DNA from: an uncultured Lachnospiraceae bacterium
Lineage (GTDB): Bacteria; Bacillota; Clostridia; Lachnospirales; Lachnospiraceae
Length of the DNA: 42,287 nucleotides
Direction of reading: 5' to 3'
Assembly (NCBI GenBank): GCA_902793845.1
Contig: CADBFE010000010.1
Span: 1 to 42,287, forward strand
This document shows, piece after piece, positions 1 to 42,287 of the stretch. The notes beneath the pieces are model-generated. The model was not told the DNA's origin, did no database searches, and was given only the letters and a program-made list of their open reading frames with translations. Both the position numbers and the translations under genes were made by a program. Each line of letters begins with the position of its first letter. Position 1 is the stretch's first letter.

Positions 1-618
1 TCCGATTATCTGCGCAGTATAGGCGTAGAGCCGGAGGACGGACTCGACGGCGTCGTATCGGTGATGTCTCTCCATGAGGGATGTATATATTCCAAGGAAC
101 ATTATAATCTTTCGATGTCAGTTGAGGAGATAGAGAAAGGCGTCATCGGTATCATCAAAAAATTTTATGTGGAAGATGTGACATTAAAGGACGGCATATA
201 TGACCTCATCACAAAACTCCATGAATACAGAGTGCCGATGGTCCTCGCTACTACGGGAAATGAAAACCTGGCCATGGCTGCCCTTGACAGACTGGGGATC
301 TATGACTGCTTTGACGGATTGCTTACATGCAATGCACTTAATACAAACAAGAAAAAGCCTGATATCTTTTTTGAAGCAAAGAGACTCATCGACAGCAAGG
401 GTCTTGGTACAGCTGATGTATCCGGGATATGCGTGGTTGAGGACAGTCTCCACGCTCTTAAGACAGCACATGATGCAGGATTTTTTGTGATCGGTATCGA
501 TAATGATTATGACGAAGAACTGTTAAACGAGACAAAGGCAGTATCGGATATCGTGACAAAAAATCCCAATGAAATTGATATAACAGCCACAGAAGATGGC
601 GTAGTCGTTTCATATTAA
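1..618 (+). CDS. HAD-superfamily phosphatase, beta-phosphoglucomutase-like (5' partial)
   Basis: The frame is open from base 1, so the N-terminus (including the HAD nucleophile DxD motif) lies outside the window. What remains shows the later HAD motifs: a threonine in VLATTGNENLA (motif II region), the lysine of KPDIFFEA (motif III) and the acidic VVEDSLHALKTAHDAG block (motif IV), followed by the usual FFVIGIDN strand. This arrangement fits small-molecule phosphatases or phosphomutases of the beta-phosphoglucomutase/Gph type. It ends 19 bases before thiD and is probably co-transcribed with thiD-thiC. A role in dephosphorylating a thiamine or pyrimidine phosphate would fit the context but is inference; the substrate cannot be read from sequence. 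Internal ATGs at 61-66 are not taken as the start because the upstream codons continue the same fold. Confidence 0.85.
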   Translation, partial: SDYLRSIGVEPEDGLDGVVSVMSLHEGCIYSKEHYNLSMSVEEIEKGVIGIIKKFYVEDVTLKDGIYDLITKLHEYRVPMVLATTGNENLAMAALDRLGIYDCFDGLLTCNALNTNKKKPDIFFEAKRLIDSKGLGTADVSGICVVEDSLHALKTAHDAGFFVIGIDNDYDEELLNETKAVSDIVTKNPNEIDITATEDGVVVSY

Positions 619-637
619 TCAAAAATGGAGAGCATTT

Positions 638-1386
638 ATGTATACAGCATTATCAATAGCAGGCTCGGATTCAAGCGGCGGAGCAGGGATTCAGGCTGAT
701 ATAAAAACAATGACGGCAAACGGTGTATATGCCATGACGGTCATCACATCGCTGACTGCCCAGAATACGACAGGTGTAACGGATATTTATAATGCGTCAC
801 TAAATAATATCAGTGCCCAGCTTGATGCTGTATTTACGGATATATTTCCCGATGCGGTAAAGACCGGCATGCTCCCCAATAAAGATATAATGAATGTGGT
901 AGCCGGTAAATTAAGAGAGTATAAGGCAAAGAATATCGTGATCGATCCGGTAATGGTGGCTACAAGCGGAGCTGTGCTTATGGAGAGGGATGCAGTCGAT
1001 TTTCTCATAAAGGAGATGCTGCCCCTTGCAAGAGTGATCACCCCCAATATACCTGAGGCAGAACTGATATCAGGCATGAAGATCGAAAATGAAGAGGATA
1101 TGATTACGGCCGGACTTAAAATATTTAATGACATAAATCGTACCAAGGACAAAAATATTTCCGGCACAGCAGTACTTGTAAAGGGAGGCCACAGCATAAA
1201 CGATGCAAATGATGTACTGATATGCGACGGTGTTCCGGTTGTACTAAAAGGCAGAAGGATTGATAACCCTAATACCTTTCAGTCAGAAATGCCAAGGAAT
1301 ATCTGACTGGAGCACTGGCCGATATGATGGATATAGGCAGAGGTCACGGTCCGGTCAATCATATGTGGAATATAAAGGAGCAGTAA
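638..1386 (+). pseudogene. thiD: thiD, hydroxymethylpyrimidine (phosphate) kinase, internally deleted and frameshifted
   Basis: The N-terminal 210 residues are a clear ThiD: start MYTALSIAGSDSSGGAGIQA, then the TGMLPN and DPVMVATSG blocks and VLVKGGH. ThiD phosphorylates HMP and HMP-P in thiamine synthesis. In the starting frame the protein stops at 1306 after RIDNPNT and an unrelated tail. The genuine C-terminus resumes in another frame at about 1280 (SVRNAKEYLTGALADMMDIG...) and runs to a TAA at 1384-1386, 4 bases before thiC. The roughly 20-24 residues normally between, including the glycine-rich GTGC anion-hole motif, are missing; the net deletion is 1 mod 3 (about 60-75 bp). Without GTGC the product should be inactive. 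No further stops occur in the downstream part, so the lesion is recent or is an assembly artefact. Confidence 0.85.
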
Positions 1387-1390
1387 TATA

Positions 1391-2710
1391 ATGAGCGAAA
1401 ACAGAAATTACACAACCCAGATGGATGCTGCGAGAAAAGGCATAATCACCCCTGAGATAAAAACGGTGGCGGAAAAAGAGCACATGGATGTAAATACCCT
1501 CATGAGATATGTTGCAGAGGGCAAAGTGGCAATATGTGCCAATAAGAATCACAAGTCCCTTGATCCGGAAGGTGTCGGCAGTATGCTACGTACCAAGATA
1601 AATGTAAACCTCGGAGTCTCAAGGGATTTTAAAGATTATGATATGGAGATGGAGAAGGTGATGAGCGCCGTAAATCTCGGTGCGGAAGCAATCATGGATC
1701 TATCCAGCCACGGCAATACCCAGCCCTTTAGAAAAAAACTGACAAGCGAATGCCCTGCAATGATAGGTACGGTACCGGTATATGACAGTGTCATTCATTA
1801 TCAGAGAGATCTTGCAACCCTTACTGCAAGGGATTTTATTGATGTGGTCAGGCTCCATGCCGAGGACGGAGTAGATTTTGTGACTCTCCACTGCGGCATC
1901 ACGAGAAAGACGATAGAGCAGATCAAGAAGCATAAGAGAAAGATGAATATCGTCAGTCGTGGCGGATCCCTCGTATTTGCATGGATGACCATGACCGGTG
2001 AGGAAAATCCGTTTTATGAATATTATGATGAGATACTTGATATATGCGAGGAATATGATGTGACCATATCTCTCGGAGATGCATGCAGACCGGGATGTCT
2101 TGCTGATGCGGGAGATGTATGTCAGATAGAGGAGCTCGTGAGACTCGGAGAACTGACAAAGAGAGCGTGGGCTCACAATGTCCAGGTGATGGTAGAGGGA
2201 CCGGGTCATGTACCCCTGAATCAGGTGGCAGCAAATATGGAGATACAAAAGAGCATTTGTATGGGTGCGCCATTCTATGTACTCGGACCTATTGTCACAG
2301 ATATCGCACCGGGATATGACCATATTACATCAGCAATAGGAGGGGCAGTAGCAGCCATGAGCGGAGCGGCATTTCTCTGCTACGTGACTCCGGCGGAGCA
2401 TCTGGCTCTGCCGAATGTCGATGATGTAAAGCAGGGAATAATTGCATCAAAGATAGCAGCTCATGCTGCCGATATAGCAAAGGGCATACCGGGAGCCATG
2501 GATATTGATAACAGGATGGCTGATGCCAGGAGAAACCTTGACTGGGACAAGCAGTTTGAATTTGCCCTTGACCCTGAGACAGCAAAGGCGATCAGGGACA
2601 GCAGAAAGCCGGAAGACGATCACAGTGAAGCCTGCAGTATGTGCGGCAAGTTCTGTGCTGTGAGGAGTATGAATAAAGCTCTGGAGGGGGAATATATAGA
2701 TATTCTGTAG
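1391..2710 (+). CDS. thiC: ThiC, phosphomethylpyrimidine synthase
   Basis: A 439-residue ThiC, the radical-SAM enzyme that rearranges aminoimidazole ribotide into the HMP-P pyrimidine of thiamine. Diagnostic segments are [79 protein letters not shown] and the C-terminal cluster motif CSMCGKFC. The last is C-x2-C-x3-C, the spacing I recall for shorter clostridial/archaeal ThiC, not a defect. The length suits the short anaerobe-type ThiC without the long N-terminal domain. The ATG lies 10 bases after an AAAGGAG ribosome site at 1374-1380. It follows thiD by 4 bases, so the pair is an operon for HMP-PP supply. Its stop is one base from the stop of the convergent XRE gene, with no terminator between. 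Confidence 0.97.
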
Positions 2711-2711
2711 A

Positions 2712-3176
2712 TTATTTCACATGTTCCTCTATCCAGAGCTTCATACTGCTGATAGAGTGGGACATGCTGTTTAATTCATCGAGGATCATTTTGAAATCTT
2801 TTTCCTCTTCCTCGGTAATCTGACCGTCTACCGTGATCTCCACGAGGCGGTCTTTTTGTTTATTCAGATTGGCCAGAGTATTTATGACCTCGAGTGTGAT
2901 CTGGCTGAGGGCTTTTTCCTCAACTTCAGGTACGTACTTTTTACCTATGGGACACTCATTGGCACAGTAATTGTTGCATATATTCGGACAGTTATATGCT
3001 TCTGCCATGGCGAGGATCTCTTCGGGGTGAACCTCTACCCTTCCGTTTTCTATTTTTTCGAGACGGTCAGCTGATATAAATCCCAGTTTTTCCGATGCCT
3101 GCTCCCTGGTCAGCCCCAGTTCTTCTCTCTTTATCTGAACGATTCGTTTGTTTTCTTTTGTGGATTTTCTGCCCAT
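2712..3176 (-). CDS. XRE-family regulator with four-cysteine segment
   Basis: A 154-residue protein. Residues about 8-60 form a Cro/C1 helix-turn-helix (KREELGLTREQASEKLGF, then a recognition helix and LEKIENGRVEVHPEEILAMAEAY). Immediately after comes CPNICNNYCANEC, four cysteines at C-x3-C-x3-C-x3-C, then IGKKYVPEVEEKALSQ and a long helical, acidic tail likely to form a coiled coil. The cysteines could bind a metal or iron-sulfur cluster, making this a sensor regulator; that is inference. It is transcribed away from the acidic membrane protein at 3408. Two inverted repeats lie in the divergent gap (3220-3244 and 3278-3295) and could be its operator. The start at 3176 is preceded by an AGGG ribosome site. 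Confidence 0.85.
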   Translation of the reverse strand: MGRKSTKENKRIVQIKREELGLTREQASEKLGFISADRLEKIENGRVEVHPEEILAMAEAYNCPNICNNYCANECPIGKKYVPEVEEKALSQITLEVINTLANLNKQKDRLVEITVDGQITEEEEKDFKMILDELNSMSHSISSMKLWIEEHVK

Positions 3177-3219
3177 TTTTCCCTAAATAAAGTATTAGAT
3201 ATTATATTTCGCTAAATCA

Positions 3220-3295
3220 GGCGTAATAATCGGGTTATTATGCCCATCCGACAGTATATTAACGTCAAAAATAATTATACTATATTATTATAGTA
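3220..3295. promoter_or_regulatory. Two inverted repeats in a divergent intergenic region
   Basis: The 231-base gap between the XRE gene and the 3408 gene is AT-rich and holds two palindromes. One is GGCGTAATAA (3220-3229) / TTATTATGCC (3235-3244), ten pairs with one G-T wobble around TCGGG. The other is TACTATA (3278-3284) / TATAGTA (3289-3295), perfect around TTAT. Either could be an operator for the adjacent XRE regulator. A weak plus-strand promoter TTAACG-N16-TATATT may overlap the second. No T-run follows, so they do not look like terminators. Confidence 0.45.
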
Positions 3296-3407
3296 ACGAT
3301 AAGCCACAGATACATTGTTACTGATGAAAACGAACGATATTTACCAAAACAAGTCGGAGGTGTAAGATAAAATCAGGGTTAGTATACGAGTAAAGGGGTG
3401 GATTTAG

Positions 3408-4469
3408 ATGTCAGAGAAAAATCATGGACCCGTCATAGCAATCATATTGATCATTGTATTGCTTCTGTCCGCCGCCGGAGGTGGACTCTACTATTACCTT
3501 TGTTATATAAAACCATTTAACGATATAAAGACAGCCATTGAAAACGAGGATATAGACGAGGTTGTCAGTTTATACGGAGAGCTTCGCAGAGACGATGACA
3601 GGGTTTATGTACAGGAGGAAATGCTCAGTTATTTTGAAAAGACAGTAAAGAGCTACAAGAGAGAAAAAATAGATTTTGATGACGTCGAGGATCTCTATAA
3701 AGTACTTGGCAAAAAGATCTTGAAAAAAAATGAAGAGTTTGATGATCTGATGGATTTTGCCGAGAACCTCCGGGACTCGAGGGAGTACTATGATACAGCC
3801 GAGGAACTGTTTGAAGCAGAGGATTATGAGACGGCAATCGATTACTACTCACTGGTCTGGGAAGAGGATGATAATTATAACGATGCTGTACTAAAGATAA
3901 GCGAATGTGAGGAAATAATCGCAGAGCTTCAGGCACAGTTGGCGGATGGTGTAGTCGGGAACTGGATGGCGTATATAAACTTTGGCAGTGCGTTGGCAGA
4001 TTTTTTTAACTCGCAGGATAGTTTCGACTTTAATATTGGAGTATGGCTTACATTTAATGAAGACGGAACGGGATCGTTTGGGGTCGATCAGCAGTCGATA
4101 ATCGATGCCTGCTCAGATTCATCGGATGTCCTGTCCCAGTATGTGTATGATACACTCGCGGATATGGGATATGATGAGAGTCTGATCGGAGTTATGTTAT
4201 CACTTTACGGATATGATTCGATGGACGCTATGATCGCCGAAATGATCACCGAGGAAATAGAAGGAGAACTTGGAGACGAGTCGGACAGAGTCTTTGAGTA
4301 TGAGACAGACGGAGACAAAGTCACTGCAACAGGTCAGGGCATGGAGATAGAGGGAACACTTGAAATGCAGGGTACGGCAGGATATGCGCTTGTTGTAGGA
4401 GAGGATGCGGATATGTCATTTATGGATGATTATGATATCGAGCTTCCGGTTTATTTTTACAGGTATTAA
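3408..4469 (+). CDS. Membrane-anchored acidic protein of unknown function
   Basis: A 353-residue protein with a short N-terminal cytoplasmic tail, one membrane segment at residues about 8-32 (VIAIILIIVLLLSAAGGGLY) and a large, strongly acidic extracellular part. Residues about 40-185 are helical with a TPR-like section (AEELFEAEDYETAIDYYSLV). Residues about 190-350 look beta-rich, starting GVVGNWMAYINFG and ending in YETDGDKVTATGQGMEIEGTL and YFYRY, resembling small lipocalin-like domains of Firmicutes surface proteins. I do not recognise a characterised homologue. The ATG follows AAGGGGTGGATTTAG. It precedes the orphan pilin by 84 bases with no terminator between, so the two may be co-transcribed. 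Confidence 0.75.
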   Translation: MSEKNHGPVIAIILIIVLLLSAAGGGLYYYLCYIKPFNDIKTAIENEDIDEVVSLYGELRRDDDRVYVQEEMLSYFEKTVKSYKREKIDFDDVEDLYKVLGKKILKKNEEFDDLMDFAENLRDSREYYDTAEELFEAEDYETAIDYYSLVWEEDDNYNDAVLKISECEEIIAELQAQLADGVVGNWMAYINFGSALADFFNSQDSFDFNIGVWLTFNEDGTGSFGVDQQSIIDACSDSSDVLSQYVYDTLADMGYDESLIGVMLSLYGYDSMDAMIAEMITEEIEGELGDESDRVFEYETDGDKVTATGQGMEIEGTLEMQGTAGYALVVGEDADMSFMDDYDIELPVYFYRY

Positions 4470-4553
4470 GTATTTAAACATATAGGAATTTATAGGGAAC
4501 AATAATAAGGGATGTAATAAACAACAACTTTTTTCAAAACAGGGAGGAATAAA

Positions 4554-5123
4554 ATGAAAAGAGGAGCAACAAACAACAAAGGATTTTCACTTGTGGAGTT
4601 GATAATCGTAATTGCGATTATGGCGATTTTAATCGGTGTTATGGCACCGCAGCTGATTAAGTATATTGAGAAGTCTAATGTGGCGGCAGATACACAGATG
4701 TGCGACAACGTTCGAAAAGCCATTTATTATGCAATGATGGATCCGGATGTTGTTCAGGCAAATGATAAGAGTAAAGAAATGATAGAAGATATTCTTCAAC
4801 CAGATATTTTGGGAGGAAGAGTTCATGGTTTGGATCATTATTCAGGAGATTGGCTTACATGTGCTTTTGCAGTTGCAGTTACAGAATCTTTAGGAGGGTG
4901 GAATCCTTTTGATATAAACCACACAACAGGAAGAGACACTGATTATTTAAAATCAACACCGAAGTCGGGTCTTTCTTTAGGCTTTATGACAGCTGCTAAT
5001 GAAGATGGTACAAATTTCGCTGTATTTGTCCAGTTTAGTGATCGTTATGGCGAAAAGAATGGAGAACAATTTACTGGAGATTATGAAGAACTCGAAGATT
5101 CACGTGTTATCTTTGTGAAATAA
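4554..5123 (+). CDS. Type IV prepilin-like / pseudopilin protein
   Basis: A 189-residue protein with a class III prepilin signal: short basic leader, glycine at residue 11, then FSLVELIIVIAIMAILIGVM, where the phenylalanine would be N-methylated by a prepilin peptidase and the glutamate at +5 is present. The rest is a globular pilin head without other recognisable domains. No pilB, pilC, pilD or further pilins are nearby, so it is an orphan that must use machinery elsewhere. Compared with its neighbours it uses more AT-rich codons (TTA, TTT, AAT), which may signal transfer or a different expression history. A strong GGGAGGA ribosome site precedes the ATG and a strong terminator follows at 5166. 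Confidence 0.85.
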   Translation: MKRGATNNKGFSLVELIIVIAIMAILIGVMAPQLIKYIEKSNVAADTQMCDNVRKAIYYAMMDPDVVQANDKSKEMIEDILQPDILGGRVHGLDHYSGDWLTCAFAVAVTESLGGWNPFDINHTTGRDTDYLKSTPKSGLSLGFMTAANEDGTNFAVFVQFSDRYGEKNGEQFTGDYEELEDSRVIFVK

Positions 5124-5165
5124 ATTAATACCTCTTTCGTAAAAGGGTGGGGTTCGGGAATACAT

Positions 5166-5199
5166 AAAAGAGCAGGTTAATCGCACACCTGCTCTTTTT
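5166..5199 (+). terminator. Rho-independent terminator after the pilin gene
   Basis: A perfect 12-bp stem, AAAAGAGCAGGT (5166-5177) with ACCTGCTCTTTT (5187-5198), 9-base loop and terminal T-run. Its A-run/T-run symmetry would let it work on both strands. Confidence 0.92.
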
Positions 5200-5224
5200 C
5201 TGTTCTTATTGTATCAAAACACAG

Positions 5225-5326
5225 CTAGGGTCAGGCAGGTCACCGGAAGATGATTACGGTGCCGCTGTTAGCAGTTAGCTTAATATCTGCGTTGCACCGA
5301 TTTTCAGGCGACCTGTCTGGCCCTGG
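5225..5326. repeat. 102-bp folded element (MITE/REP-like or structured RNA)
   Basis: CTAGGGTCAGGCAGGTCACC (5225-5244) pairs over its whole length with GGCGACCTGTCTGGCCCTGG (5307-5326), with G-U wobbles and one mismatch. Inside, GAAGAT (5246-5251) pairs with ATTTTC (5300-5305) and CGGTGC (5257-5262) with GCACCG (5294-5299), leaving an asymmetric GATTA bulge and an apical region with a further CTG/CAG hairpin. It has no ORF and is GC-richer than the flanks. It lies after the pilin terminator and just before the -35 of the next gene, so neither neighbour need transcribe it. I could not assign a named RNA family; a mobile miniature element or a small RNA are both possible. Confidence 0.6.
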
Positions 5327-5333
5327 CGTCCCT

Positions 5334-5361
5334 TTGTCACTCAATGAAAATATGATATAAT
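5334..5361 (+). promoter_or_regulatory. Sigma-A promoter for the DUF6056-like gene
   Basis: TTGTCA (5334-5339), 16-base spacer, TATAAT (5356-5361) with an upstream TG (extended -10). The start point would be near 5368, giving a leader of about 28 bases to the ATG at 5396. Confidence 0.75.
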
Positions 5362-5395
5362 CCCGTACAGAAACATCGCATTTTTGGAGGACAAA

Positions 5396-6847
5396 ATGAA
5401 ACAGAAAAAAACGGGAATCATTATATTATCCCTGATAATAGCAGCCATGCTTATCCCTGTTTTAATAGGATGTAAGTACGCAATCCCATCAGCAGACGAT
5501 TTTAAATTTGCAATCGGCTGGAAAAACACATCTGATAATCATTTTATATACATCATCAAAAATGCATTCACTACATATATGGAGTGGCAGGGCACCCATT
5601 TCGTAAATATCCTGATCGGATTCCCTGTTTATTACGCACTGGGACTCGGTGCATACAGATTTGTATGTCTCCTTGCGGTAGTTTTGTTTGTATTTTCCGT
5701 GATGCTGTTCTTTGGCTCGGTATCAAAGTGGATGACAGAGGATAAGATTACAGCCGGTCTGATTACGGCTGTGCTCCTTGCCATGTCTCTGTTTTATATT
5801 TTTTCCAATAATCCCCTCAGCGAAGTTTTTTACTGGTTTACAGGTATATGTGCCTATACGATCCCTATGTCTTTTGGCCTGATATGCCTGTCATCGTATG
5901 TGCTCTACAGTATAGATAAAAAGAAAAAGCATATCGTTACAGGTGTGGTATTCGGAATAATGGCAGGGGGTGGATCCCTGAATATAGGAACATTTATCTG
6001 TGCTCTTCTTTTGTTTGCCGTGATATACGATAAACTGACTAAAGGCAAAATTGAAAAGAATATAATAATAGGAATAGCTGCTCTTGCATCAACTGTTATT
6101 ACGGTAGCTGCTCCCGGTAATTTTGCGAGACACGCATCGTATGTGGATAGTATCAGTCCGGGCATATGTGTTTATTATTCACTCAGCCGTGTTAATACAA
6201 TGATTGCCGAGGGATTTGGAACAGGCATACTGACAGTCATAATAGTAGTTTCGTTTATAGCAGGTTATAACATTTTCAAAAATGCGGATAAAAAATTTGT
6301 TTACCCCGGACTGGTCGCATTTTTCTGCTATGTGGCACCTATGGTCATACTGTTTCCTGTATGCCTCGGATACTCGAGCAAGTTTATCCCCGAGAGATGC
6401 ATGTTTATAGAATACTTTGCACTTTATATATTCATAGTTCTCGGCACCATGTATTTCGCCGGATGGGCTGCAGGTAAAAAGCTGTTTACTTTTACATCTG
6501 TGTCATATCTCATACTGGCACTTATATGCATTGTCCCTATGACGAGATATCTTGATAATGATACAATGCGTGAGCTGATCCCCGTCAGGATGTTCTGGCA
6601 TATAGCAAGCGGGGATTTTAAGCGAGTGGAGGCGAGAGAACTCTGGCTGATAAATGAGCTGGAGCAGGCAGCGGACGATGACGTGATAATATATGTAGAG
6701 AGCGGCCCTGAGGGAGAGTGGACCAATATCAAGGGAGTCGGCCTCACAGATGACCCGGCATTTTGGTTAAATGAAGGCGTGGCCGGATATTATGGTAAAA
6801 ACAGTGTCATAGTATATGGAAATAATACAGAAGATAATCAGGAATAA
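5396..6847 (+). CDS. Polytopic membrane protein, DUF6056-like (GT-C-type fold?)
   Basis: About 483 residues with roughly ten to eleven hydrophobic segments spread over residues 5-400 and a soluble C-terminal end. The SADDF motif in the first extracellular loop and APGNFARH in mid-protein match what I recall of DUF6056, a family of putative polyprenyl-phosphate-sugar-dependent (GT-C-like) membrane glycosyltransferases. The acidic pair in SADDF is where GT-C enzymes keep catalytic acids; that role is inference. The start is the ATG at 5396, preceded by GGAGG; an in-frame TTG at 5384 overlaps the ribosome site and is unlikely. It is followed 5 bases later by mazG. Confidence 0.75.
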   Translation: MKQKKTGIIILSLIIAAMLIPVLIGCKYAIPSADDFKFAIGWKNTSDNHFIYIIKNAFTTYMEWQGTHFVNILIGFPVYYALGLGAYRFVCLLAVVLFVFSVMLFFGSVSKWMTEDKITAGLITAVLLAMSLFYIFSNNPLSEVFYWFTGICAYTIPMSFGLICLSSYVLYSIDKKKKHIVTGVVFGIMAGGGSLNIGTFICALLLFAVIYDKLTKGKIEKNIIIGIAALASTVITVAAPGNFARHASYVDSISPGICVYYSLSRVNTMIAEGFGTGILTVIIVVSFIAGYNIFKNADKKFVYPGLVAFFCYVAPMVILFPVCLGYSSKFIPERCMFIEYFALYIFIVLGTMYFAGWAAGKKLFTFTSVSYLILALICIVPMTRYLDNDTMRELIPVRMFWHIASGDFKRVEARELWLINELEQAADDDVIIYVESGPEGEWTNIKGVGLTDDPAFWLNEGVAGYYGKNSVIVYGNNTEDNQE

Positions 6848-6852
6848 TAAGT

Positions 6853-7338
6853 ATGGAATCATTTGATGAACTTAAGAAAGTAATAGCACAGCTACGGGCT
6901 CCCGGAGGATGTCCCTGGGACAGGGAGCAGACTCACGAATCATTAAAGCCGTCCTGCATTGAGGAGGCTGCAGAGGTGATATGTGGCGTAAATGTCCTTA
7001 GTGAGACAGGCAATCCGGAAAATCTTAAGGAAGAGCTGGGAGACCTGTTGCTCCAGATCATGATGCATGCGGAGATAGCCGAGGAGGAAGGGCTCTTTAC
7101 GATCGATGATGTGATTAAGGGCATTACGGAAAAGATGATACGGCGTCATCCCCATGTGTTTGGCGATACGGTAGTTTCAGGTAGCGGCGAAGTCCTTAAA
7201 AACTGGGAGGATATCAAGGCAAAGGAAAAAGAGGGCAAGACCGATGTGACAGAGTATCTGCCAAGGGCTTTTGATGAATCTATAGAACTCATAGAGGTAG
7301 CCAGAAAACGAAAGGAAGATAAATTAAAGAAAAAATAA
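6853..7338 (+). CDS. mazG: MazG-family nucleoside triphosphate pyrophosphohydrolase
   Basis: A 161-residue single-domain MazG that hydrolyses NTPs or dNTPs to the monophosphate and pyrophosphate, a house-cleaning role. It opens with the family hallmark LRAPGGCPWDREQTHESL, then the metal-binding helices CIEEAAEV and LKEELGDLLLQIMMHA, and EKMIRRHPHVFG. It is shorter than the two-domain E. coli protein (about 260 residues) and has only the catalytic half, as in many clostridia. It sits 5 bases after the membrane protein and is probably in its operon. The next promoter begins at its stop codon. Confidence 0.92.
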   Translation: MESFDELKKVIAQLRAPGGCPWDREQTHESLKPSCIEEAAEVICGVNVLSETGNPENLKEELGDLLLQIMMHAEIAEEEGLFTIDDVIKGITEKMIRRHPHVFGDTVVSGSGEVLKNWEDIKAKEKEGKTDVTEYLPRAFDESIELIEVARKRKEDKLKKK

Positions 7339-7367
7339 TTGATATTTGTTTTTGGCTATACTATAAT
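7339..7367 (+). promoter_or_regulatory. Sigma-A promoter of the glnA leader
   Basis: TTGATA (7339-7344), 17-base spacer, TATAAT (7362-7367): near-consensus spacing and boxes. The expected start is near 7374, giving a leader of about 178 bases before glnA. Confidence 0.85.
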
Positions 7368-7372
7368 TCACT

Positions 7373-7465
7373 CATCGGGATAAAACCGATGAAAGTGATA
7401 AGTAAATAAAAACAGGACAATGATGTCAAATATTCCGGAAAAGGATATTTGGCATTTTTTATTTT
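7373..7465 (+). promoter_or_regulatory. glnA leader: hairpin plus conditional terminator (candidate ANTAR target)
   Basis: The transcript would begin with hairpin CATCGG (7373-7378) / CCGATG (7386-7391). Further on, ATGTCAAATAT (7423-7433) pairs with ATATTTGGCAT (7445-7455) and is followed by TTTTTATTTT, a terminator inside the leader. The 5' arm of this terminator overlaps a small alternative hairpin, GAC (7416-7418) / GTC (7425-7427), with six-base loop AATGAT that has A at position 1 and G at position 4, the loop signature of ANTAR-binding RNAs. Because an ANTAR regulator gene follows glnA, antitermination control is likely. The first hairpin has a seven-base loop, so the match to the ANTAR consensus is incomplete. 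A third hairpin, GGAAGAT/ATCTTCC, lies at 7467-7488. Confidence 0.6.
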
Positions 7466-7551
7466 CGGAAGATGGTTTGATATCTTCCATACTTTATATC
7501 AATTCTGTACAATGGAAAGGATGGTGAACCGCTATCAGAAGGAGACATATC

Positions 7552-8854
7552 ATGAAAACAAAAGAAGACATTAAGCAGCTGATAGAAAAAGAAAATGTGG
7601 AATTTATCAGACTTCAGTTTACGGACATGTATGGCACACTGAAAAATATCGCCGTTACACCCGGGCAGATGGAGAGAGTACTTGAAAACAGGTTTACTCT
7701 CGACGGCAGAAAACTTTTTGGTGATATGGATATAGACGGTGAGGAGCTTTATCTGTGGCCTGACCTGGACTCATTTGTAATACTGCCATGGAGACCCCAG
7801 CAGGGCAAAGTCGGTAAATTTTTGTGTGATATCAGATATGAGGATGGCACAAAATATGAGCTTTCCCCAAGGACAGTACTTGAAAATGTAGTGGAGATGG
7901 CTGACAGGGAAGGATATGAATTTTTTGTAGACCCTGAGTGTGAATTCTTTTTGTTTCATACTGATGAGAATGATATACCTACAACCATTACCCATGAGCA
8001 GGCTGGCCTGATGGATGTAGGTCCTCTTGACAGAGGAGAAAATGCCAGGAGAGATATGGTACTTGCCCTTGAGGAGATGGGCTTTGAGATAGAGTCTTCC
8101 CATCATGAAAAGTCTCCTGCCCAGCATGAGATTTCATTTAAAGAGGGTACAGCTCTCCAGATAGCAGACAGTGTCACCACATTCAGATTTGCGGTCAGAT
8201 CCATTGCGAAGAGATTCGGAATGTACGCTACCTTTATGCCAAAGCCCATGACGGATGAGGCGGGTTCAGGTATGCATCTTCACTTTACCCTCTATGGCAA
8301 AGACGGCAAAAATGTATTCAGATCAAAGGAGAAGAATTCTAAGGAATTTTTAAGTGACGAGGGCAGATATTTTATCGGCGGTATATTAAAACATGCGAGG
8401 GGTATATGCGCTGTGACAAATCCTATCGTTAATTCATACAAGCGCATCCTGTCAGGATTTGATTGCCAACTGGAGTACAGGTTCAAACGGTTCCATGATC
8501 AGGGCTCATAAGTGCTATGACGGAGAGATCAAGATAGAGGTCCGTATACCTGATGCATCAGCTAATCCTTATCTTGCAATTGCCGTATGCATGGCAGCAG
8601 GTATCGACGGTATTAAGAATAAAATTGAACCTACAGACAGAGTTGTGACCGGTTCTGCATCAAAGGCAGTAGGAAAGCTTCTCCCTGAGAATCTTAAGGA
8701 AGCCGTTAAATTCATGAAGGACGATAAATTCATTACAGAAACAATCGGTGAAAAGTATTCAAAGATTTACATGAAGGCAAAGACTGATGAATGGAATGAA
8801 TACATGAAGCAGGTTTCCAAGTGGGAAATCGATCGTTATCTCATACAAATGTAG
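7552..8854 (+). pseudogene. glnA: glnA, type I glutamine synthetase, frameshifted by a short deletion
   Basis: Two overlapping frames together make one GSI (ammonia + glutamate + ATP to glutamine). The first (7552-8511) carries the beta-grasp domain (FIRLQFTDMYGTLKN), EGYEFFVDPECEFFLF, SSHHEKSPAQHE and AGSGMHLHFTLYG, up to [16 protein letters not shown]. The second resumes at about 8462 with [16 protein letters not shown], the [22 protein letters not shown] block and the C-terminus. About four or five residues between SGFD and IANWS are missing; the shift is 2 mod 3 (a 14-bp deletion would fit and restore about 438 residues). The lost stretch and frameshift cut the C-terminal active-site strands from the rest, so the protein should be dead unless it is reconstituted. 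AAGGAG precedes the ATG. Confidence 0.88.
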
Positions 8855-8869
8855 AAAGGCAATATTACG

Positions 8870-9413
8870 ATGGGCTGCATAATAGTTGCAATGCCCAAAC
8901 TTGAGGATGCAAGAAAAATCGGTGATATGCTTTGGCGAAAAGGCGTTAAGGTTTCACTCACATGTACACTGGCATCCGAGGTTTTGTATGAAGCGCAAAA
9001 CGCTGAGGAAGGTATCGTAATCTGCTCCGTTAAACTAAAAGATATGGGATACATGGAGCTTGCCGGTTATCTTCCGAAGATGGTGGATATAATCCTCCTG
9101 ACTCACGACGTATCAATGGCCAACGAACTTGATAATGTCGTGAACATGACAATGCCTTTCAAACCTTCGGACCTGGTGGATACCGTAAACATGCTGATAC
9201 ATCAGCATGAGAGAATCCTTAATAAGCAAAAGGAGTCCCTTTCCAAAAGGAGTGGCGATGAAAAAGCCATAATAGACAGAGCAAAGTTTATTCTGATGGA
9301 ACATGACCGAACCTGAGGCATACAGGTATATTCAAAAATGCAGTATGGATTCCGGTACCAACATGGTTGAGACTGCCGAGATGGTCCTGCTGATGATGAA
9401 TAATGATGAATAA
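8870..9413 (+). pseudogene. ANTAR-domain antitermination regulator (NitR/GlnR-like), frameshifted
   Basis: The N-terminal about 120 residues form a receiver-like fold (IIVAMPKLEDARKIGDML ... VNMTMPFKPSDLVDTV), but the usual phospho-acceptor aspartate position reads IVICSVKLKD, so it is a pseudo-receiver. A helical linker leads to the ANTAR RNA-binding helices IIDRAKFILMEH. There the frame breaks and stops at 9316; the rest of the domain (MTEPEAYRYIQKCSMDSGTNMVE) continues in another frame from 9303 to a TAA at 9411-9413. An 8-bp loss fits: ME-H-N-G-M-T-E-P would be expected, and a CAT..CAT repeat could explain the junction. ANTAR proteins of this type lie downstream of glnA in clostridia and relieve terminators in glnA-type leaders. 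The candidate target is at 7373-7465. Confidence 0.82.
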
Positions 9414-9465
9414 AAGTGCGTTCTCTGTTTGGCACAGTTAAAAAACTTAAGGAGTGATGAAGATC

Positions 9466-10680
9466 ATGTTTAAGGTAAATGATAATTATTTAAAACTTCC
9501 CGGAAGCTATCTTTTTTCGACTATAGCTAAAAAGGTAAATGCATTTACGGCGGCTAACCCGGACAAAAAAATAATAAGGCTCGGAATAGGCGACGTGACT
9601 CAGCCATTGTCTGAATCTGTCATATCATCGCTCCATACAGCAGTGGATGAGATGGCTGATGCAAAGACATTCAGGGGATATGCACCTGACCTTGGATATG
9701 AGTTCCTTAGGAATGCCATAGCAGAAAATGATTACAAGATGAGGGGATGCGAGATTTACCCTGATGAGATATTTGTATCCGATGGAGCAAAATGCGACTC
9801 GGGAAATATTCAGGAGATATTTGCGGCTGATACAAAGATTGCCGTGTGTGATCCGGTTTATCCGGTTTATGTTGATTCAAATGTGATGGCCGGCAGATGC
9901 GGTGATTATGATGAGTCAAAGGGTACATGGTCAAATGTGATCTATATGCCGTGCACTGCTGAAAATAATTATGCACCGGAGCTTCCAAAGGAGACGCCGG
10001 ATGTCATATATCTGTGCTTTCCCAATAACCCGACAGGTTCTGCCATCACAAAGGTTGAGCTGCAAAAGTGGGTTGATTATGCAAACAAAAACAAGGCGCT
10101 CATTATTTACGATGCGGCTTATGAAGCATATATTTCGGAAGGAGACGTACCCCACTCCGTATATGAATGCGAGGGTGCAAGGACATGTGCCATTGAATTG
10201 CACTCATTTTCAAAAAATGCCGGCTTTACAGGTGTGAGACTGGGATACACCGTAGTACCAAAGGATTTAAAGTGCGGGGATGTGAGCCTTAACAGTCTGT
10301 GGGCAAGGCGTCACAGCACAAAATATAACGGGGCTCCGTATATTGTACAGAGAGCAGGCGAGGCCGTATATTCCGAAAAAGGAAAGAGCGAGATAAAAGA
10401 GCTCGTGGCATATTACATGAAAAATGCATCCTATATTTTAAACGGATTAAAGGATGCGGGATATACCGTCTCAGGCGGGGTAAATGCTCCGTATATCTGG
10501 TTAAAGACTCCTGACAATATGACGAGCTGGGAATTTTTTGATTATCTCCTTGAGAAGGCAAATGTAGTCGGTACTCCGGGATCGGGATTCGGACCAAGCG
10601 GAGAGGGTTACTTCAGACTGACGGCATTCGGCAACTATGAAAATACCGTAGAGGCGGTAGACAGGATAAAGAGACTGTAA
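9466..10680 (+). CDS. dapL: LL-diaminopimelate aminotransferase
   Basis: A 404-residue class I/II PLP aminotransferase that converts tetrahydrodipicolinate directly to LL-diaminopimelate for lysine and peptidoglycan. DapL marks include the start [72 protein letters not shown] and the PLP lysine in [16 protein letters not shown] (K250). The ATG at 9466 is chosen because DapL begins at MFKVND and AAGGAG sits 11 bases upstream; a longer reading from GTG 9454 would start inside that ribosome site. dapF follows 10 bases downstream, so these two steps of the pathway are paired in an operon. Confidence 0.97.
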
Positions 10681-10690
10681 GAGGATCAAT

Positions 10691-11521
10691 ATGAAATTTA
10701 CAAAAATGCAGGGAGCGGGAAACGATTACGTTTATATAAACGGTTTCACCGAGCATGTTGAAGACAAGGTCACATTTGTAAAATGGATTTCCGACCGTCA
10801 TTTCGGAGTAGGCTCCGACGGTGCCATATTTATCAACCCGTCAGAGACTGCCGATTTTGAGATGGAGATGTACAATGCTGACGGCTCAAGATCAGAGATG
10901 TGCGGAAACGGCATCAGATGTGTAGGCAAGTATGTCTACGATCACGGACTTACCGATAAAAAAGAGATCACTGTAGAGAGTTTTGGCAGGATAAAATATC
11001 TGACACTTTATCCGGGCCGGGACGGCAGGATAGAGAGCGTCAGGGTAAATATGGGCGCACCTGTGCTTAAGGGCAGTGAGATACCCGTCAGGATAGATAA
11101 AGATACGGTCATCGGAGAGCCTATAACTGTAAACGGCACTGAATACAGGATGACATGTGTATCAATGGGCAATCCCCATGCGGTCGTATTTATTGATGAT
11201 ACCGATAATCTGGATATAGAGTCGGTCGGACCGGTTTTTGAAAATCATGAGCTCTTTCCAAACAGGACAAACACCGAGTTTGTACAGGTAATTGATAAAA
11301 GCCATGTGAAAATGCGTGTCTGGGAGCGGGGTACGGGAGAGACTCTTGCCTGCGGTACCGGATGCTGCGCCACTACTGTTGCCTGTATACTGAACGGACT
11401 GACGGGTGATGAGGTCACGGTAAAGGTCCTAGGCGGTGAGATCATCGTAAAATGGGACAGAGAAAATAATCTTATTTACATGACAGGCCCTGCGGTTACT
11501 ACTTTTGAAGGAGAAATTTAA
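10691..11521 (+). CDS. dapF: Diaminopimelate epimerase
   Basis: A 276-residue DapF that epimerises LL- to meso-diaminopimelate, the step after DapL. It starts MKFTKMQGAGNDYVYI, contains HFGVGSDGAIFI, NADGSRSEMCGNGIRC with the first catalytic cysteine (C71), SMGNPHAVVF, NRTNTEFVQV, and RVWERGTGETLACGTGCC with the second (C221). Full length for the family and no anomalies. An AGAGGA ribosome site precedes the ATG. There is no clear terminator after its stop before the flagellin promoter 30 bases on, so read-through into the flagellin leader is possible. Confidence 0.97.
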   Translation: MKFTKMQGAGNDYVYINGFTEHVEDKVTFVKWISDRHFGVGSDGAIFINPSETADFEMEMYNADGSRSEMCGNGIRCVGKYVYDHGLTDKKEITVESFGRIKYLTLYPGRDGRIESVRVNMGAPVLKGSEIPVRIDKDTVIGEPITVNGTEYRMTCVSMGNPHAVVFIDDTDNLDIESVGPVFENHELFPNRTNTEFVQVIDKSHVKMRVWERGTGETLACGTGCCATTVACILNGLTGDEVTVKVLGGEIIVKWDRENNLIYMTGPAVTTFEGEI

Positions 11522-11550
11522 GGGCCCGGCCTGAAATTTTATAAAAAAAT

Positions 11551-11578
11551 TAATGATTCCCTCTCATTTTGCCGATAA
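11551..11578 (+). promoter_or_regulatory. Sigma-28 (FliA/SigD) promoter of the flagellin gene
   Basis: GCCGATAA at 11571-11578 is a perfect sigma-28 -10 element; TAAT at 11551-11554 with a 16-base spacer is a near-consensus -35 (TAAA). Transcription would start near 11585, leaving a leader of about 115 bases. Confidence 0.88.
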
Positions 11579-11600
11579 ATATATCAGCATGTAATATAAA

Positions 11601-11698
11601 GGCACGGATGCCGTCATATAAAAGCCCGAAAAGAGAGAAAAAAGGATTTTTCTGCGAAACGGGACATAACAGAAATACAGAAATGAGAGGGACGGCAT
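11601..11698 (+). promoter_or_regulatory. Flagellin leader with GGA-loop hairpins (candidate CsrA sites)
   Basis: Hairpin 1 is GGCA-CGGA-TGCC (11601-11612). Hairpin 2 is AGAAAAA (11636-11642) / TTTTTCT (11647-11653) around loop AGGA. Both present GGA in a tetraloop, the classic CsrA target, and a third GGA (11690-11692) overlaps the Shine-Dalgarno GAGAGGG (11685-11691). In addition ATGCCGTC (11608-11615), which includes the 3' arm of hairpin 1, is complementary to GACGGCAT (11691-11698) just before the start codon, so hairpin 1 and long-range occlusion of the start are mutually exclusive. CsrA control of flagellin translation is established in Bacillus; here it is inferred. Confidence 0.55.
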
Positions 11699-12823
11699 AT
11701 GAGAATTAATTACAACCAGTCGGCTATTCTGGCCAACAGCAGTTTAAACAGAACAAATTCAAAGCTCAGCAACTCGATCGAGCGTTTATCATCAGGATTA
11801 AAAATAAATCATGCAAAGGACAACCCGGCAGGTCTTGCCATTGCCCACAGAATGGACTCCCAGATCAGAGGTCTGAATCAGGCAACTGACAATACAAATG
11901 ACGGTATATCCGTAGTTGAGTCTGCAGACGGAGCCATGAGCGAGATATCTGCAATCATCCAGCGACTCAACGAGCTGGCAAACCAGGCTGCCAATGATAC
12001 AAAGACAGATGAGGACAGAAAGATCATCGATGAGGAGGTCCAGCAGCTCAAGCAGGAGATCACGCGTATCGCCCAGGATACTGAATTTAACGGTCAGCCT
12101 CTGCTTGACGGTACATTTGATTTAAGGGGTTATACAGATGATCCCAATGTAAAGGTTGCTACATATTCGGATGAGGTGATCACGGGAAAATATAATATAA
12201 ACAACCTGGCATCTTTAGTATCCACATCAACTGATGCCCACGGAAACACTGTTTACACAGTGGATGTGACAGGTCTTGCAGGAACCGATCCCAAGTGGCC
12301 CGCAGGTCTTGCAGCTACATATGACGGAGAACAGCTCACCATCACAGGCAACGGCAATTTCGAGATGAAGCTTGATGTGGAATACGCTAATCTCCCGACA
12401 GGTAATCTTGAGCTCGACATCACGGGAATAGGTGCCATGAAGATCCAGATGGGAGCCAACGAGCATCAGGAACTGGCAGTCAGGATCCCTGAAGTATCCC
12501 TTAAAAATATGCACATCCAGGATCTTGATGTGACTACGGCAGAGGGAGCTCAGGCCGGTATTGAGCAGATTAAATATGCTCTCAGCTATATAAGCAGTGA
12601 GCGTTCAAGACTCGGTGCATACGAAAACCGTATGGAGCATAATACATCAAATCTCGCAGTCAGTGAGGAAAACATGACATCATCATATTCTCGGATCATG
12701 GATGTGGATATGGCTGAGGAGATGGTTGAATACACGACCCAGCAGGTACTTGAGCAGGCCGGTATCTCAATGCTGGCCCAGGCCAACGAGAGACCCCAGC
12801 AGGTTCTTCAGCTGCTGCAGTAA
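11699..12823 (+). CDS. Flagellin
   Basis: A 374-residue flagellin, the flagellar filament subunit. The conserved D0/D1 N-terminus is MRINYNQSAILANSSLNRTN, LSNSIERLSSGLKINHAKDN, PAGLAIAHRMDSQIRGLNQA and DGISVVESADGAMSEISAII; the C-terminal D1/D0 part is LSYISSERSRLGAYENRMEH, VDMAEEMVEYTTQQVLEQAG and the end QANERPQQVLQLLQ. The variable middle (residues about 145-255) is short, as expected for a compact clostridial flagellin. The promoter is sigma-28 (11551-11578) and the leader is structured. A FliS-like chaperone and a glycosyltransferase-like gene follow, so export and possible glycosylation are linked to it. Symbol left empty because species use hag, fliC or flaA. Confidence 0.97.
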   Translation: MRINYNQSAILANSSLNRTNSKLSNSIERLSSGLKINHAKDNPAGLAIAHRMDSQIRGLNQATDNTNDGISVVESADGAMSEISAIIQRLNELANQAANDTKTDEDRKIIDEEVQQLKQEITRIAQDTEFNGQPLLDGTFDLRGYTDDPNVKVATYSDEVITGKYNINNLASLVSTSTDAHGNTVYTVDVTGLAGTDPKWPAGLAATYDGEQLTITGNGNFEMKLDVEYANLPTGNLELDITGIGAMKIQMGANEHQELAVRIPEVSLKNMHIQDLDVTTAEGAQAGIEQIKYALSYISSERSRLGAYENRMEHNTSNLAVSEENMTSSYSRIMDVDMAEEMVEYTTQQVLEQAGISMLAQANERPQQVLQLLQ

Positions 12824-12844
12824 TACAAAACGGAGGTATAAGTC

Positions 12845-13315
12845 ATGACAGATGAGGCAAAACAGGAATTTACCAGAAGAATAACTACAGCAAACAAATC
12901 CGAGCTGGTAGTCATACTCTTTGACATGTTTGAGAGATATGCCGAGGATGCAATCATGTTTTCAAATGAGGGCAAAAAGGATGCCATGGCAGCTGAGACA
13001 GGCAGAGCGAGAAATGTTGTCCTCGAACTGATCAACTCTCTCGACAGACAGTATGATATATCAAACAATCTTTACAGTATATACAGATATGTGGACAGAC
13101 TGCTCATAGATGCAAGCGTCAGGAGAGATGTTTTTCCCATTAAAGAGGCAAAGGATCATATGAAAATGATCGGTGAGAGCTTCAGAAAAATAGCAAAAGA
13201 AGATACCGATACACCCCTTATGCAGAATGCAGAGCCGGTATATGCCGGCATGACATACGGAAGCGCAGGCGTTAACGAGACAGGAGCGGGAGTAAACAGA
13301 GGTTTCCTCGCATGA
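12845..13315 (+). CDS. fliS: FliS-like flagellin export chaperone
   Basis: A 156-residue, mainly helical protein. Residues about 5-125 follow the FliS pattern: FTRRITTANKSELVVILFDM near the N-terminus (FliS usually reads ..A.PEELVLMLYDG), then ARNVVLELINSLDRQYDISN, NLYSIYRYVDRLLIDASVRRD and KEAKDHMKMIGESFRKIAKE. FliS binds the C-terminal helix of flagellin and prevents early polymerisation. The last about 30 residues are a glycine/asparagine-rich tail not typical of FliS. A CGGAGGT ribosome site precedes the ATG 21 bases after the flagellin stop. Its stop overlaps the next start (ATGA), implying translational coupling. Confidence 0.8.
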   Translation: MTDEAKQEFTRRITTANKSELVVILFDMFERYAEDAIMFSNEGKKDAMAAETGRARNVVLELINSLDRQYDISNNLYSIYRYVDRLLIDASVRRDVFPIKEAKDHMKMIGESFRKIAKEDTDTPLMQNAEPVYAGMTYGSAGVNETGAGVNRGFLA

Positions 13316-13986
13316 AAGAAATAAGTGTTCTTGGAGTAAATATAAAGGATTATCCCTTAAAGGAGCTGCTTAAGCTCTCCACGGAATATCTTGCAGGACC
13401 GGGAGTTCATACTATGTCATGGCTCTCGGCCAATGTGCTTTTATCAGTAAGTGAAAATGCAGAGGAACAGAGACCCTGGGTGGACGATCTTGACCTGATG
13501 ATCTGTGATCAGGCCGGTATCTTAAAAAGGGGCAGGGCTGCTTCTGAACTTCACAGAGACGGCAAGAGTGAGGACTTCATGGAAAACTTTTTCAAGTACC
13601 TGGGTACAAACGGAGCATCCATCACCCTTATCTGTGACAGTATAGATGATATCGAGCATCTCCATAAAAAGCTCCGGGGATATTCGGACAGGCTCAATAT
13701 TATCTCCAGATATGTTTATGAAGGCATAGATTATATGGACGATCTCTTTAACCAGATCAACGGAGATTTTCCAAAGATAGTCATCACACTGCTGCCCTGG
13801 ACAAGTCAGGGCCCTTTACTCGACATGGCCAGACAGATGTCAAGCGCCTCCCTCTGGATCTGTATGCTGCCTGAGATGCTGGTTCCCGGCAATGCACCCA
13901 TACATAAGAAAAACGAAGCATTTCTCGACAGATTCATGTTTGGCAGGAGAGTTGCCACTTACGAGAAAAACGATGAAAAAAAATAA
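13312..13986 (+). CDS. Divergent WecG/TagA/CpsF-family glycosyltransferase-like protein
   Basis: A 224-residue protein whose layout matches the WecG/TagA/CpsF (GT26) family: start ISVLGVNIKDYPLKELLKL, a HTMSWLSANVLLSVSEN block where the family has 'TVNAEHV', DLMICDQAGILKRG in place of 'xxVIPDGxGVVWA', ITLICDSIDDIEHLHKKLRG for the nucleotide-sugar strand and FPKIVITLLPWTSQGPLLD for the '..VALGxPKQE' motif. The catalytic and PKQE residues are replaced, so it is far diverged or no longer a transferase. It is coupled to the FliS-like gene by ATGA overlap, so a role in flagellin modification or filament assembly is a reasonable guess. A terminator follows. Confidence 0.55.
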   Translation: MKEISVLGVNIKDYPLKELLKLSTEYLAGPGVHTMSWLSANVLLSVSENAEEQRPWVDDLDLMICDQAGILKRGRAASELHRDGKSEDFMENFFKYLGTNGASITLICDSIDDIEHLHKKLRGYSDRLNIISRYVYEGIDYMDDLFNQINGDFPKIVITLLPWTSQGPLLDMARQMSSASLWICMLPEMLVPGNAPIHKKNEAFLDRFMFGRRVATYEKNDEKK

Positions 13987-14000
13987 AGAAACCATTGTCG

Positions 14001-14035
14001 TCCCCTTTCGGAAAAACGAGAGGGGATTTCTTTTG
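14001..14035 (+). terminator. Rho-independent terminator of the flagellin operon
   Basis: TCCCCTTTCG (14001-14010) pairs with CGAGAGGGGA (14017-14026), ten pairs with one G-T, loop GAAAAA, followed by TTTCTTTT. Confidence 0.9.
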
Positions 14036-14150
14036 TAAAAAATCACGATGTTTTTTATGAATTGTACAGTGGGCAAATTCTTTGTTAATAATGATGAACA
14101 GGTTTAGTTATGAAAAATGGATAATCAATTTAACAAAAAATATGGATTTT

Positions 14151-14298
14151 TTTGTGTAATTGTTTTAAAATAATTGGGTGTGTATCTAAAAGTAATTAAA
14201 ACCCGTTTGTACTGTTTGTGTAATTTGTATAAACAAAACACGAATCAGACTAATGGGAAAATTGCACAAATTATATAAATGAGAAAACTTTGCACAAA
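14151..14298. promoter_or_regulatory. Four copies of TTTGTGYAAW upstream of the CdaR-like gene (operator cluster)
   Basis: The 333-base AT-rich gap holds TTTGTGTAAT at 14151-14160 and 14215-14224 on the plus strand and the same motif inverted at 14261-14270 (TTTGTGCAAT) and 14289-14298 (TTTGTGCAAA). The last copy lies in a palindrome AAACTTTG-CA-CAAAGTTT ending about 18 bases before the start codon. Two direct and two inverted copies suggest a regulator-binding array, perhaps autoregulation by the gene that follows. A possible weak promoter TTGTAC-N15-TATAAA (14207-14233) overlaps copy 2. Confidence 0.55.
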
Positions 14299-14319
14299 GT
14301 TTATCGCACGGAGGACATT

Positions 14320-15411
14320 ATGATTTCTAACCAGATTTTACAAAACACGATTGACGGGATGATGGCTATAGCCCATGTCGAACTTATGGTAACCGACACG
14401 GAAGGCAGAAGTGTCGTATCCACGATGAAAGAGAAAAAGAACTACGAGGCAGCAGTAACCGATTTCGTCAAGTCTCCCGCAGACAGCCAGGAAATCCAGA
14501 GCTGCCAGTTTTTCAAGATTTTTGATGAGCACCAGCTTGAGTATATCCTCATCGCAGGCGGTTCGAGTGAGAATGCGTATCTCGTAGGCAAGATGGCTGC
14601 ATTCCAGATCCAGAACCTTCTGACAGCGTATAAAGAGAGATACGATAAAGATAATTTTATCAAGAACCTGCTTCTTGATAATCTCCTTCTTGTAGATATT
14701 TATTCCCGTGCAAAGAAACTTCATCTTCAGATAGATTTAAAGAGAGTCGTACTTATAGTAGAGACATCTTCATCAAAAGAGGCCAATGTTGCCGACATGA
14801 TCAAGGATTACCTTGGACTGACCGGTACAAAGGAAATCGTAACGGCAGTTGATGAGAGTAATGTGACCATAGTTAAAGAGCTTCCCGATGAGCAGAGTAT
14901 AAAGGATATCGAGAAGTCCGCAAAAGCAATCGTGGCTCATCTTGAAAAAGAGGGACTCATGAATGTCAGACTGGCATACGGTACGATAGTAGATGAGATA
15001 AAGGATGTGAGCCGCTCATACAAGGAAGCAAGGGTAGCCCTTGATGTAGGAAAGATCTTCTTTGAGGACAAGACAGTCATTCCCTACAGCGAGCTTGGTA
15101 TAGGCCGACTGATCTATCAGCTCCCCATACCTCTTTGCAAGATGTTTATCACTGAGATCTTTGCGGACAAGAGTCTTGAGGATTTCGATGAGGAGACTTT
15201 AAGTACAATAAACAAGTTTTTTGAAAACAGCCTGAATGTATCAGAGACATCAAGACAGCTCTTTATCCACAGAAACACACTGGTATACCGTCTTGATAAG
15301 CTTCAGAAGAGCACAGGCCTTGACCTGCGCGTGTTTGAGGATGCGATCACATTCAAGATAGCCCTTATGGTTGTTAAGTATATGAAATATATGGAAGAGG
15401 CGGAGTTCTAA
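14320..15411 (+). CDS. CdaR/PucR-type transcriptional regulator
   Basis: A 363-residue protein. Residues about 1-105 (NQILQNTIDGMMAIAHVELM ... EYILIAGGSSENAYLVGKMA) resemble the sugar-diacid sensing domain of CdaR proteins. A GGDEF-like middle follows (VVLIVETSSS ... VRLAYGTIVDEIKDVSRSYK with the EARVALDVG helix). The C-terminal PucR-type helix-turn-helix is NVSETSRQLFIHRNTLVYRL, then DKLQKSTGLDLR. Such proteins are DNA-binding activators or repressors. The ATG at 14320 is chosen because CGGAGGA is at 14309-14315; a TTG at 14290 in the same frame lies within the operator palindrome. It is 5 bases from ftsE, so it may govern or travel with the cell-division operon rather than sugar-acid use. 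Confidence 0.85.
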   Translation: MISNQILQNTIDGMMAIAHVELMVTDTEGRSVVSTMKEKKNYEAAVTDFVKSPADSQEIQSCQFFKIFDEHQLEYILIAGGSSENAYLVGKMAAFQIQNLLTAYKERYDKDNFIKNLLLDNLLLVDIYSRAKKLHLQIDLKRVVLIVETSSSKEANVADMIKDYLGLTGTKEIVTAVDESNVTIVKELPDEQSIKDIEKSAKAIVAHLEKEGLMNVRLAYGTIVDEIKDVSRSYKEARVALDVGKIFFEDKTVIPYSELGIGRLIYQLPIPLCKMFITEIFADKSLEDFDEETLSTINKFFENSLNVSETSRQLFIHRNTLVYRLDKLQKSTGLDLRVFEDAITFKIALMVVKYMKYMEEAEF

Positions 15412-15416
15412 AATAG

Positions 15417-16466
15417 ATGAGAAAAGATGAGAGAAAACTCGAGGAAACAGAAGAGTTAAAGAGAGCCATTGCCGAACTCCAGGAGAAACTCGACAATGTG
15501 GCTGGGACTGCAGTTGCCGATGATACGGACGAGCCCGTATATGAAGAGTCATCCGAATATGATGAGGCATCAGATTATGTGGATTATTCGGTAGATGAAG
15601 GCTACAACGATGACAGGGCATACTCAGAGGAAGAGACTGAGTATGTGGAAGAGGTATATGAGGAAGTCTATGAAGAGGAAGTCCCCGAACCTCCTTTAAA
15701 GGAAAAGAAAAAGTCCGCTAAGTCATCTTCAAAAAAGAAAAAGAAAAAAGGCAAAGGCGAAAGCGATGATGATGTCATCATCGAGTTTGATAATGTCACA
15801 AAAGAGTATGTAGCCGGTGTGCCTGCACTTAACAATGTTAATTTCAAGGTTAGACGCGGAGAGTTTGTATTTATCGTAGGCGGAAGCGGTTCCGGTAAAT
15901 CAACTTTGATAAAACTGCTCCTCCGTGAGCTTAAGCCTACATCAGGCCATATCATGGTAAACGGCATGCAGATAGAAAAGATGCGTCAGGGCAAGATACC
16001 GAGACTCCGCAGAAATTTAGGTGTCGTATTCCAGGATTTCAGACTCCTTAAGGACAGGGATGTATATGAGAATGTTGCATTTGCACAGAGGATCATATTA
16101 AAGCCTGCAAGAGAGATTAAAAAGAATGTGCCCAGAATGCTTGCGGCTGTAGGTCTGGCCGGAAAGTACAGGGCAAAGACAACAGAACTTTCAGGTGGTG
16201 AACAGCAGAGAGTGGCTATAGCCAGAGCCCTTGTAAACAGACCGCCCATTCTGATAGCGGATGAGCCTACGGGTAATCTCGATCCTAAAAACACGAGCGA
16301 GATAATGTCCCTTCTTGACAAGATAAATCAGGACGGTACCACTGTCATCGTGGTTACTCACAATGACAAAATAGTTAATGACATGCAGAAGCGCGTTATT
16401 ACTATTAAGAAAGGTATCATCGTAAGCGATGAGGAGAAGGGTGGTTATATAAATGAGGATTATTAG
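15417..16466 (+). CDS. ftsE: FtsE, cell-division ABC ATPase with N-terminal acidic/polylysine extension
   Basis: A 349-residue protein; FtsE is usually about 230. Residues about 120-345 are standard Fts[13 protein letters not shown], Walker A GGSGSGKS (155-162), Q-loop [20 protein letters not shown], signature [16 protein letters not shown], Walker [14 protein letters not shown] and H-loop VIVVTHND. Residues 1-119 are extra: a short charged helix ([20 protein letters not shown]), a Glu/Asp/Tyr-rich low-complexity stretch of about 60 residues and a block of about a dozen lysines. No in-frame methionine or ribosome site exists at the usual FtsE start, so the extension appears to be translated. 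FtsE with FtsX couples ATP hydrolysis at the division site to peptidoglycan hydrolases outside; the gene overlaps ftsX by 14 bases. Confidence 0.95.
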
Positions 16467-17352
16467 TTCACTTTTTTACTGCATAGGTCAGGGTATAAAG
16501 AGTACGTTTAAAAACAAGTGGTTTACTCTTGCGTCTATAGCGACGATCGGAGCCTGCCTCTTTCTTTTCGGTATCTGTGTGGCCCTGGTCCTCAATGTGC
16601 AGAATATGGTAGAGACAGCAGAGCAGGGTGTCGTGGTCACCGTATTTTTTGATGACGGTCTCCCTGATGAGAGAGTACAGGAAATCGGCAATATGATACT
16701 GGCTCATACAGCAGTTGACCATACCGTGTTTGTATCAGCTGATGAAGCATGGGACAGCTTCAAGACAGAATATCTCGGAGAGTATGCAGACGGATTTACG
16801 GAAAATCCCCTTGCCGATTCGGAAAACTATCAGATATACATGAATGATGTATCGAGACAGGCAGAGCTTGTTGCATATCTTGAGTCCATAGACGGTGTAC
16901 GCAGAGTAAATAAATCGGAACTCACTGCGGACTTTTTCAGTGGAGCGAACTCTCTTATCACCTATGTATCAATGGGCATTATCGGTATCCTTTTGGCTGT
17001 ATCGGTATTCCTCATCAGCAATACGGTTATGATAGGTATTACTGTCAGAGGTGAGGAGATTTCCATCATGAAATACATCGGAGCCACAGACTTTTTCGTC
17101 CGTTCTCCGTTTGTGATAGAAGGTATGATAATCGGAGCTGTGGGAGCACTCATCCCCCTCGCGATCATTTATGTCCTTTACAACAAGGCTATTGATTACG
17201 TGATGAGATGGTATTCCGGATTCAGCTCGGTAGTAACATTCCTTCCGGTCAATGCAGTATTTTATTATCTGATACCTGTTTCGGTAGGACTCGGAATAGG
17301 TATAGGTTTTCTCGGAAGTTTTCTGACCGTCAGAAAACATTTACATGTTTAA
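16453..17352 (+). CDS. ftsX: FtsX, cell-division ABC transporter-like membrane subunit
   Basis: A 299-residue FtsX: N-terminal SLFYCIGQGIKSTFKNKWFT, first membrane segment at about 22-45, an extracellular domain (about 50-165: VVVTVFFDDGLPDERVQEI ... YLESIDGVRRVNKSE) that contacts the hydrolase, then three C-terminal membrane segments with the conserved VRGEEISIMKYIGATDFFVR coupling region. It transmits FtsE ATP turnover across the membrane. It overlaps ftsE by 14 bases, showing tight coupling, and is followed 18 bases later by an EnvC/PcsB-like M23 hydrolase that is its likely partner. Confidence 0.96.
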   Translation: MRIISSLFYCIGQGIKSTFKNKWFTLASIATIGACLFLFGICVALVLNVQNMVETAEQGVVVTVFFDDGLPDERVQEIGNMILAHTAVDHTVFVSADEAWDSFKTEYLGEYADGFTENPLADSENYQIYMNDVSRQAELVAYLESIDGVRRVNKSELTADFFSGANSLITYVSMGIIGILLAVSVFLISNTVMIGITVRGEEISIMKYIGATDFFVRSPFVIEGMIIGAVGALIPLAIIYVLYNKAIDYVMRWYSGFSSVVTFLPVNAVFYYLIPVSVGLGIGIGFLGSFLTVRKHLHV

Positions 17353-17370
17353 TACGGGAGATGACAGATT

Positions 17371-18645
17371 TTGTTTAAGACAGATTTGAAAACAATTGCA
17401 GACAGGGCGGTAAAGTGCTTTAGCCTGTGCGCTATGGTTGGGATCATGGTTCTCATCCCGGGAAACATGGCTAATGCTGCAGATTCCGCGTCATCAAATC
17501 AGGTAAATGAAGACGAGATAGCTGCGCTCCAAAGCTCGATCAGTTCAAGAACCCAGCAGATAAACGATCTGAACAGTCAGAAGACGAGCATTCAGAACCA
17601 GAAATCAAATGTACAGAGCATTATAAACAGTCTCCAGACAAGCAAGGGAGAGCTCACATCATATGTGGCTGAGCTTGATCAGGAACTGGCCGGCATACAG
17701 TCAAATATCGATCTTTATAACGGACTCATAGAGGAAAAGGAAGCTGAGATAGCCCAGACCACACTTGAGCTTGAGGAAGCTGAAGCTGTGACGGAGGCTC
17801 AGTATGAGGCCATGAAGACCAGGATAAAATTCATGTACGAATCGGGAAATACCATGTACATGGAGCTTTTGTTTACGGCAAGCTCTTTTGGAGACATGTT
17901 AAACAAAGCAGATTATATAAATGAACTGGAGTCATACGACAGAGCTATGCTCGTCCAGTACCAGCTGACAGTGGAAAATACCCTGACTATCAAGGAAGAG
18001 CTTGAGGCAGAGCAGGCAGTCCTCGATGCTGCTAAGGAAGCTGCCCAGGAGGAAGCTGACAACATGGATGCCCTCATCGCCGAGAAGGAATCGGAGATAG
18101 CGGGCTACAATGCGGATATATCAGACCAGCAGGCGATAATGGCGGAGTATGATGCGATGATCGCTGCGGAGCAGGCAGAGATAGCCGCACTTGAGGAAGC
18201 TTTAAAGGCTGACAAGGATGCCCTGGCGGCAGCTACATCAGTCAGCTACTATACATCAGGTCAGTTTGTATGGCCCGCACCCAGTTATACCCGTATTTCT
18301 TCGGAGTTTGGATGGAGAACACATCCCATATTCGGAACACAGAAATTCCACAGCGGACTTGATATGGCGGCACCGGGCGGATCGCCTATCCTCGCTGCAT
18401 GTGAGGGTACGGTTACGGCAGCAGGCTATTCAAGCTCGATGGGCAATTATATCTATGTGGACCATGGCGGCGGACTCTCCACTGTATATATGCATGCATC
18501 AGCTATTTATGTATCAAAGGGCGATCATGTAACAGCCGGTCAGCAGATCGGCGCAGTGGGATCAACGGGATGGAGTACCGGTAATCACCTTCATTTCAGT
18601 GTCCGTCTGAACGGAGAATATGTTAATCCCTGGAATTACCTGTAA
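17371..18645 (+). CDS. EnvC-like M23 (LytM) peptidoglycan hydrolase with coiled coil
   Basis: A 424-residue exported protein. A signal peptide with hydrophobic core at about 17-30 ends ANMANA-AD. Residues about 45-290 are a long Gln/Glu/Ala-rich coiled coil (QINDLNSQKTSIQNQKSNVQ; EAEIAQTTLELEEAEAVTEA). Residues about 300-424 form an M23 LytM domain with metal ligands in HSGLDMAAPGG and HLHFSVRLNG, so the metal site looks intact (unlike E. coli EnvC). The plan matches FtsEX-controlled EnvC, PcsB or CwlO-type factors that split septal or side-wall peptidoglycan. The start is the TTG at 17371 with GGGAG 10 bases upstream; no ATG lies in frame before the signal peptide. It is in the ftsE-ftsX operon, followed by ctpA. 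Confidence 0.92.
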   Translation: MFKTDLKTIADRAVKCFSLCAMVGIMVLIPGNMANAADSASSNQVNEDEIAALQSSISSRTQQINDLNSQKTSIQNQKSNVQSIINSLQTSKGELTSYVAELDQELAGIQSNIDLYNGLIEEKEAEIAQTTLELEEAEAVTEAQYEAMKTRIKFMYESGNTMYMELLFTASSFGDMLNKADYINELESYDRAMLVQYQLTVENTLTIKEELEAEQAVLDAAKEAAQEEADNMDALIAEKESEIAGYNADISDQQAIMAEYDAMIAAEQAEIAALEEALKADKDALAAATSVSYYTSGQFVWPAPSYTRISSEFGWRTHPIFGTQKFHSGLDMAAPGGSPILAACEGTVTAAGYSSSMGNYIYVDHGGGLSTVYMHASAIYVSKGDHVTAGQQIGAVGSTGWSTGNHLHFSVRLNGEYVNPWNYL

Positions 18646-18659
18646 GGAGCAGATATAAA

Positions 18660-19919
18660 ATGAATAAAAAAAGTTTTTTAGCAGGTTTACTGTCGGGAAT
18701 ACTGATAACAGTATTTTTATGTGCGATGTTTATCTGCGCAAGGATCCTTTATCTGAACAGTCAGGAGAATAAACAGCGAAATACCATTATTGATAATGCG
18801 CTGATGCTCGGTGAATATGCAGAAAACAACGGGGTCGATTCTGTCCTCTCCGACGATGAGATGCTCAGAAAAGTGATGGCCATTGAGACTATTGTGGATG
18901 CATACTTCATAGAAGATATTGATGAGAGCGTGATAAAGGAAGGAATATATGACGGCATCATGGCTTCCCTTGGAGATAAATATGCCGACTATTATTCTGC
19001 AGATGAGTTTACCGAAATAGCCCAGAGCAATGAAGGTATTTACTACGGAATAGGTGCTTACCTTCAGATGGACGATACATACGGATATCCCAAGGTAACG
19101 GGTATCATCAAGGATTCTCCCTCATCTGAGACTGATCTGCGTGTGGATGATTACATCTATATGGTAGACGGAGAGGACGTCCAGGGTCTTGAACTGTCCG
19201 AAGTAGTTGCAAAGATCCGCGGTGATGAGGGCACGACTGTTAATCTCACGGTTGTGAGAAGAGCGACGGGAGAGGAAATAGAGATACCTGTTGTGAGAGG
19301 CAAGGTCGAGAGCCCTACCGTTAATTACGAAAAGATAGAGGACGGTATAGCATATATACAGATCACGGAATTTGACGAAGTCACAGTGAGCCAGTTTTCA
19401 GAGGCACTTAATGAGGCGTATGCTGACGGTATGGAAGGCCTCATCCTCGATCTGCGCGGCAATCCGGGTGGATCCCTGCCGGCTGTAGTTGATATCGCCG
19501 GACAGCTCCTGCCCAAGGGCACTGTAGTTTATACCATGGACAAGTACGGTAAAAAGACAGAGTATCCGTCTGCAGGAGGCAATGAGATACAGGTACCCAT
19601 GGTTGTCCTCGTAAACGGCGGATCAGCCAGTGCATCTGAGATACTTGCAGGTGCCATAAAGGATTATGGCAAAGGATACCTGCTTGGTACGACTACTTAC
19701 GGAAAGGGTATCGTCCAGAGAGTCATCGGACTTAATGACGGATCGGCAGTGAAGCTTACTGTCAGCCATTATTACACACCTCTTGGAAATGATATCCACG
19801 GTGTAGGTATAGAGCCTGATGAGGTCCTTGAGTTTGATGTGGATGCATATCTTGAGGATATCGAAAATGACAACCAGCTCGACAGAGCCATAGAGATAAT
19901 CAAAGAAGATATTAAATAA
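18660..19919 (+). CDS. ctpA: S41-family C-terminal processing protease (CtpA/CtpB)
   Basis: A 419-residue membrane-anchored serine protease: N-terminal hydrophobic segment (about 6-30), then YDGIMASLGDKYADYYSADE, a PDZ domain (about 120-200: GIYYGIGAYLQ ... VDDYIYMVDGEDVQGLELSE) and the S41 catalytic core (YIQITEFDEVTVSQFSEAL, LILDLRGNPGGSL, NGGSASASEILAGAI, TTYGKGIVQ). The catalytic serine is S324, the general-base lysine K349 and the supporting glutamine Q353, with the family's 25-residue Ser-Lys spacing. These proteases trim extracytoplasmic proteins; next to an M23 hydrolase, turnover of that hydrolase is a plausible job. Last gene before the terminator at 19934. Confidence 0.95.
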   Translation: MNKKSFLAGLLSGILITVFLCAMFICARILYLNSQENKQRNTIIDNALMLGEYAENNGVDSVLSDDEMLRKVMAIETIVDAYFIEDIDESVIKEGIYDGIMASLGDKYADYYSADEFTEIAQSNEGIYYGIGAYLQMDDTYGYPKVTGIIKDSPSSETDLRVDDYIYMVDGEDVQGLELSEVVAKIRGDEGTTVNLTVVRRATGEEIEIPVVRGKVESPTVNYEKIEDGIAYIQITEFDEVTVSQFSEALNEAYADGMEGLILDLRGNPGGSLPAVVDIAGQLLPKGTVVYTMDKYGKKTEYPSAGGNEIQVPMVVLVNGGSASASEILAGAIKDYGKGYLLGTTTYGKGIVQRVIGLNDGSAVKLTVSHYYTPLGNDIHGVGIEPDEVLEFDVDAYLEDIENDNQLDRAIEIIKEDIK

Positions 19920-19933
19920 CTAATTTTACGGAT

Positions 19934-19968
19934 AAAAGAGCAGACTGTATCAGGCTGCTCTTTTTGAC
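19934..19968 (+). terminator. Rho-independent terminator of the ftsEX operon
   Basis: AAAAGAGCAG (19934-19943) pairs perfectly with CTGCTCTTTT (19955-19964), followed by a T. The A-run/T-run symmetry may make it bidirectional. Confidence 0.92.
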
Positions 19969-20003
19969 AGTTATTTTTTCAAATTAAAGTTGGAGAAAAG
20001 ATT

Positions 20004-22328
20004 ATGAACGATATCATTATAAAAACCAGAAATCTTACAAGCGAAGGAAAACTTTCCGAGGCTGAGGAATACCTTAACTCCTGCTATAAAAAAGCAAAGG
20101 AAGAAGGAAATGATTACACGCTCTTAACTGTGTTAAATGAGCAGGCAGGTTTGTACCGTGATATGGGAAAACATGGCAAAGCAGTTTCCTGCTGCCTTGA
20201 ATCAGAAAAAATTCTTGAAGAAAAGGGCGTAATCAACACAAAAGAAAGGGCAGCTTCCCTGCTGAACCTGGCCAATGCTTACAGAGCATCGGGGGATGCG
20301 GATGAAGCTTACGAGGCTTACAAAAAAGCATTATCAGTAATTGAGATATGCGGAGACGACAATCTGTACTCAAGCTATTACAACAATATGGCACTGCTGC
20401 ATCAGACAGCGGACAGGTTTGATGATGCAGCAGACTGTCTTGAAAAGGCACTCCGTATCGTGAGAGATGAAATGCATGATGAGATCAGATGTGCAATAAC
20501 TGAGACAAATCTGGCAGGCACATATTTAAGGCTTAAGAAAAAAGAAGAGGCAAAAGCAAATCTACTTGACGCTCTTAAAATATTCGGAGGCAGGACACCG
20601 TCTGATTTCCATTACAGCGCTGCCCTCTCTGCCATGGGAGACTTAAGTCTTTTAAACGGAGAGTTTGAAAAGAGTGTGATGTATTTCGAGATGGCACTCT
20701 CTGAGATAAAACTTCATATGGGAGAAAACGATTTTTACAAAATCGTCTCTGATAATCTGGATAACGCATACGAGATCCTGGCCAGAAAGAAAAGGTCAGA
20801 GGGTGAGGAGTGCACAAAGGAAAGTCTCAGAAATGTTAAGGGACTGGACCTGTGTGAAAAATATTACAGGGCATTTGGAGAGCCTGTTATAGAAAAGAAT
20901 TTTGGAAGTATACTGGACTATATTGCATGTGGTATGGCGGGAGCAGGATCCGAATGTCTCGGATACGATGATGATATCTCACCGGATCACGATTTCGGAC
21001 CGGGCTTTTGCATTTTCATAAATGATAATGTGTCTGAGGAAGATGAAAAGCGATTAAAGAAAATGTACGAACTCCTGCCAAAATCATTTATGGGAAAGGA
21101 ACGGCTCGAGACAGTTGAAGGCAGGGGCAGAGTCGGTGTAATCAGGGTAAAAGACTTTTTAAAGAGCGCCACCGGTTTTGACCATGTCCCCAAAGGCCCG
21201 GCTGAGTGGCAGTATACCGTTGATGAAAATCTGATCACTTTTGTAAACGGCAGGATATTTACCGACAGGTCAGGCTTTATGGGCATGCTCCGTAAGCATA
21301 TTAAGAAGGATCAGCCGGCCTATGTCCATTTGAAAAAATTAAGTATCCAGCTGGAACTGATGGCAAAGCACGGTCAGTACAGTTTTGAGCGGGCCCTTAA
21401 GAGATCTGATCTGACGGCGGCATTTATCGCAAAAGGCGAATTTTTAAAGGCGACAATGCGGGCAGTTAATCTGATGAACAGTAAATATGCTCCCTACGCA
21501 AAGTGGCTCCGCCGCTCCCTCGATGATATAAGCGGAACGGATAAAATAAAAAAACTGATCGACAAACTGTCAAAATCTGCCGTTTCAGAGAAAGATATCT
21601 CTGTCATAGAGGAGATATGCACATTGGTTAGAAACGGCCTTAAATCAAGGGGCCTCGCATATTCGGATGAGACTTTCCTGAAAGTTCAGGCCTATGAGAT
21701 ATCGGCACTGGCCATGAGGACACTTACGGCAGACCGTATCGTTGATCTTGAGTGGGACCTCTTTGACAAAGTTAAAAACGAGGGAGGCAGAGCGGACTGT
21801 CAGGACAATTGGGGAACCTTTTCGGTAATGAGGAGAAGCCAGTATTATACATGGCCGGAAGAACTGCTGACCACTCTTTTGGCAGACTTTGAAGAAAAAA
21901 CGAAAAACGGCAGAAATGTTATCACGGAAAAATACGGATACATGATGGAATCTACCGTTCCCGATGAATTCAAGGAGATAAAGGATAAACTCCCTGAAAT
22001 ACCGGAGCAGAAGAAACAGGTAATGGAGGCTATCATCGGTATACAGGTAGGCTGGATGGAGGAGTTTGCAAAAGGTCATCCAAAGATGGCCACAAATGCC
22101 AGGGCCATACATACCAAGGATGATACGCCTTATATGACATCTTATGAGACATATCTTAGGGGAGAACTGTCCACATATGATGATGAGACACTTAAGATGT
22201 ACGGTCAGTTCATAGTGACTCTTTATAATAACGGAGAGAATCTTGCAGAAAAGATCATGACCATCACATCATATTATTACGGATACGAGTCAGTGGAGGC
22301 GTGTGAAAAAGCGTTAAGTAAACTGTAA
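20004..22328 (+). CDS. TPR - DUF4037-like nucleotidyltransferase - DUF4125 fusion protein
   Basis: A 774-residue soluble protein in three parts. Residues about 1-275 are tetratricopeptide repeats (AASLLNLANAYRASGDADEA; YYNNMALLHQTADRFDDAAD). Residues about 285-560 carry AGAGSECLGYDDDISPDHDF followed by GPGFCIFIND, an acidic active-site signature that matches DUF4037, thought to have a nucleotidyltransferase fold, plus a helical tail with YAPYAKWLRRSL. Residues about 570-774 match DUF4125 (DLEWDLFDKVKNEGGRADCQ, RRSQYYTWPEELL, EKYGYMMEST). The function is unknown; the acidic cluster suggests a metal-dependent nucleotide chemistry and the TPRs a partner-binding role. It stands alone between a terminator and the K+ channel gene. 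Confidence 0.8.
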   Translation: MNDIIIKTRNLTSEGKLSEAEEYLNSCYKKAKEEGNDYTLLTVLNEQAGLYRDMGKHGKAVSCCLESEKILEEKGVINTKERAASLLNLANAYRASGDADEAYEAYKKALSVIEICGDDNLYSSYYNNMALLHQTADRFDDAADCLEKALRIVRDEMHDEIRCAITETNLAGTYLRLKKKEEAKANLLDALKIFGGRTPSDFHYSAALSAMGDLSLLNGEFEKSVMYFEMALSEIKLHMGENDFYKIVSDNLDNAYEILARKKRSEGEECTKESLRNVKGLDLCEKYYRAFGEPVIEKNFGSILDYIACGMAGAGSECLGYDDDISPDHDFGPGFCIFINDNVSEEDEKRLKKMYELLPKSFMGKERLETVEGRGRVGVIRVKDFLKSATGFDHVPKGPAEWQYTVDENLITFVNGRIFTDRSGFMGMLRKHIKKDQPAYVHLKKLSIQLELMAKHGQYSFERALKRSDLTAAFIAKGEFLKATMRAVNLMNSKYAPYAKWLRRSLDDISGTDKIKKLIDKLSKSAVSEKDISVIEEICTLVRNGLKSRGLAYSDETFLKVQAYEISALAMRTLTADRIVDLEWDLFDKVKNEGGRADCQDNWGTFSVMRRSQYYTWPEELLTTLLADFEEKTKNGRNVITEKYGYMMESTVPDEFKEIKDKLPEIPEQKKQVMEAIIGIQVGWMEEFAKGHPKMATNARAIHTKDDTPYMTSYETYLRGELSTYDDETLKMYGQFIVTLYNNGENLAEKIMTITSYYYGYESVEACEKALSKL

Positions 22329-22371
22329 AATAAAGGCATTTTGTGGTAAAATTTATATTCGGAGTAGTGTC

Positions 22372-23379
22372 TTGAAAAAGATTAAAAACAGAGTTTTTAC
22401 AATTATAGAAATCGGTGAAAAGGGAGATACGGTCAGCAATTTATTTGATTATTTTATAATGCTGGTCGTATTTGTGAATCTTGCAGCTTCTTTTTACTCG
22501 ACATTTGACGAGTCGGCACCTTATACCAATGTGATAGTGACCATAGAGTATGTCACAGCGATCATATTCAGTATTGAGTATGTCCTCAGGTTCTGGACAG
22601 CAGACCTTCTGTATCCGGGGAGCGGCATGGTAAAGAGCAGACTTAAGTTTGTTTTCTCATTTTACGGCATTGTAGATCTGCTCTCTTTTGCACCTGTATT
22701 TTTACCGGGAGTATCAATAGGCGGAGGTCTTATGGCAATCAGACTCCTAAGGACACTCAGAATGCTGAAACTGTTCAGGATCAATTCACAGCTTGATGCA
22801 TTTGGTGTGATCACCGGAGTATTAAAAGAAAAGAGGGATCAGATACTCTCATCCATCAGCCTCATTGTGATACTCATGCTGGCAGCGTCCATGGGTATTT
22901 ATTCTCTTGAACATGATGCCCAGCCGGAGCAGTACAGCAATGCTTTTTCAGGACTCTGGTGGTCTGTATCAACCATGCTCACCATAGGCTACGGTGATGT
23001 ATATCCCGTCACGATAGCCGGCAAGATTTTTACGATCATTATTTCATTCCTGGGCGTAGGTCTGGTGGCTATACCTACCGGTATCATAAGCGCAGGATTT
23101 GTCGAATATTACTCAGACCTTAAGTACAAGGAACTCTACGGGGATGAAAAGGCTCTCATGCTCTACGAGGTTGAGATCAGGGATAAACATGAATGGGTCG
23201 GAAAACAGATAAAGAATTTAAATATCTCAAAACAGGAAATAGTTGTCTGTATCGAGAGATCCGGAGAAAAGATAATACCGAGGGGCCAGACTGTAATAGA
23301 GAAAGGCGATATCGTATATATCTTTGATAAAGAGCAGGATGGCAAGGTCGGTACCATTAATATCAGGAAAACAATATAA
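22372..23379 (+). CDS. Voltage-gated-type potassium channel with RCK C-terminal domain
   Basis: A 335-residue six-helix Kv-type channel. S1-S3 lie at about 20-115, an arginine-rich S4 is IRLLRTLRMLKLFR, and the pore loop WWSVSTMLTIGYGDVYPV has the TIGYGD selectivity filter. After S6 (TIIISFLGVGLVAIPTGI) a cytoplasmic tail ends in a TrkA-C/RCK-C-like domain (EVEIRDKHEWVGKQIKNL ... IPRGQTVIEKGDIVYIF), likely a ligand-controlled regulatory piece. The start is a TTG at 22372 with GGAG seven bases upstream. It lies 43 bases after the TPR gene and 18 before udp; there is no visible terminator to separate it from udp. Confidence 0.93.
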   Translation: MKKIKNRVFTIIEIGEKGDTVSNLFDYFIMLVVFVNLAASFYSTFDESAPYTNVIVTIEYVTAIIFSIEYVLRFWTADLLYPGSGMVKSRLKFVFSFYGIVDLLSFAPVFLPGVSIGGGLMAIRLLRTLRMLKLFRINSQLDAFGVITGVLKEKRDQILSSISLIVILMLAASMGIYSLEHDAQPEQYSNAFSGLWWSVSTMLTIGYGDVYPVTIAGKIFTIIISFLGVGLVAIPTGIISAGFVEYYSDLKYKELYGDEKALMLYEVEIRDKHEWVGKQIKNLNISKQEIVVCIERSGEKIIPRGQTVIEKGDIVYIFDKEQDGKVGTINIRKTI

Positions 23380-23397
23380 AACGAGGAGGGTTACGTT

Positions 23398-24180
23398 ATG
23401 GCAATGCAAAACTATTCGGGGGAAAAGGATCTGCAGTATCACCTTCAGATAAGACCCGGGGATGTAGGTAAATATGTGATAATGCCGGGAGACCCGAAAA
23501 GGTGCGCAAAGATCGCAGAATATTTTGATGATGCAAAACTGGTGGCAGATTCAAGAGAATTTGTGACATACACAGGTTATCTGGACGGTGAAAAGGTCAG
23601 CGTCACAAGTACGGGTATAGGCGGACCGTCTGCATCCATCGCTCTTGAGGAACTCGTCAACTGCGGTGCGGATACATTTGTGAGAGTTGGTACATGTGGC
23701 GGTATAGAGATAAATGTGTGCGGCGGAGATGCCGTCATCGCAACAGGTGCTGTCAGAAATGAAGGTACGAGCCGGGAGTATGCTCCCATAGAGTTTCCTG
23801 CCGTTGCAGATATAGAAGTGACAAACGCACTTATTAAGGCAGCTAAAAAACTTGATTTTACATACCATGCAGGTGTGGTTCAGTGCAAGGATGCTTTTTA
23901 CGGACAGCACTGTCCGGAGAGAATGCCGGTGAGCTACGAGCTCTTAAATAAATGGGAAGCATGGAAGCGCCTCGGTGTAAAAGCATCGGAGATGGAGTCG
24001 GCAGCCATATTTGTAGCCGGAGCACATTTAGGCGTCAGATGCGGGTCGGTATTTCTCGTAGTCGGCAATCAGGAGAGACAGGCCCTCGGCATGGAAAACA
24101 ACATCTGCCATGATACGGAGGGTGCGATCAGGATCGGCGTGGAAGCCCTCAGGATAATGATTGCGGAAGATAAAAACTGA
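23398..24180 (+). CDS. udp: Uridine phosphorylase
   Basis: A 260-residue nucleoside phosphorylase I family enzyme that cleaves uridine (or another nucleoside) with phosphate to base and ribose-1-phosphate. It shows [20 protein letters not shown] with the phosphate-binding GDPx[31 protein letters not shown] with the RVGTxG motif, QCKDAFYG and the ribose-binding [10 protein letters not shown]. The Udp assignment over purine DeoD rests on the overall pattern and the partners; substrate preference is not proved. It starts a nucleoside catabolic cluster: deoB follows 23 bases and deoC one base later. A GAGGAGGG ribosome site precedes the ATG. Confidence 0.9.
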
Positions 24181-24203
24181 CAATATTTTAAGGGGTAAAT
24201 AAT

Positions 24204-25409
24204 ATGGGTTACAAAAAATATAAAAGAGTATTTCTCGTAGTTCTCGACTCACTTGGTATAGGTGCCATGCCCGACAGCGAAAAATACGGTGATGTGGGCG
24301 TCGATACATTCGGTCATATTGCAGAGAAGATGATGAGCGAAGAGGGCAGGTTTGACATCCCCAATCTTGTGAAGCTTGGCATAGGCAATCTCCATGATAT
24401 GGAGGGAGTATCAAAGACAGGTGCTCCCCTTGCAAAATACTGTGCCTTAAAGGAGAAGAGCCTCGGCAAGGATACCATGACCGGTCATTGGGAGATGATG
24501 GGACTTTATATCACAAAACCGTTTCAGACTTTTACCGACACAGGCTTTCCAAAGGAACTCATCGATGAGCTTGAAAAGAGGACAGGCAGAAAAATCATAG
24601 GAAACAAGAGTGCATCCGGTACGGTTATCCTGGATGAACTCGGAGAACAGGAAATTAATGAGGGTAAACTGATCGTCTATACATCGGCTGATTCTGTTTT
24701 ACAGATATGCGGTAATGAAGAGACGATGGGAGTTGATACTCTCTATAAATACTGCGAGATAGCCAGAGAACTCACCATGAAGGATGAGTGGAAAGTCGGC
24801 AGGGTAATAGCGAGACCCTACACGGGAAAGAAAAAGGGCGAGTTTGTCAGAACCGCCAACCGTCACGACTACGCATTAAAGCCAACGGGTTTAACGGCAT
24901 TAAATGCCTTAAAGGACGGGGGCTATGACTGTATCAGTATAGGCAAGATAAATGATATCTTTGTGGGTGAAGGCATCACCGATGCATATAAATCAAAATC
25001 ATCTGTCCATGGTATGGAGCAGACAATAGATGAAGCGAAAAAAGATTTTGAGGGTATATGTTTTACAAACCTTGTTGATTTTGATGCGCTGTGGGGACAC
25101 AGGAGAAATCCTATAGGGTATGGCAAAGAGATAGAGAACTTTGATAAAAAGCTCGGAGAGCTGTTGCCGCTTCTTAAAGAAGACGATCTGCTGATACTCA
25201 CTGCTGATCACGGCAACGATCCTACATATACGGGAACGGATCATACAAGAGAAAAGGTTCCGTTTATCGCATATTCTCCTTCATATAAGGAGGGAGGTGC
25301 CCTTAACGAGCAGGACACATTTGCAGTTATCGGAGCTTCGATAGCAGACAATTTCGGAGTTGAGATGCCGGAAGGTACCATAGGCCATTCCATTTTAGGA
25401 GATATATAA
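24204..25409 (+). CDS. deoB: Phosphopentomutase
   Basis: A 401-residue DeoB of the alkaline-phosphatase superfamily, converting (deoxy)ribose-1-phosphate to the 5-phosphate. Metal ligands and the active threonine appear in [18 protein letters not shown] and [13 protein letters not shown]; further marks are [32 protein letters not shown] and [20 protein letters not shown]. Full length with no defects. It takes the sugar phosphate released by the phosphorylase encoded just upstream and feeds DeoC. Confidence 0.97.
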
Positions 25410-25410
25410 G

Positions 25411-26055
25411 ATGACAAAAGAAGAAATATTATCAAGAGTCGACCACACATTATTAAAGCAGACATCCACCTGGGAACAGATAAAAAAGATACTCGATGAG
25501 GGCATGGAAAATCATACGGCAAGTGCCTGCATCCCTCCGTGTTTTGTAAAGAGAGCAAAGGAATATGTGGGAGACAGACTGCCCATCTGTACAGTCATTG
25601 GCTTTCCAAACGGAAACGTCACTACGGCGGTAAAGGTGTTTGAGACAGAGGATGCTGTAAAAAACGGAGCCGACGAGATAGACATGGTCATCAATATCGG
25701 CCTTGTAAAGGAAAGGGATTACAAGGCTGTCCTTGATGAGATTAAGGAAGTTCGGAAAGCGTGTGGCGGAAAACTGTTAAAGGTGATTATCGAGACATGT
25801 CTTTTGACGGAAGAAGAAAAGATAAAGATGTGTGAGGTGGTCACAAAATCAGGAGCCGATTATATAAAGACGTCCACAGGTTTCTCAGAAGGCGGAGCGA
25901 CATTTGAAGACGTGGCATTAATGAGAAAGCATTCGGGACCGGAACTTAAAATAAAGGCAGCAGGCGGTATAGCGACAGTACAGGATGCAGAAGAGTTTAT
26001 TAAGCTCGGGGCCGACAGACTGGGGACATCGAGGCTGATCGCACTGTTAAAATAA
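25411..26055 (+). CDS. deoC: Deoxyribose-phosphate aldolase
   Basis: A 214-residue class I aldolase splitting 2-deoxyribose-5-phosphate into glyceraldehyde-3-phosphate and acetaldehyde. DeoC marks: [57 protein letters not shown], the Schiff-base lysine in [12 protein letters not shown] (K153) and [20 protein letters not shown]. The ATG is one base after the deoB stop, with the ribosome site AGGAG inside deoB, so the two are coupled. It ends the udp-deoB-deoC cluster. Confidence 0.97.
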
Positions 26056-26081
26056 ACGGCAGAGTAGAAAAGGGGAAATTT

Positions 26082-27146
26082 ATGACGGGTGTATTCGTCA
26101 GTTACAGTTCAAAGGATTTGGATATCCTGACACCAATCGTCAGGATGATGCATAAAAATAATATACCTTTTTTTAAGGCACCTGAGAGTATACCCCAGGG
26201 ATCCAATTATGCAAAGGAGATCCCGGGCGCGATCAGAGAGTATAAGGTTTTTTTGCTGCTTATTTCAGGAGATTCCCAGAGATCCGCATGGGTCGCCAAG
26301 GAAGTCGAGTTTGCGATTAACAGCGGCAGCATGATCGTGCCGGTACAGATCACCAGGGTACCCCTTGATAATAAATACAGGCTGTATCTCTCCGATCTTG
26401 AGATCATTAAATATTATGAAAATCAAAATGACGGACTGCGCCAGCTTGAGATAAAACTAAAACAGCTGACCAGAAAGGATATATTCACATTTGATGAGGA
26501 TGTATCAGATGAGACAGAAGAAAATCAGGAAGCTGCCGATTATCCGGGGGATGACACGGGAGAACTGACCGGCGTCGAAAAAGAGCTTTTAGAGCTTAAG
26601 AGAAAAAAAGAAAAGAAGATGACGGGTATCATCAAAAACGTCTCAAAGTCTGAAAACGGAAAGGTGGCAAACCCGTTTACCGAAACAAAACAGGAGAAAA
26701 AAAGGACCCTGACGCCTCACAGGATCCAGGCAAGACGCCAGAATGCCGTATCTATGAATCACATTCCCGAGGAGTGTGAATACTGCAAGGGTGAACTCAC
26801 CATGTGCGGTAAGGGTGCGTATAAATGCGAGGAGTGCGGTAAGATCAGCTACGATTCTTTCCAGAAGATAAAAAACTTTCTGGATGAGCATGGTCCGACA
26901 CCGGCAGTAGAGGTATCGGCTGAGACGGGACTGCCCAAGGAGATGGTGGAATATCTGCTCCTTGAGGAACATCTTGAAATACCGAGATCGTCAAGTGTGA
27001 TGCTTGCCTGTCAGAACTGCGGAGCAGCAATCAGGAGCGGCAGACTGTGTGATATGTGTAAAAAGAGGGTACAGCTGGTAAAACCCATGGACCCCAAAGA
27101 GAAAAATGAGGCCAAATTCAGATACGCTTATCAGGATAAAAAATAA
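26082..27146 (+). CDS. TIR-domain protein with zinc ribbons and a YvyF-like helical module
   Basis: A 354-residue protein. Residues 1-135 form a bacterial TIR domain: GVFVSYSSKDLDILTPIVRM, PFFKAPESIPQGSNYA, FLLLISGDSQRSAWVAKEVE. The glutamate of the WxxxE-type motif (W70, E74), catalytic in NAD-cleaving TIRs, is present. Residues about 140-225 are a charged linker. Then C-x2-C pairs (CEYCKG, CEECGK) make a zinc ribbon, KIKNFLDEHGPTPAVEVSAE (followed by TGLPKEMVEYLLLEEHLEIP) makes a small helical HTH-like unit, and CQNCGAAIRSGRLCDMCKK a second ribbon. The last two parts resemble the flagellar-region protein YvyF. It may signal or bind nucleic acid; an immune role is possible but no partner gene is adjacent. 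It is 26 bases after deoC, probably by read-through. Confidence 0.8.
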   Translation: MTGVFVSYSSKDLDILTPIVRMMHKNNIPFFKAPESIPQGSNYAKEIPGAIREYKVFLLLISGDSQRSAWVAKEVEFAINSGSMIVPVQITRVPLDNKYRLYLSDLEIIKYYENQNDGLRQLEIKLKQLTRKDIFTFDEDVSDETEENQEAADYPGDDTGELTGVEKELLELKRKKEKKMTGIIKNVSKSENGKVANPFTETKQEKKRTLTPHRIQARRQNAVSMNHIPEECEYCKGELTMCGKGAYKCEECGKISYDSFQKIKNFLDEHGPTPAVEVSAETGLPKEMVEYLLLEEHLEIPRSSSVMLACQNCGAAIRSGRLCDMCKKRVQLVKPMDPKEKNEAKFRYAYQDKK

Positions 27147-27167
27147 TCTCATAAAAGATATCATATA

Positions 27168-27196
27168 TTGCCATTAACACGGTATACAGATATAAT
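27168..27196 (+). promoter_or_regulatory. Sigma-A promoter before the phosphodiester-glycosidase-like gene
   Basis: TTGCCA (27168-27173), 17-base spacer, TATAAT (27191-27196). The expected start is near 27203, about 29 bases before the ATG. Confidence 0.85.
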
Positions 27197-27231
27197 TCAT
27201 AAAGAAATAAATAGTTAAAGAGGAATGAAAA

Positions 27232-28326
27232 ATGGGAAAAAGGATTGGCAATATCGTCCTTAGAGTACTGATCGTAATACTGGTAACAGTTGTGATGCTT
27301 GTCGGAACGCTCTATCTGATGATATTTAAATTCAAGAACGGTCCGTCAGAATCAGCAAAGAATATGTTTATCACAACGATAATGGAAACGGGACAGCTCA
27401 AGTTTGTGGCATCCCTTGTATGCACACCGGAGGAGATAGCAGAGATAGTCGGAGCCAACGCCATGCAGGAGATGGAGGCTGATGTAGATACATCACTTAT
27501 CAGCATGAGCGGCAACACAGCAGAAGCGTCAGCCGGAGAATATACAGAGACGGAAGTCTTTGATGAAAACGGTATCAGGATGGTGGAGATATCAGGTCGA
27601 AGCTTTTTTGCAAAGATGCTGATAGTTAAGGATCCCTCTCAGGTCAAAGTCGGTACCACATATAACGGCGGCTGGGGCACATACGGAAAAGAACTTGATG
27701 AGATAGTAAGTGATGCCGGAGCGATAGCAGGTATAAATGGCGGAATATATGTTTCCACAGGTAATACCGGCGGACAGCCCATGGGAGTAGTCGTTCAGGA
27801 CGGCCAGATCACATATAACGCTCCCTATGATGCAAACGGTATGTATATGATCGGATTTAATAATGAAAATATTCTGATTGTCAAGGATATAAACGGTATG
27901 AGCGCATCTGAGTTTTCGGCTTATGTAGAATCAGACGGAATCAGGGATGCGGTAGCCTTCCAGGATGAAGCATCGGATGCTGACAACCATTTCGTACCCC
28001 TTATCATAAACGGTGAGCCCAGACAGCTCGACGGTCAGGGATCGGGAGCAAACCCGAGAACCGTAATCGGACAGAGATCCGACGGTGCAGTTCTCCTCCT
28101 TGTCACAGACGGAAGAGGTACATCGGGACACCTCGGAGCAACTGCATCAGACCTTATCGGTATCATGCAGGAGTACGGTGCGGTCAATGCGGCAAACCTT
28201 GACGGAGGATCGTCTTCAACAATGGTTTATAACGGAAACTGGGAGATGACATCAGTTACATTCTATTATCAGAATTCATCATGGAAACTGCCAACTGCAT
28301 TTGTGGTAATGCCTGCAGGGAATTAA
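27232..28326 (+). CDS. Membrane-anchored phosphodiester glycosidase family protein (NAGPA-like)
   Basis: A 364-residue protein with an N-terminal membrane anchor (about 8-30) and an extracellular NAGPA-type domain: GAIAGINGGIYVS, GQPMGVVVQDGQI, ANPRTVIGQRSDGAVLLLVT and the hallmark NLDGGSSSTMVYNG. Family members cleave GlcNAc-alpha-phosphodiesters or related sugar-phosphate linkages in cell-wall glycans or exopolymers; the substrate here is unknown. It begins a transcription unit with its own promoter and precedes a second single-span membrane protein by 26 bases, suggesting a cell-surface function for both. Confidence 0.9.
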   Translation: MGKRIGNIVLRVLIVILVTVVMLVGTLYLMIFKFKNGPSESAKNMFITTIMETGQLKFVASLVCTPEEIAEIVGANAMQEMEADVDTSLISMSGNTAEASAGEYTETEVFDENGIRMVEISGRSFFAKMLIVKDPSQVKVGTTYNGGWGTYGKELDEIVSDAGAIAGINGGIYVSTGNTGGQPMGVVVQDGQITYNAPYDANGMYMIGFNNENILIVKDINGMSASEFSAYVESDGIRDAVAFQDEASDADNHFVPLIINGEPRQLDGQGSGANPRTVIGQRSDGAVLLLVTDGRGTSGHLGATASDLIGIMQEYGAVNAANLDGGSSSTMVYNGNWEMTSVTFYYQNSSWKLPTAFVVMPAGN

Positions 28327-28352
28327 TATAAAAGCAATAGGAACTTTAAGTA

Positions 28353-29774
28353 ATGAACGGACTTAACAATAATGACCTTAATATGGTCGATCTGGACAGA
28401 AGAAACGACAGACCGGTAAAGAGAAAGACATCCGGAAACAGTAAGAGCAAAACGGGAAGTGCCAGGAGATCAACGGGAAGCTCAAGAAGGATAACCGATG
28501 AATACGGACACGGAAGGATTCCGGAGAGAAGAAGATCGGCAGATGAGCTGATGCACGGAGCCATTCCTCCCTCTAAAAAGAAAAAGAGAAAAGGCAAGAG
28601 GGGCAAGGCATACAGGAGAGAAAAGAGAAGATGGCAGAGATTCTGGAAGATACTTGCCATATATGCGGGAGTACTCCTTATCCTCTCGATAATATTCCTG
28701 ATCTATACAGACAGCTGTCTGAAAAAATATGAGAAATCCCAGTCGTCATACGCCATGGAAAATTATTTAAAGAAATTCAGCGAGGCGATTGGCAGCGGTA
28801 CGATTCCGGAGGGAATGAGTTTTGCCACAAGTGTGAGCGAGTTTGACAGTGCTGATATTATGTCATCATCATATCTGTCATACCTTCAGGGCAAGACATT
28901 GACTTATGATAAAGCACCCGACAGTTATATGACGGAGGCTCCTGTATATCTGATCAAGGCAGACGGAACAGATGTGGCCAGGGTTAAAATGGAGGGTACA
29001 AACGGACAGGTGATCCTGGCAATCCTTACTGTACTTGACTGGAATGTTACAGAGGTAACTCCCATATTCAGTATGGATACCCATGATTATACAATCACCG
29101 TACCGGATAATTATTCAGTAACTGTAAACGGTACACCTCTTTCAGATGCTTATCTGTCAGGAGAGACTGAGACAGTAGATCTCTTCCAGTATGCGAGAGA
29201 GTATGCTGACCTCCATGATATGAAGAAATATGTCATTACCGGAGTGATGTCCGATATATCCGTTGCGGTATATGACGGAGACGGCAACCAGGTAGAGTGC
29301 AATGTAAACGGATATGACTACAGTGCAGGATACCAGTCGATGGGAGAGATTCCGGAAGATTACAAGGATATGGCTCTTAACATGGCTGAGACATGGAGCC
29401 TTTTAATGACAAGAGACTTAAGCGGAACCAGCAACGGATTTTACACTCTTGCAGAGTATCTGATCGAAGGATCATATTACTACAAGATGGCTTATGACTG
29501 GGCAACCGGAATAGATATCACATTTACAAGTGCCCATACTCTCGGCAATCCGATATTTACAAATATCGTCGTGGATGATTATGTGAAATATACGGACAAC
29601 TGTTTCTCATGTCATATTTATTTTGACAAAGATATGTACCTGACCAGGACAGGAGAGACGGCCTACGATACGACGGATTCCACATTTATATTTGTCTACT
29701 ACGATGATTCCGATGACGGTGTGGACAATCCCCACTGGGCAATTGCGGATATGATAGCGAACACTTCAAACTGA
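28353..29774 (+). CDS. Single-pass membrane protein, unknown function
   Basis: A 473-residue protein. Residues 1-100 are cytoplasmic and very basic (Arg/Lys/Ser/Gly-rich; KKKKRKGKRGKAYRREKRR), then one membrane helix (about 108-128, ILAIYAGVLLILSIIFLIY) and an extracellular region of about 340 residues with no recognised domain, containing PVYLIKADGTDVARVKMEGT and, nearer the end, LAEYLIEGSYYYKMAYDWAT. The topology (basic inside, large outside) resembles surface or cell-wall-assembly proteins of Lachnospiraceae. The basic tail could bind nucleic acid or acidic lipids; that is a guess. It lies between the NAGPA-like gene and another unassigned gene, 26 and 43 bases apart, so the three are likely one operon. 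Confidence 0.7.
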   Translation: MNGLNNNDLNMVDLDRRNDRPVKRKTSGNSKSKTGSARRSTGSSRRITDEYGHGRIPERRRSADELMHGAIPPSKKKKRKGKRGKAYRREKRRWQRFWKILAIYAGVLLILSIIFLIYTDSCLKKYEKSQSSYAMENYLKKFSEAIGSGTIPEGMSFATSVSEFDSADIMSSSYLSYLQGKTLTYDKAPDSYMTEAPVYLIKADGTDVARVKMEGTNGQVILAILTVLDWNVTEVTPIFSMDTHDYTITVPDNYSVTVNGTPLSDAYLSGETETVDLFQYAREYADLHDMKKYVITGVMSDISVAVYDGDGNQVECNVNGYDYSAGYQSMGEIPEDYKDMALNMAETWSLLMTRDLSGTSNGFYTLAEYLIEGSYYYKMAYDWATGIDITFTSAHTLGNPIFTNIVVDDYVKYTDNCFSCHIYFDKDMYLTRTGETAYDTTDSTFIFVYYDDSDDGVDNPHWAIADMIANTSN

Positions 29775-29817
29775 TTTACAGATAAAATAAACTTATATTC
29801 AGGAGGGTTACGACTAA

Positions 29818-30567
29818 ATGAGTGAAGAAATGATTAACGAGAATTCAGACATGGAGAACAACAGCTCCGAGGGTAAATCCAGAGAGGAGATAGAAAAGGA
29901 GTTTTTCGCCAAAATTGCGGAAGGCAGAAAAGACGATCCCCTTATCGGAGTAAAGCTCGGATCGGATGATATCTTTAAATCCCTGATGAAAATAGCCAGG
30001 GATGACAAGAATGTGGTCAATGTACATGATGTGACACTCTACGCAGCCGGTCTTGCGGGATACGCCTGCCAGGCTTCATGTATGGAGAAATATATCGTCA
30101 GGGAAAAACTGCAGTTTAATGATAAGTTTCATCTTATTATGACGGCAAGGGGTGAAAAGTATATCTTTGCCGACTGTATCAACGAGAAGCTCTTTACCGA
30201 TAAACATTCAGTATGGAATCTTGTCAGCGGTGTTTATAAAAAGATGTATCCGTCTCTTAAGGTTCCGTCGCCCGCTCCTTTTATAAAGAAAGTTGCAGAG
30301 TCGGTAGGAGATCCTAACTATATGGTATGCGGAGAGCAGACACCGGAGGCTCTTACGGAGATGATAGCTCTTGTATGGAAAAACATCTACGTAAAGATGA
30401 AGAAATACTGTCCCAATTCTGAGGAGTGGCCTACTCTTTATGCTATGGTTCTCCAGAAATGTCTCGTTGCCACAAAGGGTATGATCGATCCCAAGATAGC
30501 GATGAATCTGATTGCTGAGATAGCAGTATTTTCTTCAAAAATCTATATAGGAGATTTTGGTCAGTAA
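29818..30567 (+). CDS. Conserved hypothetical protein
   Basis: A 249-residue soluble protein I do not recognise. The first about 30 residues are acidic and disordered (SEEMINENSDMENNSSEGKS), the remainder is a mixed helical/strand domain with EEIEKEFFAKIAEGRKDDPL, VVNVHDVTLYAAGLAGYACQ and YMVCGEQTPEALTEMIALVW. There is no signal peptide or membrane segment. A strong AGGAGGG ribosome site precedes the ATG. It follows the single-pass membrane protein by 43 bases and precedes the GH3 enzyme by 20, so its transcription is probably shared with one or both. Confidence 0.7.
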   Translation: MSEEMINENSDMENNSSEGKSREEIEKEFFAKIAEGRKDDPLIGVKLGSDDIFKSLMKIARDDKNVVNVHDVTLYAAGLAGYACQASCMEKYIVREKLQFNDKFHLIMTARGEKYIFADCINEKLFTDKHSVWNLVSGVYKKMYPSLKVPSPAPFIKKVAESVGDPNYMVCGEQTPEALTEMIALVWKNIYVKMKKYCPNSEEWPTLYAMVLQKCLVATKGMIDPKIAMNLIAEIAVFSSKIYIGDFGQ

Positions 30568-30587
30568 ATCTCCCGAAAGGATGATGT

Positions 30588-33350
30588 ATGAATATTGAAA
30601 AAGTGATACTTGATTGGAATGAATATATCGAAGCTGCCAGATCGGTTGTCAGCGAAGGATGTGTTCTTCTTGAGAATAATGGGACACTGCCGCTTGAAAA
30701 AGGGGCAGTTGTTTCGATTTTTGGGCGCATACAGACCCATTATTACAAGAGTGGTACAGGATCAGGGGGTATGGTCAACGTAACCCATGTAGTGGGTATT
30801 CCGGAGGGTCTTAAGCAAAGTGGTCATGTCACCGTAAATGAAGAACTCGAAAATATCTACAAAAAATGGGAAGAGGAAAATCCCTTTGATGAAGGTCTTG
30901 GATGGGGTACTGAGCCCTGGTCACAGCCGGAGATGGAACTGACGGATGACATAGTCTCAGACGCATCATCAAAATCTGATGTGGCAATCGTCATCATAGG
31001 CAGAACAGCAGGAGAGGATAAAGACTTCTCTGATGTGGCCGGTGCGTACAAGTTGTCTGACGCAGAGGAGGATATGCTCCGCAGAGTCAGAAAGCATTTT
31101 GACAAAATGGTGGTCCTCTTAAATGTTGGATCCCTTATGGATCTGAATACGATAAACGATATCGGACCTGATGCCCTTATGGTTGTATGGCAGGGCGGTA
31201 TGATCGGAGGACTCGGTACTGCAGATGTCCTTACAGGAAAGGTAAATCCTTCCGGTAAGCTTACGGATACCATAGCATACGAGATAACAGATTATCCCTC
31301 AACAGAAAACTTTGGAGATCCTGTTAAAGATTATTATGCGGAAGATATCTATGTAGGATACAGATACTTTGAGACTTTTGACAAATCAAAAGTCAGATAT
31401 CCGTTCGGATATGGCAAATCATACACAGAGTTTGAACATACAAAAGGTGAGTTTACCGTTAATGAAAATGAGCGGACTTTAACGGTATCATGCACTGTAA
31501 AAAATACAGGTGCTGTTGCCGGTAAGGATGTTGCCCAGTTTTATGTATCTGCACCCCAGGGGTTGCTCGGTAAACCTGAAAAAGTATTGGTGGCATATAA
31601 AAAGACAGGCATGCTGGCCCCCGGAAAAGAAGAGAAAATCACTGTGACGGTTCCCTTTGACAGATTTGCTTCTTTTGATGATGCGGGAGTCACCGGATAC
31701 GAGAGCTGCTTTGTACTTGAGGCAGGAAAGTATACAGTATATGAAGGTAAAAATGTAAGGGATACATACAGCGAAGGCTCATTTGAGTTAAAAGAAAATA
31801 CTCTGATAGAGAAGCTCTCAAAAGCTCTTGCACCAATGGAGAGCTTTAAGAGAATGAAGGCTTTTGAAAATACAGAGGGAACATTATCCGTAAAATATGA
31901 GGATGTACCTGTATCTGATATTGATGAAAAAAAGAGACGCATCGATAATATGCCGGCGGAGATCCCTCAGGATTTTACAGCGAGATATTCCTTAAAAGAT
32001 GTTCTCTCCGGAAGCATAGACATGGAACAGTTTATAGCCAGACTCTCCGATGACGATCTGGCATGTATAGTCAGAGGCGAGGGTATGGGATCAAGCCTTG
32101 TGACTGCAGGTACGGCAGCTGCCTTTGGAGGAGTATCCGATTATTTAAGAAAGATGGATATACCTGCGGTATGCTGTGATGACGGCCCGTCAGGTATGCG
32201 TCTTGACTCGGGAGCCACGGCTTTCAGCATGCCAAACGGAACCATGCTTGCAAGTACATTTAATCCGGATATCATAGAGAGGATGTACGCTTTTACATCT
32301 CTTGAGATGATATATAACAAAGTTGAGTGCCTTTTGGGGCCGGGAATGAATATCCACAGAAATCCCCTTAACGGAAGAAACTTTGAGTATTTTTCGGAAG
32401 ATCCGTATCTGAACGGAACAATAGCCTCCGCCATGCTTAAGGGACTTCATAAATACGGCTCTGACGGCGTGGCAAAGCATTTTTGCTGCAACAATCAGGA
32501 GCTTGGCAGACAGGCATGTGACAGTGTGGTATCCGAAAGAGCTCTCCGTGAGATATACCTTAAGGGATTTGAGATTGCCGTAAAAGAAGGTGGATGCAAA
32601 GCCTTTATGACCACATATGCCCAGGTCAATGGTATGTGGACTGCCGGCAATTATGATTTAAATACCAGGATCCTCAGGGATGAATGGGGCTTTAAGGGTA
32701 TAGTGATGACTGACTGGTGGGCCCAGGTCAACGACCGTGGCGGTGAGCCGTCGAAAAACAATACGGCAGCAATGGTCAGAGCCCAGAACGATCTGTATAT
32801 GGTTACTGCAAATGCGGCAATGAATTCTGCCGGCGACAATACACTGGCTCAGTTAAGTGAAGGAAAGTTAAACAGGGCAGAACTGCAGCGGTGTGCCATG
32901 AACATCTGTGAGTATGCCATGAATACCATGGCCATGAAGAGGCTCTGTCATAATGATATTAAGGTTGAGATAGCGGGCAGAGTCATTGAGGAGGACGCTT
33001 TCGATATCGAAAATGCTGAATATCTCGTATTAAAGGGCAATATAACAGTGAGCCTTAAGGACAAGGAATCAAAGGCCGGAACAAACTACTACATCCCTCT
33101 TGATATCCAGGACCTTGGTATGTACGATATCTCGGTTACCGCATCCTCTATGCTCGGAGAGGTAGCCCAGCTTCCCTGCACCCTGTATTACACAGGAGTA
33201 CCGTTTCTTACATACACATTTAACGGAACCGGAGGAAAAGAAGTGACCATAACAAAATCCATGGATTTCCATAACAGGATGGCGGTCATCAGGCTTAATG
33301 TAGCCAAGAACGGACTTGACCTCGACAGGATAGAATTTAAAAAACAGTAA
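30588..33350 (+). CDS. Family 3 glycoside hydrolase, domain-permuted beta-glucosidase
   Basis: A 920-residue GH3 with domains in reversed order: the C-terminal alpha/beta sandwich comes first (about 15-245: EGCVLLENNGTLPLEKGAVV, DVAIVIIGRTAGEDKDFSDV, VWQGGMIGGLGTADVLTGKV, NPSGKLTDT), then a fibronectin-III-like domain (about 265-400: YVGYRYFETFDKSKVRYPFG) and last the TIM barrel (about 455-760: CDDGPSGMRLD, GPGMNIHRNPLNGRNFEYFS, GVAKHFCCNNQE, with the nucleophile aspartate D709 in GIVMTDWW). This permuted type is known in rumen and gut clostridia. It lacks a signal peptide, so it acts inside the cell on imported cello- or xyloglucan oligosaccharides. The YicI-type enzyme downstream supports that. 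Confidence 0.95.
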   Translation: MNIEKVILDWNEYIEAARSVVSEGCVLLENNGTLPLEKGAVVSIFGRIQTHYYKSGTGSGGMVNVTHVVGIPEGLKQSGHVTVNEELENIYKKWEEENPFDEGLGWGTEPWSQPEMELTDDIVSDASSKSDVAIVIIGRTAGEDKDFSDVAGAYKLSDAEEDMLRRVRKHFDKMVVLLNVGSLMDLNTINDIGPDALMVVWQGGMIGGLGTADVLTGKVNPSGKLTDTIAYEITDYPSTENFGDPVKDYYAEDIYVGYRYFETFDKSKVRYPFGYGKSYTEFEHTKGEFTVNENERTLTVSCTVKNTGAVAGKDVAQFYVSAPQGLLGKPEKVLVAYKKTGMLAPGKEEKITVTVPFDRFASFDDAGVTGYESCFVLEAGKYTVYEGKNVRDTYSEGSFELKENTLIEKLSKALAPMESFKRMKAFENTEGTLSVKYEDVPVSDIDEKKRRIDNMPAEIPQDFTARYSLKDVLSGSIDMEQFIARLSDDDLACIVRGEGMGSSLVTAGTAAAFGGVSDYLRKMDIPAVCCDDGPSGMRLDSGATAFSMPNGTMLASTFNPDIIERMYAFTSLEMIYNKVECLLGPGMNIHRNPLNGRNFEYFSEDPYLNGTIASAMLKGLHKYGSDGVAKHFCCNNQELGRQACDSVVSERALREIYLKGFEIAVKEGGCKAFMTTYAQVNGMWTAGNYDLNTRILRDEWGFKGIVMTDWWAQVNDRGGEPSKNNTAAMVRAQNDLYMVTANAAMNSAGDNTLAQLSEGKLNRAELQRCAMNICEYAMNTMAMKRLCHNDIKVEIAGRVIEEDAFDIENAEYLVLKGNITVSLKDKESKAGTNYYIPLDIQDLGMYDISVTASSMLGEVAQLPCTLYYTGVPFLTYTFNGTGGKEVTITKSMDFHNRMAVIRLNVAKNGLDLDRIEFKKQ

Positions 33351-33388
33351 TTTTCTACTATAAATATTTTAAATTTGGAGGTTTCAAA

Positions 33389-34180
33389 ATGAGCAAAATC
33401 GGTTTTGTCGGAATGGGCAATATGGCAAAGGCACTTGCATCCGGATTTATAAAGTCGGGCGCAGTGGACGGAATGGATGTGTATGCTTATGCACCGACAC
33501 AGGACAAGCTTATGAAGAATGCTGATGAGATAGGCTTTCTGCCTATGACGAGTGTGACGGCTGTTGTCCAGAATGCGGATATCATAATAATAGCATGCAA
33601 GCCGTATCAGATAGACAAGGTTCTCGATGAGACCAGGGATATATTAAAAGGCAAGGCTATCGTATCGATTGCGTCCGGATGGTTTTACCAGACATTTGCT
33701 GACAAGGTAAGGGATGTCAGAATCCAGTGTGTAATGCCAAACACACCTGCCATGGTAGGGGAGGGCGTATTCCTCTTTGAGGAGGCAGGCAGTCTCGCAC
33801 CCCTTGAACTTGCGGAAGTGATGAATATGTTCAGTACCATAGGACTGGTTGTATCAATGCCTACAAGACACATGAGCATAGCATCTGCCATATCGGGATG
33901 CGGACCGGCATTTATGGATGTGATCATGGAAGCTTACGGTGATGCTGCGGTTAAGTACGGTTTATCAAGGGAAACGGCATACAAGCTGATTGCAAAGACC
34001 ATGGTGGGCAGTGCAAAGCTACAGCTTGAGACAGGCAAGCATCCGGGTCTTTTAAAGGATGAGGTTTGTTCTCCTGCGGGAACAACCATCAGGGGTATAG
34101 CATCACTAGAAAAGAACGGTATGAGAAATGCATGCATTGAATGTATAGATGCAATAATGAACTTTAAAACAACTAAATAA
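33389..34180 (+). CDS. proC: Pyrroline-5-carboxylate reductase
   Basis: A 263-residue ProC that reduces P5C to proline with NAD(P)H. It begins KIGFVGMGNMAKALASGFIK (Rossmann), has IIIACKPYQI, VQCVMPNTPA-like RIQCVMPNTPAMVGEGVFLF, and the ISGCGPAFMDVIMEAYGDAA and DEVCSPAGTTIRGIASLEKN signatures of the dimer/active-site region. Full length and intact. It sits between two glycoside hydrolases with short gaps (38 and 19 bases), an odd place for a proline gene; co-transcription may be accidental. TTTGGAGGTTT precedes the ATG. Confidence 0.96.
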   Translation: MSKIGFVGMGNMAKALASGFIKSGAVDGMDVYAYAPTQDKLMKNADEIGFLPMTSVTAVVQNADIIIIACKPYQIDKVLDETRDILKGKAIVSIASGWFYQTFADKVRDVRIQCVMPNTPAMVGEGVFLFEEAGSLAPLELAEVMNMFSTIGLVVSMPTRHMSIASAISGCGPAFMDVIMEAYGDAAVKYGLSRETAYKLIAKTMVGSAKLQLETGKHPGLLKDEVCSPAGTTIRGIASLEKNGMRNACIECIDAIMNFKTTK

Positions 34181-34199
34181 TTAAGAGAGAAGGTATTTT

Positions 34200-36548
34200 A
34201 TGAAATTCAATAACGGGTGTTGGCTTTTTAAAGAGGGTTGCCAGTGTTTTGCACCGAAAGAGGTGTACTTTGCAGATGTTAAAGACAAGGCCGTTACTAT
34301 AACGGCTCCTACTGCAAAGATTGTCACAAGAGGTGACACGCTTGGGGGTATTAATTTAACTGTTGAGATAACAGCTCCTTATAAGGATGTTTTTCGTATT
34401 CGCACATATCATCACTTAAGTACGGTTGATGATAAGGGTTTTGTTCTTGAGCCCTTTAAATCCCAGAGTTTAAAAACAAAGGAAACAGAAAAGGATATCA
34501 CTGTTTATAACGGCAGCATGAGAGCTGTCATCACAAAAGATCCTTTTACGATCAGCTTTTTCAGAAATGACAGGCTCATTACAAAATCCTCTGAGAAGGA
34601 CCTGGCCCTGATGAAGACAGCGTGGCAGGGACTTGCTTATGACAATGGAGATGAGCAGGATACATATTTAAGGCAGATGCTCTCCATAGGAGTTGGTGAA
34701 CTGATATACGGAATGGGTGAGAGGTTCACACCTTTTGTAAAGAACGGTCAGACTGTGGATATCTGGAATGCCGACGGTGGTACCAGCACGGAGCAGTCAT
34801 ATAAAAACATACCGTTTTTTATCTCCAATAAAGGCTATGGCGTATTTGTAAATCATCCGGAAAATGTATCGTTTGAGGTTGCCACGGAGATGGTTACAAA
34901 AACCCAGTTTTCCGTTAAGGGCGGATATCTTGATTACTTTATCATGAGCGGTGATACCATGAAGGATGTCCTTGAAAGATATACTGATATTACGGGCAAA
35001 CCTTCCCTTCCCGCTCCGTGGACTTTTGGCCTCTGGCTGTCCACATCATTTACGACCAGCTATGATGAAGCTACTGTTATGAGCTTTATAGACGGAATGC
35101 TTGACAGGGGCATACCACTTCGCACATTCCATTTTGACTGTTTCTGGATGAAAGAATTTCACTGGACAGATTTTGTGTGGGACAAGGATGTATTCCCCGA
35201 TCCCAAAGGTCTCATCAGCCGTATAAAGAAAAAAGGCCTCAATGTCTGCGTATGGATCAATTCATACATTGCGGAAAAATCTGCTCTCTTTAATGAGGGT
35301 ATGGAGAAAGGCTATTTTATAAAGAGAAAGAACGGTAAGACATGGCAGTGGGACATGTGGCAGCCGGGACTAGCGATAGTTGACTTTACAAATCCCGATG
35401 CATACAAATGGTACCAGGACAAACTGGCCATGATGCTTGATTACGGAGTAGACTGTTTCAAGACGGATTTCGGTGAGAGAATACCCACGGAAGATGTTGT
35501 ATTTTATGACGGCACGGATCCGGAGAAAATGCATAACTACTATACATACCTGTACAACAAGTGTGTATATGAACTCCTCGAGAAAAAGAGAGGCAATGGA
35601 GAAGCAGTTCTCTTTGCCAGATCTGCTACGGCAGGCGGTCAGAAGTTCCCTGTTCACTGGGGCGGCGACTGCTGGTCAGATTACGAATCCATGGAGGAGA
35701 GTCTCCGGGGCGGTCTGTCCCTGCTCATGAGCGGATTCGGTTACTGGGCCCACGATATCGGTGGATTTGAAAATACATCCACTGCCGATGTTTATAAGAG
35801 ATGGGTAGCATTTGGCCTGCTCTCTTCCCACTCGAGACTTCACGGCAGCTCTTCATACAGGGTTCCCTGGGTATATGATGAAGAGGCGGTTGATGTAGTC
35901 AGATTCTTTACAAAACTCAAGGCGAGACTGATGCCCTATCTGTATGCCAATGCCATTCATACATCAAAGACAGGTATACCGATGATGAGATCCATGGTAC
36001 TTGAGTTTACGGAGGATAAAAACTGTCATTATCTCGATAAACAGTATATGATGGGTGATTCGCTTCTGGTAGCTCCAGTATTTAATGATGAGAGCATTGC
36101 AGAGTATTATCTGCCGGAAGGAAACTGGACAAACTTCTTTACAGGAAAGAAGCGTAAGGGAGGAAAGTGGTATACTGAAAAAGTCGGATATCTCGATATA
36201 CCTCTCTGGGTTAAGGAAAACAGCGTAATAGCACTTGGCAGCAGAGATGACAGACCTGATTACGATTACTCAAAAGATAACGAGATCAGAGTGTACGAAT
36301 TGTCAGATAAGGCAACTGCGGAAATTTATAATGATAAAAATAAAAAGATTTATGATTTCCTTGCAGAAAAAACCGGCAGTGGTATAAAGATAGAATTAAA
36401 GAGTGCTTCAAAGACCATGTCAAAATCCGGATCAAAGACGACAGTCAGACTGATAAATACGGTAATGACAGGCCGGGGAGCAGAGATAGACGGCAGGGAT
36501 ACAGTCGTCAGGTTATCAGCCGATACACCGGTCACTTTAAAGGTTTAG
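34200..36548 (+). CDS. yicI: Family 31 glycoside hydrolase, YicI-type alpha-xylosidase
   Basis: A 782-residue GH31. N-terminal beta-sandwich, then a TIM barrel with FGLWLSTSFTTSYDEATVMS, PLRTFHFDCFWMKEFHWTDF, WQPGLAIVDFTNPDAYKWYQ and the nucleophile in DCFKTDFGERIP (D423), identical to the YicI active-site motif; the acid/base D490 is in HWGGDCWSDYESM, 67 residues on (66 in E. coli YicI). It removes alpha-xylosyl units from isoprimeverose and xyloglucan oligosaccharides. No signal peptide, so cytoplasmic. Works with the GH3 beta-glucosidase two genes upstream on xyloglucan fragments. The last about 60 residues are Lys/Ser/Thr-rich beta strand. Confidence 0.95.
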   Translation: MKFNNGCWLFKEGCQCFAPKEVYFADVKDKAVTITAPTAKIVTRGDTLGGINLTVEITAPYKDVFRIRTYHHLSTVDDKGFVLEPFKSQSLKTKETEKDITVYNGSMRAVITKDPFTISFFRNDRLITKSSEKDLALMKTAWQGLAYDNGDEQDTYLRQMLSIGVGELIYGMGERFTPFVKNGQTVDIWNADGGTSTEQSYKNIPFFISNKGYGVFVNHPENVSFEVATEMVTKTQFSVKGGYLDYFIMSGDTMKDVLERYTDITGKPSLPAPWTFGLWLSTSFTTSYDEATVMSFIDGMLDRGIPLRTFHFDCFWMKEFHWTDFVWDKDVFPDPKGLISRIKKKGLNVCVWINSYIAEKSALFNEGMEKGYFIKRKNGKTWQWDMWQPGLAIVDFTNPDAYKWYQDKLAMMLDYGVDCFKTDFGERIPTEDVVFYDGTDPEKMHNYYTYLYNKCVYELLEKKRGNGEAVLFARSATAGGQKFPVHWGGDCWSDYESMEESLRGGLSLLMSGFGYWAHDIGGFENTSTADVYKRWVAFGLLSSHSRLHGSSSYRVPWVYDEEAVDVVRFFTKLKARLMPYLYANAIHTSKTGIPMMRSMVLEFTEDKNCHYLDKQYMMGDSLLVAPVFNDESIAEYYLPEGNWTNFFTGKKRKGGKWYTEKVGYLDIPLWVKENSVIALGSRDDRPDYDYSKDNEIRVYELSDKATAEIYNDKNKKIYDFLAEKTGSGIKIELKSASKTMSKSGSKTTVRLINTVMTGRGAEIDGRDTVVRLSADTPVTLKV

Positions 36549-36594
36549 TATTATTAAAAAATTTATAATTTATAAAAAACAGGAGGATTTAAAA

Positions 36595-37050
36595 ATGAAA
36601 AAATTTTTAGAGGAGTTTAAACAGTTTGCACTTAAAGGAAATGTAATGGACCTGGCAGTCGGTGTCATCATCGGTGCTGCATTCCAGAATATCGTAACAG
36701 CTCTTACTGCAGACTTTATCACACCCCTTATCGCAGCTGTGACAGGCAACACTGCAGAGGACGGCACAGTTTCGATCGGTGGTACATTTACAATTAACGG
36801 TGCGGTATTTAATTACGGAGATTTCATTTCCGCTATCATAAACTTCCTCATCATGGCATTTATTCTCTTCCTTATCATCAAGGCTGTGAATAAGCTTATG
36901 AACGTAGGAAAGAAAAAGCAGGCTCCCGGAGCACCTACAACAAAGGTATGTCCTTTCTGCAAGAGCACTATTGATATCGAGGCAACAAAATGTCCTCACT
37001 GTACATCAGAGCTTCCCGCAAAAGAGGAAGAAGAAAAAGCAAAGGCTTAA
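36595..37050 (+). CDS. mscL: Large-conductance mechanosensitive channel with C-terminal zinc ribbon
   Basis: A 151-residue MscL. The N-terminal helix and first membrane helix FALKGNVMDLAVGVIIGAAF are canonical, followed by the periplasmic loop with the second helix (ISAIINFLIMAFILFLIIKA). Residues about 117-140 carry KVCPFCKSTIDIEATKCPHC, a zinc ribbon seen in many clostridial MscL proteins, then an acidic Lys/Glu tail. It relieves osmotic downshock pressure. A GGAGGA ribosome site precedes the ATG; an AT-rich gap with TTTATAAT (about 36563-36570) may carry its promoter. A weak hairpin follows at 37093-37113. Confidence 0.95.
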   Translation: MKKFLEEFKQFALKGNVMDLAVGVIIGAAFQNIVTALTADFITPLIAAVTGNTAEDGTVSIGGTFTINGAVFNYGDFISAIINFLIMAFILFLIIKAVNKLMNVGKKKQAPGAPTTKVCPFCKSTIDIEATKCPHCTSELPAKEEEEKAKA

Positions 37051-37092
37051 GAACGTTTCAATATCAAACACTATATTTAGCGTTTATGATAT

Positions 37093-37124
37093 AAGCCTTT
37101 AAATAAAGGGCTTTCGGCCGGTTT
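37093..37124 (+). terminator. Possible terminator after mscL
   Basis: AAGCCTTT (37093-37100) pairs with AAAGGGCTT (37105-37113) with one bulged base; a short GC stretch and TTTT follow at 37121-37124. It is imperfect and may not be efficient. The rest of the 145-base gap is AT-rich with nothing else I can assign until the promoter at 37198. Confidence 0.4.
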
Positions 37125-37197
37125 TCAACAATAACTTGTGCCTCTGAAAAAATAAAACACAAAATATACGAAAAGGTATACCATTTTTTTTCAAAAT

Positions 37198-37255
37198 GTG
37201 TATAATGAAAAAGGTGGCCTTAAACCACAAGATATTGTGGGTCACTGTAGGGGAG
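37198..37255 (+). promoter_or_regulatory. Extended -10 promoter and leader hairpin of the PolC-like small gene
   Basis: TGTGTATAATG around 37197-37207 has TATAAT at 37201-37206 with an upstream TG. No -35 box is seen. The leader then has CCACAA (37225-37230) / TTGTGG (37235-37240), loop GATA, directly before AGGGGAG (37249-37255), the ribosome site for the GTG start at 37262. Confidence 0.55.
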
Positions 37256-37261
37256 AATTTT

Positions 37262-37837
37262 GTGAGAAACAGAGGCTATAAGTTCATTATAAACGAAAAT
37301 GAAACGGGCTACTGGATATTGTGCATTAACGCAACATGGATCAATCATCTGCTTAGGGACAGAGGGATTGAACCGAGAAATTTCAGGGCGTTAAACTGGC
37401 GTGATATCGCAGCCGCCGCACCGTCCGAAAAGCTCAGAAAGCTGGTGATCGCATTGAAGCCGGCTAATTTCTGGCAGATGTGTGATGTGATAGCATTGTC
37501 TGAATCAGAATATGATGATGACAATATGCCGATTTACAGACAGAGATGGTTTACCAGATATCCCATTTTTACTGTGGAGGATGTGTACGAACTGTTACTC
37601 GAGAACGGTTTTAATCAGGAAGATGCACTCCGGGTCACGATGGTAGTCAGGAGAGGCGAGGAGTCTCTTGACGGAGTATCTCTCAGGGATTTCCTTGAAC
37701 TTTACGATGTACCGGAAGATTTAGAGAGAGTGATCTTAAGATGCAACAGTCTTGTACCGAGACATTATGTGATAGACAGGCTCACACATATGGCCTGCCA
37801 GCTCCTCAGTACAACAAGAAAAGCTAAAGAAGATTGA
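37262..37837 (+). CDS. Small protein resembling the tandem-helix region of PolC
   Basis: From the GTG at 37262 the product is 191 residues; an ATG at 37196 in the same frame overlaps the -10 box and lacks a ribosome site, whereas AGGGGAG lies six bases before the GTG. Residues about 60-175 (LVIALKPANFWQMCDVIALS ... FTVEDVYELLLENGFNQEDA, RVTMVVRRGEESLDGVSLRD, RVILRCNSLVPRHYVID) run parallel to the PolC/DnaE stretch 'KPKTFAELVxISGLSHG ... DDIMVYLIxxGL ... AFxIMExVRKGK ... CxxIKYMFPKAHA'. All catalytic polymerase domains are absent. Whether it is a decayed or repurposed PolC fragment is uncertain. The upstream 37-85 part, which includes WINHLLRDRGIEPRNFRALN, is unassigned. Confidence 0.6.
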   Translation: MRNRGYKFIINENETGYWILCINATWINHLLRDRGIEPRNFRALNWRDIAAAAPSEKLRKLVIALKPANFWQMCDVIALSESEYDDDNMPIYRQRWFTRYPIFTVEDVYELLLENGFNQEDALRVTMVVRRGEESLDGVSLRDFLELYDVPEDLERVILRCNSLVPRHYVIDRLTHMACQLLSTTRKAKED

Positions 37838-37852
37838 TTAATCGGATTAATC
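37836..37852. repeat. Tandem 8-bp palindromes at the stop codon
   Basis: GATTAATC (37836-37843), one G, GATTAATC (37845-37852): two identical perfect palindromes side by side, starting within the TGA stop of the PolC-like gene and just before the terminator. Confidence 0.6.
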
Positions 37853-37862
37853 TTTCTATATG

Positions 37863-37902
37863 AAAAAAGACATTCGGCAGGGAGGGCTGAACGTCTTTTT
37901 TT
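37863..37902 (+). terminator. Rho-independent terminator between convergent genes
   Basis: AAAAAAGACATTCGGC (37863-37878) pairs with GCTGAACGTCTTTTTT (37886-37901) with two mismatches, loop AGGGAGG, strong T-run. It also has an A-run on the other side, so it can serve the convergent deacetylase gene. Confidence 0.9.
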
Positions 37903-37925
37903 CTTGATTATTTTTCGGGTGACAT

Positions 37926-38710
37926 TTATTTTATTGTCACTGATTCACCCGGATCAACTTTTATGATCTGATCATTGTTTTCCATATATACGGGGATGCC
38001 ATATCGGTTGTATAAGGCAGAACCGTCGAGGGTGACCGTAAGGTTTCTTGCGGCAGTCAGATAATCTTTTATCTCAATATTGGTGGCGTACCATACATCA
38101 TCTTTTCCCGATAATTCTTTTAGGAGATTTTCCATATACTCCCATGTATTATCCCTGTCAAATTCGTAGCTGTGTCCCCATATGTAAAACAGTTTTATAC
38201 GGACATGGTCATCCTTTTCAAAAAACTTGCCGACAAGTTTTTCCGCCTCTGACTGGTGACATGTGGGATGCCATTTCATGAAATCTCCAGGGAGTGTAAA
38301 GCCGTAAGTGGCCTGTACGGTCCTTGAATATTCAAGTCCGGAAAAGACAGCGGCATCAATAAATTTATCAAAGTATTCGCCGTAAGGATATGAGAGACCT
38401 CTGACAGGATATCCAGCCAGCGATTCAAGGCAGCGCCTGTCATCATAAAGCTCGGATATCATCTGCCGGTCTGTGAGCGATGAAGGAAACGGGTGGGATA
38501 CCGTATGGCATGATATTTATAGAGGGAGTTTACCTCATCTGCCGATATATAATCGTCTTCTCCGAATTTCCCTGAGTTTAAGTGAAATGTGGCTTTTACA
38601 TTATATTTATTAAAAAGACCTGCAAGTTGTCTGTCCTGTATTTTGCCGTCATCGAAACTGAAAGTGACGGCCCTGCTTTTTCCACCGGGAAATCTGATTT
38701 CGAAGCTCAT
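37926..38710 (-). pseudogene. Polysaccharide deacetylase (NodB-like), frameshifted by a short deletion
   Basis: Read on the minus strand, the gene starts at 38710 (AAGGAG upstream at 38718-38723) with MSFEIRFPGGKSRAVTFSFD and the NodB metal motif FDDG, then ATFHLNSGKFGEDDYISADE and VNSLYKYH. There the frame breaks and runs to a stop near 38459. The true continuation, CHTVSHPFPSSLTDRQMISE, with the second metal motif H-T-x-S-H-P, is in another frame, followed by RGLSYPYGEYFD and a C-terminal domain ending VDPGESVTIK at 37926. A 10-bp loss (1 mod 3) at the codons before CHT fits, and a CAT repeat could have mediated it. NodB-type enzymes remove acetyl groups from peptidoglycan or other polysaccharides. 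No signal peptide is seen. Confidence 0.85.
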
Positions 38711-38761
38711 ATATTTACTCCTTAAAATAGTGTTGTTATCACCTACAGACACAGACTTAAG

Positions 38762-38767
38762 TATAAT
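38762..38767 (+). promoter_or_regulatory. -10 element nine bases from the permease start (possible leaderless mRNA)
   Basis: TATAAT at 38762-38767 ends nine bases before the ATG at 38776, and no Shine-Dalgarno sequence lies between. A start point six to nine bases downstream would fall at or beside the ATG. No good -35 is present at 16-18 bases; TTGTTA (38733-38738) is 23 bases away. Confidence 0.4.
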
Positions 38768-38775
38768 ACAAAACG

Positions 38776-39915
38776 ATGAAAATAATAAATTATATTAAAA
38801 AAGACCCGATGCTGCCGGTATCTGTTCTGGCAGCGGTCATATCACTGTTTATTACAAAGCCGGATAAGAGCCTTCTTTCGGCAATAGACTGGCATACCCT
38901 GGGCACACTTTTTATGATGCTCACGGTACTTGAGGGATTCAAGCAGGAGCATCTCTTTAACCCGATACTTAAATTAAGTGCCCGTTTTAAGACTATGGCG
39001 ACACTCTCGCTGTTTTTGATATTCGGTGTGTTTTTCTCATCGATGTTTGTCACAAACGACGTGTCTCTCATTATCTTTGTACCCCTTACCATTATGCTGT
39101 TTAGAGGAGCCGGCAGGGAGGAATGTATACTGCCTGTCATATCTATGGAAAACATTGCGGCGATCAGAGGCTCGCTCTTAATGCCCTTTGGCAGCCCTCA
39201 GAATCTCTTTTTGTTTGAGCAGTCCGGAGTGAGCGCACTTAAGTTTATAACCCATATGTCACCGCTCTGCATATCATCGGCTGTATTGCTCATCATATTT
39301 GTACTTGTCTATTACAGAAAAGAACTTGGAAAAAAGACAGCGATAAATGAAGCCGAGATAGTCTCAAAGTGGGAACCGGAAGGCAGAGTAAGGAGGATTA
39401 CATATCTCGTTTTATTTATCATGATCCTCGTGACGATCGTGACCAGGACAAAACTCTGGCCGTTTGCTATCGCAGTGGTGATAGCGGGTGTGCTTGCGGT
39501 AAACAGAAGGCTTTTTAAATCGGTAGATTATGTACTGCTGGTAACGTTTTTCTGCTTTTTTGTTTTTTCATCATCAATTACGGCAAATCCGGTGATAGGA
39601 GATTTTCTAAAGAGAAATGTAGGGGGACATGAATATATATGGGTGATACTCCTTAGCCAGGTCATATCGAATGTCCCTGCGACGATAGTGCTTTATCCGT
39701 TTACCGTAAATCTGGCGGCCCTTATATACGGAGCCGATACGGCAGGACTCTGCTCGCTTATAGGATCGCTGGCGTCGGTTATCAATTACAGAATATATGT
39801 CAGGGAATATCCGGGTAAGGGTAAAAAGTTTATCCTGATATTTACTCTGGTCAGCTGGATATTCTTTATCATAGTTGTGATCCCAGGATACCTTCTTACA
39901 AATTGGAAATGGTAA
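38776..39915 (+). CDS. ArsB/NhaD-superfamily (CitMHS-like) anion permease
   Basis: A 379-residue polytopic protein with about ten membrane segments. The two re-entrant/unwound motifs of the ion-transporter superfamily are present: FVTNDVSLIIFVPLTIMLF in the first half, and LSQVISNVPATIVLYPF in the second. A cytoplasmic loop (YYRKELGKKTAINEAEIVSK) separates the halves. It is shorter than ArsB (about 430 residues). Substrates in the family include arsenite, dicarboxylates, citrate and Na+/H+ exchange; nothing here decides between them. It is divergent from the deacetylase gene. The first ATG lacks a Shine-Dalgarno, so the mRNA may be leaderless. Confidence 0.85.
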   Translation: MKIINYIKKDPMLPVSVLAAVISLFITKPDKSLLSAIDWHTLGTLFMMLTVLEGFKQEHLFNPILKLSARFKTMATLSLFLIFGVFFSSMFVTNDVSLIIFVPLTIMLFRGAGREECILPVISMENIAAIRGSLLMPFGSPQNLFLFEQSGVSALKFITHMSPLCISSAVLLIIFVLVYYRKELGKKTAINEAEIVSKWEPEGRVRRITYLVLFIMILVTIVTRTKLWPFAIAVVIAGVLAVNRRLFKSVDYVLLVTFFCFFVFSSSITANPVIGDFLKRNVGGHEYIWVILLSQVISNVPATIVLYPFTVNLAALIYGADTAGLCSLIGSLASVINYRIYVREYPGKGKKFILIFTLVSWIFFIIVVIPGYLLTNWKW

Positions 39916-39936
39916 AAACATGGGTTTTATGATAAA

Positions 39937-39969
39937 ATATGAAATTGTTTCTTATTTCATATTTCATAT
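39937..39969. promoter_or_regulatory. Inverted and tandem repeat upstream of the ABC importer (candidate operator)
   Basis: ATATGAAAT (39937-39945) and ATTTCATAT (39954-39962) are perfect inverted repeats with an 8-base spacer; ATTTCAT is then repeated in tandem (39961-39967). TGATAAAAT at 39931-39938 could be an extended -10. A repressor site for the importer is plausible. I looked for a T-box or tryptophan leader here and found none. Confidence 0.5.
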
Positions 39970-39999
39970 TCAGAAAAAGAAACGGAGGGAGAAAATATT

Positions 40000-41055
40000 A
40001 TGAAAAACATTTTTAAGAAACTTTTGGCACTCGGACTTGCGTCAGTAATGACCATGTCCCTTGCAGCATGTGGCGAGACTGCCGATGCGGGAAACCAGTC
40101 AGCAGCCGGAGACGGTCAGGTATTCAAGGTAGGTATCTGCAACTATGTTGATGATGCTTCTCTTAACCAGATTGTAGAGAATATCGAGAACAGACTGGCA
40201 GAGCTCGGAACAGAGAACAATGTGACATTTGAGATCTCTTATGACAACTGTAATGCGGATGCAAATGTTCTCTCGCAGATCGTTGCAAACTTTATCGCAG
40301 ACGATGTTGACCTCATGGTAGGTGTGGCTACACCTGTAGCAATGGTTATGCAGGGAGCAACAGAGGATAACCAGATCCCCGTTGTATTTGCAGCTGTATC
40401 AGATCCTCTCGGAGCAGGTCTCGTTGATTCATTTGAGGCACCCGGAGCAAATATCACAGGTACATCTGATTACCTTGATACAAATGCCATTATGAACCTT
40501 ATATTTGCAGCAAATCCCGATGCGGAAAAGATCGGTCTCCTTTATGATATGGGCCAGGATGCTTCAACAGCAGCCATAGCTGATGCAAAGGCTTATCTTG
40601 AAGAAAAAGGCGTAGAGTATGTTGAGCGTACAGGTACCAATGTGGATGAAGTAATGCTCGCAGCCCAGGCTCTTGTTACAGACGGAGTTGATGCGGTATT
40701 CACACCTTCCGACAATACGATCATGCAGGCTGAGCTTGCAATTTATGAGACACTTGCTGAGGCAGGTATCCCTCATTATGCCGGAGCTGATTCATTCGCT
40801 CTTAACGGTGCATTTTTAGGATACGGTGTTGACTATGCAAACCTCGGTGTAGTAACTGCAGAAATGGTTTCCGATATCCTCGTAAACGGCAAGGATGTCA
40901 GCGCAGAGCCTGTCAGAACATTTGATAACGGTACAGCTACAGTTAATACAGAGATCTGCGAGCAGCTCGGATATGACTTTGATACTATCTCAGCTGCATT
41001 TGAGCCTTACTGCACAAAGATCGAGACAATCGTTACAGCTGAAGATTTTGAATAA
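40000..41055 (+). CDS. ABC transporter substrate-binding lipoprotein, TrpX-like
   Basis: A 351-residue lipoprotein. The signal peptide KKLLALGLASVMTMSLAAC ends in lipobox LAAC, with the lipidated cysteine at residue 24. The mature part is a periplasmic-binding fold of the ABC_sub_bind family: VGICNYVDDASLNQIVENIE, FEISYDNCNADANVLSQIVA, DDVDLMVGVATPVAMVMQGA, PVVFAAVSDPLGAGLVDSFE, PGANITGTSDY and TPSDNTIMQAELAIYETLAE. Relatives in streptococci (TrpX) bind tryptophan or tyrosine, but others in this family bind different small molecules, so specificity is a guess. The permease follows after 16 bases and the ATPase overlaps that, giving a typical three-gene importer. Confidence 0.9.
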   Translation: MKNIFKKLLALGLASVMTMSLAACGETADAGNQSAAGDGQVFKVGICNYVDDASLNQIVENIENRLAELGTENNVTFEISYDNCNADANVLSQIVANFIADDVDLMVGVATPVAMVMQGATEDNQIPVVFAAVSDPLGAGLVDSFEAPGANITGTSDYLDTNAIMNLIFAANPDAEKIGLLYDMGQDASTAAIADAKAYLEEKGVEYVERTGTNVDEVMLAAQALVTDGVDAVFTPSDNTIMQAELAIYETLAEAGIPHYAGADSFALNGAFLGYGVDYANLGVVTAEMVSDILVNGKDVSAEPVRTFDNGTATVNTEICEQLGYDFDTISAAFEPYCTKIETIVTAEDFE

Positions 41056-41071
41056 TCGTTAGGAATTAATT

Positions 41072-41983
41072 ATGTCAAACTTGTTAGGTTTGTTACAGAC
41101 AGCTCTGGAACTCGGACTCATCAGTTCACTTACTGTACTTGCCCTGTTCCTCAGCTACACAATGTTAAATGTATGTGACCTTTCCACCGACGGCTGCTTC
41201 ACTTTGGGAGCAGTCGTCGGTGCTGTGGTTGCGATATCGGGTCACCCGTTTCTCTCGATACCTGCCGCAATGGCAGCGGGAGTGATATCGGGATTTATAG
41301 TGGCGATACTTCAGACCAAGATGGGCATAAACAGCCTCCTTGCCGGAATCATCGTCAATACAGGTCTCTACTCGATAAATATGGCTCTGATGGGAAATTC
41401 GTCCCAGCTTGCCATGAACAAGACGGAAACAGTTTTTTCAAAGATGAAGGTGCTCCTCGAAAGCTCTTTTCTCGGAAAGCAGTACAAGCTTATCGTGGCT
41501 TTACTGGCAGTGATTCTGGTCATCATTTTCCTGTCACTGTTTTTGAGGACAAAGCTTGGTCTGGCAATTAGAGCAACAGGTGATAATCCCGATATGGTAA
41601 AGTCATCGTCCATTAATCCGGTATTTACGACTATCGTCGGACTCTGCGTAGCCAATGCGTTTACGGCCCTCTCGGGATGTCTGCTCGCCCAGTCACAGAA
41701 ATCGGTCAATATCGATATAGGTACAGCCATGGTCACTGTGGCCCTGGCGTCACTCCTTATCGGTAATGCTTTTGTGAGCAGAGGCAGTATTTGGCTCAGA
41801 GCTGTTGGTGTAGTTTTCGGATCATTTATTTTCAGGATGGTTTATACGATAGCACTCAGATTTAACATGCCGGCATCCATGCTGAAACTCGTATCATCCG
41901 TCATCGTAATAGTGGCAATCTCAGGTCCTTATATTAAAGAGCAGATTCCCATGATCAAGAGAAAACTGGGGAGGCGTGGATAA
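41072..41983 (+). CDS. ABC transporter permease, TrpY-like
   Basis: A 303-residue membrane protein of the branched-chain/ribose-type permease family (BPD_transp_2) with about eight to nine hydrophobic segments: LELGLISSLTVLALFLSYTM, LSTDGCFTLGAVVGAVVAIS, GINSLLAGIIVNTGLYSINM, the cytoplasmic coupling loop GLAIRATGDNPDMVKSSSIN, and SLLIGNAFVSRG near the end. It forms the channel for the lipoprotein-delivered substrate. It is 16 bases after the binding-protein gene, and its TAA overlaps the ATG of the ATPase gene (TAATG), which implies translational coupling. Confidence 0.93.
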   Translation: MSNLLGLLQTALELGLISSLTVLALFLSYTMLNVCDLSTDGCFTLGAVVGAVVAISGHPFLSIPAAMAAGVISGFIVAILQTKMGINSLLAGIIVNTGLYSINMALMGNSSQLAMNKTETVFSKMKVLLESSFLGKQYKLIVALLAVILVIIFLSLFLRTKLGLAIRATGDNPDMVKSSSINPVFTTIVGLCVANAFTALSGCLLAQSQKSVNIDIGTAMVTVALASLLIGNAFVSRGSIWLRAVGVVFGSFIFRMVYTIALRFNMPASMLKLVSSVIVIVAISGPYIKEQIPMIKRKLGRRG

Positions 41984-42287
41984 TGTCAAAGATAATGCTT
42001 GATATAGATCATATTTCGAAAACATTCAATCCCGGGACAGTTAATGAGAAACTGGCCATGGACGACCTCTCGCTTTCGGTAAATGACGGAGATTTTATCT
42101 CTATAATAGGTGCAAACGGCGCAGGAAAATCAACACTGTTTAATGCCATATGCGGAACGTTTATTACGGATAAGGGTTCTATCGTCTTAGACGGTCAGGA
42201 TATAACACTGATGGCTGAGCATAAGAGAGCCAAAGTCATAGGCAGACTCTTTCAGGATCCCATGAGAGGAAGTGCTCCCGGGATGAC
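41983..42287 (+). CDS. ABC transporter ATP-binding protein, TrpZ-like (3' partial)
   Basis: The first 101 residues of an ATPase, cut by the window end. It starts MSKIMLDIDHISKTFNPGTV; Walker A is GANGAGKST in FISIIGANGAGKSTLFNAIC, and the Q-loop region VIGRLFQDPMRGSAPGM is visible. The signature, Walker B and switch histidine lie outside. The start at 41983 overlaps the permease stop by one base. It drives the importer encoded by the two preceding genes. Confidence 0.93.
   Translation, partial: MSKIMLDIDHISKTFNPGTVNEKLAMDDLSLSVNDGDFISIIGANGAGKSTLFNAICGTFITDKGSIVLDGQDITLMAEHKRAKVIGRLFQDPMRGSAPGM

Follow-up and report, generated by a model that had tools for sequence, protein, structure and literature searches.

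A TIR domain fused to a YvyF-like ribbon module and its association with a nucleotide cyclase operon in Lachnospiraceae

A fusion of a TIR domain with a C-terminal ribbon-HTH-like-ribbon module related to the flagellar-region protein YvyF is found in 13 genomes, all of one family, and in most of these the fusion gene belongs to a compact set in which a receiver-class III nucleotide cyclase and a protein here termed X come after it. The architecture of the fusion, the conservation of its residues, the grouping of its TIR domains in one clade, its association with the operon and its patchy spread are established directly, and the operon context consisting of cyclase, X and diguanylate cyclase is new; no description of a TIR-ribbon-cyclase-X operon was recognised in the open-licence PMC literature. 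The member from which the analysis started is encoded on a stretch of 42,287 nucleotides of an uncultured Lachnospiraceae bacterium (assembly GCA_902793845.1, contig CADBFE010000010.1), referred to as the window. We give about even chances to the reading that the fusion belongs to a cyclic-nucleotide-coupled TIR signalling or defence module, with the TIR domain as an NAD+-cleaving enzyme that would be gated by the YvyF-kind module and, in most carriers, would constitute one arm of the operon.

Architecture and conserved residues of the TIR-ribbon protein

The open reading frame of 354 aa starts with ATG, is preceded by a purine-rich stretch and occupies exactly positions 26082-27146 of the plus strand (Table 1). 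The initial annotation had recognised in its product a TIR domain, a conserved glutamate at position 74 and a C-terminal half resembling YvyF, all of which hold upon closer analysis. The Pfam model TIR_2 matches residues 4-122 at E=3.2e-14 with 53.9 bits, above its curated cut-off of 28, and the Pfam model ThsB_TIR matches the same domain at 9.1e-6. Equally, a profile of eight family TIR domains retrieves 15 PDB sequences at E <= 0.01, including Cat1 (1.4e-7), TIR-1, AbTIR and SARM1. E74 is located within a W-V-x-K-E motif and pairs in the alignment with the glutamate of 'WVHKE' in TIR-1; the glutamate at the aligned position of SARM1 is the catalytic one. W70, V71, K73 and E74, together with the cysteines of the first ribbon, are present in 13/13 fusions, the pairwise identities of which go down to 32%. 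Judged from these residues and from the matches to solved TIRs with NADase activity, the TIR-ribbon protein is a putative NAD+-cleaving enzyme.

Table 1. Features of the window around the TIR-ribbon gene
Feature	Position	Strand	Basis
Uridine phosphorylase	23398..24180	+	NCBIfam TIGR01718, 315 bits vs 280.3 cut-off
deoB, phosphopentomutase	24204..25409	+	NCBIfam TIGR01696
deoC, deoxyribose-phosphate aldolase, 26 bp upstream of TIR gene	25411..26055	+	NCBIfam TIGR00126
TIR-linker-ribbon-HTH-like-ribbon protein, 354 aa	26082..27146	+	ORF; Pfam TIR_2; NCBIfam YvyF; 13-member family
TIR domain, residues 4-122	26091..26447	+	Pfam TIR_2; profile matches to solved TIRs Cat1, TIR-1, AbTIR, SARM1
E74 codon, putative catalytic glutamate	26301..26303	+	13/13 fusions; aligned to TIR-1 WVHKE glutamate
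Linker of low conservation, residues 123-230	26448..26771	+	Alignment of fusions
Putative zinc ribbon 1, residues 231-253 (C232, C235, C249, C252)	26772..26840	+	Four Cys in 13/13 fusions
Predicted HTH-like segment between ribbons, residues 258-305	26853..26996	+	Within YvyF match
Putative zinc ribbon 2 (C310, C313, C323, C326)	27009..27059	+	Invariant alignment columns; 11/13 fusions
NAGPA-type phosphodiester glycosidase, downstream of TIR gene	27232..28326	+	Pfam PF09992

The C-terminal module is matched by the NCBIfam model of YvyF, TIGR03826, over residues 245-343 (E=2.2e-15), with 56.8 bits versus a cut-off of 124.15, and all four fusions scored, the window protein included, obtain 57-62 bits below this cut-off. 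As in YvyF, two CxxC...CxxC ribbons enclose a middle segment in the window protein and ten other fusions; the fusion module differs from YvyF by its score below the cut-off, its linkage to a TIR domain and the lack of flagellar neighbours at the loci read. The module is thus related to YvyF and is not called a member of that family. Ribbon 2 with its four cysteines is present in 11/13 fusions, as the proteins of genomes G125 and G212 stop early with one ribbon each. The stretch between the ribbons, where T282 is kept in 13/13 and G283 and P285 in 12/13 fusions, is probably HTH-like. The best matches of a module profile among PDB sequences are ribosomal L37ae ribbons, at E of about 0.003 and over the first ribbon only. 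Binding of zinc and of nucleic acid would be the predicted properties of such a module.

TIR domains can work through contact alone. A TIR domain devoid of enzyme activity that recruits the cyclase, combined with a ribbon module that binds nucleic acid or RNA polymerase, would agree with this property and with the L37ae matches, which are compatible with nucleic-acid contact. However, the invariance of E74, W70 and their neighbours in all 13 fusions at such low identities speaks against a mere scaffold, which we consider unlikely.

Distribution and phylogeny of the fusion

The fusion was traced in overlapping genome draws at family, genus, class and phylum level, which together yielded the 13 cases; record L003 (Lachnospiraceae bacterium UBA3643) and the G778 contig, with the same match positions, were counted once. 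As it recurs in 13 genomes, the joining of the TIR domain and the module is not a chance event. A search with the full-length protein at 1e-10 hits 86 of 250 family genomes, and the majority of the matches listed cover only the C-terminal module. A TIR profile detects 18 of 397 family genomes at 1e-24, among which nine form a separate group at 1e-59 or better, ahead of the next match at 5.5e-41; the YvyF-like module is absent from the six proteins read (two of G288 and one each of G234, G237, G261 and G154) among ten matches between 5e-41 and 1e-24, the reading having left out G219, G021, G134 and G096. In the genus, 17 of 35 genomes match at 1e-15, and reading of seven matches identified the module in five (window, G778, G780, G782 and G795), the other two being G786 and G804 (contig C27). 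On class level, six of 391 genomes match at 1e-30, with the YvyF-like module in none of the five non-window proteins, of which the G409 protein combines the TIR match with another cysteine-rich stretch at its end. The phylum search recovered one of 398 genomes at 1e-42, the window itself. The resulting spread is patchy, with nine of 397 genomes in the family and five of 35 in the genus.

In phylogenetic analysis, the fusion TIR domains form one clade versus 11 other TIR domains (support 99/98), the rows of G795 and one outgroup being long. In the tree of modules, standalone copies group together (96/97) and the fused copies need two changes; one change is sufficient in 40% of bootstrap trees, and a single origin of the fused modules stays within what this tree allows. 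Carriage of the fusion by plasmids or phages was considered and dismissed: the G334 protein, searched at E up to 1e-10, matched none of 72,556 plasmid records and none of 50,697 phage records, and of 86 stretches of viral contigs that matched a pattern in a search with the fusion-alignment profile, none was confirmed.

Two other arrangements were observed in passing. At L087:7964-8710 (G288), a TIR domain is joined to a cold-shock domain (TIR_2 7.3e-21, CSD 6.8e-20), which is another combination of a TIR with a nucleic-acid-binding domain. On contig C27 of the window genome (L137:1-2733), the gene of a DHH/DHHA1 protein whose C-terminus resembles X adjoins that of a protein with a different TIR-like stretch at its start, as named by reading.

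An operon with a receiver-cyclase, protein X and a diguanylate cyclase

Apart from the window and G778, all fusion loci (11/13) have the gene for a receiver-class III nucleotide cyclase and then the gene for X downstream of the TIR gene and on its strand, with gaps of at most 73 bp or overlapping ends in each of the 11; in G014, cyclase and X are one open reading frame of 837 aa. Upstream of the TIR gene, seven of the 11 operon loci encode a GAF-GGDEF diguanylate cyclase with a GGEEF motif, which in five of the seven is itself preceded by an AP_endonuc_2-type gene. G200 has a hybrid histidine kinase at this place, while G125, G782 and G795 have other genes. Domains were assigned with Pfam on the G334 set and by alignment and reading at the remaining loci. 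That the TIR domain might participate in NAD-based signalling, as the initial annotation had suggested, has become likelier with a class III cyclase at 11 of 13 loci and a diguanylate cyclase in addition at seven of these; the cleavage of NAD+ itself is deduced from conserved residues.

The receiver domain of the G334 cyclase is matched by Pfam at 7.4e-6, below the cut-off, and on reading the metal aspartates of the cyclase are present. All 11 cyclases have E and N at the base-selecting positions, a guanylate-like combination. In guanylyl cyclases, Glu replaces Lys at the first of these positions with the second position varied, according to PMC4215837. By its residues, the operon cyclase is predicted to produce cGMP. 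PADLOC, run on single operon proteins, matches its PycC models to the G334 cyclase at best at 4.3e-22, a similarity which may reflect shared class III ancestry only.

Protein X scores above the cut-off of no Pfam or NCBIfam family, in none of ten X proteins scanned does Pfam detect a DHH domain, and searches against PDB sequences gave no match. On the other hand, X of G125 shares 34% identity over 243 aa with a DHH/DHHA1 protein from that genome, in the C-terminal part of the latter. Among known proteins, X comes closest to the DHH/DHHA1 phosphoesterases, from which it differs by the missing DHH domain. Among 397 family genomes, a close X (7.8e-98 or better) is present in eight, which coincide with the fusion carriers when the window is set aside; the next family match, at 3.3e-55, lies in an open reading frame of about 520 aa, and the two proteins of this size class that were scanned, one of G125 and one of the window genome, are both of the DHH/DHHA1 type. 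Equally, in the genus, three of 35 genomes have a close X (4.8e-83 or better; next 6.4e-55), namely the fusion carriers G780, G782, where X is cut by the contig end, and G795. In the family and genus searches, close X occurs exactly in the fusion carriers outside the window pair.

Standalone modules and a possible flagellar connection

The YvyF-like module also occurs on its own. The window genome has a further YvyF-like gene, next to one of the ComF type (L002), which at 99.9 bits is below the TIGR03826 cut-off, and 14 loci of standalone modules were read in context. With gene names assigned by reading, standalone ribbon-HTH-ribbon genes directly follow a purD-like gene in L040, L041 and L044 and precede NUDIX-like and pyrimidine genes in L042 and L047. 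Again named by reading, in L041, L044 and L051 the module clusters with SH3-type and clpC-like genes, two of these loci having also a radA-like gene.

A flagellar link had been proposed in the initial annotation, and its support is indirect. FlhA is encoded in 23/23 genomes tested (13 with the fusion, nine with a standalone module, and G777), a count without a module-free baseline and as such suggestive only. On the other hand, no flagellar neighbours were seen at the 13 fusion loci, the G782 and G014 loci being short fragments of contigs and the reading of the window covering 20000 to 33000.

These observations touch a physiological interpretation, in which the operon would be a second-messenger hub that makes lifestyle, for instance the transition from motile to sessile, depend on c-di-GMP, cGMP and the state of NAD+, the YvyF-like module providing the connection to flagellar or gene control. 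The GAF-GGDEF neighbour at seven of 11 loci and the receiver domain on the cyclase, below the Pfam cut-off as it is, would fit, as would the relatedness of the module to a flagellar-region family and the presence of FlhA in all genomes tested. However, the FlhA count comes without a module-free baseline, the loci read are free of flagellar genes, and patchy spread is unusual for core regulation, which together leave such a hub unlikely.

Evolution and possible mobility of the operon

Among the 13 carriers, identities of FlhA and of the TIR protein do not go in parallel. They show a Spearman coefficient of 0.06 (p 0.62, the pairs being not independent), and a Mantel comparison of the distances in 11 carriers gives 0.03 (p 0.45). 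Within the operon, cyclase and X are tightly correlated (Mantel rho 0.86, p 0.0005); for TIR versus cyclase and TIR versus X, the values are 0.32 (p 0.09) and 0.25 (p 0.16), and this weak tracking of the partners goes against a strictly co-inherited trio.

Two genome pairs are informative. G177 and G200 carry the operon at the same site, beside asnA and asnS, with identities of 84% for asnA, 89% for asnS, 92% for FlhA and 67% for a NYN-type gene versus 56% for TIR, 54% for cyclase and 46% for X, which in this one pair suggests fast change of the operon or its replacement in place. In the single pair G334 and G780, which belong to different genera, all five operon proteins are 85-89% identical versus 72% for FlhA, which points to transfer between genera. 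Fast evolution and transfer may be general traits of the operon.

Comparison with known systems and the question of defence

The nearest known layout is Pycsar, in which a class III cyclase is located beside a TIR gene as in 11/13 fusion loci, the window not being among them; the pairing of PycC with PycTIR is described in PMC11224242. BcPycC has the acidic residue D94 at the base-selecting position (our own count based on PMC11224242), and the fusion-locus cyclases likewise have an acidic E. In contrast to Pycsar, no cyclic-nucleotide-binding domain is matched by Pfam in the three fusion proteins and ten X proteins scanned, the fusion-locus cyclase has a receiver-like domain and the guanylate-like E/N, the operon adds a diguanylate cyclase and X, and the TIR protein adds a C-terminal ribbon-HTH-ribbon. 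As the Pycsar receptor domain was not found, the operon is not filed as Pycsar. The TIR family and the W-x-x-x-E motif are shared with Thoeris ThsB, Cat1 and AbTIR, and the PADLOC SAVED-TIR and ThsB models match the fusions weakly; in contrast to these, a ThsA or SAVED partner was not seen on reading and a cyclase operon is present instead. TIR and cNMP-cyclase domains have been reported in other conflict systems as well (PMC7159879).

The operon might accordingly be imagined as an anti-phage abortive system, where infection would act through the receiver-cyclase and a cyclic nucleotide on the TIR-ribbon effector with depletion of NAD+ and arrest of growth. In favour of such a function, the cyclase-TIR pairing resembles that of Pycsar (PMC11224242), and the spread is patchy (nine of 397 in the family, five of 35 in the genus) with signs of fast change and transfer. 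One locus, that of G212, has candidate defence genes in its vicinity: genes matching the PDC-S23 and MkoA models (L038:962-5292) precede the operon at a distance of approximately 2 to 3 kb. However, the three fusion proteins scanned lack a CRP-like receptor domain, receiver domain and diguanylate cyclase are not parts of described Pycsar, and the collections of phages, plasmids and viral contigs gave no match. Furthermore, the flank genes named by NCBIfam (four genes at three loci) are housekeeping genes, the others having been read by eye with the broad PADLOC flank scan covering G212 only. An abortive system is possible, at a chance well short of even. As to defence versus physiology, the patchy spread with its apparent mobility speaks for conflict; the presence of a diguanylate cyclase, of a receiver-like domain and of a YvyF-like module speaks for physiology.

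The window locus and its nucleoside-salvage neighbours

In the window, and in the same order in G778, the TIR gene lies in the succession uridine phosphorylase-deoB-deoC-TIR-NAGPA, from which the initial annotation had derived a relation between nucleoside salvage and NAD breakdown. This relation is not sustained as a general function, as the context is restricted to the window and one sister among 13 loci and as deoC of G777 (79% identical) is directly followed by NAGPA without a TIR gene. The salvage link is thus lineage-specific, and two histories would account for it, a gain of the TIR gene in the lineage of G000 and G778 or its loss from G777.

No orthologue of the operon cyclase or of X was found in the window genome, which is 94.93% complete, so the window protein is without such a partner. 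Contig C11 of this genome was inspected as a candidate for the missing operon and rejected: its cyclase is of the CHASE2 type with K and T at the base-selecting positions and matches in the cyclase domain only, and its GGDEF protein has a metallo-beta-lactamase domain. The locus in question (L064:7491-11022), with a CHASE2-class III cyclase followed by a metallo-beta-lactamase-GAF-GGDEF protein, represents a second pairing of messenger enzymes, without a TIR. ThsA was found neither among the neighbours read nor by PADLOC on five neighbours in the window. A promoter-like site is located between TIR and NAGPA (27168-27196, 11/12 matches), in a scan with 17 such sites in total, close to the shuffle mean of 13.0. 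Further upstream in the window (20004-22328), a 774-aa protein with TPR repeats, DUF4037 and DUF4125 lies ahead of an ion-channel/TrkA-C protein.

The branch to the window pair is long (2.11), which together with the missing partners fits an orphan TIR gene in this lineage. One might go further and regard the gene of the window species as decaying or repurposed, with nothing to say on nucleoside salvage, in line with the long branch, the partners not found and the deoC-NAGPA neighbourhood of G777 without TIR. On the other hand, the reading frame, E74 and all eight cysteines are intact in the window protein and in its 95% identical G778 copy, and we regard decay or repurposing as a tentative, rather doubtful explanation.

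A proposed mechanism and its implications

In the signalling or defence module that we consider about evenly probable, the C-terminal ribbon-HTH-ribbon module would control the activity or the placement of an NAD+-cleaving TIR enzyme. The operon would comprise a sensor, frequently a GAF-GGDEF diguanylate cyclase and once a hybrid histidine kinase, the TIR-ribbon protein, the receiver-class III cyclase and X. Upon a signal, the cyclase would form a cyclic mononucleotide, cGMP as judged by its residues, and this nucleotide, or X acting with it, would switch on the TIR domain with consumption of NAD+ or production of an ADP-ribose signal. The ribbon module would keep the TIR enzyme off, or would anchor it on nucleic acid or on a motility factor. 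The orphan gene behind deoC in the window lineage is probably a remnant that has become decoupled, or else an NADase recruited on its own.

More speculatively, and with a probability that we set rather low, a previously undescribed, mobile and fast-evolving three-messenger module of flagellated Lachnospiraceae could be envisaged, placed between motility signalling and phage defence. The messengers made by this one operon would be c-di-GMP, a cyclic mononucleotide of the guanylate-like kind and a signal derived from NAD. The TIR domain would be gated by the YvyF-like zinc module rather than by a cyclic-nucleotide receptor, and X, a DHH relative that lacks the catalytic half, would serve as a nucleotide sensor or as an antidote.

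Should this reading of the operon be right, NAD-signalling by TIR would be connected with a class III cyclase driven by a receiver and with a diguanylate cyclase, and no known cyclic-nucleotide receptor would take part. If true, this would constitute a new way of gating a TIR enzyme and equally provide testable functions for the YvyF-like ribbon-HTH-ribbon module and for protein X, the roles of which we have not found described.
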